Part shown: piece after piece, positions 1 through 52,756 of the stretch
Numbering within the stretch: the first letter of the stretch is position 1
Layout: every line of letters begins with the position of its first letter
NCBI GenBank assembly: GCA_020073615.1
Contig: JAIQEX010000032.1
Coordinates: 1-52,756 of the forward strand
DNA: 52,756 nt
Source: Terriglobia bacterium
Lineage (GTDB): Bacteria; Acidobacteriota; Terriglobia; Bryobacterales; Bryobacteraceae
Direction: 5' to 3'
Position numbers and translations under genes: made by a program
The notes under the pieces: generated by a model
What the model saw: the letters and a program-made list of their open reading frames with translations, nothing else
What the model was told of the DNA's origin: nothing
The model's database searches: none

Positions 1-103
1 TCCGACGACGAGGGCGGATGGAAAAGTGGAACACCAAAAGCAGGTTTCCCACTTTCCCACCGCCCCGAATCTATATAGATCTCAAGAACAAAAAAACCGG
101 GCC

Positions 104-149
104 GCGGGCGGGCTTCGCCCTCCGCCCGGCGGCGGGCGCTCCGCGCCGC
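104..149. repeat. GC-rich hairpin-forming block
   Basis: This very GC-rich stretch contains nested inverted repeats, a GGGCGG/CCGCCC arm pair around a TTCG turn followed by GGCGC-TCC-GCGCC. It could be a REP-like intergenic element or the terminator of a gene outside the window. No T-tract follows either hairpin. Apart from this I see no supported gene or signal in the first 265 bases. Confidence 0.3.
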
Positions 150-265
150 TTAAGAGTTAAAAGGTAATTGTCGTTGATCGGGAGAAATAGTTGTCGTCAA
201 TGCGAAGAAATAGTTGACGCCGGACAATGCCGCGACTTGCCCTGGGATGCGTATGGTTCGGGCAG

Positions 266-586
266 TCAAAATTGCAAATATTTTTGGCTAGGATTCACCC
301 AAACGTTGCCGTGCATATCGACAGCGCGCTTTGCCTCGGTCTTGATCGGGGATGTTCGGTTGAGATGCAAGACTAAAGCAAAGAAACCGAGGACGATCAG
401 CACCACAACAAGAGCGAGGACGAATTGTTCTGGCGGCGCTAACCCGGCGAGGTGAGACCATATGAAGGCCCCCACGCCGGAAAGGATGCTCACGACGGCC
501 TCCCACCAACCGAACCACTGAAGCAAACTGCGAACGCGCGAAATCTGCCCCAGCCAGGCCCACGCTCGTTTGAACATGTTTGGCAT
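266..586 (-). CDS. small two-helix membrane protein, unknown function
   Basis: The 106-residue product has an amphipathic Trp-rich N-terminus. Hydrophobic segments lie near residues 25-47 and 55-75, and a polar tail ends in HGNVWVNPSQKYLQF. The layout suggests an inner-membrane protein with two helices and the tail on one face. I recognise no characterised family, although short proteins of this build are common in accessory regions. No strong Shine-Dalgarno precedes the ATG, and open frames overlap it on both strands, so the call rests mainly on the convincing membrane pattern. It stands alone upstream of the arginine operon and points away from it. Confidence 0.45.
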   Translation of the reverse strand: MPNMFKRAWAWLGQISRVRSLLQWFGWWEAVVSILSGVGAFIWSHLAGLAPPEQFVLALVVVLIVLGFFALVLHLNRTSPIKTEAKRAVDMHGNVWVNPSQKYLQF

Positions 587-727
587 GCCGCAAGCCTAAC
601 ATTGGTGCCATAGTAGACTGAAGGGATTTTTGAACTCCTGAATAATTACCCAAAGGCACTCCTAGGGAAAGCATGTCAAGCGCGGCAGGATGGAAAACCT
701 GGGCTGCAAGTACAACAAAAGATTAAT

Positions 728-805
728 ATGAATATTCGGCCAACACAACTCGTGGGGCGCAGCCACTGCCTAGCTGTGGTATATTTATTCATAACAACGA
801 ATATT
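728..805 (+). promoter_or_regulatory. possible ArgR/promoter region upstream of argC
   Basis: The AT-rich leader before argC carries the palindrome TGAATATTCG at 729-738, a TATATTTATTCAT stretch at 780-792 and a GAATATT half-site at 799-805, just before the ATG. ARG boxes in other bacteria are palindromes built on TGAAT/ATTCA halves, so these could be operator half-sites with an overlapping -10 region. The spacing does not match the enteric consensus, so this is a tentative reading. Confidence 0.25.
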
Positions 806-813
806 TACACACC

Positions 814-1803
814 ATGAGGACTCGCTCCAAAGTCGGAATTGTCGGATTCCGCGGCTACAGCGGCGCCGAGTTGGTCGGCCTCCTGGCGAAACACCCCCAC
901 GCTCGGCCCGTGCTCCTGGAGCACCGCGAGGACTCCGCCGAGGCCGCCTGCCACCTCCCGTCGAACCCCGAATCCGTTCGCGCCGAGGGGCTGAGCGTGG
1001 TCTTCCTGGCCACACCGCCGGAAGTCTCCATGGAGCTCGCGCCGGCCATGCTGGATGCCGGGGCTCGGGTAGTGGACCTCAGCGGCGCGTTCCGCTTGCG
1101 CACGCCCGAAACGTACGCCGCCTGGTACAAGGAGCCGCACACGGCGCCGCAACTGTTGGCCGAGGCTGCTTATGGGCTCCCGGAGTTGTGCCGCGAGCGC
1201 ATCCCGGGGGCGCGCCTGGTGGCCAATCCGGGCTGCTATCCCACGGCCGCCAACCTCGCCATACGGCCGCTGGTGGAGGCGGGGGTGGTGGATCGCGCCT
1301 GCGGAATCGTTTGCGATGCCAAGTCGGGAGCGACCGGCGCCGGGCGCAAGCCCTCGCTCAAAACCAGCTTCTGCGAGGTGGCGGAGAACTTCTCGGCCTA
1401 CTCCATCCTGAAGCACCGCCACGTGCCGGAAGTGTTGCAGGTTTCGACCCTCGAGGAACGCGAGTTCAGCTTCACGGCGCAGTTGCTGCCGGTAGCCCGC
1501 GGCATCCTGGAGACGGTATATTTTCGCGCGGTGGGCGTGAACTCGGCCGAAGAGCTGCTGGCCATCTATAAAAGCCGCTACGCGGGCGAGCCGTTCGTGC
1601 GGCTGCATCCTCACGGGCAGTTTCCCGATCTGCGCGCCGTGGGGCGCACCAATTTCTGCGATATCGGGGTGACGCTGGACGCCCACACGGGCCGCGCGGT
1701 GGTGGTGGTGGCCATCGACAACCTGGTCAAGGGCGCGGCGGGTCAGGCCGTGCAGAATATGAATCTCATGCTGGGCTATGCGGAAACCGAGGGCCTGCTG
1801 TGA
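814..1803 (+). CDS. argC: N-acetyl-gamma-glutamyl-phosphate reductase
   Basis: ArgC carries out the NADPH-dependent reduction of N-acetylglutamyl phosphate to the semialdehyde, the third step of arginine/ornithine synthesis in the cytoplasm. The 329-residue length is normal for the shorter type of the family. The N-terminal dinucleotide-binding motif GIVGFRGYSGAEL is at residues 8-20. The catalytic cysteine is C141 in VANPGCYPTA, and SGATGAGRKPS follows as expected. The gene ends in a GTGA overlap with argB, so the two are translationally coupled. An AT-rich possible regulatory region with TGAATATTC-like sites lies directly upstream. Confidence 0.95.
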   Translation: MRTRSKVGIVGFRGYSGAELVGLLAKHPHARPVLLEHREDSAEAACHLPSNPESVRAEGLSVVFLATPPEVSMELAPAMLDAGARVVDLSGAFRLRTPETYAAWYKEPHTAPQLLAEAAYGLPELCRERIPGARLVANPGCYPTAANLAIRPLVEAGVVDRACGIVCDAKSGATGAGRKPSLKTSFCEVAENFSAYSILKHRHVPEVLQVSTLEEREFSFTAQLLPVARGILETVYFRAVGVNSAEELLAIYKSRYAGEPFVRLHPHGQFPDLRAVGRTNFCDIGVTLDAHTGRAVVVVAIDNLVKGAAGQAVQNMNLMLGYAETEGLL

Positions 1804-2588
1804 AGGCGCTGATCAAACTCGGCGGCGCGCTGCTCGATTCGGCGAATTCGCGGGAAGCGCTGGCGGGGCAGATCGCGGCGGCTGGCGCGCGCGGCGGCCG
1901 GTTGGTGGTGGTACACGGCGGCGGCCGGCGGATGACCCGCTACCTGGCCGAGCACGGCATCGAGAGCCGCTTTGTGGATGGCCTGCGGGTCACCGGCCCG
2001 GAAACGGTGGACGCCGTGCTCCAAGTGTTCGCGGGCAGCGTGAATCACGAATTGGTGGCCAGCCTGAACCGCGCTGGGGCCATGGCCGTGGGACTTACCG
2101 GCATCGACGCGCTGCTGGTGGAGGCCGCGCAGATGGACCCGGCGCTGGGCGCGGTGGGGCGCGTGACCACGGTGAATGCGGGCCTGCTCCACCTGCTGGC
2201 CGAGCACGGCTATCTTCCCGTAGTGGCCTGTGTCGCGGGCGATCGCCAAGGGGGCATCTACAACGTCAATGCCGACCACATGGCGGCGGCCTGCGCCGTG
2301 GCCTTCGGCGCCCAACAACTGCTCTTCCTGACCGATGTCGCCGGCGTGCTCGATGCCGGTAAACAGGTGCGGTCGGTGGTGACCGCCGCCGAGGTCGCGC
2401 AACTGATCGCGGGCGGCAACGCCACCGGCGGTATGCAGACGAAACTCAACGCCGCGCTGGCCGCGCTCGCGGGCGGAGTCGGGCAGGTGCGCATCGCTCC
2501 GGGCTCGTCCGCGGACGTGATCGAGCGGATTCTGGCGGGCGAGGACATCGGCACCCGCGTGGTCGCCGGCGAGGTGCCAGCCCTATGA
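1800..2588 (+). CDS. argB: acetylglutamate kinase
   Basis: ArgB phosphorylates N-acetylglutamate with ATP, the second step of arginine synthesis. The 262-residue product has the amino-acid kinase fold signatures: KLGGALLD at the N-terminus, VVHGGG at about residues 38-43, YNVNADHMAAA in the substrate/ATP region, FLTDVAGVLD, and GGMQTKL near the C-terminus. The start is a GTG that overlaps the argC stop by four bases, and the stop overlaps the next ATG by four bases (ATGA). The three genes therefore form a tightly coupled operon. The length fits the short, hexamer-less type, which is often not feedback-regulated, but regulation cannot be read from the sequence. Confidence 0.93.
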   Translation: MKALIKLGGALLDSANSREALAGQIAAAGARGGRLVVVHGGGRRMTRYLAEHGIESRFVDGLRVTGPETVDAVLQVFAGSVNHELVASLNRAGAMAVGLTGIDALLVEAAQMDPALGAVGRVTTVNAGLLHLLAEHGYLPVVACVAGDRQGGIYNVNADHMAAACAVAFGAQQLLFLTDVAGVLDAGKQVRSVVTAAEVAQLIAGGNATGGMQTKLNAALAALAGGVGQVRIAPGSSADVIERILAGEDIGTRVVAGEVPAL

Positions 2589-3187
2589 TCAGCAGTCTGC
2601 GCGCCGACGCTTTCGTGGAATCCCCGGGCGCGGGAGGGCGGCTCGACGTGCGCAAGGCGGTGATGCACGACATCCCGCCCATTCTCGACCTGATCAACGG
2701 CTACGCGGCCAGGGGCATCATGCTGCCGCGCACCGAATTCGAGATGTCGGAGGCGATACGCGATTTCACCGTGGTGAGCCTGGGCGGCGATCTGCTGGGC
2801 TGCGGCGCGCTGCATTTTTACAGCCCCACGGTGGGCGAGATCCGCTCGCTGGCGGTTCACGAGCGCGCCAAGACGCACGGCGTGGGACGCAGGCTGGTGG
2901 AATCGCTGGTCGAAGAAGCGCTGGAATACGAGCTCGATGGCGTTTTTGCCTTTACGTACGTGGTGGAGTTCTTTCAAAAGGTCGGTTTCCAGGTGGTGGA
3001 GCGCGGCGTGCTTCCTCTCAAGGCTTGGAAGGACTGCCTGCGCTGCCCGAAATTCCAGGCCTGCGACGAAATCGCCATGCTGCGCATTCTGCGTCCCCAG
3101 CGCTGGAATGAAGCCCTGCCGCGGAGCTGGGGTGCCGAAGATCAGTTCATTCAGATCCCCACGCCGCGGCCGATCAAGACGCCTTAG
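2585..3187 (+). CDS. GNAT N-acetyltransferase, probable N-acetylglutamate synthase
   Basis: The 200-residue single-domain GNAT protein is coupled to argB by an ATGA overlap. Motif A with the acetyl-CoA loop reads LAVHERAKTHGVGRRLVE. The segment RKAVMHDIPPILDLINGYA is the usual start of the short ArgA-like family, and the cysteine cluster CLRCPKFQACDE near the C-terminus is typical of it. With argC and argB upstream, acetylation of glutamate, the first step of the pathway, is the natural role. The pathway order is reversed in the operon. Another amino-acid acetyltransferase role cannot be excluded. The N-terminus carries about 15 residues before the domain, so a later start is possible. Confidence 0.8.
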   Translation: MISSLRADAFVESPGAGGRLDVRKAVMHDIPPILDLINGYAARGIMLPRTEFEMSEAIRDFTVVSLGGDLLGCGALHFYSPTVGEIRSLAVHERAKTHGVGRRLVESLVEEALEYELDGVFAFTYVVEFFQKVGFQVVERGVLPLKAWKDCLRCPKFQACDEIAMLRILRPQRWNEALPRSWGAEDQFIQIPTPRPIKTP

Positions 3188-3695
3188 TGTGAGGCCCACG
3201 GCAATCGGTCGTGAGGTTCGGGCTCAGCGTCTGGAATCTGATCGAGTGCCGCTCGGAACCTTGCAACCCTTGCCCGCTCACCACGGCGCCCCAAATAGGC
3301 AGCGCCCGCGAACTGTTCCGATAGGGCCGCGGAGACGAATTCCTCGACGGAGACGTGTTCGTGGGCAGCCAACTCTTCTGCCCGGCGCCAGTGGCCGCAA
3401 GTTCCAAAAGGAATTCATCGCCGGGATCTCTCAGTGCTGGACGAAGTCTGAATCGGATCGCAGGCTGTGACCCCAACCGGCAAAACATATCGACGATACT
3501 TTCGACCACCCAATCGGCTAATCCGAGCCGGCTGGCTTCCCGCTTCGCAACCTCCTCGTATTCGAGGATCAGGGCAACCGATACGATTGGCCGCCATCGG
3601 GGGTCTCCGAGAAGGCTGATCAGCCTGGAGGATGCGCCGCTCCGGGAGCGCATGGCTGAGACCAGCACGTTGGTGCCGATGCCAGCCCGCTGCAT
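3184..3695 (-). pseudogene. wrecked PIN toxin / ribbon-helix-helix antitoxin pair
   Basis: The first ~105 codons resemble a COG1569-type PIN toxin: TNVLVSAMRSRSGASSRL, then LILEYEEVAKRE, then LRPALRDPGDEFLLELA. The first catalytic aspartate, expected in the DTN motif, is a glycine (GIGTN, codon GGC). The PIN sequence stops making sense after LELAATGAG. From there another frame reads RRAEELAAHEHVSVEEF and ends PDAEPEPHDRLP, which is the C-terminal two thirds of the antitoxin that usually follows such PIN genes. A deletion has probably removed the toxin C-terminus and antitoxin N-terminus, joining them out of frame. It is convergent with, and slightly overlaps, the acetyltransferase gene. Confidence 0.7.
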
Positions 3696-3912
3696 CGCGA
3701 CTCATCCTAACATAGGGCGGTAGAGCGGTTCGAATCGTCTGCCTTGCCCCACGCCGCGGCCCGTGTAGGAAATACCCTCAAAGTAGGGACTCCCGCCACA
3801 CCCCACAAAATATCGCAGAAAACTTCTACGCTTTTGGACAAATAGGGCATATGATCATCTTTCAGGATAAAGAAGCCTGAAATTGTCGATCCCTACTTCT
3901 TGTGAGGCAAAC

Positions 3913-4884
3913 ATGAGAGCGCAAACGGTTGAAGTGAAATCCTCAACTGGTCGGGTCCTTTGTTGCACCGTTTTCCGGCCGGGCGGGAAAAAGCTGCTGG
4001 CGAAAGGGCATGTCATCAGCGATGAAGACGTCCGCGTGCTGGAATCCGAAGGCATGGAATCCATCTGGGTTACCGAGCTGGAGGATGGCGAGGTCGGCGA
4101 GGACGATGCGGTCTGTCAGGTAGCCAGCGAGATGGGGTGCGGCAGCTTCGAGATCCGCCTGGCGGCGGGGGGCCGGGCCAATCTGCTGGCCACGGAAAAC
4201 TGCTGCGTGCTGGTGGACGATGAGCTCCTCAAGCAGATCAACTGCACCGCCAGCGTGGTCATCGCCACTTCTTTGAATTTCGGCTACGCCGTGGCGGGCC
4301 AGCGCATCGCCACCGTGAAGAGCGCGCCGTTTGCCGTGGCCAAGGACCAGTTGGAAGCGGTGATCGGCATTCTGAAAGAGCGCGGGCCGATCCTCCAGGC
4401 GCGGCCCATCCGTACGCCCACGGTGGGCGTGCTTTATACCGATCCCATCTCGGGAGAGCGGGCCCGGCAACTGTTCGAGAACATCATGCGCCAGCGCCTG
4501 GAACGCTTCGGGGTGAATGCCAATTTCGTGCTGGCCTGCACCGAGGACGACAATTCCGTGGCGCGCTGCCTGCAACACTTGATGCGCTCCAAACCCTGCG
4601 TCGTGCTGGTGGCCTCCACCACCGCTCCGGCCGGTCCGGAGGACGTGATCGGCCAGGCCATGATCAAGGTCGGCGCCCAGGTGGAACGTTTCCTGGCGCC
4701 GGTGGAGCCGGGGAATCTGCTGCTGCTGTCGTATAAGGATGAGGTGCCGATCATCTCGGCGCCCGGCTGCTTCCGGTCGGCCAAGCCCAATGTGGTCGAT
4801 CTGGTCCTGCCGCCGCTATTGGCCCGCTATCACGTCACCGGCTGGGAAGTGGCCTGCCTGGGACACGGCGGCCTGCTGGCGTAA
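3913..4884 (+). CDS. molybdopterin-binding (MoeA/MogA-domain) protein
   Basis: The C-terminal half, from about residue 165, looks like the MoeA/MogA molybdopterin-binding domain: VGVLYTDPISGERARQLFENIM at its start, VLVASTTAPAGPEDVIGQAMIKVG for the central glycine-rich region, and IISAPGCF near the end. The first ~160 residues are a separate beta-rich part, including VKSAPFAV, that I do not recognise. Proteins of this build occur next to molybdenum hydroxylases or cofactor genes, but none is nearby, so the substrate is unknown. I chose ATG 3913 because GAGG precedes it; an in-frame TTG 30 bases upstream is less likely. A strong terminator follows, so the gene is probably monocistronic. Confidence 0.7.
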   Translation: MRAQTVEVKSSTGRVLCCTVFRPGGKKLLAKGHVISDEDVRVLESEGMESIWVTELEDGEVGEDDAVCQVASEMGCGSFEIRLAAGGRANLLATENCCVLVDDELLKQINCTASVVIATSLNFGYAVAGQRIATVKSAPFAVAKDQLEAVIGILKERGPILQARPIRTPTVGVLYTDPISGERARQLFENIMRQRLERFGVNANFVLACTEDDNSVARCLQHLMRSKPCVVLVASTTAPAGPEDVIGQAMIKVGAQVERFLAPVEPGNLLLLSYKDEVPIISAPGCFRSAKPNVVDLVLPPLLARYHVTGWEVACLGHGGLLA

Positions 4885-4941
4885 ACAAGCTCCTCCAACC
4901 CCGCGATCTGAATTCCTCCGAACAGGTCACGGGTTCTCCTC

Positions 4942-4978
4942 ACCGGGCGTCCTCCTCCGGGACGCCCGGTCTTTTTTT
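4942..4978 (+). terminator. rho-independent terminator after the molybdopterin-binding gene
   Basis: An 11-bp perfect stem (ACCGGGCGTCC / GGACGCCCGGT) with a 7-base loop is followed directly by CTTTTTTT. It ends transcription of the upstream plus-strand gene. The duplicated HAD 3' end begins at the end of its T-tract. Confidence 0.92.
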
Positions 4979-5064
4979 CACCACGCAATCCCGCGCGCCT
5001 TCATCTCGCGTTCCAACTGCTCCCGCGATTCGAACCGCACGGCGTCGATGCCCAAGAGGCGGGC
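4978..5064 (-). repeat. orphan copy of the HAD gene 3' end (direct repeat A)
   Basis: These 87 bases match the last 29 codons, with stop, of the HAD gene at 5568-5654 with only three mismatches. The offset is exactly 590 bases. The copy begins at the HAD stop codon and breaks off where the HAD coding sequence continues into GCCGCC. It has no gene body attached. Together with the functional copy it brackets the PIN-like gene. See the finding on insertion by 3'-end duplication. Confidence 0.93.
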
Positions 5065-5074
5065 GCACACGGGG

Positions 5075-5551
5075 CTAACTGAATAGGCAGACGACCTTGA
5101 CGAGCGAGGACCGGTGGACGGACTTGTCCGGCTTCTCGGTCATGATGAACTCGTCCGCCCTAAGCAGATGCGCTGCGACGAGGTGCAGTGCCTCCATGGG
5201 ACCCACTCCCGCCATGGCCGCCTCTCTAAACCCATGGCCGAGAATGAGCTTGAGGTCGTTCGTCATGGTGGCCCGAGGAAAGTACGTTTGGTAGAAACGA
5301 TGTTCGCCGCTGCGCTTATTGAAAAGCGCTTTAGGTGTGGTCTCCAGGTGGACGAACGGGCTACAAAGGAAAACCCGCAGGCCCCGCCGCTCAGCGATCT
5401 CGCGTTCGAGCTTGCGGCGGTTGAGCAGTTTGCCGCCAGACGCCGCGCACTCTTCGGCCAGTTTCCGGGGCTGCTTACCAAGCTTGGACACGGGGCGCCC
5501 GGGCTGCGGGCGTCCATTCTTCCTGCCTGTGGTCTTCGGAGACTTCACCAT
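5075..5551 (-). CDS. PIN-domain-like protein with foreign N-terminus
   Basis: From about residue 60 the 158-residue product reads like the C-terminal two thirds of a PIN RNase: FLCSPFVHLETTPKALFNKR, then HRFYQTYF, then GPMEALHLVAAHLL and ADEFIMTEKPDKSVHR. The usual N-terminal strand with the first catalytic aspartate is missing. A basic, Gly/Pro/Lys-rich stretch replaces it and ends LNRRKLEREIAERRG, which resembles the tail of an antitoxin. The product may be a fused antitoxin-toxin remnant without activity, or a new chimera. The ATG is preceded by TGAGGAAA overlapping the HAD stop codon, so it would be co-expressed with HAD. It lies between two copies of the HAD 3' end, so it is probably inserted. 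Confidence 0.55.
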   Translation of the reverse strand: MVKSPKTTGRKNGRPQPGRPVSKLGKQPRKLAEECAASGGKLLNRRKLEREIAERRGLRVFLCSPFVHLETTPKALFNKRSGEHRFYQTYFPRATMTNDLKLILGHGFREAAMAGVGPMEALHLVAAHLLRADEFIMTEKPDKSVHRSSLVKVVCLFS

Positions 5552-5567
5552 TGGTGGCGACGTTTCC

Positions 5568-5654
5568 TCACCAGGCAATCCCGCGCGCTTTCATCTCCCG
5601 TTCCAACTGCTCCCGCGATTCGAACCGCACGGCGTCGATGCCCAAGAGGCGGGC
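5568..5654 (-). repeat. HAD gene 3' end (direct repeat B, functional copy)
   Basis: This is the coding copy of the 87-bp direct repeat found again at 4978-5064. It is the in-frame end of the HAD gene, including its TGA stop. Confidence 0.93.
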
Positions 5655-6170
5655 CGCCTCGACGTAGGCGGCAATGTCGTCGGCATAAAAGCACTCCTCC
5701 GCGCGGCAGCCGGCGCGCTCAATGGCCACCTGGTAAATTTCCCGCCGCGGCTTCATGGCCTTCACCTGGTAGGAAAGCACCAGCTCGTGAAAGTGGCGCA
5801 GCAAGGGGTAGCTTTCGTGGAGCGTCTCGAAGTGGATGGCGTTGGTGTTGGAAACGAGGACCAGGCGGTAGCGGGCAGCCAGCCCCTCCAGCATGCTTTC
5901 CGGAAGCAGCGGCTCGGTGAAGATGTTGCACCACAAGCGGCGGAACTGCTCGTAATCCACGCGCAGCTCGAGCACGCGGCAGAGTTGGTCCACGAATGCC
6001 CGCGGCTCGATGAGCCCGCTTTCCAGCCGCTCCACCAGCCCGGTCGTGGCCAGGCGCCGGGGAATCTCGGCGGCGGGGTACGGGCAGCGGCGCTCCAGGG
6101 CCGCGTACCCGCGTTTGAAATCGAAATGGATGAGGACCTTGCCGAGATCGAGCAGGATCGCTTTGTACAT
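5568..6170 (-). CDS. HAD-family phosphatase (YihX-like)
   Basis: The 200-residue protein has the layout of the YihX sugar-phosphate phosphatases of the haloacid dehalogenase superfamily. Motif I is LLDLGKVLI, with one aspartate and the DLG variant of the nucleophile loop found in YihX. The helical cap follows, then motif II VLVSNTNAIHFE, the KPRREIYQ lysine of motif III, and motif IV FYADDIAAYVEAA. Related enzymes dephosphorylate glucose-1-phosphate or similar sugars in the cytoplasm, but the substrate here is not visible. The gene diverges from tolC. Its stop overlaps the ribosome-binding site of the inserted PIN-like gene, and its last 87 bases are duplicated beyond that gene. Confidence 0.82.
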   Translation of the reverse strand: MYKAILLDLGKVLIHFDFKRGYAALERRCPYPAAEIPRRLATTGLVERLESGLIEPRAFVDQLCRVLELRVDYEQFRRLWCNIFTEPLLPESMLEGLAARYRLVLVSNTNAIHFETLHESYPLLRHFHELVLSYQVKAMKPRREIYQVAIERAGCRAEECFYADDIAAYVEAARLLGIDAVRFESREQLEREMKARGIAW

Positions 6171-6378
6171 GGGCTACCTTCACCATACCCGGAAAATCCC
6201 GGCGCCGTCCGATTCCGCATAGCGCTGTTCGCCAGCGGACAGCCGGAGCCTCCGCGCCAGCCTTCGCTAGCCAGGAAACGTCTTGTTTCTCAATGGCTTG
6301 CACGGCTCTTACCCGGTGGTATGGCACTTGCCGTGCATTTCCGCAACCCGTATCTCGATCTCTTCAGAGAGGATCCTT

Positions 6379-8340
6379 ATGAAAGCTCTCGCACTTCTTT
6401 GCCTGCTCGCCCCCGCCTGGGGGCAATCCGATATTCCCTCCGGCGGCAACACCCCGGAAGTCTCCACCTACAAGGGCACCGGACTGCTCTCGCATTTTGC
6501 CTGGCGGTACCTGCCGCGCGAGGTTGGCCACCCGGTCTTCTATAACTCCAACCGGCTGGAATCCCTCATGCGGGCGGGCAATATCTACCTGTCGTTGCAG
6601 GATGCCATCGCGCTGGCCCTGGAAAACAACCTGGATATCGAAGTGGCGCGCTATGGGCGTCCGGAGGCGGAATCCGACGTTTTGCGCGCCAGCGCCGGAC
6701 AGTTGCTGACTTTCCGCAGCAACCCCGCGCGCGCCGGCTTCAATTCCGCCTCGAGCGGCGTGCTGGCCGGCCTCAGCGGCGTGGGCTTCTCCACGTCGTC
6801 GGGCGGCGGCAACACCGGCATCCTCGGCGGCTTTACCATTCAGGGCGCCGGCAGCGGCATTCCCAACCTGGAGCCGTTTGCCTTCGTCGGCTGGCAGGCC
6901 ACCCACAATACCCGCATTCTCACCAGCGACACCGCCACCGGCACCAATTACATCGTCAGCAGCGCCCATACCCTCAACTACGGCATCCAGAAGCAGTTCA
7001 TCACGGGAACCTCGCTCACCATGGACATGTTTCAACAGAGCGTGGCGCAAAACTCGCCGGGCAACGTCTACAATCCCAGCCTCTCGGGCAACCTGCAGTT
7101 CAGCGTCACGCAACAGCTCCTGCAAGGCTTCGGCGTGGCCACCAACAAGCGCGTGATGGTGCAGGCCCGGAACAACGTCAGGGTGGCCGATCTCAACTTC
7201 AAGGAACAGGTGATCGCCACGGTCAAGAACGTCGTCGACCTCTATTGGGACCTGGTCTCGCTGGCCGACAATCTGAAGTTCAAGGAGAAGTCCCTCGAGA
7301 TCACGCAGAAGCTGTACGAGGATAACCGCAAGCGCGCCGCCATCGGTGCCGTGGCCCCCATCGATATCATCCAAGCCGAGGCCGGCGTCCAGACCGCCGA
7401 GTTGGACTTGCACCAGGCGCGCACCCAGTTGACCGAACAGGAGCTGATCGTCAAAAGCGCGCTCACGCGCAGCGGAGTCGACAACATCACCCTCATGGAA
7501 GCCCACATCATTCCCACCGACACCATCCAGGTGCCGCCGGCCGAGGCCATCCAGCCCATTCAGGACCTGGTGGCGCAAGCGCTCGCCGACCGTCCCGAGC
7601 TGCTGGAAACGTCCATCAACATGGAGAACAGCCGCCTCCTCCTGAAGGGCGTGAAGAATGCCATGCGGCCGGGCCTCAGCGTGAGCCTCGATCTGGAGAA
7701 CAACGGCTTGGCGGGGGCGGCCAACACCATTCCCATTCCCGTCCTGCCGGATGGCACGCCGCTGCTCGCCCGCGGCTCCCCCAATCCCACCTTCCTCGGC
7801 AGTTGGGGCTCGGTTTTCGGCCAGGTGCTGGCCCGCCATTTCCCCACCTACTCGCTCGGCTTCAGCCTCAATGTGCCCTTGAGCAATACCACCGCGCGCG
7901 CCGACATGGTGAAGGCGCAGTTGGATCTGCGTAAAGCCGAGATCGACCAGAAGCAGAACGAGAACCGCGTCCGCCTGGATGTGGTGACCGCCCGCATGGT
8001 GCTCGAGCAGGCGCGTTCTTCGTATGAAACCGCGGTCAAGGCGCGCAAGCTGCAGGAGCAGACCTTTGCCGGAACGCAGCGAAAATACGAGCTGGGCAAA
8101 GCCAATTTCACCGACGTGGAGCTGATCCAGCGCGATGTGGTTACCGCCCAGCAGACCGAAGTGACGGCCTTGAATTCCCTGGTGAAGGCGCGCAACACCC
8201 TGGACCTGGTGCTCGGCAGGATTCTGGACGTCAACAGTGTGGACCTGGACGAAGCGTACAAAGGCAAGGTAAAGCGGCCTTCGAACATCCCGCTGGTGGA
8301 CCCCTCCACCAAGCCGGCGGCCTCCGCGCCGGCGCATTAG
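6379..8340 (+). CDS. TolC-family outer-membrane efflux protein
   Basis: The 653-residue product starts with a signal peptide (MKALALLCLLAPAWGQ). It then has two TolC-type repeats: LSLQDAIALALENNLDIEVARY near residues 72-93, and a second beta-barrel/coiled-coil half around DMVKAQLDLRKAEI and QQTEVTALNSLVKARNTLDLVLG. Such proteins form the trimeric outer-membrane duct of efflux or type I export pumps. It is longer than E. coli TolC because of Gly/Ser-rich insertions near residues 115-160. I chose ATG 6379 because AGAGAGGA precedes it; the frame is open 96 bases further upstream. No membrane-fusion or inner-membrane pump gene is adjacent, so its partner is encoded elsewhere. Confidence 0.88.
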   Translation: MKALALLCLLAPAWGQSDIPSGGNTPEVSTYKGTGLLSHFAWRYLPREVGHPVFYNSNRLESLMRAGNIYLSLQDAIALALENNLDIEVARYGRPEAESDVLRASAGQLLTFRSNPARAGFNSASSGVLAGLSGVGFSTSSGGGNTGILGGFTIQGAGSGIPNLEPFAFVGWQATHNTRILTSDTATGTNYIVSSAHTLNYGIQKQFITGTSLTMDMFQQSVAQNSPGNVYNPSLSGNLQFSVTQQLLQGFGVATNKRVMVQARNNVRVADLNFKEQVIATVKNVVDLYWDLVSLADNLKFKEKSLEITQKLYEDNRKRAAIGAVAPIDIIQAEAGVQTAELDLHQARTQLTEQELIVKSALTRSGVDNITLMEAHIIPTDTIQVPPAEAIQPIQDLVAQALADRPELLETSINMENSRLLLKGVKNAMRPGLSVSLDLENNGLAGAANTIPIPVLPDGTPLLARGSPNPTFLGSWGSVFGQVLARHFPTYSLGFSLNVPLSNTTARADMVKAQLDLRKAEIDQKQNENRVRLDVVTARMVLEQARSSYETAVKARKLQEQTFAGTQRKYELGKANFTDVELIQRDVVTAQQTEVTALNSLVKARNTLDLVLGRILDVNSVDLDEAYKGKVKRPSNIPLVDPSTKPAASAPAH

Positions 8341-8472
8341 GCAGGCGGCGCCATGTTACTCGCCATCACAGTGTCCGCGGCACGCCACTAACTTTTCCTG
8401 CGCGCGCATTGCAAACGAAGCATTTCCGCAATGGCGCGATAGCTGCATGCCACTGAGCGGCAGGTGAACGAT

Positions 8473-9267
8473 ATGATTGGTTCGCCGAAGCGTTCCGCTC
8501 TCTTGTCCGGGCTGTTACATGCCGCCGCGATCGTGCTGGTCCTGGGCGTCACCGGCGTCAGGCACCCACCGGCGGCGGTGTCGCGTTTCATTCTGGTGAC
8601 GCCGGCCGATATCGGCGCGTACCGGCCGGTGGTGCCGCGCAAAATGGAAGGCGGTGGAGGCGGCGGCACCCGCTCGCCCTTGCCGGCCAGCATCGGGCGG
8701 CTGCCGAAATTCAGCACGCACCAGTACACGCCGCCGGTCGCCGTCATCGAGAATTTCAACCCGCAACTGCCCATGGCGCCCACGTTGATCGGCGATCCGC
8801 GCATCGAGCTTCCCACGCTCGACCTGCCGCAATACGGCGCTCCCAACGGAGTGGCCGGACCCGCCTCGGGCGGCCCTGGAGCGCATGGGGGAATTGGAGG
8901 CGGCGACGGCACAGGCGTCGGCAACAGCAAAGGTCCCGGCTATGGCGACGGGCCCGGCGGCGGCGGCGTCACCAGCGGAGACGCGCGATTCCAGGGCACG
9001 ATTACACAGCCGGTCCTGTTGTGGAAGATCGAGCCGGAATATACCGAAGAGGCCCGCCGCGCCAAGATCCAGGGCACCGTGCTCCTCTATGTGGAAGTGG
9101 ACGCGCGCGGCCAGCCGCAAAACATCCAGGTGCACCAGAGCCTGGGGCTCGGCCTCGACGAGCGCGCCATCGAAGCCGTGCGCCGCTGGAAGTTCCGCGC
9201 CGGCACGCGCAACGGCAAGCCGTACCTCACCACGGCGGTCGTGGAAGTGAATTTCCGCTTGCTGTGA
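8473..9267 (+). CDS. TonB-family energy transducer
   Basis: The 264-residue protein has one N-terminal membrane anchor (LLSGLLHAAAIVLVLGV) and a long Gly/Pro-rich periplasmic linker. It ends in a TonB C-terminal domain from about residue 180: IEPEYTEEARRAKIQGTVLLYVEVD, then IEAVRRWKFRAGTRNGKP, then VEVNFRL. It would pass proton-motive energy from ExbB/ExbD to outer-membrane receptors or act in a related secretion role. No exbBD lies nearby, as is common for the extra TonB copies of Acidobacteriota. I chose the ATG because AGGTGA lies six bases upstream; a GTG nine bases earlier is in frame and overlaps that site. Confidence 0.85.
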   Translation: MIGSPKRSALLSGLLHAAAIVLVLGVTGVRHPPAAVSRFILVTPADIGAYRPVVPRKMEGGGGGGTRSPLPASIGRLPKFSTHQYTPPVAVIENFNPQLPMAPTLIGDPRIELPTLDLPQYGAPNGVAGPASGGPGAHGGIGGGDGTGVGNSKGPGYGDGPGGGGVTSGDARFQGTITQPVLLWKIEPEYTEEARRAKIQGTVLLYVEVDARGQPQNIQVHQSLGLGLDERAIEAVRRWKFRAGTRNGKPYLTTAVVEVNFRLL

Positions 9268-9319
9268 AGGGCGGCACGTTCTTGACTTCAGTGCCGGATT
9301 AGTGTGATTATCCGGCCTG

Positions 9320-11707
9320 ATGTCACGCCATTTTGACCTGTTTTTCTGCGTGAGCGCGGCGCTGGTGGCGGGTACGCTTGCGGCCCAGCAGCCGGGCGGC
9401 GAAAAGCGCGCGCTCACCGCCGCCGATTACGCGCGCGCCGAGAAGTTCCTGGGCTACAACACCACGCCGCTGGTATACTGTACCGGCGTGCGCCCCACCT
9501 GGCTCGCCGACGAGCGCTTCTGGTATCGCATCGCCACCGAGGCGGGAAACGAGTACGTGCTGGCCGATCCCGCAAGCGGCACCCGCCAGCCGGCCTTCGA
9601 TCACGCCCGGCTGGCCGCGGCTCTCTCCGCCGCTGCGGGCACCACCTTTGAAGCGTCGCGCCTCGCGCTCACCGATCTCGAATTCGCGGGGGACTCGCGG
9701 ACGGTCGCCTTCACGGCCGGCGGCAAGCGCTGGCAGTGCGATACCGCGGGCGCTCGCTGCGCTCCCGGCCCCCCTCACGAAGCGGCGCCGGCCGCGGGGC
9801 GCGCCGGCCGCGGCGGCGCCGGCGCGCGCAACGAGGCGCTGTCGCCCGATAAGAAGCGCGCCGCCTTCATCCGCGATTTCAACTTGTGGGTGCGCGAGGT
9901 GTCCACCGGCAAGGAGACGCAGCTCACCACCGACGGCGTGAAGGACTTCGGCTATGCCACCGACAATGCCGGCTGGGCCTCCAGCGACCGGCCCGTGCTC
10001 CTCTGGTCCCCGGACTCGAAGAAGATCGCCACGTTTCAACAGGACGAGCGCGGCGTGGGCGAGATGTACCTCGTGGACACGCGCGTCGGCCATCCCAACC
10101 TGCGCGCCTGGAAGTACCCGCTGCCCGGCGACGAGGTGGTCACCACCATCCAGCGGGTGATTATCGAGGTGGACGGCCCGCGCGTCATCCGCCTGCAGAT
10201 GCCCGCCGACCAGCACCGCTCCACGCTGTGCGACAACCTGGCCTGCCGGGGCGGCGAGTGGGCCGATGTCCAATGGAGCGCCGACGGCACGCATCTCGCC
10301 TTCGTCTCCACCTCGCGCGACCACAAGCGCGAACAGCTTCGCGTGGCCGATGCCGGCACGGGCAAGGTCCGCGATGTCCTCGAGGAGACCGCGCCGACAT
10401 TCTTCGAATCCGGCAACGGCCGCGTCAACTGGTACTACCTTCCCGCATCGAACGAAGCGATCTGGTTCTCCGAGCGTGATAACTGGGGCCATCTCTATCT
10501 CTACGATCTCGAGACCGGGCGCCTCAAGAACCGCATCACCTCCGGCGAGGGAAATGTGACCCAGTTGCTGCGCGTCGATGAGAAGAGCCGTACGCTGTAC
10601 TTTCTCGGCGTGGGCCGCGAGAGAGGCCGCGACCCGTACTTCGTTCACCTGTACCGTGTGGGCTTCGACGGAAAGCACCTCGCGCTGCTGACCCCGGAGG
10701 ATGCCACGCACGACGTTGCGCTGGCGCCTTCCGGGCGCTTCTTTGTGGACAGCTATTCGCGGCCCGACGTGCCTCCGGTGGCCGTGCTGCGCGACGACGA
10801 AGGAAAGCTGCTGGCCACGCTGGAAAAGGCCGACATCTCCCGCCTGCTGGCGGCGGGGTGGAAGCCGCCCCTGCCTTTTACCGTCAAGGCGCGCGACGGC
10901 ACGACCGATCTTTACGGCTTGATGTACCCGCCAACGAACCTGGATCGCGCGCGGAAGTACCCCATCGTCAACCATATTTATCCCGGCCCGCAGACCGGGA
11001 GCGTGGGCGGACGGGCCTTCTCGGCGGCGCGCACCGATTGCCAGGCGCTCGCCGAGCTGGGCTTCGTGGTCATCGAGCTCGATGGCATGGGGACGCCGTG
11101 GCGCTCCAAGAAATTCCACGAGGCCTACTACGGCAACATGGGCGACAACACGCTGCCCGACCAGGTGACCGGCATGAAGCAGCTCGCCCAGCGCTACTCC
11201 TGGATCGACATCGACCACGCCGGCATCTACGGCCACTCCGGGGGCGGCGATGCCGCGGCCGGCGCCATGTTCCACTACCCCGATTTTTTCAAGGTGGGCA
11301 TCTCCGAATCGGGCAATCACGACAACCGCGAATACGAAGACGATTGGGGCGAAAAATGGCAGGGGCTGCTGCAGAAGAAGCCCGATGGCACAACCAACTA
11401 CGACGGCCAAGCCAACCAGAATTTCGCCAGGAATTTGAAAGGCCACCTGCTGCTGGCGCACGGCACCATGGACAACAACGTGCCGCCCTACAACACGCTG
11501 CTGGTGGTGAGCGAACTGGTCAAGGCCAACAAGGATTTCGACCTGATCCTGTTCCCCAACCGCGGCCACGGCTACGGCCCCGACGCGAACTATATGACTC
11601 GCCGCCGCTGGGACTATTTCGTCCGCTACCTGCTGGGCGCTGAGCCGCCGGCGGGGTATGCGCTGCACGCGCCGGCGGTGGTGCCCGTAACCGAGTCGCG
11701 GCCGTAA
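9320..11707 (+). CDS. secreted S9 family (DPP-IV-like) serine peptidase
   Basis: The 795-residue protein starts with a signal peptide (FFCVSAALVAGTLAAQQ). A beta-propeller domain covers about residues 60-500, with WSPDSKKIATFQQDERG and DVQWSADGTHLAFVSTSRD. An alpha/beta hydrolase domain follows. The catalytic triad is visible: S640 in GHSGGG, D718 in GTMDNNVPP and H750 in NRGHGYG. Dipeptidyl peptidase IV relatives cut dipeptides, often after proline, from peptides in the periplasm. Most family members have GxSYGG around the serine, so GHSGGG is a minor variant. An Ala/Gly/Arg-rich insertion lies near residue 160. It stands alone downstream of the TonB gene. Confidence 0.9.
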   Translation: MSRHFDLFFCVSAALVAGTLAAQQPGGEKRALTAADYARAEKFLGYNTTPLVYCTGVRPTWLADERFWYRIATEAGNEYVLADPASGTRQPAFDHARLAAALSAAAGTTFEASRLALTDLEFAGDSRTVAFTAGGKRWQCDTAGARCAPGPPHEAAPAAGRAGRGGAGARNEALSPDKKRAAFIRDFNLWVREVSTGKETQLTTDGVKDFGYATDNAGWASSDRPVLLWSPDSKKIATFQQDERGVGEMYLVDTRVGHPNLRAWKYPLPGDEVVTTIQRVIIEVDGPRVIRLQMPADQHRSTLCDNLACRGGEWADVQWSADGTHLAFVSTSRDHKREQLRVADAGTGKVRDVLEETAPTFFESGNGRVNWYYLPASNEAIWFSERDNWGHLYLYDLETGRLKNRITSGEGNVTQLLRVDEKSRTLYFLGVGRERGRDPYFVHLYRVGFDGKHLALLTPEDATHDVALAPSGRFFVDSYSRPDVPPVAVLRDDEGKLLATLEKADISRLLAAGWKPPLPFTVKARDGTTDLYGLMYPPTNLDRARKYPIVNHIYPGPQTGSVGGRAFSAARTDCQALAELGFVVIELDGMGTPWRSKKFHEAYYGNMGDNTLPDQVTGMKQLAQRYSWIDIDHAGIYGHSGGGDAAAGAMFHYPDFFKVGISESGNHDNREYEDDWGEKWQGLLQKKPDGTTNYDGQANQNFARNLKGHLLLAHGTMDNNVPPYNTLLVVSELVKANKDFDLILFPNRGHGYGPDANYMTRRRWDYFVRYLLGAEPPAGYALHAPAVVPVTESRP

Positions 11708-11758
11708 GGAAGCCGTCCTTGCGGCTTACCATTGAAGTCGGAGCAGGAAGGACATCTT

Positions 11759-12178
11759 ATGGGTGACGAGCCGCCGCGCACCGGCAATCTGAAAACGTCG
11801 ATAGCCCCCATGCTTTCGGTGCGCAACGGGGCGCGGGCGGTCGAATTCTACAAGGCGGCGTTCGGGGCCGGCGAATTGTCTCGCATCGACAGCGAGAGCG
11901 GAGCGGTGGTTGCCCGGCTCTCCGTGGCGAGCGCCGAATTCTGGGTGGCCGACGAGTCTCCCGAGCACTTGAATTTCAGCCCCGAGTCACTGGGTGGCGG
12001 GACGGTCCGGATGGTGATGATCGTGAACGATCCGGATGCCGCCTTCGCACGCGCCGTCAGTGCGGGCGCCGCCGTCGTTCATCCCGTCGACAACCAGTAC
12101 GGGTGGCGGTTAGGACGCATTGCCGATCCGTTCGGACACCATTGGGAAATCGGCAAGCCGCTGGCGGACGGCGCCTAG
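11759..12178 (+). CDS. VOC/glyoxalase-fold (PhnB-like) protein
   Basis: The 139-residue protein has the vicinal-oxygen-chelate layout. It starts with SIAPMLSVRNGARAVEFYKAAFGAGE, typical of the PhnB/glyoxalase branch, has AEFWVADESPEH in the middle, and ends with DPFGHHWEIG. Family members bind a metal and act as lyases, isomerases or antibiotic-binding proteins, and the sequence does not fix the substrate. I chose ATG 11759 because GGAAGGA precedes it; a TTG 27 bases upstream is in frame but less likely. A weak hairpin (AAGCCG/CGGCTT at 11710-11727) separates it from the peptidase gene. Confidence 0.8.
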   Translation: MGDEPPRTGNLKTSIAPMLSVRNGARAVEFYKAAFGAGELSRIDSESGAVVARLSVASAEFWVADESPEHLNFSPESLGGGTVRMVMIVNDPDAAFARAVSAGAAVVHPVDNQYGWRLGRIADPFGHHWEIGKPLADGA

Positions 12179-12227
12179 CCCGCCGCCAGCCCGCACCCGA
12201 TAACGGGACTTGATGACTGCCCCCGGT

Positions 12228-13136
12228 TCACTTTGCCGGCGCGACAATGGTGGCCCGAATGCGGTCGGTAAGCTGCTGGCGTAGGTCCTGTGGCATCTTC
12301 CATTTGATGTGGCTCAGGTGGTTCGTGTCGAAATGTAGAAGATCGAAATCGGTGTCCCGACAACAGTTGATGACATCCCGGCCGAGCGCACGGGCGAACC
12401 CGGCTTCGTAATAGACGCCGTTTCGGTGACCCGTGAAATCCGCGATGACGAACTGTGCCTGGCGGATCTCGCTCAACAAGCGGTCGCAGATGTCGTCGTT
12501 GTGGTGTAGTTCCTTCATGCGGATCGCCAGCAGCCCGCAATCCTGTTCGACGGCTGGCTTGATGCCCAGGAGATATGCTTCGTCCAGCTGCTCCGCGAAG
12601 GACATCGCCACGAAGCATCTCCCTGGAGTGCCGGCCGTGCCGGTGAGCGGCTCCACGGCGTCCCAGCCCTTGACCGTGAGCGTCAGCGCATCGTCGGACA
12701 TGCTCTCGAGGTATCCACTGTCTGTAGCGTGGCTGACCAGAAACCGGCACTCTTGTGGCGAGGCTGCGTCGAATGCCGGGTAATCGAAATCTTCCTGGAT
12801 CCGAAAGAACTCACCGGGGGATCGTGACTTCGCAGCCGAATAGCGCAGGACCTTCAGGACCTTCTGCCGAACCGGGGTATTCTTGTGTGCCGCCGCCACC
12901 TGGTCCCAGTTGTCCGTGCGTAACAGGAGCGTAGAATGGCTTTCGGCAGCCTGCCGGGTCGCAGCGGAGATCGCCGCAAGCGTGGTCTCGTCGGCGGAAC
13001 GCGGATTGGAGGAACACTCCATGGTGATCCGGTACTCGCCACAGCGGCGGCATCTAACGAAGTAGACCCTGGTGTCGAAATCCTGCGAAATGTCATCGGT
13101 TTCCAAGCCGCAAAGGAAACAAGCGGTTCCCGTCAT
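12228..13136 (-). CDS. zinc-ribbon plus nucleoside deoxyribosyltransferase-like protein
   Basis: The 302-residue protein has an N-terminal zinc ribbon (C6-x2-C9 and C29-x2-C32). A helical middle part contains a winged-helix-like stretch (VRQKVLKVLRYSA). A C-terminal domain from about residue 168 resembles the nucleoside 2-deoxyribosyltransferase/TIR-like Rossmann fold. It reads CFVAMSFAEQLDEAY, then DDICDRLLSEIRQAQFVIADFT, then GVYYEAGFARALGRDVI, with a candidate catalytic glutamate in YYEAG. Such domains act as sensors or NAD/nucleotide-cleaving effectors in prokaryotic conflict systems. It stands alone on the minus strand without an obvious partner. A housekeeping nucleoside role is unlikely given the zinc ribbon. 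The specific function is inference. Confidence 0.65.
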   Translation of the reverse strand: MTGTACFLCGLETDDISQDFDTRVYFVRCRRCGEYRITMECSSNPRSADETTLAAISAATRQAAESHSTLLLRTDNWDQVAAAHKNTPVRQKVLKVLRYSAAKSRSPGEFFRIQEDFDYPAFDAASPQECRFLVSHATDSGYLESMSDDALTLTVKGWDAVEPLTGTAGTPGRCFVAMSFAEQLDEAYLLGIKPAVEQDCGLLAIRMKELHHNDDICDRLLSEIRQAQFVIADFTGHRNGVYYEAGFARALGRDVINCCRDTDFDLLHFDTNHLSHIKWKMPQDLRQQLTDRIRATIVAPAK

Positions 13137-13208
13137 ACTGCCTGAATTTTACCGCCCCGCGCGGACGGCATCTACCTTTGTCCACGCGCAGGGGCACAGC
13201 TGTAACCC

Positions 13209-13221
13209 GGCCCTTCGGGCC
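13209..13221 (-). terminator. hairpin downstream of manC
   Basis: A short perfect stem, GGCCC-TTC-GGGCC, lies about 25 bases beyond the manC stop. It could end transcription of the lepB-manC unit. There is no T-tract, so the call is weak. Confidence 0.35.
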
Positions 13222-13246
13222 ATGAGGGCAGGCCAGGAGGCCTACC

Positions 13247-14323
13247 CTACAACAGGTCGTGCCGGTTGCGCTGCTCCAGCGCCTTCACAATCTCGCCCAC
13301 CTGCTGCGCGCGGCCGCGTCCGGCCACCAGCAGGGCGTCCGGCGTGTCCACCACGATCAGGTCCTTCACCCCCAGCAGGGCCACTACTTTGCCGCGGCGG
13401 GCGTCCACGAAATTGTTGTGCGCATCGAGCAGCACCGAGTCCTCGGCCGAGACGTTGCCATGGCTGTCGCGCGTGAGCAGCTCGTAGACCGCGTTCCAGC
13501 TCCCTACGTCGTTCCATCCGAAATCGGCGGCCGCGATGCCGCTCACGTTGGCCGCCTTTTCCATGACCGCGTAGTCGATGGAGATGTTGTCGCACAGCGG
13601 GAACGCCTGCTTCAGCTTGGCCATGAAGGGGCGCGCGCCGAAGCGGGGGAGGGAAGCCAGGATGGTGGCGGTGCGCGGCAGGTGGCGGCGCAGTTGGGCC
13701 AGCAATTCGTCGGCGCGCCAGAAAAACATGCCCGAGTTCCAGTAGAAATTGCCCGCCGCCACATACCGCTTCGCCTTGGGAAGGAGGGGCTTCTCATGGA
13801 AGGCGCGCACTACGAGCGGCTCCGCCCCGGCCGAAGCGCCGCGCGGAAATTCGATGTAGCCGTAGCCCGTTTCCGCCCACCGCGGCCGAATGCCCACCAC
13901 CATCAGTTTGCCCGCCGCGGCGCCCGCGAAGGCCGCCCGCAGCACGGCGCGATATCCCGCCGGGTCCCCGATCACGTGGTCGGAGGGAAATACCCCCATC
14001 ACCGCGTCGCGATCGATGCCGTGCAGGATGTGCGCCGCCAGGCCGATGGCCGGCGCCGTGTTGCGCTGCATCGGTTCGGCCAGTACCTGCTTGCGAGGGA
14101 TTTCCGGTAGCTGGCGCACGATGGCCTCGCGCAGGAATTCGTTGGTGAGCACCCACATACGCTCGGGCGCGATCACCGGCGCCAGACGCTCCACCGTGGC
14201 CTGGATCAGCGAGCGCTCCCCCACCACGTTCAGCACCTGCTTGGCCGAGCGCTTGCGGCTGCGCGGCCAGAAGCGCGTGCCGCGCCCTCCGGCCAGGATC
14301 AGACCGTAATGATGGCGATTCAT
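13247..14323 (-). CDS. manC: mannose-1-phosphate guanylyltransferase
   Basis: The enzyme makes GDP-mannose from mannose-1-phosphate and GTP for glycan synthesis. The 358-residue product is the short, monofunctional type without a phosphomannose isomerase domain. Signatures are GLILAGGRGTRFWPRSRK with the nucleotide-binding loop at residues 7-24, FPSDHVIGD at about residue 119, a FHEKP motif, and FYWNSGMFFWR. Its ATG overlaps the lepB stop codon (TAATG), so translation is coupled to signal peptidase. The frame is open far upstream through lepB, but only this start makes sense. A GC-rich hairpin follows the stop. Confidence 0.92.
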   Translation of the reverse strand: MNRHHYGLILAGGRGTRFWPRSRKRSAKQVLNVVGERSLIQATVERLAPVIAPERMWVLTNEFLREAIVRQLPEIPRKQVLAEPMQRNTAPAIGLAAHILHGIDRDAVMGVFPSDHVIGDPAGYRAVLRAAFAGAAAGKLMVVGIRPRWAETGYGYIEFPRGASAGAEPLVVRAFHEKPLLPKAKRYVAAGNFYWNSGMFFWRADELLAQLRRHLPRTATILASLPRFGARPFMAKLKQAFPLCDNISIDYAVMEKAANVSGIAAADFGWNDVGSWNAVYELLTRDSHGNVSAEDSVLLDAHNNFVDARRGKVVALLGVKDLIVVDTPDALLVAGRGRAQQVGEIVKALEQRNRHDLL

Positions 14324-15123
14324 TATTTCAGCGGGTATCCGCGGATGAGCCGCAGCGTCCGGCTCCAGCGCGTCTTGGTGGGGAAATGCTCCACCAGGTC
14401 GAGGATGTGTTTGACGCTGATCGAAGGATTGGAAAGGTCGTCGGTGGGCGCGTCGTACGACCAGTAGATGATGAGCGGCTTGCCGATAATGTTGTCGCGC
14501 GGCACGAAGCCCCAGTAACGGCTGTCGAGCGACAGATCGCGGTTGTCGCCCATGGCGAAATAGTGTCCGGGAGGGACTACCACTTCGCGGTTTTGCACGT
14601 GGTTCATGAGCATGTCCAGCGCCTGCTCGGGCACGCGCACGTTGGGATCGCTGGGGAAGTTGTCGCGGTACGGGTCGATGTAGTCGATCTTGTGATACAC
14701 GTAAGGCTCGTCGACGCGCTTCCCGTTGAGGATCAGTTGCTTGTTCTCCAGCCGGATGCGATCGCCGGGAAGGCCGATGCAGCGCTTCACGAACGTCTGC
14801 TGAATGTCCACCGGATAGCGGAAGACGATGATGTCGCCGCGCGCGACCTCGTGATACGGCACCAGGTATCGGGAAACCGGCCCGCCGGGCGCATAGGCGA
14901 GCTTGTCCACCAGCAGGTGGTCGCCCACCAGCAGCGTATCCTCCATGGAGCCGGTGGGGATCACGAACGCCTGCACCAGGGTGGTGGTGCCGAACAGCAG
15001 CAGGATGATGGTGACGGTCCACTCCGCGATGAAGCCACGCTGCGGCGCGGGCGGGGGCGGCGCGGGCACTTCCGGGCGCTCGTCGCGCTCATCGCCCGCA
15101 ATCAGTACGTCGTCTTGATCCAC
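14323..15123 (-). CDS. lepB: signal peptidase I
   Basis: LepB removes signal peptides from exported proteins at the outer face of the inner membrane. The 266-residue product has a Pro-rich cytoplasmic N-terminus and one membrane anchor (WTVTIILLLFGTTTLVQAFVI). The catalytic serine is S59 in PTGSMEDTL, and the general-base lysine is K113 in FVKRCIGLPGD. The conserved C-terminal box is GDNRDLSLDSRYWG. Only one transmembrane segment is seen, against two in E. coli. It is the first gene of a two-gene unit with manC. Confidence 0.95.
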   Translation of the reverse strand: MDQDDVLIAGDERDERPEVPAPPPPAPQRGFIAEWTVTIILLLFGTTTLVQAFVIPTGSMEDTLLVGDHLLVDKLAYAPGGPVSRYLVPYHEVARGDIIVFRYPVDIQQTFVKRCIGLPGDRIRLENKQLILNGKRVDEPYVYHKIDYIDPYRDNFPSDPNVRVPEQALDMLMNHVQNREVVVPPGHYFAMGDNRDLSLDSRYWGFVPRDNIIGKPLIIYWSYDAPTDDLSNPSISVKHILDLVEHFPTKTRWSRTLRLIRGYPLK

Positions 15124-15186
15124 AGACTCTCATTCTAGCTTGAATCCCTGCTATCCTGTTTTTGACTCCCGCGTCTGAGGTCAGCT

Positions 15187-15588
15187 TTGAGTACTTCCGC
15201 CGCCATTCCCGCACTGCCATCCGGCGCCGTAGCGCGCCGCCGCTCGGTAGCGCTGGTATTCTCGTGCACGATTCTGGGCGCCGCCGCGCAGCTCCTCATG
15301 AAAATCGGCATGGGACCGCATCACTTCGTCCCGACGCTGGCGGGGCTGGTCACTAATTATCCCCTGATCGGCGGATATTTCCTCTACGGAGTCAACACCC
15401 TGCTGCTGATTCTGGCCCTGCGCGAGGGCGAGTTGTCCATGCTCTATCCCATCATTGCTTTGACCTATGTCTGGGTGACGCTGCTCTCGTACACGCTGCT
15501 GGGGGAGCCTCCGAATTTCTTCAAGAATGTCGGCATCGCCACCATCGTGTGCGGGGTCGCCGTCCTCGGGGGAGGAAAGCGCAAGTGA
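15187..15588 (+). CDS. four-helix EamA/SMR-like membrane protein, first of pair
   Basis: The 133-residue protein has four hydrophobic segments. LREGELSMLYPIIALTYVWVTLLSY in the third/fourth region is characteristic of the EamA/SMR superfamily and close in style to ArnE/ArnF lipid-sugar flippase subunits. It overlaps the next gene by four bases (GTGA), and the two products are the same size and fold, as in heterodimeric SMR or ArnE/F pairs. It may move an undecaprenyl-linked sugar or a small amphiphile; the substrate is not visible. The start is a TTG at 15187 with only a weak upstream site. The gene diverges from lepB. Confidence 0.75.
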   Translation: MSTSAAIPALPSGAVARRRSVALVFSCTILGAAAQLLMKIGMGPHHFVPTLAGLVTNYPLIGGYFLYGVNTLLLILALREGELSMLYPIIALTYVWVTLLSYTLLGEPPNFFKNVGIATIVCGVAVLGGGKRK

Positions 15589-15938
15589 ACCCCGACTTAC
15601 TGCGCTCGATGCTCCTGGTTTTCGCCGCGTCAGTGGTGGGATCCTTCGGCGCCGTCTTCCTGAAGTTCGGAGCAGCCCGCCTGGACCATCGGCTGCTCAG
15701 CTTCGTGAACCGGCAACTGATCTTCGGGGTGGCCCTGTATCTCGGCTCGTCCGTTTTTTACGGCCTGGGACTCCGCGGCGGCCAGCTTTCGGTCCTCTAC
15801 CCTATGATTTCCTTGGCCTACATCTGGACCCTGCTCTGGGCGCGCATTTTTTTCAAGGAGGCATTTACGCGCCAAAAGTTTGCCGGACTGGCGCTCATCC
15901 TCCTGGGCGTATTTTTCGTCGGCCTGGGCAGCGGCTAA
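15585..15938 (+). CDS. four-helix EamA/SMR-like membrane protein, second of pair
   Basis: The 117-residue partner of the upstream gene also has four membrane segments. It carries the same YPMISLAYIWTLLWARIFF signature as its neighbour's YPIIALTYVWVTLLSY. The GTG start lies behind an excellent GGAGGAAAG site and overlaps the upstream stop. The two probably form an asymmetric heterodimer of the ArnE/ArnF or small multidrug resistance type. The stop overlaps the stop of the convergent Ada-like gene by four bases. Whether the cargo is a lipid-linked sugar or a cation is unknown. Confidence 0.75.
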   Translation: MNPDLLRSMLLVFAASVVGSFGAVFLKFGAARLDHRLLSFVNRQLIFGVALYLGSSVFYGLGLRGGQLSVLYPMISLAYIWTLLWARIFFKEAFTRQKFAGLALILLGVFFVGLGSG

Positions 15939-16873
15939 ACCCGTGCTCTCCGCGGATGCGCGGCGGCAGTGCGGCTCGACGGCGCCGGCGCGGAGTTGCC
16001 GGCAGCAACCGGCGCGCGCCGGGACCGTTCCAGGTCCAGCAGCGCGCGCTTGCGGGCGAGGCCCCAACGGTACCCGCCCAACTCGCCCGTGCCGCGAATC
16101 ACGCGGTGGCAGGGGATGGCAATCGCCACCGGGTTTGACGCGCAGGCGCGCGCCACGGCGCGGGTCGCCGCCGGCTGGCCGACGGCCGCGGCTACTTCTC
16201 CGTAGGACTGCGCTTCGCCGTAGGGAATGGATTGCAGGTAATTCCAGACGCGCATTTGAAAGGCTGTGGCGCGAATGTCGAGGGGCAGATTGAGCCGCGG
16301 CTGGGCGCCGTTCAGGTGGTTGGTCAGCGCCGCGATCCATTTCTGAAACTCCAGAGGATGCGGGGAGCTCATGGGCGCGAGTTCGGCTGCCGGGTACTCT
16401 CTCCGAAGCAGCGCCAGCAGATCCTGCTCGTTCTCGCCGAACTGCACGAAGCAGAGGCCGCGGTCGGTGGCGCCGATCATCATGAGACCGACCGGCGATT
16501 CGGCGGTAGCGTAGGTGATGGCGACGCCGCGCCCGCCGCGCCGGTATTGATTGGGGGTCATGCCGAGGCGCGTATCGGCGCGCTCATACACGCGGCTGGA
16601 CGAGCCGAAACCCGCGTCATAGACCGCCGCGGTGACGCCGCTCGCTTCCTTCAATCCGCTCTTCAGCTTTTTCATGCGGCAGGCTTCGGCATATTCCTTG
16701 GGCGTGACGCCGACCGCCGCTTTGAACTTCCGTTGCAGATGAAACCGGCTCAGGCCCGAGCGCGCGGCCAGGTCGGCGAGCGAGATCCGTTCGTCGGAGT
16801 GCGCTTCGATATGGCGGCAAAGTTCCTGGATGCTCATGAGACCAGCTTGCCCTACTATGACGCGGGTTTCCAT
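15935..16873 (-). CDS. Ada-like AraC regulator / O6-methylguanine-DNA methyltransferase
   Basis: The 312-residue fusion joins an AraC-type DNA-binding domain to an alkyltransferase. The DNA-binding part is at residues 15-112: LADLAARSGLSRFHLQRKFK and VYDAGFGSSSRVYERADTRLGMTPNQY. The alkyltransferase runs from about residue 118, with FQMRVWNYLQSIPYGEAQSYGEVA and the acceptor C255 in IPCHRV. It lacks the N-terminal zinc domain with the phosphotriester-accepting cysteine of E. coli Ada, so it may repair O6-alkylguanine while sensing differently. An internal ATG at 16837 would drop 12 residues, and neither start has a clear ribosome-binding site. The C-terminal tail is Ala/Arg/Pro-rich and disordered. 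Confidence 0.88.
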   Translation of the reverse strand: METRVIVGQAGLMSIQELCRHIEAHSDERISLADLAARSGLSRFHLQRKFKAAVGVTPKEYAEACRMKKLKSGLKEASGVTAAVYDAGFGSSSRVYERADTRLGMTPNQYRRGGRGVAITYATAESPVGLMMIGATDRGLCFVQFGENEQDLLALLRREYPAAELAPMSSPHPLEFQKWIAALTNHLNGAQPRLNLPLDIRATAFQMRVWNYLQSIPYGEAQSYGEVAAAVGQPAATRAVARACASNPVAIAIPCHRVIRGTGELGGYRWGLARKRALLDLERSRRAPVAAGNSAPAPSSRTAAAHPRRARV

Positions 16874-16892
16874 CCGCTTGTTGCGCTCGAAT

Positions 16893-17873
16893 CTAATCCG
16901 TTGCGAACAGCCGCTCGAACTGCGCCCGCACAGACTGCGCGAGCGCGCTCACCGCTTCCTGGACCTGCCGCCGGATCTCGGGCGAATGGCGATGGATGGC
17001 CAGGGCTTCCAGCGCCGCGGCCGTTTCCCGCTCGCGGCCCTTCTTCAGAAGATCGAGCAGGAATTCGATGGCGCGCGGCTGGCGCGACGCGCTCAGCGCG
17101 CGCAGGAGCGCCTCGCGGAGCTGCGGATCGCGGGGATTGTGGGTCCAGGCGTGTTCGAGCAAATCCACCGCGCCGGGCAGGCGCGAAGAACCCAGCGCCA
17201 GGGCAGCCTCCTGGCGTACTTCCTCATTGGCGGCGCCCAGGAAGGCGCCGACAAACGGAAGCGCCTCGTCCCGTTCCACGGTCAACAGCGCATCGAACAC
17301 CTGCCCGGCGACCGCGGCCTCCTTGTCTCCGGCGTGCGCCTTCAGCCGCAATAACAGCGCGCATTCGTCGCCTTCCATCTGCGCCAGCGCGCGCACCGCC
17401 TCGACGCGCACCACTTGCTCCGCATCGGCCAGTGCGTCCACCAGGCAGCGCAGAATCTCCGAGCGCCTGAGGTCCGCGCAGGTGGGCAGGGCCAGCAGGC
17501 AGATGCCGCGCAGCGTCTGCGCCGTGTCCTGCCGGCCGCCCCACACCGCCTCCATTTGCACATGCCGCATGCCGCGCATGAACGCAGCCGACTCGCGATG
17601 GTCCAGATCCTTGAGCGCGTTGGCGACGGCGTTTTTTCCCCAGCATTGCGGGTCCCGTTCGGCGGCGTTTTCCATGAGACGGTCGAACGCGCGCAGGAGA
17701 TCGGGAACCAGGTCGCGGATCTGCATTTCGGCGGCGAGTTTTGCCGCTTTGGCGACCACCAGGTTGACGCGATCCGCCAGAGCTTTGCGCAGGGCACCGG
17801 CTGCGGACGCGGCCCCGGCTTCGCGCAGCAGGCTCAGTCGTGCGATCTCTTCTTCCACCTTGCGATGCGCCAT
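16893..17873 (-). CDS. HEAT-repeat protein
   Basis: The 326-residue product is made of helical HEAT/PBS-lyase-type repeats. Examples are DAEQVVRVEAVRALAQM, NEEVRQEAALALGSS, RDPQLREALLRALSA and ERETAAALEALAIH. Such proteins are usually scaffolds and no catalytic motif is seen. I set the start at the ATG that gives MAHRKVEEE, because the open frame upstream has no protein-like pattern and runs antisense into osmC. It lies divergent to osmC and downstream of nothing on its own strand, so it is probably monocistronic. The partner is unknown. Confidence 0.7.
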   Translation of the reverse strand: MAHRKVEEEIARLSLLREAGAASAAGALRKALADRVNLVVAKAAKLAAEMQIRDLVPDLLRAFDRLMENAAERDPQCWGKNAVANALKDLDHRESAAFMRGMRHVQMEAVWGGRQDTAQTLRGICLLALPTCADLRRSEILRCLVDALADAEQVVRVEAVRALAQMEGDECALLLRLKAHAGDKEAAVAGQVFDALLTVERDEALPFVGAFLGAANEEVRQEAALALGSSRLPGAVDLLEHAWTHNPRDPQLREALLRALSASRQPRAIEFLLDLLKKGRERETAAALEALAIHRHSPEIRRQVQEAVSALAQSVRAQFERLFATD

Positions 17874-17923
17874 AAAGGCTTCGGGATTATGGTATCCAAG
17901 TAAGGTACCAGAGGAGGCAACAC

Positions 17924-18349
17924 ATGAGACGCACGGCCAACGCGCAGTGGCGCGGCGATCTGAAATCCGGGAAAGGAGCGATTTCCACGGCCAGCGGTGT
18001 GCTTTCCAATACCGCCTATTCGTTCCAGACGCGGTTCGAGGAAGGCAAGGGTACGAATCCGGAGGAATTGCTGGCCGCGGCGCACGCAGGCTGCTTTTCG
18101 ATGGCGCTTTCCGCGCAACTCGGCCAGGCCGGCCTGACACCGGAGAGCATCGAGACCACGTGCACCATCACGCTGGAAAAGCAGGCCGACGGCTTCGCCA
18201 TCACGGAAAGCCATCTGGAGTTGAAAGCGCGCGTGCCCGGCGCCGGAGCAGATGCCTTCGACCGCGCGGTGCAGGCCGCCAAGACAGGTTGCCCGGTTTC
18301 GAAGCTCTACAAGACGAACATTACGCTCAATGCGAAGCTCGAGGTGTAA
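17924..18349 (+). CDS. OsmC/Ohr-family thiol peroxidase
   Basis: The 141-residue protein has the two catalytic cysteines of the OsmC/Ohr family, C57 in AAAHAGCFSMAL and C123 in AAKTGCPVSKLY. NPEELLAAAHAGC is the classic first-helix box. Family members reduce organic hydroperoxides in the cytoplasm, usually with dihydrolipoamide-linked electrons. The start has a strong GAGGAGG site. The sequence is closer to OsmC (osmotically inducible) than to Ohr by its length and N-terminus, but the split is not certain from one sequence. Confidence 0.9.
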   Translation: MRRTANAQWRGDLKSGKGAISTASGVLSNTAYSFQTRFEEGKGTNPEELLAAAHAGCFSMALSAQLGQAGLTPESIETTCTITLEKQADGFAITESHLELKARVPGAGADAFDRAVQAAKTGCPVSKLYKTNITLNAKLEV

Positions 18350-18497
18350 GCGCGGAGGCGGCGGCTTCCGTCCCTCCTGCCGCTCAATGTAGTTTGGCGT
18401 ACGCCTCGGCCGCGTGAATGTACCGATCGTCACTGCGAGCCGCCATCCGTGTGACGGTATACACCAGGGAAGCCAAGTTGCTCGGGTACGTGCAGTT

Positions 18498-21452
18498 ATG
18501 GCGTCACGAACCGCGTGGTCCCACTGGGTGAGGTGGTCCTGCGTCAGCTTTCTACTGCCGTACTGTCCGGCTGCCGACTTGGCGCCGCCCTCCTCCTACG
18601 AGGGCAAGCCCGTCCATCAGGTGCGCTTTGAACCGGCACACCAACCGGTAGCCGCCGCCGATCTCGACCGCGTGCTGGCTCTTCGCCCCGGCACTCCGCT
18701 CTCGCTCAACGAGGTGCGCGCGGCCATCAAACGTCTCTATGGCACCGGCCGCTATGCCGATATCGAAATCGCTACCGAGCCGGACGCCGACGGCGTTGTG
18801 CTGGTGATTCGCACGACCGAGCAATGGTTCGTCGGGCCCGTGGGAGTGACCGGCAAGGTGAGCCTGCCGCCCAGCGAAGGGCAGTTGGCCAACGCCGCGC
18901 GGCTGGAACTGGGCACGCCTTACTACGACGAAGATCTGGATGCGGCGGCCAAAAGCATGCGCGACCTGCTACAGCGCAACGGGCTTTATCTGGCAAAGGT
19001 CGATCCCGAACTGGAGCGCGATGCCGAGCACCAGCAAGTCTCGCTCACGTTCCGCGTGCAGTCCGGCAAGCGCGCGCGGCTGACCGCGCCCGAGGTGACC
19101 GGCGACACGCGCCTTCCCGCCCCCGGCCTGGTCAAGGCGGCGAAGTACAAAGGCTGGTTCCGGTGGAAGCCGGCCACCGAGGACAACACCGAGCGCGGCG
19201 TGCAGAACATACGCAACAAGTACAACCAGGACCAACGGCTCACCGCCTCGGTCAGACTCGATCACATGGACTACCTGGCTGCTGAGAACCGGGTGCGGCC
19301 GGCCATCCAGGCCGCGGGCGGGCCGAAAGTCCAGATCCGCGCCAGCGGCGCGAAGATTTCAAAAGGAAGCCTGCAAAAGTATGTCCCGGTATTCGACGAG
19401 GAGACGGTCAACCGCGATCTGCTGGTGACGGGCGTGCGCAACTTACGCGACTATTTTGAAAGCCAGGGATACTTCGACGCTCAGGTGGACTTCGCGATCA
19501 ACGAGGCCGGGCCGGATGAACAGGACATCACCTATACCGTGCAGTTGGGCGAGCGCCACAAACTGGTGCGGGTGGAGATTCAGGGCAACCGTTACTTTCC
19601 GGTGAACGAAATCCGCGAGCGTTTGTTCCTGCAAGCGGCCGGCTTCCTGCGCCTGCGGCACGGGCGATACAGCCAGGGCTTCGCCAAACGCGACCAGGAT
19701 GCGATCGAAGCGCTGTACCGCGACAACGGGTTCCGCGACTGCAAAGTAACCACCGCCGTGGCGGACGATTATCGCGGCAAGAAGGGCGACGTGGCGGTGA
19801 CCTTCACCATCGATGAGGGACTCCAGTACCGCGTTGGCAGCCTTGCCGTGGACGGCATCACCCGTTCCGACAAGGACCAGATCCTATCCAGCCTGGCATC
19901 GGCTCCCGGCCAGCCGTTCAGCGAAACCAGCATGGCGATGGACCGCGATCACATCCTCGGGGTCTACCGGTTCTCGGGCTACCCCGACGCGGCCTTCGAG
20001 GAGAAAGTGACTCCCGGGCCCGGCGCTAACGAGATCAGCGTGCACTACACGGTCACGGAGGGCAAGCCGCGCTGGGTGCGCGACGTGCTGATCACTGGCC
20101 TGCACGAAACCCGGCGCCGCCTGGTGGATCCCAACATTCTCCTCAAGACGGGCGACCCGCTCTCCTGGACCGAGATGGGCGAAATGCAGCGCCGCCTGTA
20201 CGGCCTGGGCGTCTTCGACAAGGTGGACATGGCCATACAGAACCCGCGCGGCGACACCGAGAACAAATACGTGCTGTACAACCTCACCGAAGGCCACCGC
20301 TATACCGTGGCGATGGGCTTTGGCGCCGAGGTGGCGCGGTTCGGGGGGAGCCAAAGCAGCATCAACGCCACGGGCGCCAACGGTTTTTCGCCGCGCGTCG
20401 ATTTTGAAGTGAGCCGCCTCAACATGTGGGGCCTGGGGCACAGCATCAACTTCAAAAGCCGCTACTCCACGCTCGACCGCCGGATTTCGTTGAACTACCT
20501 TTTGCCGCGCTATCGCAACGTGGAAGGGCGCAATATTTCGGTGACCGGGCTTTACGACAACTCGCGCGACGTCCTCACCTTCACGGCACGGCGCCTGGAA
20601 GGTTCGGTGCAACTCTCGCAGAAACTTTCGAAGGCGGCCACTTCCCTGTTGCGCTACACCTGGCGCGACGTTCGCGTGGATCAGTCCACGCTCAAAATCA
20701 ATCCCCTGCTGATTCCGCTGGTGTCGCAGCCGGCGCGGGTCGCCATGATCTCAGGCGGCCTGATTCAGGACCGGCGCGACGATCCCGTCAATGCGCACCG
20801 CGGTATCTACAATACGGCGGACCTCGGGCTGGTGGAGCACTACTTCGGCGGCAATAAGAATTTCGTGCGGTTTCTGGGCCAGAATTCGTACTACAAAACG
20901 ATCTTCTCCGAGTGGGTGATCGCTAGCAACACGCAGTTCGGGTGGATTCATCCGTTCAGCGTCACGCCCGGAGTCACCGCCTTCGATTACGTTCCGATTT
21001 CCGAGCGCTTTTTCAGCGGCGGCAGCAATTCGATTCGGGCCTTTCCCTACAACCAGGCCGGCCCGCGCGATAGTGACACGGGTTTTCCGCTGGGCGGCAA
21101 CGCGCTCCTGATTCATGCCACGGAGCTCCGCTTTCCGCTGATCGGCGATAACATCAGCGGCGTTTTGTTTCACGATATGGGCAATGTCTATTCCGACGCG
21201 AGCAGCATTTCCTTTCGCGTCCATCAGCGGAGCCTCACGGATTTCGATTACATGGCGCACGCCGCCGGTTTTGGAATCCGCTATAAGACCCCCGTCGGGC
21301 CGATCCGTCTCGACCTGGCCTACAGCATCAACCCGCCCACGTTTAACGGGTTGAAGGGGACTTTCCAGCAACTGCTGGACAACACCGCCACCAAGACCGT
21401 CCAGCACGTGAGTCACTTTCAGTTTTTCTTTTCGATCGGACAGGCATTTTAA
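18498..21452 (+). CDS. BamA/TamA-like outer-membrane assembly protein
   Basis: The product of about 984 residues has a signal-peptide-like N-terminus. It then has a string of POTRA domains to about residue 600 (EGKPVHQVRFEP, RHKLVRVEIQGNRYFPVNEIRERL, LQYRVGSLAVDGITRSDKDQIL). A C-terminal Omp85 beta-barrel follows, with RDDPVNAHRGIYNTADLG, FSGGSNSIRAFPYNQAGPRD and the final barrel strand ending in FFFSIGQAF. Omp85 proteins insert beta-barrels into the outer membrane, and the C-terminal Phe fits. The next two genes encode a SurA-N-like chaperone and TamB, so this is more likely a TamA-type partner than the housekeeping BamA. I chose ATG 18498; the frame opens 84 bases earlier. Confidence 0.85.
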   Translation: MASRTAWSHWVRWSCVSFLLPYCPAADLAPPSSYEGKPVHQVRFEPAHQPVAAADLDRVLALRPGTPLSLNEVRAAIKRLYGTGRYADIEIATEPDADGVVLVIRTTEQWFVGPVGVTGKVSLPPSEGQLANAARLELGTPYYDEDLDAAAKSMRDLLQRNGLYLAKVDPELERDAEHQQVSLTFRVQSGKRARLTAPEVTGDTRLPAPGLVKAAKYKGWFRWKPATEDNTERGVQNIRNKYNQDQRLTASVRLDHMDYLAAENRVRPAIQAAGGPKVQIRASGAKISKGSLQKYVPVFDEETVNRDLLVTGVRNLRDYFESQGYFDAQVDFAINEAGPDEQDITYTVQLGERHKLVRVEIQGNRYFPVNEIRERLFLQAAGFLRLRHGRYSQGFAKRDQDAIEALYRDNGFRDCKVTTAVADDYRGKKGDVAVTFTIDEGLQYRVGSLAVDGITRSDKDQILSSLASAPGQPFSETSMAMDRDHILGVYRFSGYPDAAFEEKVTPGPGANEISVHYTVTEGKPRWVRDVLITGLHETRRRLVDPNILLKTGDPLSWTEMGEMQRRLYGLGVFDKVDMAIQNPRGDTENKYVLYNLTEGHRYTVAMGFGAEVARFGGSQSSINATGANGFSPRVDFEVSRLNMWGLGHSINFKSRYSTLDRRISLNYLLPRYRNVEGRNISVTGLYDNSRDVLTFTARRLEGSVQLSQKLSKAATSLLRYTWRDVRVDQSTLKINPLLIPLVSQPARVAMISGGLIQDRRDDPVNAHRGIYNTADLGLVEHYFGGNKNFVRFLGQNSYYKTIFSEWVIASNTQFGWIHPFSVTPGVTAFDYVPISERFFSGGSNSIRAFPYNQAGPRDSDTGFPLGGNALLIHATELRFPLIGDNISGVLFHDMGNVYSDASSISFRVHQRSLTDFDYMAHAAGFGIRYKTPVGPIRLDLAYSINPPTFNGLKGTFQQLLDNTATKTVQHVSHFQFFFSIGQAF

Positions 21453-21453
21453 T

Positions 21454-22032
21454 ATGCGGGCGAATCGTCTCTTGCAGGTGGCTTTGTGTTTCGTTGCCGG
21501 CGCCGCTGCTGCCGACGTGGTGGACCGCGTCGCTGTGGTGGTCGGCAACAGCGTCATCACGGAAAGCGAGGTGCAGCAGGAATTGCGCCTCACGCAGTTG
21601 GTCAACGGCGAGCCTCCCGATACGGGCCCCGAACAGCGCCGCGCGGCAGCCGAACGGTTGGTGGACCAGCAACTGCTGCGCAATGAAATCGAGCAGGAGC
21701 ATTTTTCTCCTCCGGAGGAGAGCGAAATCGACGGCATGCTGCGCAAGTTTCGCCAGGAGCGATTCCCCGGCGACGGCCAGTTTCAGGCCGCCCTGCAGAA
21801 GTATGGCCTCACGGAGAAGGAGCTGAAGCAGCATTTTGCGTGGCAACTCACCGTGCTCCGGTTCACCGATTCGCGGTTCCGCGCGGGTGTGCCGGAAGCG
21901 CCCGAGCAAGGCGCCAACCGGCTGCGTCCCGGCGCCACCGACGGCGCCGGGGTGGATGAGCAGATGGACGCGTGGCTCAAGGATAGCCGCAGCCATACGC
22001 GCATTGTCTTCAAGAAAGGGGCGTTCCAATGA
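21454..22032 (+). CDS. SurA N-terminal-domain-like periplasmic protein
   Basis: The 192-residue protein has a signal peptide (MRANRLLQVALCFVAGAAA). It reads DVVDRVAVVVGNSVITESEVQQELRLTQL, the hallmark start of SurA/PrsA-type chaperones, followed by RRAAAERLVDQQLLRNEIE. The parvulin-type prolyl isomerase domain is absent, so it could only be a holdase chaperone. It lies one base after the Omp85 gene and overlaps tamB by ATGA, so it very likely serves that outer-membrane assembly unit. The helical tail KDSRSHTRIVFKKG matches the C-terminal helix of SurA-like proteins. Confidence 0.75.
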   Translation: MRANRLLQVALCFVAGAAAADVVDRVAVVVGNSVITESEVQQELRLTQLVNGEPPDTGPEQRRAAAERLVDQQLLRNEIEQEHFSPPEESEIDGMLRKFRQERFPGDGQFQAALQKYGLTEKELKQHFAWQLTVLRFTDSRFRAGVPEAPEQGANRLRPGATDGAGVDEQMDAWLKDSRSHTRIVFKKGAFQ

Positions 22033-25000
22033 CCCGCGCGCGGCGCCTCGCCCTGATCGTCGGCGGATCGCTCACCGGCTTGCTGGTGGTTCTGCTGGCG
22101 GTCGGTATCGTCATCGTGCAGACGGACTGGTTTCGCAACCTGGTGCGGCGGAAGATCGTGAGCGCCGTCGAAACGGGCACCGGCGGCCGGGCGGAGATCG
22201 GTTCGTTCGCTTTCGACTGGCGCCATTTGCGCGCCGACGTGCGCGATTTCGTGGTCCACGGGCTGGAGCCGGCCGGGGCCGCCCCGCTGTTTCGCGCGCG
22301 CCTCGTGGAAGTCGATCTGAAGCTGACCTCCCCTTTCAAGGGTGCGGTGGATATTGCCTACCTGCTGGCGGATACGCCGCAGGCCAACGTGATCGTGTAC
22401 CCCGATGGCCACACTAACGTGCCGTCGCCCAAGGTCACCACCACGGGCAACAAGAGCGGCCTGGAGACGATTGTCGATCTCGCCATCGGCCGCTTCGACC
22501 TGCGCAACGGAAGTTTTACCTTCGCCGGGCGTCAGTCCGATCTCAGCGCCAGCGGCGGCAATCTGCGCGCGCAGATCGCATACAATCCGCTCCACCCGAG
22601 CTATCGCGGCGAAATCGATATCAGCCCGCTGCACCTCAAGTCCGCCGGCAACGCGCCTTTGGACGTGGACGTCAGGCTTCCGCTCGTGCTCGAAAAAGAC
22701 AAGATCACACTCGCCGATGCGCGCTTGAACACGCCGCTGTCGCAGGTGGTAGTCTCGGGCTCGATGGAGCATTTGATTGCGCCGCGCGCTGTCGCGCACA
22801 TCGTGGCGCGCGTGGCGCTGGAGGAGGCCAACCGCGCCGCCGGCCTCGGGCTCGTGCTCGATGCCGCGCACGGGCCCCGCATCCTGAACGCGGATATCAC
22901 GGCGTCGATGGACGAGAACCGCATCGAGTTCGGCAGTCTCCGTCTCGGCGCGCTCGGCGGCAGCTTCACCGGCTCCGCGGTCATCGAGCACATGGAACAG
23001 TTCCGGGTCACGGGCAATGTGAGCGGTTTCGACATCGCGCAGACGGCGCGAGTTTTCATGCCCACCGCCTTGGGCTACGATGGCATCGTCTCGGGCCCGG
23101 TCGCGGCTGAAGGCAATCTGAAGAACGGCTCCAGCCTGGTGGCGCACGCCGGCCTCGTGATCGCGCCCGCGCCGCGCGGAATGCCGGTCTCGGGCCGTCT
23201 GAATGCGGATTACAACGGCGCCGCCGGCACGGTCGCGCTCAGCCGTTCCTACGTGGCGCTGCCCAACAGCCGCATCGATCTTTCGGGAACGCTGGGCCAG
23301 CGCATCGACGTCCGGCTGGTCTCCCGCAACCTGAACGACTTCCGGCCGGTGGCTGCCATCCCGGTGGTGCTCAACGGCGGCGTTGCCACCGTAAACGCCA
23401 CCGTCAGCGGCAGCTTGAGCGCCCCGCAGATTGCGGCGCAGGTCGCAGTGACGAACTTCTCGGCGGAGGGGCGGCAGTTCACACGCTTCGCGGCGGATGT
23501 GAATGCGTCGCGAACGGGCGCGTCGGTCGCCAACGGCGCGCTGACGCACGGCGCGCTTCTGGCGCAATTCTCGGCCACGGTGGGGCTGCGCAATTGGAAG
23601 CCTGAAAACGATGAGCCGCTGCACCTTGACGCCACCATTCGCAATGCCGATGTGCGCGACGTGCTGGCGCTCGCCGGCCAGGCCGATCCACCCGTCACCG
23701 GCGCGCTCGCCGCCGCTGCGCACGTCGATGGCACCATTGGCGACCCGCGGGGCAACGCCGATTTCACAGTGGTCAACGGGACCGCGGAAGGTGAGCGCTT
23801 CGACAGCCTGACCGCCCATGTGATCATGACGCAGGGGTCGATCGCGATTCCCACGCTGGCTCTCGTGGCCGGCCCCGCACGCCTCGACGCCAACGCTGCG
23901 TACCAGCACGCCCGCGGCACGCTCGAGCGTGGCACTCTGCAGGCCCATGTCACGAGCAACCAGATACAGCTCGCGCAGTTCCAATCGCTCGCGAAGAGCC
24001 GTCCCGGCCTGCGCGGCATGCTCTCGCTCAATGCCGATGCCGCGGCGGCCGTCGATCCATCCGCCGGGTTCCGGTTGACCAGTCTCCACGCCAATGCCGC
24101 CGCGCACGGCCTGCAGATGGAGGGGAAAAGCCTGGGCGATTTCACGGCAGCCGCAAGTTCCGCCGGTTCCACCGTCGAGTACGACGTCAACTCCAATTTC
24201 GCCGGCTCCACGATCCGCGTGAACGGACAATCGCTGCTTACCGGAGATCATCGCACCACGGCCACCGCCGCCATCGCCAGCCTGCCGATCGACCAGGTGC
24301 TCGCCCTTGCCGGCCGCGGCGATCTGCCGCTGAAAGGGATGCTCGCGGCTAACGCCCAGGTGTCGGGCACGCTCCAGGATCCGCGCGCCGGCGCCACATT
24401 TACGATCACTAAGGGTTCGGCTTACCAGGAGCCTTTCGACCGCTTGCAGGCTACCGTCAATTACTCCAGCCAATCGATCGACGTGCCGCAGTTCCGCCTC
24501 GAAGACGGCCCTTCCAACATAGAACTGACTGCGTCATTTACCCATCCGCCGAACGATCTGGAAAATGGCCAGGTTCGCTTCCACGTGCGCAGCAATCCGC
24601 TCCAGCTCACCCGCTTTCACACCGCGCAGCAGTTCAAGCCCGGCTTGGCCGGCGTGGTCGAACTGGCGGCTGATGGCGCCGCCACCCTGCGGGCGAACGC
24701 CGCACCGCTGGTTTCCACGCTCACCGCCAATCTTTCGGCGAAGAGCCTCACGGTGAACAAAAAGCCCGTGGGCGATGTTACAGCCACCGCCCAAACGCAG
24801 GGCAGGGAAGTGACTTTCCATCTCACTTCTGACTTCGCGCGCGCCAACATCAAGGGAGACGGGCGCCTGGAACTGGGTGGCGATTATCCACTGACCGCTC
24901 AATTGAACTTCACTAACCTCACTTACTCGGGGTTGAGTAACTGGATCGGCGGCGCCCAGCCGGGCCTTGAGGCTTCGCTCGAAGGCAGGGCCAGCGTCTC

Positions 25001-26534
25001 CGGTCCCCTGTCGCGCACCGAGGCCTTACAGGGCACGGTCGAGCTCAGCAAGCTGGAGGCCCACTCCGTGGTCGCGGCCAAGAGTGCCCAGCCGCGCGTG
25101 AAGATGGAACTGCACAACGCCGGACCGGTCGTGGTTTCGCTCGATCGCTCGGTGGTAACCATTCAGAGTGCCCGCATTACCGGGCCGTCCACCAACCTTA
25201 CGCTCAGCGGCACGGCTTCGCTCGGCGATCCGCAGAAACTGAACCTGCGCGCCGAAGGCAACGTCCAGCTGGACGTTCTCGAAGCGATCGACCCGGATAT
25301 CTTCTCGGCCGGCAACGTCGTGTTGAACGCCGCCATCACCGGCACCACGGCCAAGCCCGCCATCAACGGGCGGCTGCAGCTCCAGAACGCATCGTTCAAC
25401 ATGCTCGACGCTCCCAACGGATTGAGCAACGGCAACGGCACCATCACCTTCAACGGCACCGAAGCCGTAATCCAGAACCTCACCGGCGAAACCGGCGGCG
25501 GCAAGATCGCGCTGACGGGCTTCGCCAATTACGGCGGCCCGGAAATGCAGTTTCGCATCCAGGCAACCGCCGAGAAGGTAAGGGTGGAGTATCCGGCGAC
25601 GGTTTCCACCGAGGCCAGCGCGCAACTCACGTTTGCCGGCACCACCGCGCGCAGCCTCCTCTCGGGAACGGTCACCATTCTGGATGTTGCGCTCCACTCC
25701 CATTCCGATGTCGGCTCCATGCTGAATTCCGCAGCCACTCCGCCGTCCACCACCACCGCCACCACCGGGCTTCTCGCCGGCATGCGCTTCGTCGTGCGCA
25801 TCCAGACCGCGCCCAATATCCATTTCCGCACTACCCTCGCGGAGAATCTGCAAGCGGAAGCCCGCCTCACGCTGGTGGGCACCCTGGACCAGCCGGGCAT
25901 GGTGGGGCGCGCCTCCGTCACACAGGGCGAGGTGGTTTTCTTCGGCAACAAGTACACCGTCAATCAGGGCACGATTTCGTTCTTCGATCCGCGTAAGATC
26001 AACCCCGAGCTCAATGTCGATCTGGAAACCAAGGTGCAAGGCGTGGATGTTACTCTCCGCATCTCCGGGCCGATGGACCGCATGAAGCTCTCCTACAGTT
26101 CGGACCCGCCGATGCAATTCTCCGATCTGGCCACCTTGCTGGCTTCGGGCAAACTCACCACCACCGATCCGGTGCTGGCGGCGCGCCAGCCGACCGCGAC
26201 CCAGCAGAGCTTCGAGCAGACGGGCGCATCGGCGCTGCTCGGCCAGGCGGTCGGCAACCCCGTCTCGGGCCGGCTCCAGCGCCTGTTCGGCGTGAGCAAG
26301 CTCAAGATCGATCCGCAGATCACCGGCGCCTCCAGTACGCCCCAGGCGACGCTCACCCTGCAGCAGCAGATCACGCGCGAGCTGACCTTTACGTACATAC
26401 AGGACATCACCCAGAGCAATCCGCAGATCATTCGCATCGAGTGGGCCATCAACCCGCGTTGGAGCGCCATCGCCGCGCGCGATCTGAACGGTTCGCTCGA
26501 TCTGGATTTCTTCTACAAGAGGCGCTTCCGCTAA
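22029..26534 (+). CDS. tamB: TamB-family translocation and assembly module protein
   Basis: The very long 1501-residue protein has an N-terminal anchor (LALIVGGSLTGLLVVLLAVGIVIV). An AsmA-like head follows (VETGTGGRAEIGSFAFDWRHLRADV, cut by 150). After it come many hydrophobic beta-strand repeats of the bridge type, with recurring LAGVVELAADG and VTAT-rich phrases. The C-terminal DUF490 domain contains GEVVFFGNKYTVNQGTISFFDPRKINPELN and DLATLLASGKL. TamB proteins span the periplasm and help move lipids and barrels to the outer membrane. Its ATG overlaps the upstream SurA-like stop, so the three genes form one operon. The internal repeats suggest recombination-driven length changes. Confidence 0.88.
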   Translation: MTRARRLALIVGGSLTGLLVVLLAVGIVIVQTDWFRNLVRRKIVSAVETGTGGRAEIGSFAFDWRHLRADVRDFVVHGLEPAGAAPLFRARLVEVDLKLTSPFKGAVDIAYLLADTPQANVIVYPDGHTNVPSPKVTTTGNKSGLETIVDLAIGRFDLRNGSFTFAGRQSDLSASGGNLRAQIAYNPLHPSYRGEIDISPLHLKSAGNAPLDVDVRLPLVLEKDKITLADARLNTPLSQVVVSGSMEHLIAPRAVAHIVARVALEEANRAAGLGLVLDAAHGPRILNADITASMDENRIEFGSLRLGALGGSFTGSAVIEHMEQFRVTGNVSGFDIAQTARVFMPTALGYDGIVSGPVAAEGNLKNGSSLVAHAGLVIAPAPRGMPVSGRLNADYNGAAGTVALSRSYVALPNSRIDLSGTLGQRIDVRLVSRNLNDFRPVAAIPVVLNGGVATVNATVSGSLSAPQIAAQVAVTNFSAEGRQFTRFAADVNASRTGASVANGALTHGALLAQFSATVGLRNWKPENDEPLHLDATIRNADVRDVLALAGQADPPVTGALAAAAHVDGTIGDPRGNADFTVVNGTAEGERFDSLTAHVIMTQGSIAIPTLALVAGPARLDANAAYQHARGTLERGTLQAHVTSNQIQLAQFQSLAKSRPGLRGMLSLNADAAAAVDPSAGFRLTSLHANAAAHGLQMEGKSLGDFTAAASSAGSTVEYDVNSNFAGSTIRVNGQSLLTGDHRTTATAAIASLPIDQVLALAGRGDLPLKGMLAANAQVSGTLQDPRAGATFTITKGSAYQEPFDRLQATVNYSSQSIDVPQFRLEDGPSNIELTASFTHPPNDLENGQVRFHVRSNPLQLTRFHTAQQFKPGLAGVVELAADGAATLRANAAPLVSTLTANLSAKSLTVNKKPVGDVTATAQTQGREVTFHLTSDFARANIKGDGRLELGGDYPLTAQLNFTNLTYSGLSNWIGGAQPGLEASLEGRASVSGPLSRTEALQGTVELSKLEAHSVVAAKSAQPRVKMELHNAGPVVVSLDRSVVTIQSARITGPSTNLTLSGTASLGDPQKLNLRAEGNVQLDVLEAIDPDIFSAGNVVLNAAITGTTAKPAINGRLQLQNASFNMLDAPNGLSNGNGTITFNGTEAVIQNLTGETGGGKIALTGFANYGGPEMQFRIQATAEKVRVEYPATVSTEASAQLTFAGTTARSLLSGTVTILDVALHSHSDVGSMLNSAATPPSTTTATTGLLAGMRFVVRIQTAPNIHFRTTLAENLQAEARLTLVGTLDQPGMVGRASVTQGEVVFFGNKYTVNQGTISFFDPRKINPELNVDLETKVQGVDVTLRISGPMDRMKLSYSSDPPMQFSDLATLLASGKLTTTDPVLAARQPTATQQSFEQTGASALLGQAVGNPVSGRLQRLFGVSKLKIDPQITGASSTPQATLTLQQQITRELTFTYIQDITQSNPQIIRIEWAINPRWSAIAARDLNGSLDLDFFYKRRFR

Positions 26535-26540
26535 GCGGGC

Positions 26541-27176
26541 TCAGCGCTTCAACAGCTCGGGAAACTGGCGGCGAAGTTGCGCCAGCTTCGGCAGGTCGTT
26601 GTAGACCACGTAGGGGTTTTCGGGATTGCGCTCGATAAAATGCTGGTGGTGCTCTTCGGCGGCGTAGAAGCCGGTGAGCGGTGTGAGCTGCGTCACGATG
26701 GGGCGCGAAAAGGCCCGGGCGCCGTTCAGTTGTTGGATGTACGCTTCCGCCACGCGCTGCTGCTCTTCCGACGAATAGAAGATCGCGGATCGATACTGCG
26801 TGCCCTCGTCGGGCCCCTGCCGGTTGAGCTCGGTGGGGTCGTGCGCCACCGCAAAGTAGACCTGCAGCAGCTTGCCATACGAAATCTGCGACGGGTCGTA
26901 TGTGATCTCCACCGATTCGGCGTGTCCCGTGCGGCCCGTTTCGACCAGCTCATAACGGGCGGTAGACTTGTTGCCTCCGGCATAGCCCGCCACCACCGAG
27001 GAGACGCCCTTGAGGTGTTCGAAGACGGCCTCGACTCCCCAGAAACAGCCGCCGGCCAGCACCGCGGACGCTTTATGTTTGCCGGCGGCAGCGGGAATAT
27101 CGACCGCTGGCGGAGGCAACTCGGCGGCGCTCAAGACCAGCGCGGCCAGCGGAATCACAGGCAGTATCCATTTCAT
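26541..27176 (-). CDS. msrA: peptide methionine-(S)-sulfoxide reductase, exported
   Basis: MsrA reduces methionine-S-sulfoxide in proteins. The 211-residue product has the catalytic C44 in [13 protein letters not shown] and the signatures [20 protein letters not shown] and [23 protein letters not shown] lies near the C-terminus. An N-terminal hydrophobic segment ([15 protein letters not shown]) predicts a secreted or membrane-tethered enzyme. The ATG overlaps the stop of the upstream GAF-type enzyme (ATGA). The pair makes a repair operon with one cytoplasmic and one exported reductase. Confidence 0.92.
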
Positions 27177-27673
27177 TTCGGTCTCCTCTCCATGGCGCGG
27201 ACATAAATCGCGGCCACACCCTCACATCCCGCCCGGTCGGCTAGATCGAATCGTCCGAGCGAGGGACTATCCAAATCGAGCACCCCCAGGAGCACGCCGT
27301 CCTTCACCAGAGGTACAACCAGCTCCGCGCGCGAGGAGGAATCGCAGGCAATGTGGCCGGCAAAGGCCGCGACGTCGGCAACCACCACCGTCTGCCGCAA
27401 CTGCGCCGCCGTGCCGCACACGCCTTTACCCAGCGGAATGCGCACGCAGGCAGGCTTGCCCTGGAACGGTCCCAGCACCAGCTCGCCATCCCGCAAGAAG
27501 TAGAATCCGGCCCAATTCACATCCGGCAAAGCATGGTACAGCAGGGCGGCGGTGTTGGCGGCGTTGGCAACCGGGTCCTGCTCTCCTTCCAGCAGGCTGG
27601 CCAGTTGGGCGCACAACTCCTGGTAGAGTTCCTGCTTGCCGGCGCCGGTTGGAGCCACGAAAGGATGGGTCAC
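27173..27673 (-). CDS. msrC: free methionine-(R)-sulfoxide reductase (GAF)
   Basis: The 166-residue GAF-domain protein matches fRMsr. The three cysteines C76, C86 and C110, in [18 protein letters not shown] and GHIACDSSS, keep the spacing of E. coli fRMsr (10 and 24 residues). It reduces free Met-R-sulfoxide in the cytoplasm with thioredoxin. I set the start at GTG 27673 behind GGAGCAATC, since upstream codons look non-coding and the family is about 165 residues long. The open frame extends 120 bases further upstream. It is coupled to msrA through an ATGA overlap, which supports the assignment. Confidence 0.85.
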
Positions 27674-27874
27674 GATTGCTCCTTCTATCGTATCAATTGA
27701 AGGGGCCGCGCTTCCGGCATTATGGGGCTTGCGCCTCGACTTCGGGGCCGCGGGGATCGCCGCCCACCACCGATTCGCGAGCCGCGCTTTCAACAGCGAA
27801 ACTTATAAATAATTAAAAAACTCCCCGGATCTAGAATGTGTCACGAGCTCCATTCTGAGCTCCCGGAGAAACGG

Positions 27875-28027
27875 ATGGCATATCCTTCGAAAAAAAATCG
27901 CGGCCGGGTCGCCGCGTTCCTTTTGCTCATTGTGGGGATCGCGGTAGCGCCAATCGACCATGCGATCGGCGTCCATATCGTTGTCGTCAGCCTGATCATT
28001 ATCGAGCACCAATTGCTGAACCGGTAG
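27875..28027 (+). CDS. 50-residue single-helix membrane protein
   Basis: The short product has a basic start (MAYPSKKNRGRVAA) followed by a hydrophobic helix FLLLIVGIAVAPI and a second weak one VVVSLIIIEHQLL. GGAGAAACGG precedes the ATG at good spacing. A GAGCTC inverted repeat (27846-27861) lies just upstream, and the AT-rich stretch at 27803-27830 could be the promoter. Such tiny membrane proteins are often regulators of larger membrane complexes, but nothing nearby names a partner. A longer frame starts 39 bases upstream. Confidence 0.45.
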   Translation: MAYPSKKNRGRVAAFLLLIVGIAVAPIDHAIGVHIVVVSLIIIEHQLLNR

Positions 28028-28061
28028 GCGCTGGCGGCGATGCCGCCGGACTTAGCGGCAG

Positions 28062-29252
28062 TTACTCTTCCGGCTGGCGAAGACACCCCGGCAGCTTGAG
28101 GCCCTTGGGCTTCTTTAGCTGGTCCCAGTACCGCGCCACGCAGTTAAACACCGACGGCGGCAAGTCCGATGGGCGGTCCGCCAGAAGGTATAGATAGTGC
28201 CCCAGCGGGCACTGAATTCCGTTCTTGCGCAGAATCTCGTGGACCTGGATGTTTCCCGTAAAGCCCAGTGCGGTAACGATGGCGCCGGCCGACACCTTTT
28301 CTCCCGCGACACGAATATACTCCTCCAACCAGCAGCAGACCAGGGCGGCCAGCTTGGTAAGGTTGGCGCGCGGGTCGCTGGCGCTGACAAAGGCGTTAAT
28401 CGTTCTCTTCCCATCCGGGCTATGAGCCTGATCGTTGCGGAGCCCGGCAAGCGCCTTCTGAACATCGTCCCCGATGTCGACCTTTTCGGCGGCCTCTTTC
28501 AATGCGCACAGGAAAGTCCGAACCGCGGCGGCCAAGCCCGGGTCGTCGTCACGCCCGTCAAAGTCGGCGAAAATCGACCGGAGGGCGATCGACTCCATGT
28601 GATAACCGTAATACATCGTGAGCCCCGAATCGAGAAGAGGCTTCATCGAGCGGCTGTCGCCGCGCATGGCCGCCGCGAACTGCTGTTGCAGTTCTTCCGC
28701 GTCAAATTCGATCCGGCTGTTCCCGGCGGCGGTCTTCACCTGTTCGCGGTAGCGACGCATCAGCGTTACAAAGACGTCCTTGTCGTCCGGGCCCTTCAGT
28801 TGGTCGATCTGCGTCCGAAAATACTCGAAAGAGGGTTGCGCGACCACCGACAGCGGCACGCGCCGCTCCATGGCACACAACAGGCTATAAGCGAATACTG
28901 CGACGTAATTGTCTCGCATATCCTTGTGCACGCCCGTGCCTATCGCCCATGCAAATGGCCATCTCACGCCATGCTGGCGCGCCGCCAGAGGTAGAGCGTG
29001 CAGGAGCCCATAGGGATTGAACACTTCGGAATCGTAGGGCGCCGTCCCGTCCTTCGAAAAATCGACGTCGATCAGGAGCAGGTCGAACTCCGGAACGCGA
29101 TCCTCCAAATACCACCGCAGGTGCTGGGTCCAACGCGTCAAACGATCGGTAGGGCCGGCCCCGGCAGTAATGCAGGCCACCGGATCGATATAGCGTATGT
29201 GGTCATATCGCTTGACTTGATCGTCTATGATCAGAATTCGCAGGTTTCGCAT
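28062..29252 (-). CDS. receiver-like protein with helical C-terminus, partner of the kinase-like protein
   Basis: The 396-residue protein begins like a response-regulator receiver: RILIIDDQ with the acidic pair at D10-D11, and LLLIDVDF with candidate phospho-acceptor D62 (or D64). GLLHALPLA and FAWAIGTGVHKD follow. The rest of the receiver is altered by a loop insertion, and no DNA-binding or other known output domain follows, only an alpha-helical C-terminal region (residues 130-396). It lies six bases after the kinase-like gene and is probably co-transcribed with it. Transcriptional activation is unlikely without a DNA-binding domain. The output may be protein-protein contact or an unknown activity. 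Confidence 0.55.
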   Translation of the reverse strand: MRNLRILIIDDQVKRYDHIRYIDPVACITAGAGPTDRLTRWTQHLRWYLEDRVPEFDLLLIDVDFSKDGTAPYDSEVFNPYGLLHALPLAARQHGVRWPFAWAIGTGVHKDMRDNYVAVFAYSLLCAMERRVPLSVVAQPSFEYFRTQIDQLKGPDDKDVFVTLMRRYREQVKTAAGNSRIEFDAEELQQQFAAAMRGDSRSMKPLLDSGLTMYYGYHMESIALRSIFADFDGRDDDPGLAAAVRTFLCALKEAAEKVDIGDDVQKALAGLRNDQAHSPDGKRTINAFVSASDPRANLTKLAALVCCWLEEYIRVAGEKVSAGAIVTALGFTGNIQVHEILRKNGIQCPLGHYLYLLADRPSDLPPSVFNCVARYWDQLKKPKGLKLPGCLRQPEE

Positions 29253-29258
29253 TGCGGT

Positions 29259-31568
29259 CTAACTCCGGAACTTCAGCCTGGCTGGAAAGTACTCGTAGGT
29301 TGAGCGGACCCACCGGACCCCCTGGCTTGTGCCGAGCGGATAGGCGTGGAAATCCGGTGTTGTGATCTCGACGGCACGGTTGAACAGCAGGTTTCTCACA
29401 CGCTCCAGGAGCTCGGGACGGGGCAGTTTCTCTCCGTAAATGGGATTCCACAGAGTCACCTGGACGCTGTCACGTTTCACTTCAATTTCGTAGTCGAGGT
29501 GCAGAGCGCCGTTCTGGCTGAAATGTTCGTATTCGGTGTCGTCGCGGATGATGCCTTTGACGGCGTTGCGCACCAACTCCACCAGGGTTGCGAGCATCGC
29601 TCGCGGGCCCTCCTCGCGATTCGGGTCAAAGGGCGGCATCAAGCCGGCGGCGCTCATCCGGGGCAGGTCTCTGGCATCGATCTCTTCCAGCACCGCGGGC
29701 TCTTTCAGGGACACCCGCCGCACCATGAAGGAGCGGCCACGAAGCCGCATTTCGGAAACATAGCCCGCTACGGCCTCCCTCAGAGCCTGGTGGCACCGGG
29801 CCGCAATTTCCTGAAAATCCGCGGCCGACAGGTTTCGCGGCCAATCCGGCAACCTCGCCTTCTCCGCCCAGTCCGCCGAGACGAAGCCTCCGGCGGCCTT
29901 CTGGAGATCCGCGAGCAGGCGAGCCGTCCCGTACAGGCCCTGAACATTGTTCGACGCTTCCGCAGCCAAGTCCTGCAACGTTGCCTCACCCCTGTCTTCC
30001 GCCTCGCGAAGCAACATCTGCATTCCGCTGCTCAGTTCCCACACCCGATTGTAGAGGTCGTGGACGAAGAAATACGATACCCGGTCCAGCGCCCGTTCTT
30101 CTTCCAGCAAATTGTGCATCGTCGGCCATTGCGCGGACGATACCAGGGTACGCACCAACAGAATCTGTTGGCTCAGGTCCATCCCGTCAACCGGCCGGAA
30201 TGTGCCGATGAAGTACGCCACCCGCCTGGGAGTGCGGCTCCCGGACTGCAGCGATTTGCTCCAAGGGCTGAACTGAAACGCCACGATATAGCGCGGCTTC
30301 GGGTCCATCCACCGCTGAAACAACGCCAATTGGCAGTTGAGCGGACCCTCGCTCTCCAATTCCGCCGGAGTGCGCGAGCGCGAGAACTCCTGGCAGAAAT
30401 TGCGCAATTTGCCGATCGATGCGCTTCCTTCCAGCAGGGGGTGTAATGCATCCAGGGCTCTATCTCCGCGGTTCGCGCACTGGCGCTTCAGCCACACCCA
30501 GAACGGATTGTCCATCAGGGGGCTCAGTACGGCGTGCTGTTCCGGATCATATCCCTGCATTCCGAGGAGATCCCGCACCCAAACGGCCATGCGCTTCGCC
30601 AGTCCGGTTTCCGCCGGCAAGAGGCCCAGCCCGGTGAAGACGTCCTGAGAGAGTTCGGACCGGCCGGAGTAGTTCTGATGAACCAGCTGGCCGCCGACGA
30701 AAACAGGTTGCAGGCTTGTGCTCAGGTACTCGAGTAGGAGAAAGCTGATCTCGCCATCGGGAACCCAGAGCACGGCGTTCTCGCGCGCGATTCGGGTGAT
30801 ATCCTTACGCTCGCGGTTCATGAACTCCAAGAAGCTCGTCCGCCGGTTCACACGGGCCCGGTTCAGGCTAACGAAGTGGGCCGACATTACGGCTGCTGCA
30901 AGGTGATCGGCCAAGGCCTCATAGATTCGGAAAGGGGAACTGGAAGAAGAAGAATAGCCGGGGACCTGTTCCGCCATGCTCTTCAGGTGCTGGCTGAGAT
31001 CCTGCTGCGCACGATCCGGAAACTCCTCCGGCCGCCCGCCGCCGTCATACACCCAATCCCGCAGTTCGGCCAGAAGAGGCTGCCTGCGCTCGGAGTCCAC
31101 CTTTGGAAACAGGAAAGCCCTGCGGTTGATCTCCTCCCAGGCCTGCCCGAAACAGGAAGGCGCCATCCGTTGGCAATTGATCGTCTGCAGGGGCTGAATA
31201 ACGGGCAACCGGAGCGCACGCGAAGGCAGGTCGACCTCGAGGCGCGTAATCTGGGTGGTCCCGAATTTGTCCACCACTACCACGCCGCCTTGCAACCACC
31301 CAAGTTCCTTCAAGTGCCGCCGTACGGGCGCAGACCACAGATACGCCTCCAAAGGCACTTTCGAGGGATCGCTCTCCCCGAACAGCACGCTGAGAGCGGC
31401 GGTATGTGCGGCGATCTCGTCCCGAAGCTCGGGAGAGGTCAAATGCGAAGTTGGATACGTCCCGAGTCCGGGACTCCAATCGGACACGCCCAGCTTATGA
31501 ACGTTCCGAAGCAGTTCGGCGATCGGTTCCGAGACGTGAGCCTGGCCCATGAGAACGCTTTTCAGCAT
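29259..31568 (-). CDS. divergent histidine-kinase-like (GHKL) protein
   Basis: The 769-residue protein keeps parts of a histidine kinase at its end. FFVHDLYNRVWEL with H503 could be the H-box. LVELVRNAVKGI at about 661-673 is an N-box. YPLGTSQGVRWVRSTYEYF at about 740-762 looks like a G2-box. The G1 position reads LWNPIYGEKLP instead of DxGxG, so ATP binding may be altered. The first ~480 residues contain no known sensor domain I can name and no membrane segment, so it is probably soluble. A receiver-like gene follows six bases later. This is not a standard two-component kinase, and family assignment is inference from the motif remnants. Confidence 0.5.
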   Translation of the reverse strand: MLKSVLMGQAHVSEPIAELLRNVHKLGVSDWSPGLGTYPTSHLTSPELRDEIAAHTAALSVLFGESDPSKVPLEAYLWSAPVRRHLKELGWLQGGVVVVDKFGTTQITRLEVDLPSRALRLPVIQPLQTINCQRMAPSCFGQAWEEINRRAFLFPKVDSERRQPLLAELRDWVYDGGGRPEEFPDRAQQDLSQHLKSMAEQVPGYSSSSSSPFRIYEALADHLAAAVMSAHFVSLNRARVNRRTSFLEFMNRERKDITRIARENAVLWVPDGEISFLLLEYLSTSLQPVFVGGQLVHQNYSGRSELSQDVFTGLGLLPAETGLAKRMAVWVRDLLGMQGYDPEQHAVLSPLMDNPFWVWLKRQCANRGDRALDALHPLLEGSASIGKLRNFCQEFSRSRTPAELESEGPLNCQLALFQRWMDPKPRYIVAFQFSPWSKSLQSGSRTPRRVAYFIGTFRPVDGMDLSQQILLVRTLVSSAQWPTMHNLLEEERALDRVSYFFVHDLYNRVWELSSGMQMLLREAEDRGEATLQDLAAEASNNVQGLYGTARLLADLQKAAGGFVSADWAEKARLPDWPRNLSAADFQEIAARCHQALREAVAGYVSEMRLRGRSFMVRRVSLKEPAVLEEIDARDLPRMSAAGLMPPFDPNREEGPRAMLATLVELVRNAVKGIIRDDTEYEHFSQNGALHLDYEIEVKRDSVQVTLWNPIYGEKLPRPELLERVRNLLFNRAVEITTPDFHAYPLGTSQGVRWVRSTYEYFPARLKFRS

Positions 31569-31647
31569 ATGGATACGGCCATTTCAAAAGCAACCGGCAC
31601 GAAACACCATGGCTGCCCAGCTTCCCGTCCGGACGGCGGCGAGCCGC

Positions 31648-31914
31648 TCACAAGGGCGGCTCGGCGGCCGGGCGGGAAGACCGGACGGCATCCTCGCGGC
31701 CGTCCGGCGTCGCGCGGATCCGGTCCTGCCGCGCGAGTCTGTTGGCTTTGGCGACGTAGTCGCGGGTAGCGGGGATCGGAAACCAACGCACCTCCCATGA
31801 ATCCCGTTCCGAAAACTCCCAGGTGCGGCCGTTCCATTCGCCGATGACCAGGTAGACTCCGAGCTCGGCCCGGCTCTCATTCCACATTACCCGAAACGCT
31901 TCTCTATGCCTCAT
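31648..31914 (-). CDS. 88-residue protein, unknown, in the kinase-like gene run
   Basis: The small protein has an N-terminal half rich in Trp and aromatic residues (MRHREAFRVMWNESRAELGVYLVIGEWNGRTWEF, broken into short strands) and a disordered Arg/Pro-rich tail. AAGGG lies five bases before the ATG. It sits 79 bases upstream of the kinase-like gene on the same strand and 37 bases after the zinc-ribbon gene, so it is probably part of the same transcript. I recognise no family. A small beta-sheet protein is likely. Confidence 0.5.
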   Translation of the reverse strand: MRHREAFRVMWNESRAELGVYLVIGEWNGRTWEFSERDSWEVRWFPIPATRDYVAKANRLARQDRIRATPDGREDAVRSSRPAAEPPL

Positions 31915-31951
31915 AACACCCTTCCTTTCGCTTACCTGGCCAGCCCCACGG

Positions 31952-32173
31952 TCAGGCTGCCGGCTCCACCGGGAAGCGAAGTGCGTACAGGTCTGTCGGT
32001 TCCGAGCTGGGCTCGGTCCACTGGTGTTCAGGCCAAGGCGGGCCGAACACGGCTCCACAGTAACTGCAGATCAGCAATTGAATCTGACACCCCGTCTCAC
32101 CCTCCGTCAGCCGGCTCAGGGAGCGGGAACAAAAACAACAGGTGGCGTGGCAACGGACGTTCTGGCTTTCCAT
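31952..32173 (-). CDS. 73-residue zinc-ribbon-like protein
   Basis: The small protein carries two CxxC pairs, C12-x2-C15 in TCCFCSRSL and C36-x2-C39 in ICSYCGAVF, plus C8 and C29. This fits one rubredoxin-type zinc site. GGAGAG precedes the ATG at good spacing. It is the first gene of the minus-strand run that leads to the kinase-like and receiver-like genes. Its 5' end faces the disulfide reductase gene across a 178-base divergent spacer, which probably holds the promoters. A regulatory role for the run is plausible but unproven. Confidence 0.5.
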   Translation of the reverse strand: MESQNVRCHATCCFCSRSLSRLTEGETGCQIQLLICSYCGAVFGPPWPEHQWTEPSSEPTDLYALRFPVEPAA

Positions 32174-32351
32174 ATGTACTCTCCTTCGCGATGACCTACA
32201 GCCCATTGGAGCAGCTTCGATCCAACCAAGTTTTTCTAAGAATTCAGCCTGCTGTCCGGCACGCAACGTGCTCGGTTTTCGCCCTTACGCCCCCCGCTTC
32301 CACCGCTACAGTAGTATGGAAGGATCATCCGGGTAAGGAGGGGAAGGACCG

Positions 32352-33251
32352 ATGCCCGAGCGGTTCGATCTGGTGGTGGTGGGGACCGGCGCAGCGGCTT
32401 CCACGGTGGCGTTTGCCTGCCGTAAAGCGGGATGGAGCGTCGCGGTGGCCGAGGCGCGGCCGTTCGGAGGCACCTGCGCCAATCGCGGGTGCGATCCCAA
32501 GAAAGTGCTTGTGGGGGCGGCTGAGGCACTCGATTTTGCGCGGCGCATGGGCCCGCACGGGGTCGCCGCCGAGGGTTTGCGCATCGACTGGCCCGCGCTC
32601 ATGCGCTTCAAGCGCTCGTTCACCGACCCGGTACCGGAAAATACCGAGCGGAGCTTCGCCGCCGCGGGCATCGCCGCCTTTCACGGAACCGCCCGCTTCC
32701 TCGACCCGCAAACGATCGCCGCCGGCGGCGCTACCCTGCGGGCGGAGCATTGGGTCATCGCCGCGGGCGCCGCGCCGGCGCGGCTGGGCATCCCCGGGGA
32801 GGAGCTGCTCATCACCAGCGACCAGTTTCTGGAAATGGCGCCGGTGGCGGGATACGAAGGCCGCATCGTCGCCGCCAACCTGCTCGCGGGCAATCATCAA
32901 AAGCCCAACTACCTGGGCTGCGCCAGCACCGTGTTCAGCATTCCGCCGCTGGCCTCGGCGGGCTTGACCGAAGAAGCGGCGCGCCGCCAGGGCCTGCAAT
33001 TCGACGTCCGCCAGGACGACACCACGGGCTGGTACGCGTCGCGCCGCATCGCCGAGGAGTGCTCGGGATACAAAGTGCTGGTGGAGCGCCCCGGCGGCCG
33101 GATTCTGGGCGCGCATATTCTGGGCGACGGCGCCGAGGAGCTGATCAACGTGTTCGCCCTGGCCATCCGCGGCGGCCACACCGCCCAACAGGTGAAAGAG
33201 CCGCTCTACGCGTATCCCACGCACGGCTCGAACATCCAATATATGGTTTAG
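32352..33251 (+). CDS. internally deleted FAD-dependent pyridine nucleotide-disulfide oxidoreductase
   Basis: The start is normal for the glutathione/mercuric reductase family: FDLVVVGTGAAASTVAF for FAD, and the redox pair C42/C47 in GGTCANRGCDPKK. The end is the dimerisation domain (PVAGYEGRIVAANLLAGN, then YAYPTHGSNIQYM). Near residue 162 the sequence jumps from TSDQFLEM, which should lead into the NAD(P)H domain, directly to the post-NAD region. About 150 residues are missing in frame, including the second GxGxxG and the AAGD FAD motif. The frame is otherwise intact with a strong AGGAGG site, so a shortened protein would be made, but reduction by NAD(P)H should be impossible. It could be a recent pseudogene or repurposed. 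Confidence 0.8.
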   Translation: MPERFDLVVVGTGAAASTVAFACRKAGWSVAVAEARPFGGTCANRGCDPKKVLVGAAEALDFARRMGPHGVAAEGLRIDWPALMRFKRSFTDPVPENTERSFAAAGIAAFHGTARFLDPQTIAAGGATLRAEHWVIAAGAAPARLGIPGEELLITSDQFLEMAPVAGYEGRIVAANLLAGNHQKPNYLGCASTVFSIPPLASAGLTEEAARRQGLQFDVRQDDTTGWYASRRIAEECSGYKVLVERPGGRILGAHILGDGAEELINVFALAIRGGHTAQQVKEPLYAYPTHGSNIQYMV

Positions 33252-33261
33252 CCATCACCCC

Positions 33262-34032
33262 GTGCCCGCCACCGCCGTTGTCGATATCCGCCATCTCTCC
33301 TGCGCCTTGGGCGGCCGCTCGGTGCTGCGCGACATCAGCCTGCGCGTGGAGGAAGGCGAGACGGTGGTGCTGCTGGGCCGCAGCGGTTCCGGCAAAACCA
33401 CGCTGCTGAAAGTTGTGAACGGCCTGGCCACGCCATCGGCCGGCGAGGTCTGGTTCGAGGGCCGGCCGGCCGAAGGGTGGGACCCCATCCAACTGCGCCG
33501 CCGCATGGGCTACGTCATTCAGGACGCGGGACTGTTTCCGCACTGGACGGTGGCCGACAATGTCGGATTGGTGCCGCGCCTGGAGAGCTGGCCGCCGCAA
33601 AAGGTGGCGGAGCGCGTCGAGTTTCTGCTGAATGCCGTGGGCCTGGCCCCCGCCGAGTTCGGCGCGCGCTATCCCCGCCAGCTTTCGGGCGGACAGAAAC
33701 AGCGCGTGGGCATCGCGCGCGCCCTGGCGGCCGATCCGCCGCTGCTCCTGCTCGACGAACCCTTCGCGGCCCTCGACCCCATCACCCGCTTCGAGCTGCA
33801 GCGCCAGTTTCTGGCGTTGCGGCGCACCGTGCGCAAGGCCGCTCTGTTCGTGACGCACGACGTGCGGGAAGCGCTCATGATGGCCACGCGCGTGGCTCTG
33901 TTGCGGGATGGTGCGCTCGATCTGGTCCTGACGCCCGCGGAGTTTCTGGCGGCGCGCACCGCCGAGGCGAAGGCGTTCCTCGCCAGCCTGGAGGAAAACT
34001 GGAGACCGGATGAACAGCCGCCTCGCATCTGA
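33262..34032 (+). CDS. Opu-type osmoprotectant ABC transporter ATP-binding protein
   Basis: The 256-residue ATPase has the Walker A GRSGSGKTT at residues 39-47, the Q-loop, the signature LSGGQKQRVGIARAL, the Walker B LLLLDEPFAALDP and a switch histidine in VTHD. The sequence resembles OpuCA/ProV-type proteins without the C-terminal CBS pair, so it is at the short end. It couples ATP hydrolysis to uptake of glycine betaine, choline or a related compound at the inner membrane. The GTG start lies ten bases after the reductase stop, and the permease overlaps its end by 23 bases. Confidence 0.88.
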   Translation: MPATAVVDIRHLSCALGGRSVLRDISLRVEEGETVVLLGRSGSGKTTLLKVVNGLATPSAGEVWFEGRPAEGWDPIQLRRRMGYVIQDAGLFPHWTVADNVGLVPRLESWPPQKVAERVEFLLNAVGLAPAEFGARYPRQLSGGQKQRVGIARALAADPPLLLLDEPFAALDPITRFELQRQFLALRRTVRKAALFVTHDVREALMMATRVALLRDGALDLVLTPAEFLAARTAEAKAFLASLEENWRPDEQPPRI

Positions 34033-34627
34033 AATCTTCTCGCTCACGCTCGAGCACCTGGAGCTGGTGCTGATCACGCTCGCCATCGCGGCCGCGGTGG
34101 CGATCCCCGCGGCCGTGCTGCTGGCGCGGCACGCGGCCGCACGCCGCTGGGTGCTCGGCTTCGCCAATATCGCGCAGACCATCCCCAGCCTGGCGCTGTT
34201 CGGGTTCTTGCTGCCGCTGCCCTTTATCGGCGGCATAGGAAAGCGCACCGCCATCATTGCGCTCTGCTTGTACGCGCTGCTGCCCATCCTGCGCAATACG
34301 CTCACTGGCATCCGGGGAGTGGATGCCGCCGTGCGCGAGTCGGCCGTGGCCATGGGAATGACCCGGCGGCAGATTCTCTGGCTGGTGGAGTTGCCGCTGG
34401 CCGTGCCGTCGATTGTGGCCGGATTGCGCATCGCCGCGGTCACCACCATCGGGACGGCCACCATCGCGGCGTTCATCGGGGCCGGCGGGCTGGGCGTCTT
34501 CATCGTGCGCGGCATTGCGATGATGGATAAGCCGCAGATCCTGGCGGGCGCGGTCCCCGCCGCGGCCATGGCGCTGGTGGCCGATGAGGCGTTGGAATGG
34601 ATCGAGCGAAGACTATCGCCTGCCTGA
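34010..34627 (+). CDS. Opu-type ABC transporter permease
   Basis: The 205-residue inner-membrane protein has about five to six hydrophobic segments (LVLITLAIAAAVAIPAAVLLA, LALFGFLLPLPFIGG, IIALCLYALLPIL). The EAA-like loop GVDAAVRESAVAMGMTRRQILWLVELPLAVPSIVAG contacts the ATPase. The size fits OpuCB/OpuCD single-core permeases. It is overlapped by both neighbours and so is translationally coupled. Only one permease gene is present, so the functional core is a homodimer. Confidence 0.88.
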   Translation: MNSRLASEIFSLTLEHLELVLITLAIAAAVAIPAAVLLARHAAARRWVLGFANIAQTIPSLALFGFLLPLPFIGGIGKRTAIIALCLYALLPILRNTLTGIRGVDAAVRESAVAMGMTRRQILWLVELPLAVPSIVAGLRIAAVTTIGTATIAAFIGAGGLGVFIVRGIAMMDKPQILAGAVPAAAMALVADEALEWIERRLSPA

Positions 34628-35472
34628 GCGTGCTGCTGTTGGCCGCGTGTGCGCGGCGGCCGGCCATCGTGGTGGGCTCCAAGAATTTCACCGAACAGGT
34701 GGTGCTGGGAGAAATCCTGGCACAACAGATCGAGCGGCGCACGGGCATCCGCGTGGAGCGGAAGCTCAACCTGGGAGGCACGCTGCTGGCGCACGCGGCA
34801 CTGGTGGCGGGCGCCATCGACCTGTATCCCGAGTACACCGGCACCGCGCTCACCGCCGTCCTGAAGCAGGCGCCGCTCCGCGATGCCGCGGGCGTGCTGG
34901 CGGCGGTGCGCGCAGCGTACCAGCGGCGGTGGCGGCTGGCCTGGCTCGCCCCCTTGGGCTTCAACAACACATTCGCCATGATGATCCGCGGGGAGACCGC
35001 CCGCCGCGCGAAGCTGGCCACGCTTTCTGACGCCGCCCAAAGCCAGCCGTGGCGGTTGGGCGTCGGCTACGAATTCCAACAGCGGCCGGACGGCCTCGAC
35101 GGCCTGCTGAAAACCTATGGCCTGCGCACGGCGGGCGATCCGGTCACCATGGACCTGGGGCTGCTCTACTCCGCGCTCGAAAGCCGCACCGTGGACATGA
35201 TCGCGGCCAATTCCACCGATGGCCTGGCGGCCGTGAGCGGCGTCGTCATTCTCGAGGACGACCGCCACTATTTCCCGCCGTACCAGTGCGCGGTGGTCGC
35301 GAGAGAAGACACGCTGGCGCGGATTGCCGGCCTGCGCGAGGCGCTGCAACAGCTTGCCGATAAGCTGCCGGACACGGTCATGCGCCAGTTGAACTATCGC
35401 GTGGACGGCGAGCGCCGCCCGGCGGCGCAGGTGGCGGCGGAGTTCCTGGATACGGCTATCGGAAGGAAGTAG
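34597..35472 (+). CDS. osmoprotectant ABC transporter substrate-binding lipoprotein
   Basis: The 291-residue protein has a lipoprotein-like N-terminus (CLSVLLLAAC with the likely lipid-anchored cysteine). It follows the type F substrate-binding pattern: VVGSKNFTEQVVLGEILAQQIE, GAIDLYPEYTGTALTAVLK, and DLGLLYSALESRTVDMIAANSTDG. Such proteins bind glycine betaine, choline or carnitine in the periplasm. It overlaps the permease by 31 bases, so translation is coupled. Its last 33 bases occur again at 39511 as part of a decayed 430-bp duplication. Confidence 0.87.
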   Translation: MDRAKTIACLSVLLLAACARRPAIVVGSKNFTEQVVLGEILAQQIERRTGIRVERKLNLGGTLLAHAALVAGAIDLYPEYTGTALTAVLKQAPLRDAAGVLAAVRAAYQRRWRLAWLAPLGFNNTFAMMIRGETARRAKLATLSDAAQSQPWRLGVGYEFQQRPDGLDGLLKTYGLRTAGDPVTMDLGLLYSALESRTVDMIAANSTDGLAAVSGVVILEDDRHYFPPYQCAVVAREDTLARIAGLREALQQLADKLPDTVMRQLNYRVDGERRPAAQVAAEFLDTAIGRK

Positions 35473-35868
35473 TCCTGCCCGGGGGACACGTGTTACCATT
35501 GTGACTGCGCAAGTAAAACGGACGTGCCCGTATGAAATTGGGCTCCAGGAATTCAATGCTTCGCTTCATGGGAATGTTCGGATTGGCCAGCATCTTTCTG
35601 CTGATCTCTCCCAAGCTCCGGGAGTCGGCGCTCGCCGGCCTGGCTGTTGTGATTAATGCGATCATAGCCTACGGCCCGTACTCCTACATCGGGCTGGCTC
35701 TGGCCGCGATCGGCGGCATGGCGATCGTGCTCAAGTCCCAGCCCCGGCCGCGCTGAAGCATGCAACTTGCGGGCCCGCGCTACGCAGAATGCAATGATCA
35801 CAAGGCAGGAGGCAGCACCTGAACTGTCCTGGCGATCGTGGCTACGACCCTCGCCTGAAGGGACACAT
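35440..35868. repeat. 430-bp direct repeat, upstream copy
   Basis: This copy includes the last 33 bases of the binding-protein gene, the intact small ORF at 35532 and the last codons of the large secreted protein gene. The same segment lies 4071 bases downstream at 39511-39938 with roughly 90% identity by eye. The two copies bracket the large gene in direct orientation. Confidence 0.85.
35532..35756 (+). CDS. 74-residue small membrane protein (intact copy)
   Basis: The short protein has a hydrophobic segment MLRFMGMFGLASIFLLIS and a second, AIIAYGPYSYIGLALAAIGGMAIVL, so probably two helices, and a basic end. I recognise no family. A broken copy exists at 39603, where a two-base shift in CTGATC versus CTGAGTTTC and a new stop truncate it. 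The presence of two copies shows this is a real coding segment that is decaying after duplication. It is convergent with the large gene. Confidence 0.5.
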   Translation: MKLGSRNSMLRFMGMFGLASIFLLISPKLRESALAGLAVVINAIIAYGPYSYIGLALAAIGGMAIVLKSQPRPR

Positions 35869-38800
35869 TCGTTGCCACGCTGGCCGTGCCCACGGTTATC
35901 GGAACACTTAGCTGCGCCGCTCCCGCCGGCACTACCACCGTTGCCGGCACGGAGATCAACGCCGGGTTGGAGCTAGTCATCATTACCGTGACGCCACCCG
36001 CCGGCGCCACATCCGTCAAGTACACCACTACCGTCGCGCTTCCTCGCTGGAACGTTGCCCCTGTGTACAGTCCGTACACGTCAATGGGCGGCGGAGGCAG
36101 CACCTGGACTGTCCGGGTGATTGTGGCTACAACCTTTGCCTGAAGGGACACATTTGTTGCCACACTGGTCGCTCCCACGGTTATCGGAACACTTAGCTGC
36201 ACCGCCCCCGCCGGAACCACCACCGTTGCCGGGACGGAGATCAACGACGGGTTGGAACTGCTCATCGTTACCGTGATGCCGCGTGCCGGCGCCGCAGCCG
36301 TCAAGTACACTACGACCGTCGCGTTCCCTCGGCGGAACGTTGCCGCGGTGTACACAAAGGCCACATCGATGGGCGGTGGAGGCAACACCTGAGCAGACCT
36401 GGTTACTGTGGCTATGACCTTCGCCTGAAGGGACACATTCGTCGCCACGCTGGCCGCGCCCACGGTTATCGGAACACTTACCTGCAACGCTCCCGCCGGG
36501 GCCACCACCGTTGCCGGCACGGAGATCAATGCCGGGTTGGAGCTGCTCATCGTAACCGTGACGCCGCCCGCCGGTGCCGCCGCCGTCAAATACACCACCA
36601 CCGCCGCATTCCCCCGCTGGAACGTCGCCGCTGTGTAGAGATCGCGAATATCGACCGGTGGCACCACCTGGACCGTTCTTGTGATCGCGGTTACGACTTT
36701 TGCCTGAAGGGACACATTCGTTGCCACGCTGGCCGCGCCCACGGTTATCGGAACGCTGAGCTGCATCGCTCCCGCCGGCATTACCACCGTTGCCGGCACG
36801 GAGATCAACACCGGGTCGGAGCTGGTCATCGTAACCGTAACGCCACCCGCCGGCGCCGCCGCCGTTAAGTACACCACCACCGTCGCGCTTCCCGGCTGCA
36901 GCGTCGCCGCTACGCTCAGATCGCGAATATCCATCGCCGGCGGCGGCGGCAACACCTGAACGGTCTTCGTGATCGCGGTGCGCACCATCGCCTGAATCCC
37001 AACGCCGGTCGCAGCAGTGACTTCGGCCACGGTTATCGGAACACTCAGTTGGGTCGCCCCCGCGGGCACCATCACCGTTGCCGGCAGGGAGATGACTGCC
37101 GGGTTGGAGCTGGTCATCGTGACCGTAATGCCGCCCGCCGGTGCTGCCGCCGTCAAATACACCACCACCGTTGCGCCTCCGCGCTGCAACGTTGCCGCTG
37201 CGTAGAGACCCCAAAGATCGATCTGCCCATAAGCCGCCGGTATCACTCGCGTGGTTGCCTGCCCGATTCCACCGTTTAGCGATGCGGTCAGCGTAACCGA
37301 AACGGGTTGCGTAACATTCGCCGCCGCGACCGTGAACCGCGCACTTTCGGCGCCAGCCGGTACCGTGACAGTACCTGGTACGGCCACAACGCCGGGCGTG
37401 CCGTCGGATTGCGCCGCTAGCACGACCGAAGCGGCCTGGCTTGTCGCCTGCGACAGCCAGACAGTCCCGGCGGCAGTCCCGCCTCCGGTCACCGCCGGAT
37501 CGATCGTCACCGCCTGCAAGGCCGCCTGAACACCAGGCTGCCCGCCACCGCTGCCCGCCAAAAACGCCGACGGAACGGTCGTGCCTTGCGTCCTCCACCG
37601 TACATAGTCGAAGGTCCAACGATAGTTCTGATTGAACACCTTGCCGCTGTAGCTGAAGTCCTGCGCCATCGCGGCGGCGAACATCTGATCGCCGCGCTGT
37701 AACGATGCGGAATCTCCCGTTAGTGCCCAATACCACGCGTAGGCAGGGGCTATCAGGTTATTAAGCCCGGGCTCATAGGTAGGCGGCACATCAAGAGTGC
37801 TGTAAGCCAGCCCCTGAGCCGCCGGATCCCATGCATTCAGCCAGAGCCAATCCAACATTTGCTTGATCGCCCCGGGAATGCGCAAATCGTGGCTGAACTC
37901 ATAATACTCAATGAGCGCCTCGGCCATGAGCCCGTCGAAAAACGGCTGATTGATCTGTGTCGTGTTGTTCGATGAAAAGAGCTGACTAAAGTGTCCTAAG
38001 CCAAAGTCCACCGCTCTGTCAAGCCGTATATCATGCGGCGCCCCAAGGCGCTCGGCAATTGTGTAGGCCTCGATCACATAGGCCGTCTCGCGAATCAGGC
38101 CTACGCTTACACCGCCCGCTATGGCCCCGTAGGGGGAAGTCTTGGACAATGCAATCGCGGCGTCACGGCTTCCTGTGTCCCCAGTCCGCCAATAGTTCAT
38201 AGCGAGCCCGTGCGGAAATACGCGCCAACCAGGAACCTGTGCGCCGCTTTGTAAGATATAGTCCCGGTACTGCGTTACAATATTGAGTGCGCATGGATTC
38301 CACTGTTGCGGGCTGCCCGTGTAATCGGCGATCTGGAAGTACGTCCTGCCGCCGTCGTAGTACCAAATCTGCGGCTCGGACCCGAAGACCATTGCCTGTT
38401 CCGGGTTACACCACTTGGCGCCCAGGCTGCTCATCGTCTGTTGCCAGGTGCTTAACCCGGGAATTTCCGGCGCTGGACTCGCGAGCCTGACGGGTGGTGC
38501 CGGCAAGTTCGCCACGCTGAAGCTTATTAATGTATCTCTTTCAATGCCGCCAGCCTCGGTTCGAAGGGTCGCGCTATAATTTCCGGGAGGGGTTGTTGCC
38601 GATGTGCGCACGCGAAGTAGCGGAGGGCTGTTAACGGTGTTGTTACCGTTGTAGCACCATTGGCGGCCGGTTGCATCCCAATAGGAATCGTTGTGTTCCT
38701 GGGTTAGGTCGGTATTATAGGCGCAGATCACATGAAAAGTCACGCCTGGGGGCAGCCCCAGAGTTTCGTCGAAATACAGGTGAGCGACGCTTCCTCCCAG

Positions 38801-39331
38801 TAAGACCGACGTGATGCCGATATACAAGTCATGTCCCGCATATACGCTGCTGGCTCCATGAGTGTCGAGCCGGTAGTCCGCAGGCGCCGCCGGATCGACG
38901 TTGGGCGTCGAGAAGGTTTCGGACGCGACCAGTGCCGCACTAGACGCCGCTACACCCTGTGCCGCCGATACGACATAGTATCTATAGCTCGTCCCCGGAG
39001 AAACCGGGAGAGTGACACGATGGCTCGTAACCAACGCGCCATCGGGCGCAGTTCCATACCAGATATCAGGTAGGACTACTTGAGAGGTGGCTGGCCTGTC
39101 GGTTTGCCAGGTGACGATCGCTGTACCGGGGGACTGAGCCACGGCCGCTATATTCGTAAGTACGGGTGCTGTCTGGGCTATGGCACTGTAAGATTCGCAT
39201 GCCAGAAGAACTCCAACGGCCATGATTGCATGAAGAAATGCAATAGACGGTTTGGCCCATGACAGGACCTTGCGCAGGAACAGCGGCACCGGAAAGACAG
39301 AGGCCGCTAGCGTCTGGGTGTTAGGTTCCAT
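35798..39331 (-). CDS. large secreted protein with FN3-like, alpha-toroid-like and tandem ~95-residue repeats
   Basis: The 1177-residue protein starts with a signal-peptide-like segment (LHAIMAVGVLLACESYSAIAQ). A fibronectin-III-like part follows (residues 50-125, with AIVTWQTDRPATSQV and TLPVSPGTSYRYYVVSA). The long middle (about 290-610) is helical and rich in Trp/Tyr/Asp (GLAMNYWRTGD, YEPGLNNLIAPAYAWYWALTGD), possibly an (alpha/alpha)-toroid carbohydrate-active domain, but no catalytic residue can be fixed. The last ~475 residues are five tandem repeats with the motif ATVVVYLTAAAPAGGVTVTMTSSNPALISVPATVVVPAG. A more degenerate sixth lies before them. It probably acts at the cell surface. 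Confidence 0.7.
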   Translation of the reverse strand: MEPNTQTLAASVFPVPLFLRKVLSWAKPSIAFLHAIMAVGVLLACESYSAIAQTAPVLTNIAAVAQSPGTAIVTWQTDRPATSQVVLPDIWYGTAPDGALVTSHRVTLPVSPGTSYRYYVVSAAQGVAASSAALVASETFSTPNVDPAAPADYRLDTHGASSVYAGHDLYIGITSVLLGGSVAHLYFDETLGLPPGVTFHVICAYNTDLTQEHNDSYWDATGRQWCYNGNNTVNSPPLLRVRTSATTPPGNYSATLRTEAGGIERDTLISFSVANLPAPPVRLASPAPEIPGLSTWQQTMSSLGAKWCNPEQAMVFGSEPQIWYYDGGRTYFQIADYTGSPQQWNPCALNIVTQYRDYILQSGAQVPGWRVFPHGLAMNYWRTGDTGSRDAAIALSKTSPYGAIAGGVSVGLIRETAYVIEAYTIAERLGAPHDIRLDRAVDFGLGHFSQLFSSNNTTQINQPFFDGLMAEALIEYYEFSHDLRIPGAIKQMLDWLWLNAWDPAAQGLAYSTLDVPPTYEPGLNNLIAPAYAWYWALTGDSASLQRGDQMFAAAMAQDFSYSGKVFNQNYRWTFDYVRWRTQGTTVPSAFLAGSGGGQPGVQAALQAVTIDPAVTGGGTAAGTVWLSQATSQAASVVLAAQSDGTPGVVAVPGTVTVPAGAESARFTVAAANVTQPVSVTLTASLNGGIGQATTRVIPAAYGQIDLWGLYAAATLQRGGATVVVYLTAAAPAGGITVTMTSSNPAVISLPATVMVPAGATQLSVPITVAEVTAATGVGIQAMVRTAITKTVQVLPPPPAMDIRDLSVAATLQPGSATVVVYLTAAAPAGGVTVTMTSSDPVLISVPATVVMPAGAMQLSVPITVGAASVATNVSLQAKVVTAITRTVQVVPPVDIRDLYTAATFQRGNAAVVVYLTAAAPAGGVTVTMSSSNPALISVPATVVAPAGALQVSVPITVGAASVATNVSLQAKVIATVTRSAQVLPPPPIDVAFVYTAATFRRGNATVVVYLTAAAPARGITVTMSSSNPSLISVPATVVVPAGAVQLSVPITVGATSVATNVSLQAKVVATITRTVQVLPPPPIDVYGLYTGATFQRGSATVVVYLTDVAPAGGVTVMMTSSNPALISVPATVVVPAGAAQLSVPITVGTASVATNVSLQARVVATIARTVQVLPPAL
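35801..37222 (-). repeat. array of five ~285-bp coding repeats
   Basis: Five tandem units encode 93-96 residues each and lie, from the C-terminal end of the protein, at 35801-36085, 36086-36370, 36371-36655, 36656-36934 and 36935-37222. Each holds AAATxQxGxATVVVYLTAAAPAGG, VPAGAxQLSVPITV and an LPP-rich linker. The three at the C-terminal end are the most alike, which suggests recent expansion or gene conversion. Confidence 0.9.
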
Positions 39332-39510
39332 CCCGTTTTTTTCCTACCTTTTCGCGGGTCTTCGAGAGATTACACCTGACAACGTGTAAACGCGGGCGAT
39401 TGGCCCTGTGGGAATTGTCAATCGGTACAGATCGCTAAGACAATACTGCCAAAGGTCAGCGGATAAATGCTTTTTCGGGAGAACTAACACGGGGACGGCC
39501 GGCCGCGCCG

Positions 39511-39938
39511 GAGTTCCTGGATACGGCTATCGGAAGGAAGTAGTCCTGCCGGGAGCCAGGTGTTGCCATTGTGGCTGCAATAAGTAAAGCGGACGTGCCC
39601 GTATGAAATTGGGCTCCAGGAATTCCATGCTTCGCTTCATGGGAATGTTCGGATTGGGCAGCATCTTTCTGCTGAGTTTCTCCCAGGCTCCGTGAGTCGG
39701 CGCTCACCGGCCTGGCTGTGGTGACTAACGCGATCGTAGCCTGCGGCCCGTACTCCTACATCGGGCGGCGCTGGCCGCGAGCGGCGGTATGGCGATCATG
39801 CTCAAGTCCCAGCCCCGGCCGCGCTGAAGCATGCAACTTGCGGGCCGGCGCTGCGCAGAATGCAATGATCACCAGGCAGGAGGCAGCACCTGAACTGTCC
39901 TGGCGATCGTAGCTGCGGCCCTCGCCGGAACGGACACG
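39511..39938. pseudogene. decayed downstream copy of the 430-bp repeat
   Basis: This segment repeats 35440-35868. It holds the end of the binding-protein gene (without the rest), a small ORF (39603 onward) broken by a frameshift and stop, and the last ~23 codons of the large-protein gene. It lies between the 5' end of the large gene and the stop of the TPR gene. No functional gene remains in it. With the upstream copy it defines a 4071-bp duplicated spacing. Confidence 0.8.
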
Positions 39939-39941
39939 CAC

Positions 39942-42344
39942 TTAACCCAGGCTGCCCAGCAGCGCCTGAATCTTAGCCTTTTCCTGGGCCGCGGGATTGC
40001 ATTTCAGCGCGTCGTTCAACTCCTTGATCGCGCGCGGCCGGTCGCCCTTCTGGGAAAAGGCCATGGCCAGGTGATAGTGGTAAGTCGACTGGCCGGGATA
40101 TTTGGCCACCAGTTCCTTGAAAATGGTGATGGCGCTATCGGCCTGGCTCTTCTTGAGGTAGATCCAGCCCAGCGTATCGGAGATCTCCGAGAGGTTGGGC
40201 ATCAACTGCTTGGACCGCTGCGCCAGGGTCAGGGCGTGATCCAGATCGCCATTGTTCTCCGCCATCAGGAAAGCCTTATTGTTCAGGATCACGGGGTTGT
40301 CCGGCTGAATCTTGAGGATGGCGTCGTAGACCTGCATGGCCTCGGACTTGTGCTCGCCGCCCTCCAGCACCAGCGCCAGCGTGCTCAAGACCAGCACATT
40401 GTCGGGCAGGGTGTCGCGCGCTTTTTGCAGGTTGGCGACGGCGTTGGAATAATCGCCCTTGCGGCGATAGGTCTCGCCGATCTTCAGGTAGAGTTCCCCG
40501 CGGGCCTTGGAGCTCTTGTCCAGGGAATCCAGCAGCTTTTGAAAACTTCCGATCGCCTGGTCGTACCGGCCGGCGCGCACATAGACATTGCCCATGGCCA
40601 TGACCAGATCCGTCCGGTTCGGAGCCTTGTGAAGCTCCGCCTGCAGCAGTTGAATCGCCTCATCGGACTTATTCTGCGCCATGTAGGTCTCCACCACCCC
40701 CATGAGGCCGCGCGGATTGGCGGGATTCAGCTCATAGGAGCGGCGGAAAGCGTCATCCGCCTCTTTGTATTGCTTCTCCTGCAGGTTGACCACGCCCAAC
40801 TGGAATAGCACGTCCTGCGAGCTGGGATTGGCCTTCAGCATCAACTCGAGCAGCTTGCGGGCATCGCCGAACCTCTGTTGTCCCATGAGGGCCGCCGATT
40901 CGATCAGCAGCGCGTTGGCGTTGGAGCGGTCGCGCCGCAGCACCTCCGCGACCGATTTCAGCGCCGCATCGAACTCGCCCCGGGCCACCTGCAATTGCGC
41001 CAGCGCCAGACGCGGCGGCAGGTAGTCCGGCCGCAGTTCGATGGCCTTCTGGAAACTTTGTCTCGCCTGCTCCCATTGGGTCAGGGCCACGTAGGTCCGG
41101 CCCAGGTTGTAGCGCGCTACCGCATTTTCCGGCGCCCGCGTCACCACCGCCTGCAATTCCGACAGCGCCTTGTTCACGTCGCCCTTGTCCAGCATCACCG
41201 AGGCCGCCAGACCGCGTGCGTCGGGATCGTTGGGATTGTCCTTCAGGATCTGCGCGTTGACATCGGCCGCCTCGGGCCGCTTTCCCTCCCGCATCAGCAC
41301 CTCAATGATGCGCTTTTGATATTCGACCTTCTTCTTCGGCTCCTTGGACAGGCCCTCGCGGTACTCTTTCAGAGCCGATTCGCCGTCTCCCAGCAAGACG
41401 TAGAAATCGCCCACCGTGAAGTACGCCAGGTCCCAATCCCGGGAATGCGACTTGATCTGCTGCAGCACCCCCAACATGTCGTCGCGGCGGTTCTGCAAAG
41501 CATAGTGCATGGCCAGAAAGGTCAGAAACCGGTACTGTTTCGGATTGTTCTGGACCGCCAGCTTCAATACCTGTTCGCCCTCGGCCGCCTTCTTCTCGAA
41601 AGTGGCCAGCAGAATGTACAGTTCCATGTAGGGACCTTGCTTGGCCAGGATGTACCGGTCCTCGGTCTGGTAGGTCTTGTCTTTTTCGATTACCCGGCGA
41701 AAGAGCGCCTCCGCCTCGGGAAGCTCGCTCTTCGCTTCCATCACGCGCGCCAACTGCATCATCACGCCCATTTCTCCGGGCTTGATGGTGTCGGCTTTGC
41801 GGTATTCCGCCGCGGCCAGATCGAGATCCTTCTGCCCCTCGTCGCGCAACGCCGTCCGGAACGCCTCGATGGCCCGCACGAAATACACATCGCCGTACAG
41901 CCGGTGCCCGTCGAATGAGTTGGCATCCCGCTCGAGCATCTGCTTGCAGTAGCTTTCTACTTCGTCGATGTATTGCTTTTGGGATTTGGCCACCACCAGG
42001 TAGATCTCCGAGAGTTTCACCGCCGCATCCCAGTGCTCCGGATACTTGTCCGCCGGCACCAGCAGCTCAATGGCCCGCCGAAAAGCTTTCACCGCCTCCC
42101 CCAGGTTGGGGGTCGGCGTCAGCTTCAGGTCCGTCAGCCCCAGCTTGTAATAGCCTGGCCCGAAGCGGGCATCGACCTTGGTGGAGTTCAGATACTGAAT
42201 TCGCGCCTCCTTGTACCGGCCCTTATCGAAATATCGGTTCCCGCTCTCCAGATATCGCCTCTTGGCGATGTTCGGATCGCGGCTACACGAAACCAGTGCC
42301 AGCGCTGCCGCCAAGACAACGGCCACGTAACGTATCACACGCAT
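39942..42344 (-). CDS. TPR-repeat lipoprotein
   Basis: The 800-residue protein has a lipoprotein signal (VVLAAALALVSCSRDPN). About 20 tetratricopeptide-like repeats follow, for example RYLESGNRYFDKGRYKEARIQYLNS, AVARYNLGRTYVALTQWEQARQSFQKAIEL and AVANLQKARDTLPDNVLVLSTLALVLEGG. TPR lipoproteins commonly scaffold complexes in polysaccharide or exosortase-type export, but no such gene is next door. I chose ATG 42344 because GAGG precedes it; a GTG 12 bases earlier is in frame. Its 3' end abuts the decayed 430-bp repeat. Confidence 0.82.
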   Translation of the reverse strand: MRVIRYVAVVLAAALALVSCSRDPNIAKRRYLESGNRYFDKGRYKEARIQYLNSTKVDARFGPGYYKLGLTDLKLTPTPNLGEAVKAFRRAIELLVPADKYPEHWDAAVKLSEIYLVVAKSQKQYIDEVESYCKQMLERDANSFDGHRLYGDVYFVRAIEAFRTALRDEGQKDLDLAAAEYRKADTIKPGEMGVMMQLARVMEAKSELPEAEALFRRVIEKDKTYQTEDRYILAKQGPYMELYILLATFEKKAAEGEQVLKLAVQNNPKQYRFLTFLAMHYALQNRRDDMLGVLQQIKSHSRDWDLAYFTVGDFYVLLGDGESALKEYREGLSKEPKKKVEYQKRIIEVLMREGKRPEAADVNAQILKDNPNDPDARGLAASVMLDKGDVNKALSELQAVVTRAPENAVARYNLGRTYVALTQWEQARQSFQKAIELRPDYLPPRLALAQLQVARGEFDAALKSVAEVLRRDRSNANALLIESAALMGQQRFGDARKLLELMLKANPSSQDVLFQLGVVNLQEKQYKEADDAFRRSYELNPANPRGLMGVVETYMAQNKSDEAIQLLQAELHKAPNRTDLVMAMGNVYVRAGRYDQAIGSFQKLLDSLDKSSKARGELYLKIGETYRRKGDYSNAVANLQKARDTLPDNVLVLSTLALVLEGGEHKSEAMQVYDAILKIQPDNPVILNNKAFLMAENNGDLDHALTLAQRSKQLMPNLSEISDTLGWIYLKKSQADSAITIFKELVAKYPGQSTYHYHLAMAFSQKGDRPRAIKELNDALKCNPAAQEKAKIQALLGSLG

Positions 42345-42446
42345 GGGAGACCTCACAGACGATTCGCTACCAAGACTTTCTCACTCAATGACAGACGCAA
42401 GCTCAGCGTCAGAGACGGCAGCGCCCAACAGGCGCGCCGACGTCAT

Positions 42447-42452
42447 ATTATA
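42447..42452 (-). promoter_or_regulatory. candidate -10 for the TPR lipoprotein gene
   Basis: TATAAT (reading on the minus strand) lies about 100 bases before the TPR ATG. No good -35 is seen at the usual spacing, so it may be an activator-dependent or GC-rich promoter. Confidence 0.3.
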
Positions 42453-42544
42453 GCGCCGCGCTCGCCGATCAGGGCCGGGCTGCTGCCTGGGCGGTCTCGG
42501 TATTCGTTCATACCCCCCGCCGCCCAGTCCGGTTTCCGTAGTGT

Positions 42545-42550
42545 TATAAT
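42545..42550 (+). promoter_or_regulatory. candidate -10 for the lysozyme-like gene
   Basis: TATAAT lies about 130 bases before the ATG of the next plus-strand gene. With the minus-strand TATAAT at 42447 it divides the 336-base divergent spacer. The -35 is not conserved. Besides these I see nothing else in this spacer. Confidence 0.35.
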
Positions 42551-42680
42551 CGCCGCTTATGTCAGTTCCGTAATCCACCAGACGCGGGACTACCGTCCCG
42601 CCGCCGATCCTTTCGCTCGCGGACTCGGCCGACACCCAGGCTGTTCCGCGCAACTGCTTAAAAATAAAGGAGATTGTTGG

Positions 42681-43157
42681 ATGATTAAACTGATTTCCAG
42701 TGGTCTGGCGGTGTTCGCGGGCGTGGTGTCTCTGCCCGTCGGCGGGTCGCACCAGCCGACCATGAACGCCCCCGCGGCCGATTATCGCCAGGATCCCCGG
42801 TTCGAAGCGCTCCACAGGTTCTTTCAGAAATCCGACTGCCCCGCGGCAAGGTACGCCCGGGAGTTCCTCGAGGCCGCCGATCATTATGAACTGGATTGGC
42901 GCCTCCTGCCCAGTATTTCTTACGTGGAATCGACGGGCGGCAAATCTGCCCGCAACAATAACCTGTTCGGGTGGGATTCGGGCCGTGCGCGGTTTCCTTC
43001 CGCCGCCGAGGGCATTCAGATTGTGGGCTACCGCCTGGCCCATTCGGAGATTTACAAGGACAAGAGCCTTGACGAGCTCCTGGCGCTCTACAACCCCGAC
43101 GAAGCTTATGGTCAAAAGATCAAATCCGTCATGCGGCGGATCGCGCCGTCCCAGTAA
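42681..43157 (+). CDS. secreted lysozyme/glucosaminidase-like protein
   Basis: The 158-residue protein has a signal peptide (LISSGLAVFAGVVSLPVGG) and a small helical domain. LPSISYVESTGGKSARNNNLFGWD carries a catalytic-type glutamate (E83), as in lytic-transglycosylase/glucosaminidase folds, and NPDEAYGQKIKSVMRRI ends it. It would trim peptidoglycan in the periplasm. AAAGGAG precedes the ATG at nine bases. An open frame runs 700 bases further upstream across the spacer and into the antisense of the TPR gene, but only this start makes sense. No neighbour on the same strand is linked to it. Confidence 0.75.
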   Translation: MIKLISSGLAVFAGVVSLPVGGSHQPTMNAPAADYRQDPRFEALHRFFQKSDCPAARYAREFLEAADHYELDWRLLPSISYVESTGGKSARNNNLFGWDSGRARFPSAAEGIQIVGYRLAHSEIYKDKSLDELLALYNPDEAYGQKIKSVMRRIAPSQ

Positions 43158-43171
43158 TCACCGGGGCGCGG

Positions 43172-43318
43172 CTATTCCAGGTGCAGAACCACCAGGTACA
43201 GGCCGCCGAACAGCAGAAACGAAACCACCACCACGGCTGCCAGGCGGAGGAACCGCTCGGGGCCGTGGATCTGCTTCAACTCGTCTTCCCTGATCCGGTC
43301 CGTTAGGCTGTCGAACAT
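43172..43318 (-). CDS. 48-residue single-helix membrane protein
   Basis: The product has an amphipathic start MFDSLTDRIREDELKQ followed by a helix AAVVVVSFLLFGGLYLVVL and a short end. AGGGGG lies close before the ATG, and TTGCAC-16-TATACG upstream could be a promoter (about 25 bases before the ATG). It is convergent with the lysozyme-like gene. Too short for usual length cut-offs, it has every sign of a real small protein. It fits small membrane proteins with a regulatory or stabilising role, but the family is not recognised. Confidence 0.55.
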   Translation of the reverse strand: MFDSLTDRIREDELKQIHGPERFLRLAAVVVVSFLLFGGLYLVVLHLE

Positions 43319-43466
43319 GGAAACCCCCTAAAAGTCCCGTATAAACGTCGGATCGGTACGTGCAACTCTTGTAAATTTAAGACTTCCCAGCCCGATTGTA
43401 GTCCCCTTTGGGGGAAGTTCCAAGTGTTATTTCATCCTGCGGGGGAAGGCCGTGGCCGGGGCACCG

Positions 43467-43496
43467 TTGACAACCTCTCGTGACTCGGCGTATATT
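43467..43496 (+). promoter_or_regulatory. sigma70-type promoter for rpsA
   Basis: TTGACA, an 18-base spacer and TATATT give a strong housekeeping promoter. Transcription would start near 43504 and leave a leader of about 160 bases before the rpsA ATG. The leader holds a second TTGACA (43534) without a matching -10. Confidence 0.65.
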
Positions 43497-43662
43497 TGCT
43501 AACATACTGATCTCTCAGTGGTTGCTGAGAAAATTGACACATGGTTTGGTCTCACAATGTCCACGGGGATAAACAGCCGGACTGGCTCTCACGTGCTTGC
43601 ACCCTGCCGCGGGAATTCTCTTCCCTGCAACCTACGGTGAATCAGTGATCGGCGGAGGCGTG

Positions 43663-45381
43663 ATGGCGGTAGACCAGAACAACGGGCAAGCGGACCAGAT
43701 GGTCCCCGACAACTACGAGAACCTTCTCGAAGATTACAGCCACTTCGCCCCGCCAGCCGCCGACGAGGTCTTGCAGGGCACCGTACTCAGCGTTACCGCC
43801 AAAGACGTCATCATCGATTTCGGATACAAATCGGAGGGCATTGTCCCCATCGAGCAGTTCCAGAACGCGGCGGGCGAGGTCGCCGTGCGCCCCGGCGATC
43901 CCGTCGATGTCATGATCGAGCACGGAGGAGAGCAGCAGGAAGGATACGTTCTGCTCTCCCACACGCGGGCCGCGCGGCTGCGCATCTGGGACAATCTGGA
44001 AAAGGCCTATCAGGATCAACTGGTCGTTTCCGGCCGCGTGCTCGGCCGGGTCAAAGGCGGCCTGGCGGTGGATGTCGGGATTAAGGCCTTTATGCCCGGT
44101 TCGCAGGCCGATTCCAGACCCGTGCACAATCTCGATTTCCTGATCGGGCAGGACATCCCCGTCAAAATCATCAAGCTCAACCGCCGCCGCGGCAACGTGG
44201 TGGTATCGCGCAAAATGGCGGTCGAGGAGGAGATCAACGTCCGCAAGAGCGCCACCCTCGAGCACCTCGAGGAGGGCTCGGTGGTCACCGGCGCGGTCAA
44301 GAATCTGACCGAATACGGCGCCTTCATCGACCTCGGCGGCATCGACGGCCTGCTGCATGTCACCGACATGTCGTATGGCCGCGTCACCCATCCCTCCGAG
44401 CTGCTGCACGTGGGCGAAGAGGTCACCGTCAAGGTCCTCAAGTTCGATCGCGCCAAGGAGCGCGTCTCCCTGGGCTTGAAGCAACTGGAGCCCGACCCCT
44501 GGGAGACCGTGGCCACGCGGTACCCGCTCCACGGGCGGGTGATCGGCCGCGTGGTGAACGTAACCGACTACGGCGCTTTTGTGGAGCTCGAGGCGGGCGT
44601 CGAAGGGCTCATCCACATCAGCGAAATGACCTGGTCGCGGCGCATGAAGCATCCCTCCAAGGTGGTCAAGCCCGGCGATCAGGTCGAGGCCGTGGTCCTG
44701 GAGGTGCACGCCAAGGACCGCCGCATTTCGCTCGGGCTGAAGCAACTGGAGCCCAACCCCTGGACCACCATCGACACGCGCTACAGCGTGGGTTCGGTGG
44801 TCGAGGGCCGGGTGCGCAACATGACCGATTTCGGAGCGTTCATCGAAATCGAGGAGGGCATCGACGGCCTGGTCCATGTCTCCGATCTCTCCTGGACCAA
44901 GCGCGTCAAACACCCCTCCGAGATCCTCAAGAAGGGCCAGGTCGTGCAGGCCGTGATTCTGAATATCGATTCGTCTTCCCACCGGCTTTCCCTCGGCATC
45001 AAGCAGCTCCAGCCGGATGCCTGGGAGAGCTACTTTCAACATCACCAGGTGGGCGATACGGTGCATGGCCGCGTCTGCCGGCTGGCCAGCTTCGGTGGAT
45101 TTGTCGAGCTGGCCGAGGGCGTCGAGGGTTTGTGCCATTTCTCCGAGGTGCCCGGTTATTCCGGCCGCCGCGGAGCCGAGGAGCCGCCGCTCGCCGTCGG
45201 CCAGGAATTCGATTTCAAAGTGATCAAGATGAGCGAAGCGGAGAAGAAGATCGGGCTCAGTCTCCGCGCCGTGACCGACGACGAAGAGAAAACCCGTCTG
45301 GAAGATTACCAACGCCAGGCCGCGGCCGCAACCACAACCATCGAAGAGGTGATGAGCCTCAAGGACCGCAACTCAGAGTAG
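43663..45381 (+). CDS. rpsA: 30S ribosomal protein S1
   Basis: S1 binds mRNA and helps start translation on structured messages. The 572-residue protein has six S1 domains. Their starts read LQGTVLSVTAKDVIIDFGYKSEG, VSGRVLGRVKGGLAVDVG, VTGAVKNLTEYGAFIDLGG, HGRVIGRVVNVTDYGAFVEL, VEGRVRNMTDFGAFIEIE and VHGRVCRLASFGGFVELAEG. I chose ATG 43663 because GGAGG precedes it; the frame opens 66 bases upstream. A strong promoter lies in front. HU/IHF and HIT genes follow on the same strand. Confidence 0.95.
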   Translation: MAVDQNNGQADQMVPDNYENLLEDYSHFAPPAADEVLQGTVLSVTAKDVIIDFGYKSEGIVPIEQFQNAAGEVAVRPGDPVDVMIEHGGEQQEGYVLLSHTRAARLRIWDNLEKAYQDQLVVSGRVLGRVKGGLAVDVGIKAFMPGSQADSRPVHNLDFLIGQDIPVKIIKLNRRRGNVVVSRKMAVEEEINVRKSATLEHLEEGSVVTGAVKNLTEYGAFIDLGGIDGLLHVTDMSYGRVTHPSELLHVGEEVTVKVLKFDRAKERVSLGLKQLEPDPWETVATRYPLHGRVIGRVVNVTDYGAFVELEAGVEGLIHISEMTWSRRMKHPSKVVKPGDQVEAVVLEVHAKDRRISLGLKQLEPNPWTTIDTRYSVGSVVEGRVRNMTDFGAFIEIEEGIDGLVHVSDLSWTKRVKHPSEILKKGQVVQAVILNIDSSSHRLSLGIKQLQPDAWESYFQHHQVGDTVHGRVCRLASFGGFVELAEGVEGLCHFSEVPGYSGRRGAEEPPLAVGQEFDFKVIKMSEAEKKIGLSLRAVTDDEEKTRLEDYQRQAAAATTTIEEVMSLKDRNSE

Positions 45382-45447
45382 CTTGCAAATTTCGCGCATT
45401 CAAGCGATACTGCGGTTGCGTAAGCGATTGATACTCAGGAGAGTGCG

Positions 45448-45765
45448 ATGACGAAGGCCGACCTGATTGAAGAAGTCTCCCGGGTGGTGGAAATGACCCG
45501 CAAGGAGTCCGAGGTCATCGTGGAGGCGATCTTCGACAGCATCGTCCGCTCGCTGCGCTCGGACGATAAGATCGAGATCCGCGGATTCGGGAGCTTTCGC
45601 ACGCGGCAGAGGCAGCCGCGCATCGGCCGCAATCCGAAAACCGGGGCGCGGGTCGAGGTTCCCGCCAAGAAAATTCCCTATTTCAAACCCAGTAAGGAAT
45701 TGAAAGACGTGGTCAACAGTTCGGCCACGCCCGCGCCCGTGCCCGAGCAGGTTCCCAACCCGTAA
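45448..45765 (+). CDS. HU/IHF-family nucleoid protein
   Basis: The 105-residue protein has the DNABII fold: MTKADLIEEVSRVVEMTRKESEVIVEAIFDSI, the DNA-binding arm RGFGSFRTRQRQPRIGRNPKTGA and the end KIPYFKPSKELKDVVN. The arm tip RNPKTG is typical of HU and IHF. It bends or wraps DNA. The length is slightly longer than HU (90) because of a Pro-rich tail APAPVPEQVPNP. It follows rpsA by 66 bases, an order seen for the IHF beta subunit gene in other bacteria, so IHF-type is possible. Confidence 0.9.
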   Translation: MTKADLIEEVSRVVEMTRKESEVIVEAIFDSIVRSLRSDDKIEIRGFGSFRTRQRQPRIGRNPKTGARVEVPAKKIPYFKPSKELKDVVNSSATPAPVPEQVPNP

Positions 45766-45786
45766 ATAGCCGCGGCGCGGAATCGC

Positions 45787-46275
45787 ATGGACTATCTCTG
45801 GACCCCGTGGCGCTATCAGTACATCACCAGCGCCGCGGCGCCCGGGGAATGCGTCTTCTGCGCCGCCGCCCAATCGCGCGACGACCGGGCCCGCCTGGTG
45901 GTCCATCGCGCCGCGCGGAATTTCGTGATCCTCAACCGCTTCCCCTACACCAGCGGGCACATCATGGTGGTCCCCTACGAGCACGCCGCCACCCTGGAGG
46001 CGCTGCCCGATGAGACGCTGGTGGAGTTGATCCGCCTGGCCCGCGCCAGCGAGACCCATCTGCGCGCCATCTACCGCCCCGAGGGTTTGAACCTGGGCAT
46101 GAACATCGGCCGCAGCGCGGGTGCGGGAATTGCCGGCCATGTGCATCTGCACGTGCTGCCGCGCTGGACCGGCGACACCAATTTCATGACTGTGACGGGC
46201 GAGACGCGCGTGCTGCCGGAGGACCTGGAAGTGACCTGGGAGAAGGTGCGCGCGCAATTCGCCAGGCACCAGTGA
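45787..46275 (+). CDS. HIT-family nucleotide hydrolase/phosphorylase
   Basis: The 162-residue protein has the histidine triad H118-x-H120-x-H122 in GHVHLHVLPRW, with NLGMNIGRSAGAG before it. The start MDYLWTPWRYQYI with ECVFCAA (two cysteines, a possible zinc site) is typical of the Ap4A phosphorylase-like branch. It probably cleaves dinucleoside polyphosphates or nucleotide-phosphate bonds in the cytoplasm. It follows the HU/IHF gene by 21 bases in the same direction. Confidence 0.88.
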   Translation: MDYLWTPWRYQYITSAAAPGECVFCAAAQSRDDRARLVVHRAARNFVILNRFPYTSGHIMVVPYEHAATLEALPDETLVELIRLARASETHLRAIYRPEGLNLGMNIGRSAGAGIAGHVHLHVLPRWTGDTNFMTVTGETRVLPEDLEVTWEKVRAQFARHQ

Positions 46276-46351
46276 CGATCTCACCCCGCGGCATCGCCAT
46301 TCTCGTCCCGCTCGCTCAGCCTGCCGCGATGAACCGATACAATCTCAGGTG

Positions 46352-46720
46352 ATGATGGAAACCGTCTCCATTGCCTTCGCACGGCTGGCTTCGCAGATCG
46401 CGGCATCTCGCCGCATCGGCTATCCGCTGGCTGAGTTGAACGATCTGCTCACCTCGGCCTCCGCCCAGGACATCGCCCAACTGCCGCGGCCTGCCATCGA
46501 GGAGCCGTACCGGCTGAATTATGTTACGGCCATGGTGGAGGTGGCGGCGCATCGCGCCGGCGTGGTGCCGCCGTTGTGGACTGCCGCCGTGCCGCCCCTG
46601 GCCGAACCCGTATTTGCGGACCCGTCGCTGAATCTGCGCGCCCATCTGTTGACCGCCTCGCCGCCGCCCTTCCGCCGGCGCAACATTTTCATCGACTCCA
46701 CGGTGGGAGACCGCGTCTGA
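46352..46720 (+). CDS. small protein coupled to nucleotidyltransferase, possible antitoxin
   Basis: The 122-residue soluble protein has an N-terminal helical part (IAFARLASQIAASRRIGYPLAELNDLL) and a C-terminal stretch RAHLLTASPPPFRRRNIFIDSTVGD that ends at the nucleotidyltransferase start. Its stop overlaps the next ATG (TGATG). Many TA-like pairs have this order, with a small protein first and an NTase second. I recognise no family. A GTG three bases upstream and a second ATG three bases downstream are in frame. Confidence 0.5.
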   Translation: MMETVSIAFARLASQIAASRRIGYPLAELNDLLTSASAQDIAQLPRPAIEEPYRLNYVTAMVEVAAHRAGVVPPLWTAAVPPLAEPVFADPSLNLRAHLLTASPPPFRRRNIFIDSTVGDRV

Positions 46721-47244
46721 TGTTCACGGCGGCGCGGATCCGCGAGCTCCTCGATGCCCTCAATGCGGAACTTGCCGCGGAGGGTGTCCGGGGTGAGCTG
46801 TTCCTGGCCGGCGGAGCGGTCATGTGCCTGGTGTTTCATGCGCGCGAAGCCACCAAGGATATCGACGCGCTGCTCGTCCCGGCCACCGAACTTCGCCGTG
46901 CGGCGGACGAAGTTGCCAAGCGGGAGCACCTGCCCCCGCACTGGCTCAATGACGCCGTCAAAGGCTTCTTCAGCGAGTCGGGGCGCTTCGAAGTGTATGC
47001 GGAACTAAGCCACTTGCGTATCTTCGCTCCTCATCCCGAGTACCTATTGGCAATGAAATGCCTCGCGATGAGGCTGGGCGAGGAGTTCCAGGATCGCGCC
47101 GATGTCCTGGTACTGCTGAAGATCCTGGGATTGCATCGCATGGAGGATGTGGAATCGGCGCTCGCGCGATATTACCCGCTGGAGCGCTATCCCGCTAAAG
47201 CGCGTTACACGCTCGAAGATCTGCTCGGCGCCGGAGGCGCATAG
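46720..47244 (+). CDS. DUF6036-like nucleotidyltransferase
   Basis: The 174-residue protein begins with MFTAARIRELLDALNAELA and has GELFLAGGAVMCLVF and TKDIDALLVPA, which fit the polymerase-beta-type fold (GG..x..D.D). HLRIFAPHPEYLLAMKCLAMRLGEEFQDRADVLVLLKILG follows, characteristic of the DUF6036 family. Such proteins act as tRNA-modifying toxins or antitoxin-linked NTases in related systems. It is translationally coupled to the preceding gene. Toxicity and target are inference; the family name is from memory. Confidence 0.7.
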   Translation: MFTAARIRELLDALNAELAAEGVRGELFLAGGAVMCLVFHAREATKDIDALLVPATELRRAADEVAKREHLPPHWLNDAVKGFFSESGRFEVYAELSHLRIFAPHPEYLLAMKCLAMRLGEEFQDRADVLVLLKILGLHRMEDVESALARYYPLERYPAKARYTLEDLLGAGGA

Positions 47245-47524
47245 GTCTGCGCGACGCGGATTCCACGATTCCCGTGCTTCACTGATTATGTGCAGAGGAA
47301 CCTGACGCTCGCCGCGGGCGAGAGCCTGCCGCCATGGCGCAGTTGGACGAACTCTTCCGCACCAGCCGCGTTCGCGGTGGACGCCGGACCTGGAAGCGCG
47401 AGGGACGCGGAATTCGTCCGCGGCTGGCGGGTGCGCCGCAGGCCGGGTGCGTGCGGCGAGCGCCCGCGGCGCCCTCGCGGAACAATTTCCCGTGACCTGC
47501 GTATGAGTTTCTAAAGGAGATCCC

Positions 47525-48229
47525 ATGAACGTCAGATGCCTGCTCTTGGCTGCCGGCGTATTGTGCCTCGGCAGTTGCGTAATTGAGACGTCCACGGGCC
47601 CGACGCGCCACGACTCCCGCACTTTCGATCGGGGCAGCGCCGAGCGCCTCTCGGTCAACCTGAACATGGGCGCCGGTAATCTGAAAGTCCGGGGCGGCTC
47701 GTCCAGGCTGGCGCAGGCGGATTTCGCCTACAACGTGGACTCCTGGAAGCCCGAGGTGCGCTATAGCGGCGCAGGCGCGCACGGCAGCCTCACCATCAAC
47801 CAACCCGGACACAGCCATTCGCACTTTGGCAGCGTGAAGTACGAATGGGATCTCGCGCTCAATGACGATATCCCCGTGGACCTCACGGCGCACTTCGGCG
47901 CGGGAGAGGCCCGGCTCGACCTGGGCAGCCTGGCGCTGCGCAGCGTGGAAGTCGAGATGGGCGTCGGCGAGCTGCGCATGGACCTGCGCGGAAAGCCCCG
48001 CCATGATTACGACGTGCACATTCGCGGCGGCATTGGGGAGGCCACCATTCATCTGCCGGCCAACGTCGGGGTCTACGCCGTGGGATCGGGCGGCATCGGC
48101 GAAATCAAAACTTCGGGCCTGCGCCGCGACGGTGACCATTGGGTCAACGACGCCTATGAAGAATCCAAAACCAGAATCCACCTGGACATTCGCGGCGGCA
48201 TCGGCTCCATCAACCTGATCGCGGACTGA
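47525..48229 (+). CDS. secreted lipoprotein with beta-repeat (toast_rack/DUF2154-like) domain
   Basis: The 234-residue protein has a lipoprotein signal (LLAAGVLCLGSC). The repeats SVNLNMGAGNLKVRGGS, DLTAHFGAGEARLDLGS and VEVEMGVGELRMDLRG are the toast_rack/DUF2154-type beta-helix seen in LiaF-like proteins. VHIRGGIGEATIHLP and GSGGIGEIKTSGL continue the same pattern. AAAGGAG gives a strong start. It is anchored in a membrane, but the function of the family in Gram-negatives is unknown. The 280-base spacer before it holds no supported gene, only a short basic frame. Confidence 0.75.
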   Translation: MNVRCLLLAAGVLCLGSCVIETSTGPTRHDSRTFDRGSAERLSVNLNMGAGNLKVRGGSSRLAQADFAYNVDSWKPEVRYSGAGAHGSLTINQPGHSHSHFGSVKYEWDLALNDDIPVDLTAHFGAGEARLDLGSLALRSVEVEMGVGELRMDLRGKPRHDYDVHIRGGIGEATIHLPANVGVYAVGSGGIGEIKTSGLRRDGDHWVNDAYEESKTRIHLDIRGGIGSINLIAD

Positions 48230-48310
48230 ACGGGCCGCCTCCGCAGGCGCGCGGAGCGGCCTGCGGCGCGAGACAGGCACGGCGGGAGGCCCACCGGGAG
48301 CCCCACCCCC

Positions 48311-48616
48311 CTAGGGCGCGATGGGGCCGGGATCGGGTCCGTCTTCCGGGAACGGATCGGGGTCGGGAGGGGGATGAGGCTGCGGCGGCTCGGGATCGGG
48401 CCGCGGTTCCGGATTGGACGCGGACGCGGCGCGGAGTACGGAACGGGCGGAACCCACCGATAACCCAAGGCCGGTGTCCGAGAGGGCCACTTCGCACTCG
48501 CAGCAATCGCTGCAGCACAGACACTTCTCGCAGAGATGGTTATTGCAGGCGTCCTTGGTGCATCGCGCGCAGATGCGCGTGGATTCTTCTCCGCAAATAC
48601 TGCACAGGAAGGGCAT
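48311..48616 (-). CDS. Cys-rich zinc-binding protein with Pro/Asp-rich tail
   Basis: The 101-residue protein has a dense N-terminal cysteine cluster (CSICG, CARC, ACNNHLCEKCLCC, DCCEC), enough for two or three zinc sites, in a B-box/RING-like arrangement. A tail made of Pro/Asp/Glu repeats (PRPDPEPPQPHPPPDPDP) follows. It lies six bases after the next upstream gene on the same strand and is probably co-transcribed. The family and function are not recognised; nucleic-acid or protein binding is possible. Confidence 0.5.
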   Translation of the reverse strand: MPFLCSICGEESTRICARCTKDACNNHLCEKCLCCSDCCECEVALSDTGLGLSVGSARSVLRAASASNPEPRPDPEPPQPHPPPDPDPFPEDGPDPGPIAP

Positions 48617-48622
48617 GGGGTC

Positions 48623-49213
48623 CTATTTTTTCCTTCTTTCGGAGCCTTTGGCCGGGGCGGCGAGCGCACCGCGGCAGCGCTGGGCTTCCTGGTCCATCAC
48701 CTGGTAGTCGCGCTCGCGCTCCTGGGCGAGGTTCACAATGTAGCGCTCGAACCGCTGGCGATTGGCGCCGTTTTCGGCCACCAGGGCCGCCAGCTCCTGG
48801 GCCGCGGCCGGACTCTGGTATTTCCGCGTGCCCTCCACCAGCGAGCCCAGCATCGTTTCCAGCCCTTGGATACGGAAAAAAAGATCGAGCGAGGCGGACA
48901 GGTTGTCGGGCTTGCGGGCCAGCGCCCGGGCGGCGGCGGCGATCGCTTTAGTCTGGTCCTTGCTGGACTGCAATTGCGCGGCGTAAGTATCCGATGCGCC
49001 TTTCGCCACCCACGATGGGGCATCGATGCGGTCGAGCAGAGGCAGCAGGCGAGAGGCATGGGCGCCGATCTGTTGCAGGACGGGGGCGATGTCCCACTCG
49101 GCCTCCAGGCCCTGCGGCGGCGGTGTCCCAGGCGCCGGCGCGGCGGGTTGCGTTTGCGCGCCGGGCGCCGCGGCGCAGGCGAGAACGGCGAGGCATCGCA
49201 GGGCGGAGTGCAT
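48623..49213 (-). CDS. secreted helical protein, unknown
   Basis: The 196-residue protein has a signal peptide (ALRCLAVLACAAAPGAQ), a short Pro-rich linker and a mostly helical body with basic ends (GSERRKK). WDIAPVLQQIGAHASRLLPLLDRI starts the body and ERERDYQVMDQEAQRC ends it. I recognise no family. An in-frame TTG lies 15 bases upstream, but AAGAG sits five bases before the chosen ATG. It probably forms a unit with the Cys-rich gene that follows by six bases. Confidence 0.45.
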   Translation of the reverse strand: MHSALRCLAVLACAAAPGAQTQPAAPAPGTPPPQGLEAEWDIAPVLQQIGAHASRLLPLLDRIDAPSWVAKGASDTYAAQLQSSKDQTKAIAAAARALARKPDNLSASLDLFFRIQGLETMLGSLVEGTRKYQSPAAAQELAALVAENGANRQRFERYIVNLAQERERDYQVMDQEAQRCRGALAAPAKGSERRKK

Positions 49214-49245
49214 AGGACTCTTTTTCAATCTATCACGCGCGGCTG

Positions 49246-49431
49246 TTGCCGGCAGAACGGGAACGCACCGCGCTGCGTCGCGATGCCCTGCAAGCCCTGG
49301 CAGCCGATTCGACCGAGCTGCGGGACATTCTGAAGGACTATCCGGACGACCATCTGACCATCGAAGGCCACCGCGGCGAGCGCGGTTCGGCCGAGTACAA
49401 CGTCGCGCTGGACGACAGGCAGAAGATGAGC
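49246..49431 (+). pseudogene. fragment of a Pal/OmpA-type peptidoglycan-binding domain
   Basis: A short frame reads LRDILKDYPDDHLTIEGHRGERGSAEYNVALDDRQ. It matches the middle of the OmpA-C domain, which normally continues GHCDERGSAEYNLALGDRR. The expected CD residues are RG here, so the peptidoglycan-binding aspartate is lost. No signal peptide and no remaining domain are present, and the frame then runs into low-complexity Gly-rich antisense of the FecR gene. It is a relic. Confidence 0.65.
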
Positions 49432-49455
49432 GGGGGAACCGCGAACCGAGGGAAC

Positions 49456-50280
49456 TTAGCCGCCGCCGCCGCCGGGAGGAGGGGGCCCAGGTGCTCCGGG
49501 AGCGCCCGGTGCTCCGGGGGCACCCGGTGCGCCGGGAGTACCGCCGCCCTTATTCTTGCCTTGGTCCCCTTGCGGCCCGTTGGGGGAGGGAGCCGAGGTG
49601 CCGCCACCGCCCGGAACGCCGCCGGCCTGGCGCCGCAGGAGGATTTCGTAGAGCGTCTGCTTGAGGGCGTTCAACCCGGCTCGAATGGCGGGATCGCGAT
49701 TCACCAGACGGGCGATCGGCTGGTTGCGGAAGACCAGGATGGATTCACCGGGATTGAGGCGGACTTCGTTGCCCGGCTGGAGCCGGTGAAGGACTCCGAC
49801 CAAGCCTTCCTCCACGCTCACCAGCGTGGTCGCGTCTTCGTCCTCCACCACCACGTCGAAGACCGTGCCGCGCACCGAAATCACAGCCGTCGGGGTGGAA
49901 ACGCTCTTGGGATTGGGGCCGTAGCGGTGCTCGATCTGCACCCGGATGCGGCCCAGCCAGACCTGCACCAGGTCTTTCCAGCCGGGGTAGTTATCGCGGA
50001 AGGTTACGCGCGCGTTCTGAAAGACTTCAAACGTGCTGCCGTCGGCGACCTGGAACTTGGCGTAGCCGTCCGGCCCGGTGACGATGATCTGTTTGGGGGC
50101 GATGCTGTTGCCCTCAAACAAGGCCACCGGGTTGCTGTCCTTCAACACGGAGACGCGCCCGTACACGGCTACCGCTTTGGCTGCGACGTCCTGGGCGCGG
50201 AGCGGCGCCAGGCAAACGGCAATGACAGCCGCTGCCAGCAATGTACGCACAGTCCGCGAGAGCATATAGCGCCGGAACAT
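49456..50280 (-). CDS. secreted FecR-domain protein with collagen-like tail
   Basis: The 274-residue protein has a signal peptide (TLLAAAVIAVCLAPLRAQ). A FecR-type domain follows: AYGRV-like VYGRVSVLKD, TGPDGYAKFQVADGSTFEVFQNARV, and TPTAVISVRGTVFDVVVEDEDATTLVSVEEGLV. FecR domains usually sense or gate signals at the cell surface, but no sigma factor is beside it. A disordered tail ends in repeated GAPGAPGAPG and PPPPGGGGG, collagen-like and unusual for FecR. I chose the inner ATG (50280), which sits better after GGAAG, over the ATG 24 bases upstream. Confidence 0.78.
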   Translation of the reverse strand: MFRRYMLSRTVRTLLAAAVIAVCLAPLRAQDVAAKAVAVYGRVSVLKDSNPVALFEGNSIAPKQIIVTGPDGYAKFQVADGSTFEVFQNARVTFRDNYPGWKDLVQVWLGRIRVQIEHRYGPNPKSVSTPTAVISVRGTVFDVVVEDEDATTLVSVEEGLVGVLHRLQPGNEVRLNPGESILVFRNQPIARLVNRDPAIRAGLNALKQTLYEILLRRQAGGVPGGGGTSAPSPNGPQGDQGKNKGGGTPGAPGAPGAPGAPGAPGPPPPGGGGG

Positions 50281-50464
50281 ACCCCAACTTCCAGACCTGG
50301 GCATCCGAAACCCGGTCCGATGCTATGACATTCAAGTCTAGCACCAAACATGCTGGGGCAGATTGGGGACCGGATTAAATTTTGGTCACAAGCCGCATCG
50401 ATTCATCGGTTTATTGAATCCAAGGCTCTGGAATACCCAGTAAAATCACGTGAATTAGGCTACA

Positions 50465-52339
50465 ATGGACACGTTAGTGGGTCATAAGGGAACAGCTCGA
50501 CGCCTGTTGATTCTGGCACTTGCCGGCGCGGTTGGGGCGCTGGCGCAAAGCGATTGGCGGCGGATCGGCGGCAGCTCGTTCGAATGGCGTCTGGCCTCCC
50601 CGGCCACGGGACCTGTGGAGCGGGTATGGTTTTCGGGCGACGGAGCTACGCTCTACGCGCGCACCCATGCGGGCAAGGTCTTGAAGACCAGCGATTTCGA
50701 GAACTGGGAGCCGGCGCCGGGCGCCACCGATCCGCCGCCTCTTCCCGCTCCCCAGGTGGCCCGTCTGCCCGACCAGGGGGTGCACCTGGTGACCACGGCC
50801 TCGGCAGTCTATGCGCTGGGCCGGCACGTGTTCCGCTCCGAGGACGGCGGGCATGCGTGGGACAACCTGACAGCGTACAAGGCGCAATCGGTGATCGGCG
50901 GCGGGCAGCATGATCTGGCCGTGTGGCCGGGCAACCCGAACCAACTGGTGGTAGCCAACGATTTCGGCGTGTGGCGGTCCATGGATGGCGGGCTTTCCTG
51001 GACGGGGTTGAACCAGATGCTGCCCAACCTGGAGGTGCGCCGGATTCTGACCGCGGCAAGCGGCGCGCCGCTACAGGTTCAGGCAGGCTCGAGCGTTCTG
51101 GAACTGCCTCCGGGCAGTTCGGTCTGGCTTCCCGCTCCGGCCGCGGCGCTGCAGGCCGAAGCGGCGCAACTCCAGCGCTATGCGTCGGTGGCGGGCGCGC
51201 CGGAACTCCGGACATCGGCCGCGGCGGGCGACACAATCTACGCCGGCTCGGCCGACGGGCGCATCTGGAAGTCCATTGATGGCGGGCGCTCGTTCGAGCG
51301 TACGGCCATGCCGGCGGGCACGGCGGGCGAGGTGGTGGAGCGCATTTTTGTGGATCCCACGGAACCGCGCGTGGCCCTGGCGGCGCTGAGCGGCGCCGGG
51401 CCGCACGTGCTGCGCACCGTCAACGGCGGCGAATTCTGGGATGTGCTGGACGCCAACCTGCCCCCTGGCTCGGCCTATGGAATTACGGCGGAGCGCGCCG
51501 CGGGCGCGGTTTACGTGGCCACCGAGAAGGGCGTTTTCTACGCCGTTACCGACCTGGAAAACGCCAGTTCGCCCGCCGACGTGAAGTGGACCAACCTCGC
51601 GGCGGCGCTCCCGGAGGCGCGGGCCACCGATGTCCGTCTCGATCCCGCGGGTGTCCAGTTGTACGCCGCGGTGGATGGTTACGGGGTTTTCGCCACGGCG
51701 GCGCCGCACCGCCTGCGCAGCCTGCGGATTGTCAACGCCGCCGATTTGAGCGCGCGCCCGGCGGCGCCAGGCTCGCTGTTGAGCGTCATCGGCGGCCGTC
51801 TGACCGGAGTCCGCGGCGGCAACCTGGACTACCCGGTGCTGGTGGCCTCTGACGGCGCGTCGCAGATCCAGGTGCCGTTTGAAGCCGTGGGACCCGATGT
51901 CGTGCTGGAGCTGCAGACCGCTCTCGAAACAGTGGTGCGCCACCTTCCCGTGCAACCCATTTCGCCGGCGATCCTGGTTCCGGAAGGCGTTCCCGCCATA
52001 TACGATGCCGACAGCGGCATGCCGCTCGATGCGCGCAATGCGGCGCACTCGGGGGGGCGGATCCAGATCATGACCACCGGGCTGGGCAAGGTGCGGCCCA
52101 ACTGGCCCACCGGCTTGGCGGCGCCGCTGGAGAATCCGCCCGCGGTTGTGGCGCCGGTGCGGGCATACCTCGATCGCACTCCCGTCGAGGTGACGCGCGC
52201 CACCCTGGCGCCCGGCTTCATCGGCTTCTACCTGATCGAAGTGCAACTGCCCACCATCGCCAATTTCGGCGACGCCGAGCTGTACATTTCCGCTGGCGGC
52301 CAGGAAAGCAACCGCGTGCGCGTTTCGATCGTGCCGTAG
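50465..52339 (+). CDS. secreted sialidase-like (BNR) protein with Solibacter-type C-terminal domain
   Basis: The 624-residue protein has a signal peptide (LLILALAGAVGALAQ). A beta-propeller of BNR/sialidase-like blades follows (RTHAGKVLKTSDFENW, FRSEDGGHAWDNL, WRSMDGGLSWTGL, WKSIDGGRSFERT). The C-terminal ~215 residues from RIVNAADLSARPAAPGSLLSVIGG to FGDAELYISAGGQESNRVRVSI match the extracellular domain characteristic of Solibacter-type Acidobacteriota (TIGR03437). It is probably cell-surface attached. Sialidase activity is not implied, since the catalytic residues cannot be placed. It strongly supports the taxonomic call for the window. Confidence 0.85.
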   Translation: MDTLVGHKGTARRLLILALAGAVGALAQSDWRRIGGSSFEWRLASPATGPVERVWFSGDGATLYARTHAGKVLKTSDFENWEPAPGATDPPPLPAPQVARLPDQGVHLVTTASAVYALGRHVFRSEDGGHAWDNLTAYKAQSVIGGGQHDLAVWPGNPNQLVVANDFGVWRSMDGGLSWTGLNQMLPNLEVRRILTAASGAPLQVQAGSSVLELPPGSSVWLPAPAAALQAEAAQLQRYASVAGAPELRTSAAAGDTIYAGSADGRIWKSIDGGRSFERTAMPAGTAGEVVERIFVDPTEPRVALAALSGAGPHVLRTVNGGEFWDVLDANLPPGSAYGITAERAAGAVYVATEKGVFYAVTDLENASSPADVKWTNLAAALPEARATDVRLDPAGVQLYAAVDGYGVFATAAPHRLRSLRIVNAADLSARPAAPGSLLSVIGGRLTGVRGGNLDYPVLVASDGASQIQVPFEAVGPDVVLELQTALETVVRHLPVQPISPAILVPEGVPAIYDADSGMPLDARNAAHSGGRIQIMTTGLGKVRPNWPTGLAAPLENPPAVVAPVRAYLDRTPVEVTRATLAPGFIGFYLIEVQLPTIANFGDAELYISAGGQESNRVRVSIVP

Positions 52340-52580
52340 GCGGCATGCCACTCACCGCGGAGAGCGCCGGGACTCCGCAGAGAAGGCGATGCAGAACTGG
52401 TTTTCTCCGGGACTCCGCCCGCGCCGCGCGCTCATCCGGGGCAAAGGCGAGGCGGGCGGAGATCACTGGGGTGAATTCTCTTTTCTCCGCATTGGGCCCC
52501 TTGGTCAGGCCCAACGTTTTCGCACCTGGGGAATTTTCAACCGGCGCTTTTGGGGAATCTTAGACCGTTATGCGAAGCGT

Positions 52581-52601
52581 AACGAGAATTTTGTTCTCGT
52601 T
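52581..52601 (-). terminator. hairpin after the edge gene
   Basis: A perfect 8-bp stem (AACGAGAA / TTCTCGTT) with a 5-base loop lies 12 bases beyond the stop of the truncated minus-strand gene at the window edge. No long T-tract follows. In the 273-base gap before it I see only a region with scattered short frames and no supported gene. Confidence 0.5.
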
Positions 52602-52612
52602 GTGCGGTGACT

Positions 52613-52756
52613 TCAGGCAGCCTTCAGGCCGACGGCGTCCATGAGCTTATCGAGATCATCGACGACACGCTGATACAGCCGATCGAGTTGGGTACACTTC
52701 TGCTGTTGCAGTTTCGTGTCGCCCGAGAAGGGGCGCAGCAGACCGGCGGTGAGAGG
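52613..52756 (-). CDS. truncated C-terminus of a gene running off the window
   Basis: Only the last 47 codons are inside the window. They read from PLTAGLLRPFSGDTKL, pass a Gln-rich helix QQQKCTQLDRLYQRVVDD and end at LMDAVGLKAA. The piece is helical and charged. I recognise no family, and the start lies outside. A hairpin follows the stop, which supports a real gene end. Confidence 0.5.
   Translation of the reverse strand, partial: PLTAGLLRPFSGDTKLQQQKCTQLDRLYQRVVDDLDKLMDAVGLKAA

Follow-up and report, generated by a model that had tools for sequence, protein, structure and literature searches.

A candidate rare accessory two-component-like gene pair from a Terriglobia bacterium

Closest described systems and the layout of the locus

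The closest described counterparts of the gene pair discussed here are the two-component systems (HisKA/HATPase_c with Response_reg), with which it shares adjacent kinase-like and receiver-like genes, the positions of a candidate H-box, an N-box, an acidic pair and a candidate acceptor Asp, and the order of a DHp-like part followed by a CA-like part. It differs from them in that neither protein has a Pfam kinase or receiver match, in the Asn-Pro or Asn-Cys at G1 and the lack of a conserved G2, and in a receiver that is recognisable only to β3 and is joined to no known output domain. Some kinases are described as coupled to transporters, BceS with BceAB and PhoR with PstSCAB (PMC6978683), and in two relatives of our pair the kinase-like gene likewise adjoins ABC transporter genes. 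The importer of these relatives, however, is of the NMT1/THI5 type and is accompanied by a methyltransferase. Hydropathy shows no membrane segment in the kinase-like protein, its partner lacks a recognised DNA-binding domain, and in our window (the whole 52,756-nucleotide stretch of DNA analysed) the pair does not share its row with an importer. Detocs, as described in PMC11249213 and PMC9966839, is a defensive family of two-component systems with three genes each, in the best-described of which a PNP effector cleaves ATP. Detocs and our pair have in common a kinase-like protein and a receiver-like protein without a recognised DNA-binding domain, but our pair has a two-gene core, PADLOC matches none of the window's proteins, and no PNP or other effector is recognised by Pfam or PADLOC, the C-terminal region being uncharacterised; the original prediction had likewise held that Detocs-like systems do not fit. 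In addition, the part of an eLife 2020 paper on conflict systems that treats vWA-associated effectors places a sporadic receiver domain among them and names no histidine kinase (PMC7159879).

The locus comprises four minus-strand ORFs at 28062-29252, 29259-31568, 31648-31914 and 31952-32173, and the gaps of 6, 79 and 37 bases between them, recomputed from the DNA, are those originally given. The 769-aa kinase-like protein (P0001; 29259..31568, minus strand) has a conserved DHp/CA-like core at about residues 491-768 (29262..30098, minus strand, for residues 491-769, computed from the start codon), and the gene of the 396-aa receiver-like protein (P0002; 28062..29252, minus strand) follows 6 bases past it. 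On the 5′ side of the pair lie an 88-aa ORF (31648..31914, minus strand) and a zinc-ribbon-like 73-aa ORF with CxxC motifs (31952..32173, minus strand). Both small ORFs were checked against the family libraries Pfam, NCBIfam and PADLOC, where the 73-aa ORF gave a sub-threshold match to NMD3 only (E 0.0045), and no counterpart of the 88-aa ORF was seen by eye at the three other loci that hold the pair.

Conservation and distribution of the pair

Among 257 genomes from the order, the receiver-like protein was found in at least four and the kinase-like protein in the same four, these counts being lower bounds because at most 4, 6 or 8 candidates, depending on the search, were scored per genome. 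In all four genomes with a strong match the two genes are adjacent, so that every genome holding the pair has its kinase-like and receiver-like genes together, as expected of a two-component system; the original prediction had named homologues that are never neighbours as evidence against it, and the opposite was found. BLASTP identity is 24-32% in the eight pairs that align with E below 1e-7, and the kinase-like protein of genome G432 is connected to the other three by profile only. Residues 1-490 of the window's kinase-like protein have no counterpart in the relatives by BLASTP, and its input region would differ from theirs.

We had started from a proposed unit of four genes, but conservation is seen for two of them only. 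The larger unit, and with it the membership of both small ORFs, is not supported because the genes directly upstream of the pair are those of an ABC ATPase in G594 and a methyltransferase in G598, and because the G432 contig, of 3150 bases, is cut inside the kinase-like gene. A search of the 257 genomes with the kinase profile, at E up to 0.01, gave one further match only, in G422 (E 0.009), which we rejected as a family member since its motifs, read by eye, are those of an ordinary histidine kinase. Similarly, a match in G231 that is confined to positions 140-231 of the A1 profile (E 3e-4) was rejected because no receiver-like start could be seen by eye among the ORFs of the locus, and 23 short matches to the A5 profile in 22 genomes (E 0.025-0.79) were dropped as noise without individual inspection. 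We found no title reporting such a pair in the literature as far as it was searched.

The window's proteins have no kinase or receiver match in Pfam, NCBIfam or PADLOC, no member scanned is matched by Pfam HATPase_c, HisKA or Response_reg, and the 95 matches to HATPase_c and 130 to Response_reg in its own genome do not include the pair. In this genome the pair is invisible to these standard models, so a census of signalling systems would overlook members of this kind.

Resemblance to kinases and receivers

The kinase-like protein has a His at position 503 (HDLYNR; codon 30060-30062), an N-box ELVRNA at 664-669 (29562-29579) and the sequence LWNPIYG at 706-712, of which NPIYG (708-712; 29433-29447) replaces the G1 box; all three sites are on the minus strand, with coordinates computed from the start codon, and all are where they had been predicted. 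The His, EL..NA and the Asn at G1 are identical in all four members, each of which has Asn for the G1 Asp, with Asn-Pro or Asn-Cys at the site. A predicted G2-like box, on the other hand, did not survive comparison, as no invariant glycine follows the G1-like Asn among the four. Of the three boxes expected in a GHKL ATP-binding domain, the N-box is thus kept, G1 has lost its Asp and G2 is not conserved; HATPase_c finds no match.

Against the 30 best-scoring of the 95 kinases of the same genome, the kinase-like profile scored 30.4 (Prob 15%, E 0.0018), a score reached by none of 200 shuffles (best shuffle 22.3). Prob was 3-24% with one member left out and 0.3-4.4% for single sequences. The match is weak: as a yardstick, SDR proteins, although they are not receivers, reached E 0.0097 with true receivers, and reversed templates gave E 0.11-0.13. 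In a forced alignment the H-, N- and G1-boxes of the members are in register with those of true kinases, and the His kept in all four aligns with the H-box of true kinases, at a profile Prob of only 15%. The best PDB match of the profile, AgrC (E 0.53), is out of register at the G1-like site and we do not count it as evidence.

The receiver-like protein has the predicted acidic pair D10-D11 and D62 (codon 29067-29069, minus strand), the candidate phospho-acceptor, and each of the four members has an Asp at the positions of D11 and D62. Its profile matched the 30 best-scoring of 130 same-genome receivers with Prob 78.6 and E 1.7e-5, and none of 200 shuffles reached the score, but this match spans residues 3-66 only (29055..29246, minus strand; 56 columns), that is, β1-β3 with D11 and D62. 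The β4-β5 half, including the Thr/Ser and Lys, was not aligned with true receivers, and the window's protein alone matched them with Prob 8%. The single PDB match of the profile is a response regulator (E 0.27, not counted as significant), and the single window proteins matched PDB entries at E 0.15 or worse.

Could these resemblances be chance, in two conserved proteins of some function other than signalling? No family library recognises a kinase or receiver, the single-sequence matches are weak, and structure prediction on both large proteins gave models without a usable fold (pLDDT 35 and 33, below 50 everywhere). Two independent resemblances, to both halves of one known system and in adjacent genes, nevertheless stand above the controls: crossed and SDR controls for both profiles gave E 0.28-0.48. 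We consider chance highly improbable. Of the original two-component-like reading, then, the four-gene run has fallen, and what stands is the adjacency of the pair, the conserved His, N-box and Asn at G1, and profile matches stronger than those of unrelated controls.

Judging from these sequence comparisons, we give about an even chance to the reading that this is a rare accessory two-component-like pair with a candidate output region, perhaps linked to an importer. Both genes would then form an accessory cytoplasmic pair; the best 19-residue Kyte-Doolittle mean is 1.27 for the kinase-like protein, in line with the predicted lack of a membrane segment, and 1.16 for its partner, and neither has a strongly hydrophobic stretch. 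The 769-aa protein would be highly divergent and histidine-kinase-like, with a variable N-terminal input region, a DHp helix carrying H503 and a shortened GHKL-like nucleotide-binding domain in which the N-box is kept and Asn-Pro stands instead of the G1 Asp. If it takes up this fold and uses ATP, it may act on the receiver-like N-terminal part of the 396-aa protein, perhaps by phosphotransfer to the candidate acceptor D62, and the receiver-like part would switch the C-terminal region of about 260 residues, a putative output.

The kinase may, however, be dead, because the G1 Asp is lost and no G2 is conserved. Pseudo-two-component proteins of the same folds, without autophosphorylation, could signal by a ligand- or nucleotide-driven shape change and partner binding, an alternative that gains from the Asp-to-Asn change in all four members and from the unrecognisable second half of the receiver, where the conserved Lys would be expected. 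We nevertheless hold it to be unlikely, as 4 of 4 members retain the His, the Glu and Asn of the N-box and an Asp at the positions of D11 and D62, none of which a dead pair should need. Also, some active HPK10 kinases, AgrC among them, have an Asn in G1. If the two-component-like pair works, it offers a test of a GHKL kinase with Asn-Pro replacing the G1 Asp, and an output region to identify.

That candidate output region (residues 136-396; 28065..28847, minus strand) is common to the relatives and has no Pfam match. A stretch at about 324-346 of the receiver-like protein looks by eye like a helix-turn-helix and Pfam finds nothing there; a transcriptional output is therefore possible.

Gene neighbours, importers and defence

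In G594 and G598, the genes for an NMT1/THI5-type ABC importer, a methyltransferase, the kinase-like protein and the receiver-like protein share a strand and either overlap or follow one another closely. In the window, no importer is read in the direction of the pair; the transporter link was seen in these two genomes, the G432 contig being too short, at 3150 bases, to show one. In the two relatives the input would probably be the state of the importer and methyltransferase, which gives a concrete signal hypothesis. Because both genes were found side by side in four genomes, and two of these have them in a row with the nutrient importer, the pair could be a rare, uncharacterised signalling switch. 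It is doubtful, though conceivable, that it represents a signalling family restricted to its lineage and remote from all kinase classes described so far. Such a family would combine an Asn-Pro nucleotide site with cytoplasmic inputs that can be exchanged (methyltransferase, importer, 490-residue region) and with a new output region, joined to the receiver, that acts on a target other than transcription.

Phage defence had been named as a possible role of the locus. An anti-phage or other conflict system with Detocs-like logic would fit the patchy spread (at least 4 of 257 genomes), the GC3 of the pair genes (0.74 and 0.75, which rank within the lowest 6 when 29 window genes listed by hand are compared), the presence of Prok-E2 and ThiF genes close to the pair in G598 and the DUF4062 gene 124 bases past the G432 copy. 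It would also fit matches to PADLOC mad2, given in G594 by residues 86-178 of the kinase-like protein, in its methyltransferase part (E 1.9e-19), and in G598 by the methyltransferase (E 6.2e-5), and weak matches of G432 proteins to Csx19 (E 0.0039) and CARF_HEPN (E 0.052). The mad2 match, however, may be generic, because only 90 of the 492 positions of the profile are aligned and these fall entirely within a methyltransferase domain, which in G594 is also matched by NCBIfam families of housekeeping methyltransferases, PrmC among them; the best 25 of the 51 NCBIfam families matching that protein are all methyltransferases or related enzymes. Moreover, the window's four proteins have no PADLOC match, Pfam recognises no nuclease, NADase, membrane or nucleosidase effector (the C-terminal region being uncharacterised), two of the three relatives lie in importer rows, and searches of phage, plasmid and viral-contig sequences found no copy of the pair. 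Defence thus has little in its favour, and we regard it as quite improbable.

An OpuC-type importer and an FAD oxidoreductase lie on the other strand of the window at 32352-35472. Both are probably unrelated to the two-component-like pair, because G510, of the same genus, has both together and, when searched, matched neither protein of the pair nor its DNA; in G510 both flanks are at contig ends.

The conserved gene pair and its surroundings

The four open reading frames (ORFs) predicted on the minus strand, with gaps of 37, 79 and 6 bases, were borne out by a check of the sequence, and the motif positions claimed for the two large proteins are correct: H503, the N-box (664-669) and NPIYG (708-712) in place of G1 in the 769-aa kinase-like protein (29259-31568), and D10-D11 and candidate acceptor D62 in the 396-aa receiver-like protein (28062-29252). 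The original prediction had joined these to two small upstream ORFs (88 aa, 31648-31914; 73 aa, zinc-ribbon-like, 31952-32173) in one four-gene unit, a proposal that was not supported, conservation being seen only for the kinase-like and receiver-like genes.

As a query against 257 genomes of the order, the kinase-like protein matched at least three, its own, G594 and G598 (the last assigned to the family of the window's genome). In both relatives the gene that follows overlaps the kinase-like gene, and its product is related to the 396-aa protein. A profile of three receiver-like proteins identified a fourth member in G432 (E 6.5e-13), where the gene immediately before it, which runs off the contig, encodes a kinase-like core. 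The four-row receiver-like profile and a kinase-core profile each gave strong matches in the same genomes (own, G594, G598 and G432; at least 4 of the 257), counts that are lower bounds because part of the candidates per genome was scored. Matches of the receiver-like profile in 22 further genomes of the order (E 0.025-0.79) were dropped as noise, and a G422 protein (kinase profile, E 0.009) was by eye an ordinary histidine kinase. Among the candidates scored in 396 genomes drawn evenly from the phylum, a single receiver-like query matched its own genome only; the profile's other match there, in G231, was rejected. Relatives of the pair were not found in plasmids (six protein queries), phages (two protein queries) or viral contigs (six queries). 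Two short-peptide-pattern scans of genome contigs, which would miss distant relatives, yielded nothing and one locus, on a G598 contig, respectively. We conclude that the two genes are a real, rare and conserved pair. With GC3 values of 0.74 and 0.75, both rank in the lowest six of the 29 window genes listed by hand, yet 32 of 195 same-length stretches have a GC as low or lower, so that such values are not rare; composition is a weak hint at most of foreign origin.

In G594 the gene row reads SBP (NMT1_2), permease, ABC ATPase with a C-terminal extension, kinase-like with a methyltransferase domain, receiver-like; in G598 it reads ABC ATPase, permease, SBP (NMT1), methyltransferase, kinase-like, receiver-like and a lysine-decarboxylase/LOG-type gene. 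The importer gene order thus differs and the paired proteins are ~30% identical, so the arrangement is not one of simple synteny. An importer co-directional with the pair was not found in the window; its opposite-strand importer is of OpuAC type and is retained in the same-genus genome G510, where searches did not find the pair. The window itself, contig C197, belongs to a 6.96 Mb genome in 252 contigs.

Two further neighbors were observed. At locus L009:417-1920, ~6.5 kb ahead of the kinase-like gene of G598, lie prokaryotic E2 family D and ThiF-type genes such as occur in PRTRC loci, and a DUF4062 gene (E 5.1e-21) starts 124 bases after the G432 receiver-like gene (locus L012:2897-3148), the contig ending inside it.

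Resemblance to kinases and receivers

Residues 491-768 and 494-769 of the kinase-like protein are each 27% identical to the G594 and G598 proteins, respectively (BLASTP). The same search gave no counterpart in the relatives to residues 1-490, the G432 protein being cut at its start. Within its N-terminal part the G594 protein contains a methyltransferase domain of class I (Pfam Methyltransf_31, E 2.1e-12); in G598 the methyltransferase is a separate gene directly upstream. Without exception, the four members carry the His, the Glu and Asn of the N-box, and an Asn in the G1 position; none of them has a Pfam HATPase_c or HisKA match. Set against the 30 top-scoring kinases among the 95 in the same genome, the core scored 30.4 by HH comparison (Prob 15% only, E 0.0018), and none of 200 column shuffles attained this value; Prob was 3-24 with one member left out and 0.3-4.4 for single members. 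When mact 0 was used to force alignment over the full length, the H-box fell on SHEIRTP, the N-box on its NA-containing counterpart in the kinases and NPIYG on DTGIG.

For the receiver-like protein, the N-terminal parts of the four members were compared with the 30 top-scoring receivers among the 130 in the same genome. Prob was 78.6 and E 1.7e-5, and no shuffle out of 200 matched the score (Prob 50-89 with one member left out; 8 for the window's protein alone). The match spans residues 3-66, including D10-D11 and D62; in the beta4-beta5 half, outside it, Thr/Ser and Pro could by eye match the receiver pattern, its Lys lost. The remaining 261 residues have no Pfam match, and profile comparison with the PDB yields nothing better than E 0.08.

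As controls, the receiver-like profile was compared with kinases or 20 SDR proteins and the kinase-like profile with receivers or SDR proteins; E was 0.28-0.48. A comparison of true receivers with SDR proteins returned E 0.0097, so that the kinase-like value (0.0018) is not far above what unrelated alpha/beta folds can give, whereas the receiver-like value is. Every residue of AlphaFold models built for both proteins from two-row alignments has pLDDT <50, and both folds are therefore putative.

The two-component-like reading originally proposed gained partial support; the full set of GHKL boxes was not found in the kinase-like protein, and for that reason we do not place the pair in the two-component family. 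It is most likely a very divergent two-component-like module with an uncharacterised output region. The pair would bind ATP and move phosphate, and the importer may be its signal source, an arrangement with a known precedent in transporter-coupled kinases, BceS and PhoR among them (PMC6978683).

The defense question

The suggested role in defense gained little support: PADLOC returned no match for the window's four proteins. Among seven proteins of the relatives, mad2 matched the methyltransferase part of the G594 kinase-like protein (E 1.9e-19), which low-scoring DNA methyltransferase models also match, and the G598 methyltransferase (E 6.2e-5); the two G432 proteins matched Csx19 (E 0.0039) and CARF_HEPN (E 0.052), and the other three had no match. 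The mad2 match is the strongest pointer to defense seen. It is confined to the methyltransferase domain, which also matches PrmC-type enzymes, and we read it as probable generic methyltransferase resemblance.

Other genes in the window

A 302-aa protein (12228-13136, minus strand), whose N-terminus is rich in Cys with CxxC pairs and whose GC3 of 0.75 is low for the window, has a sub-threshold nucleoside deoxyribosyltransferase match (E 2.4e-5). The pyridine nucleotide-disulphide oxidoreductase at 32352-33251 (plus strand) has 299 aa and its 88% identical G510 counterpart 448 aa; 149 codons are missing in frame from the window copy at ~32840, just past the matched part of Pyr_redox_2, through either a real deletion or an assembly fault. 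Finally, two minus-strand ORFs (35553-35801 and 39756-39941) that flank a repeat-rich 1177-aa protein (35798-39331) carry nearly the same translated stretch (ARKLHASARPGLGLEHDRH), which suggests a duplication of DNA.
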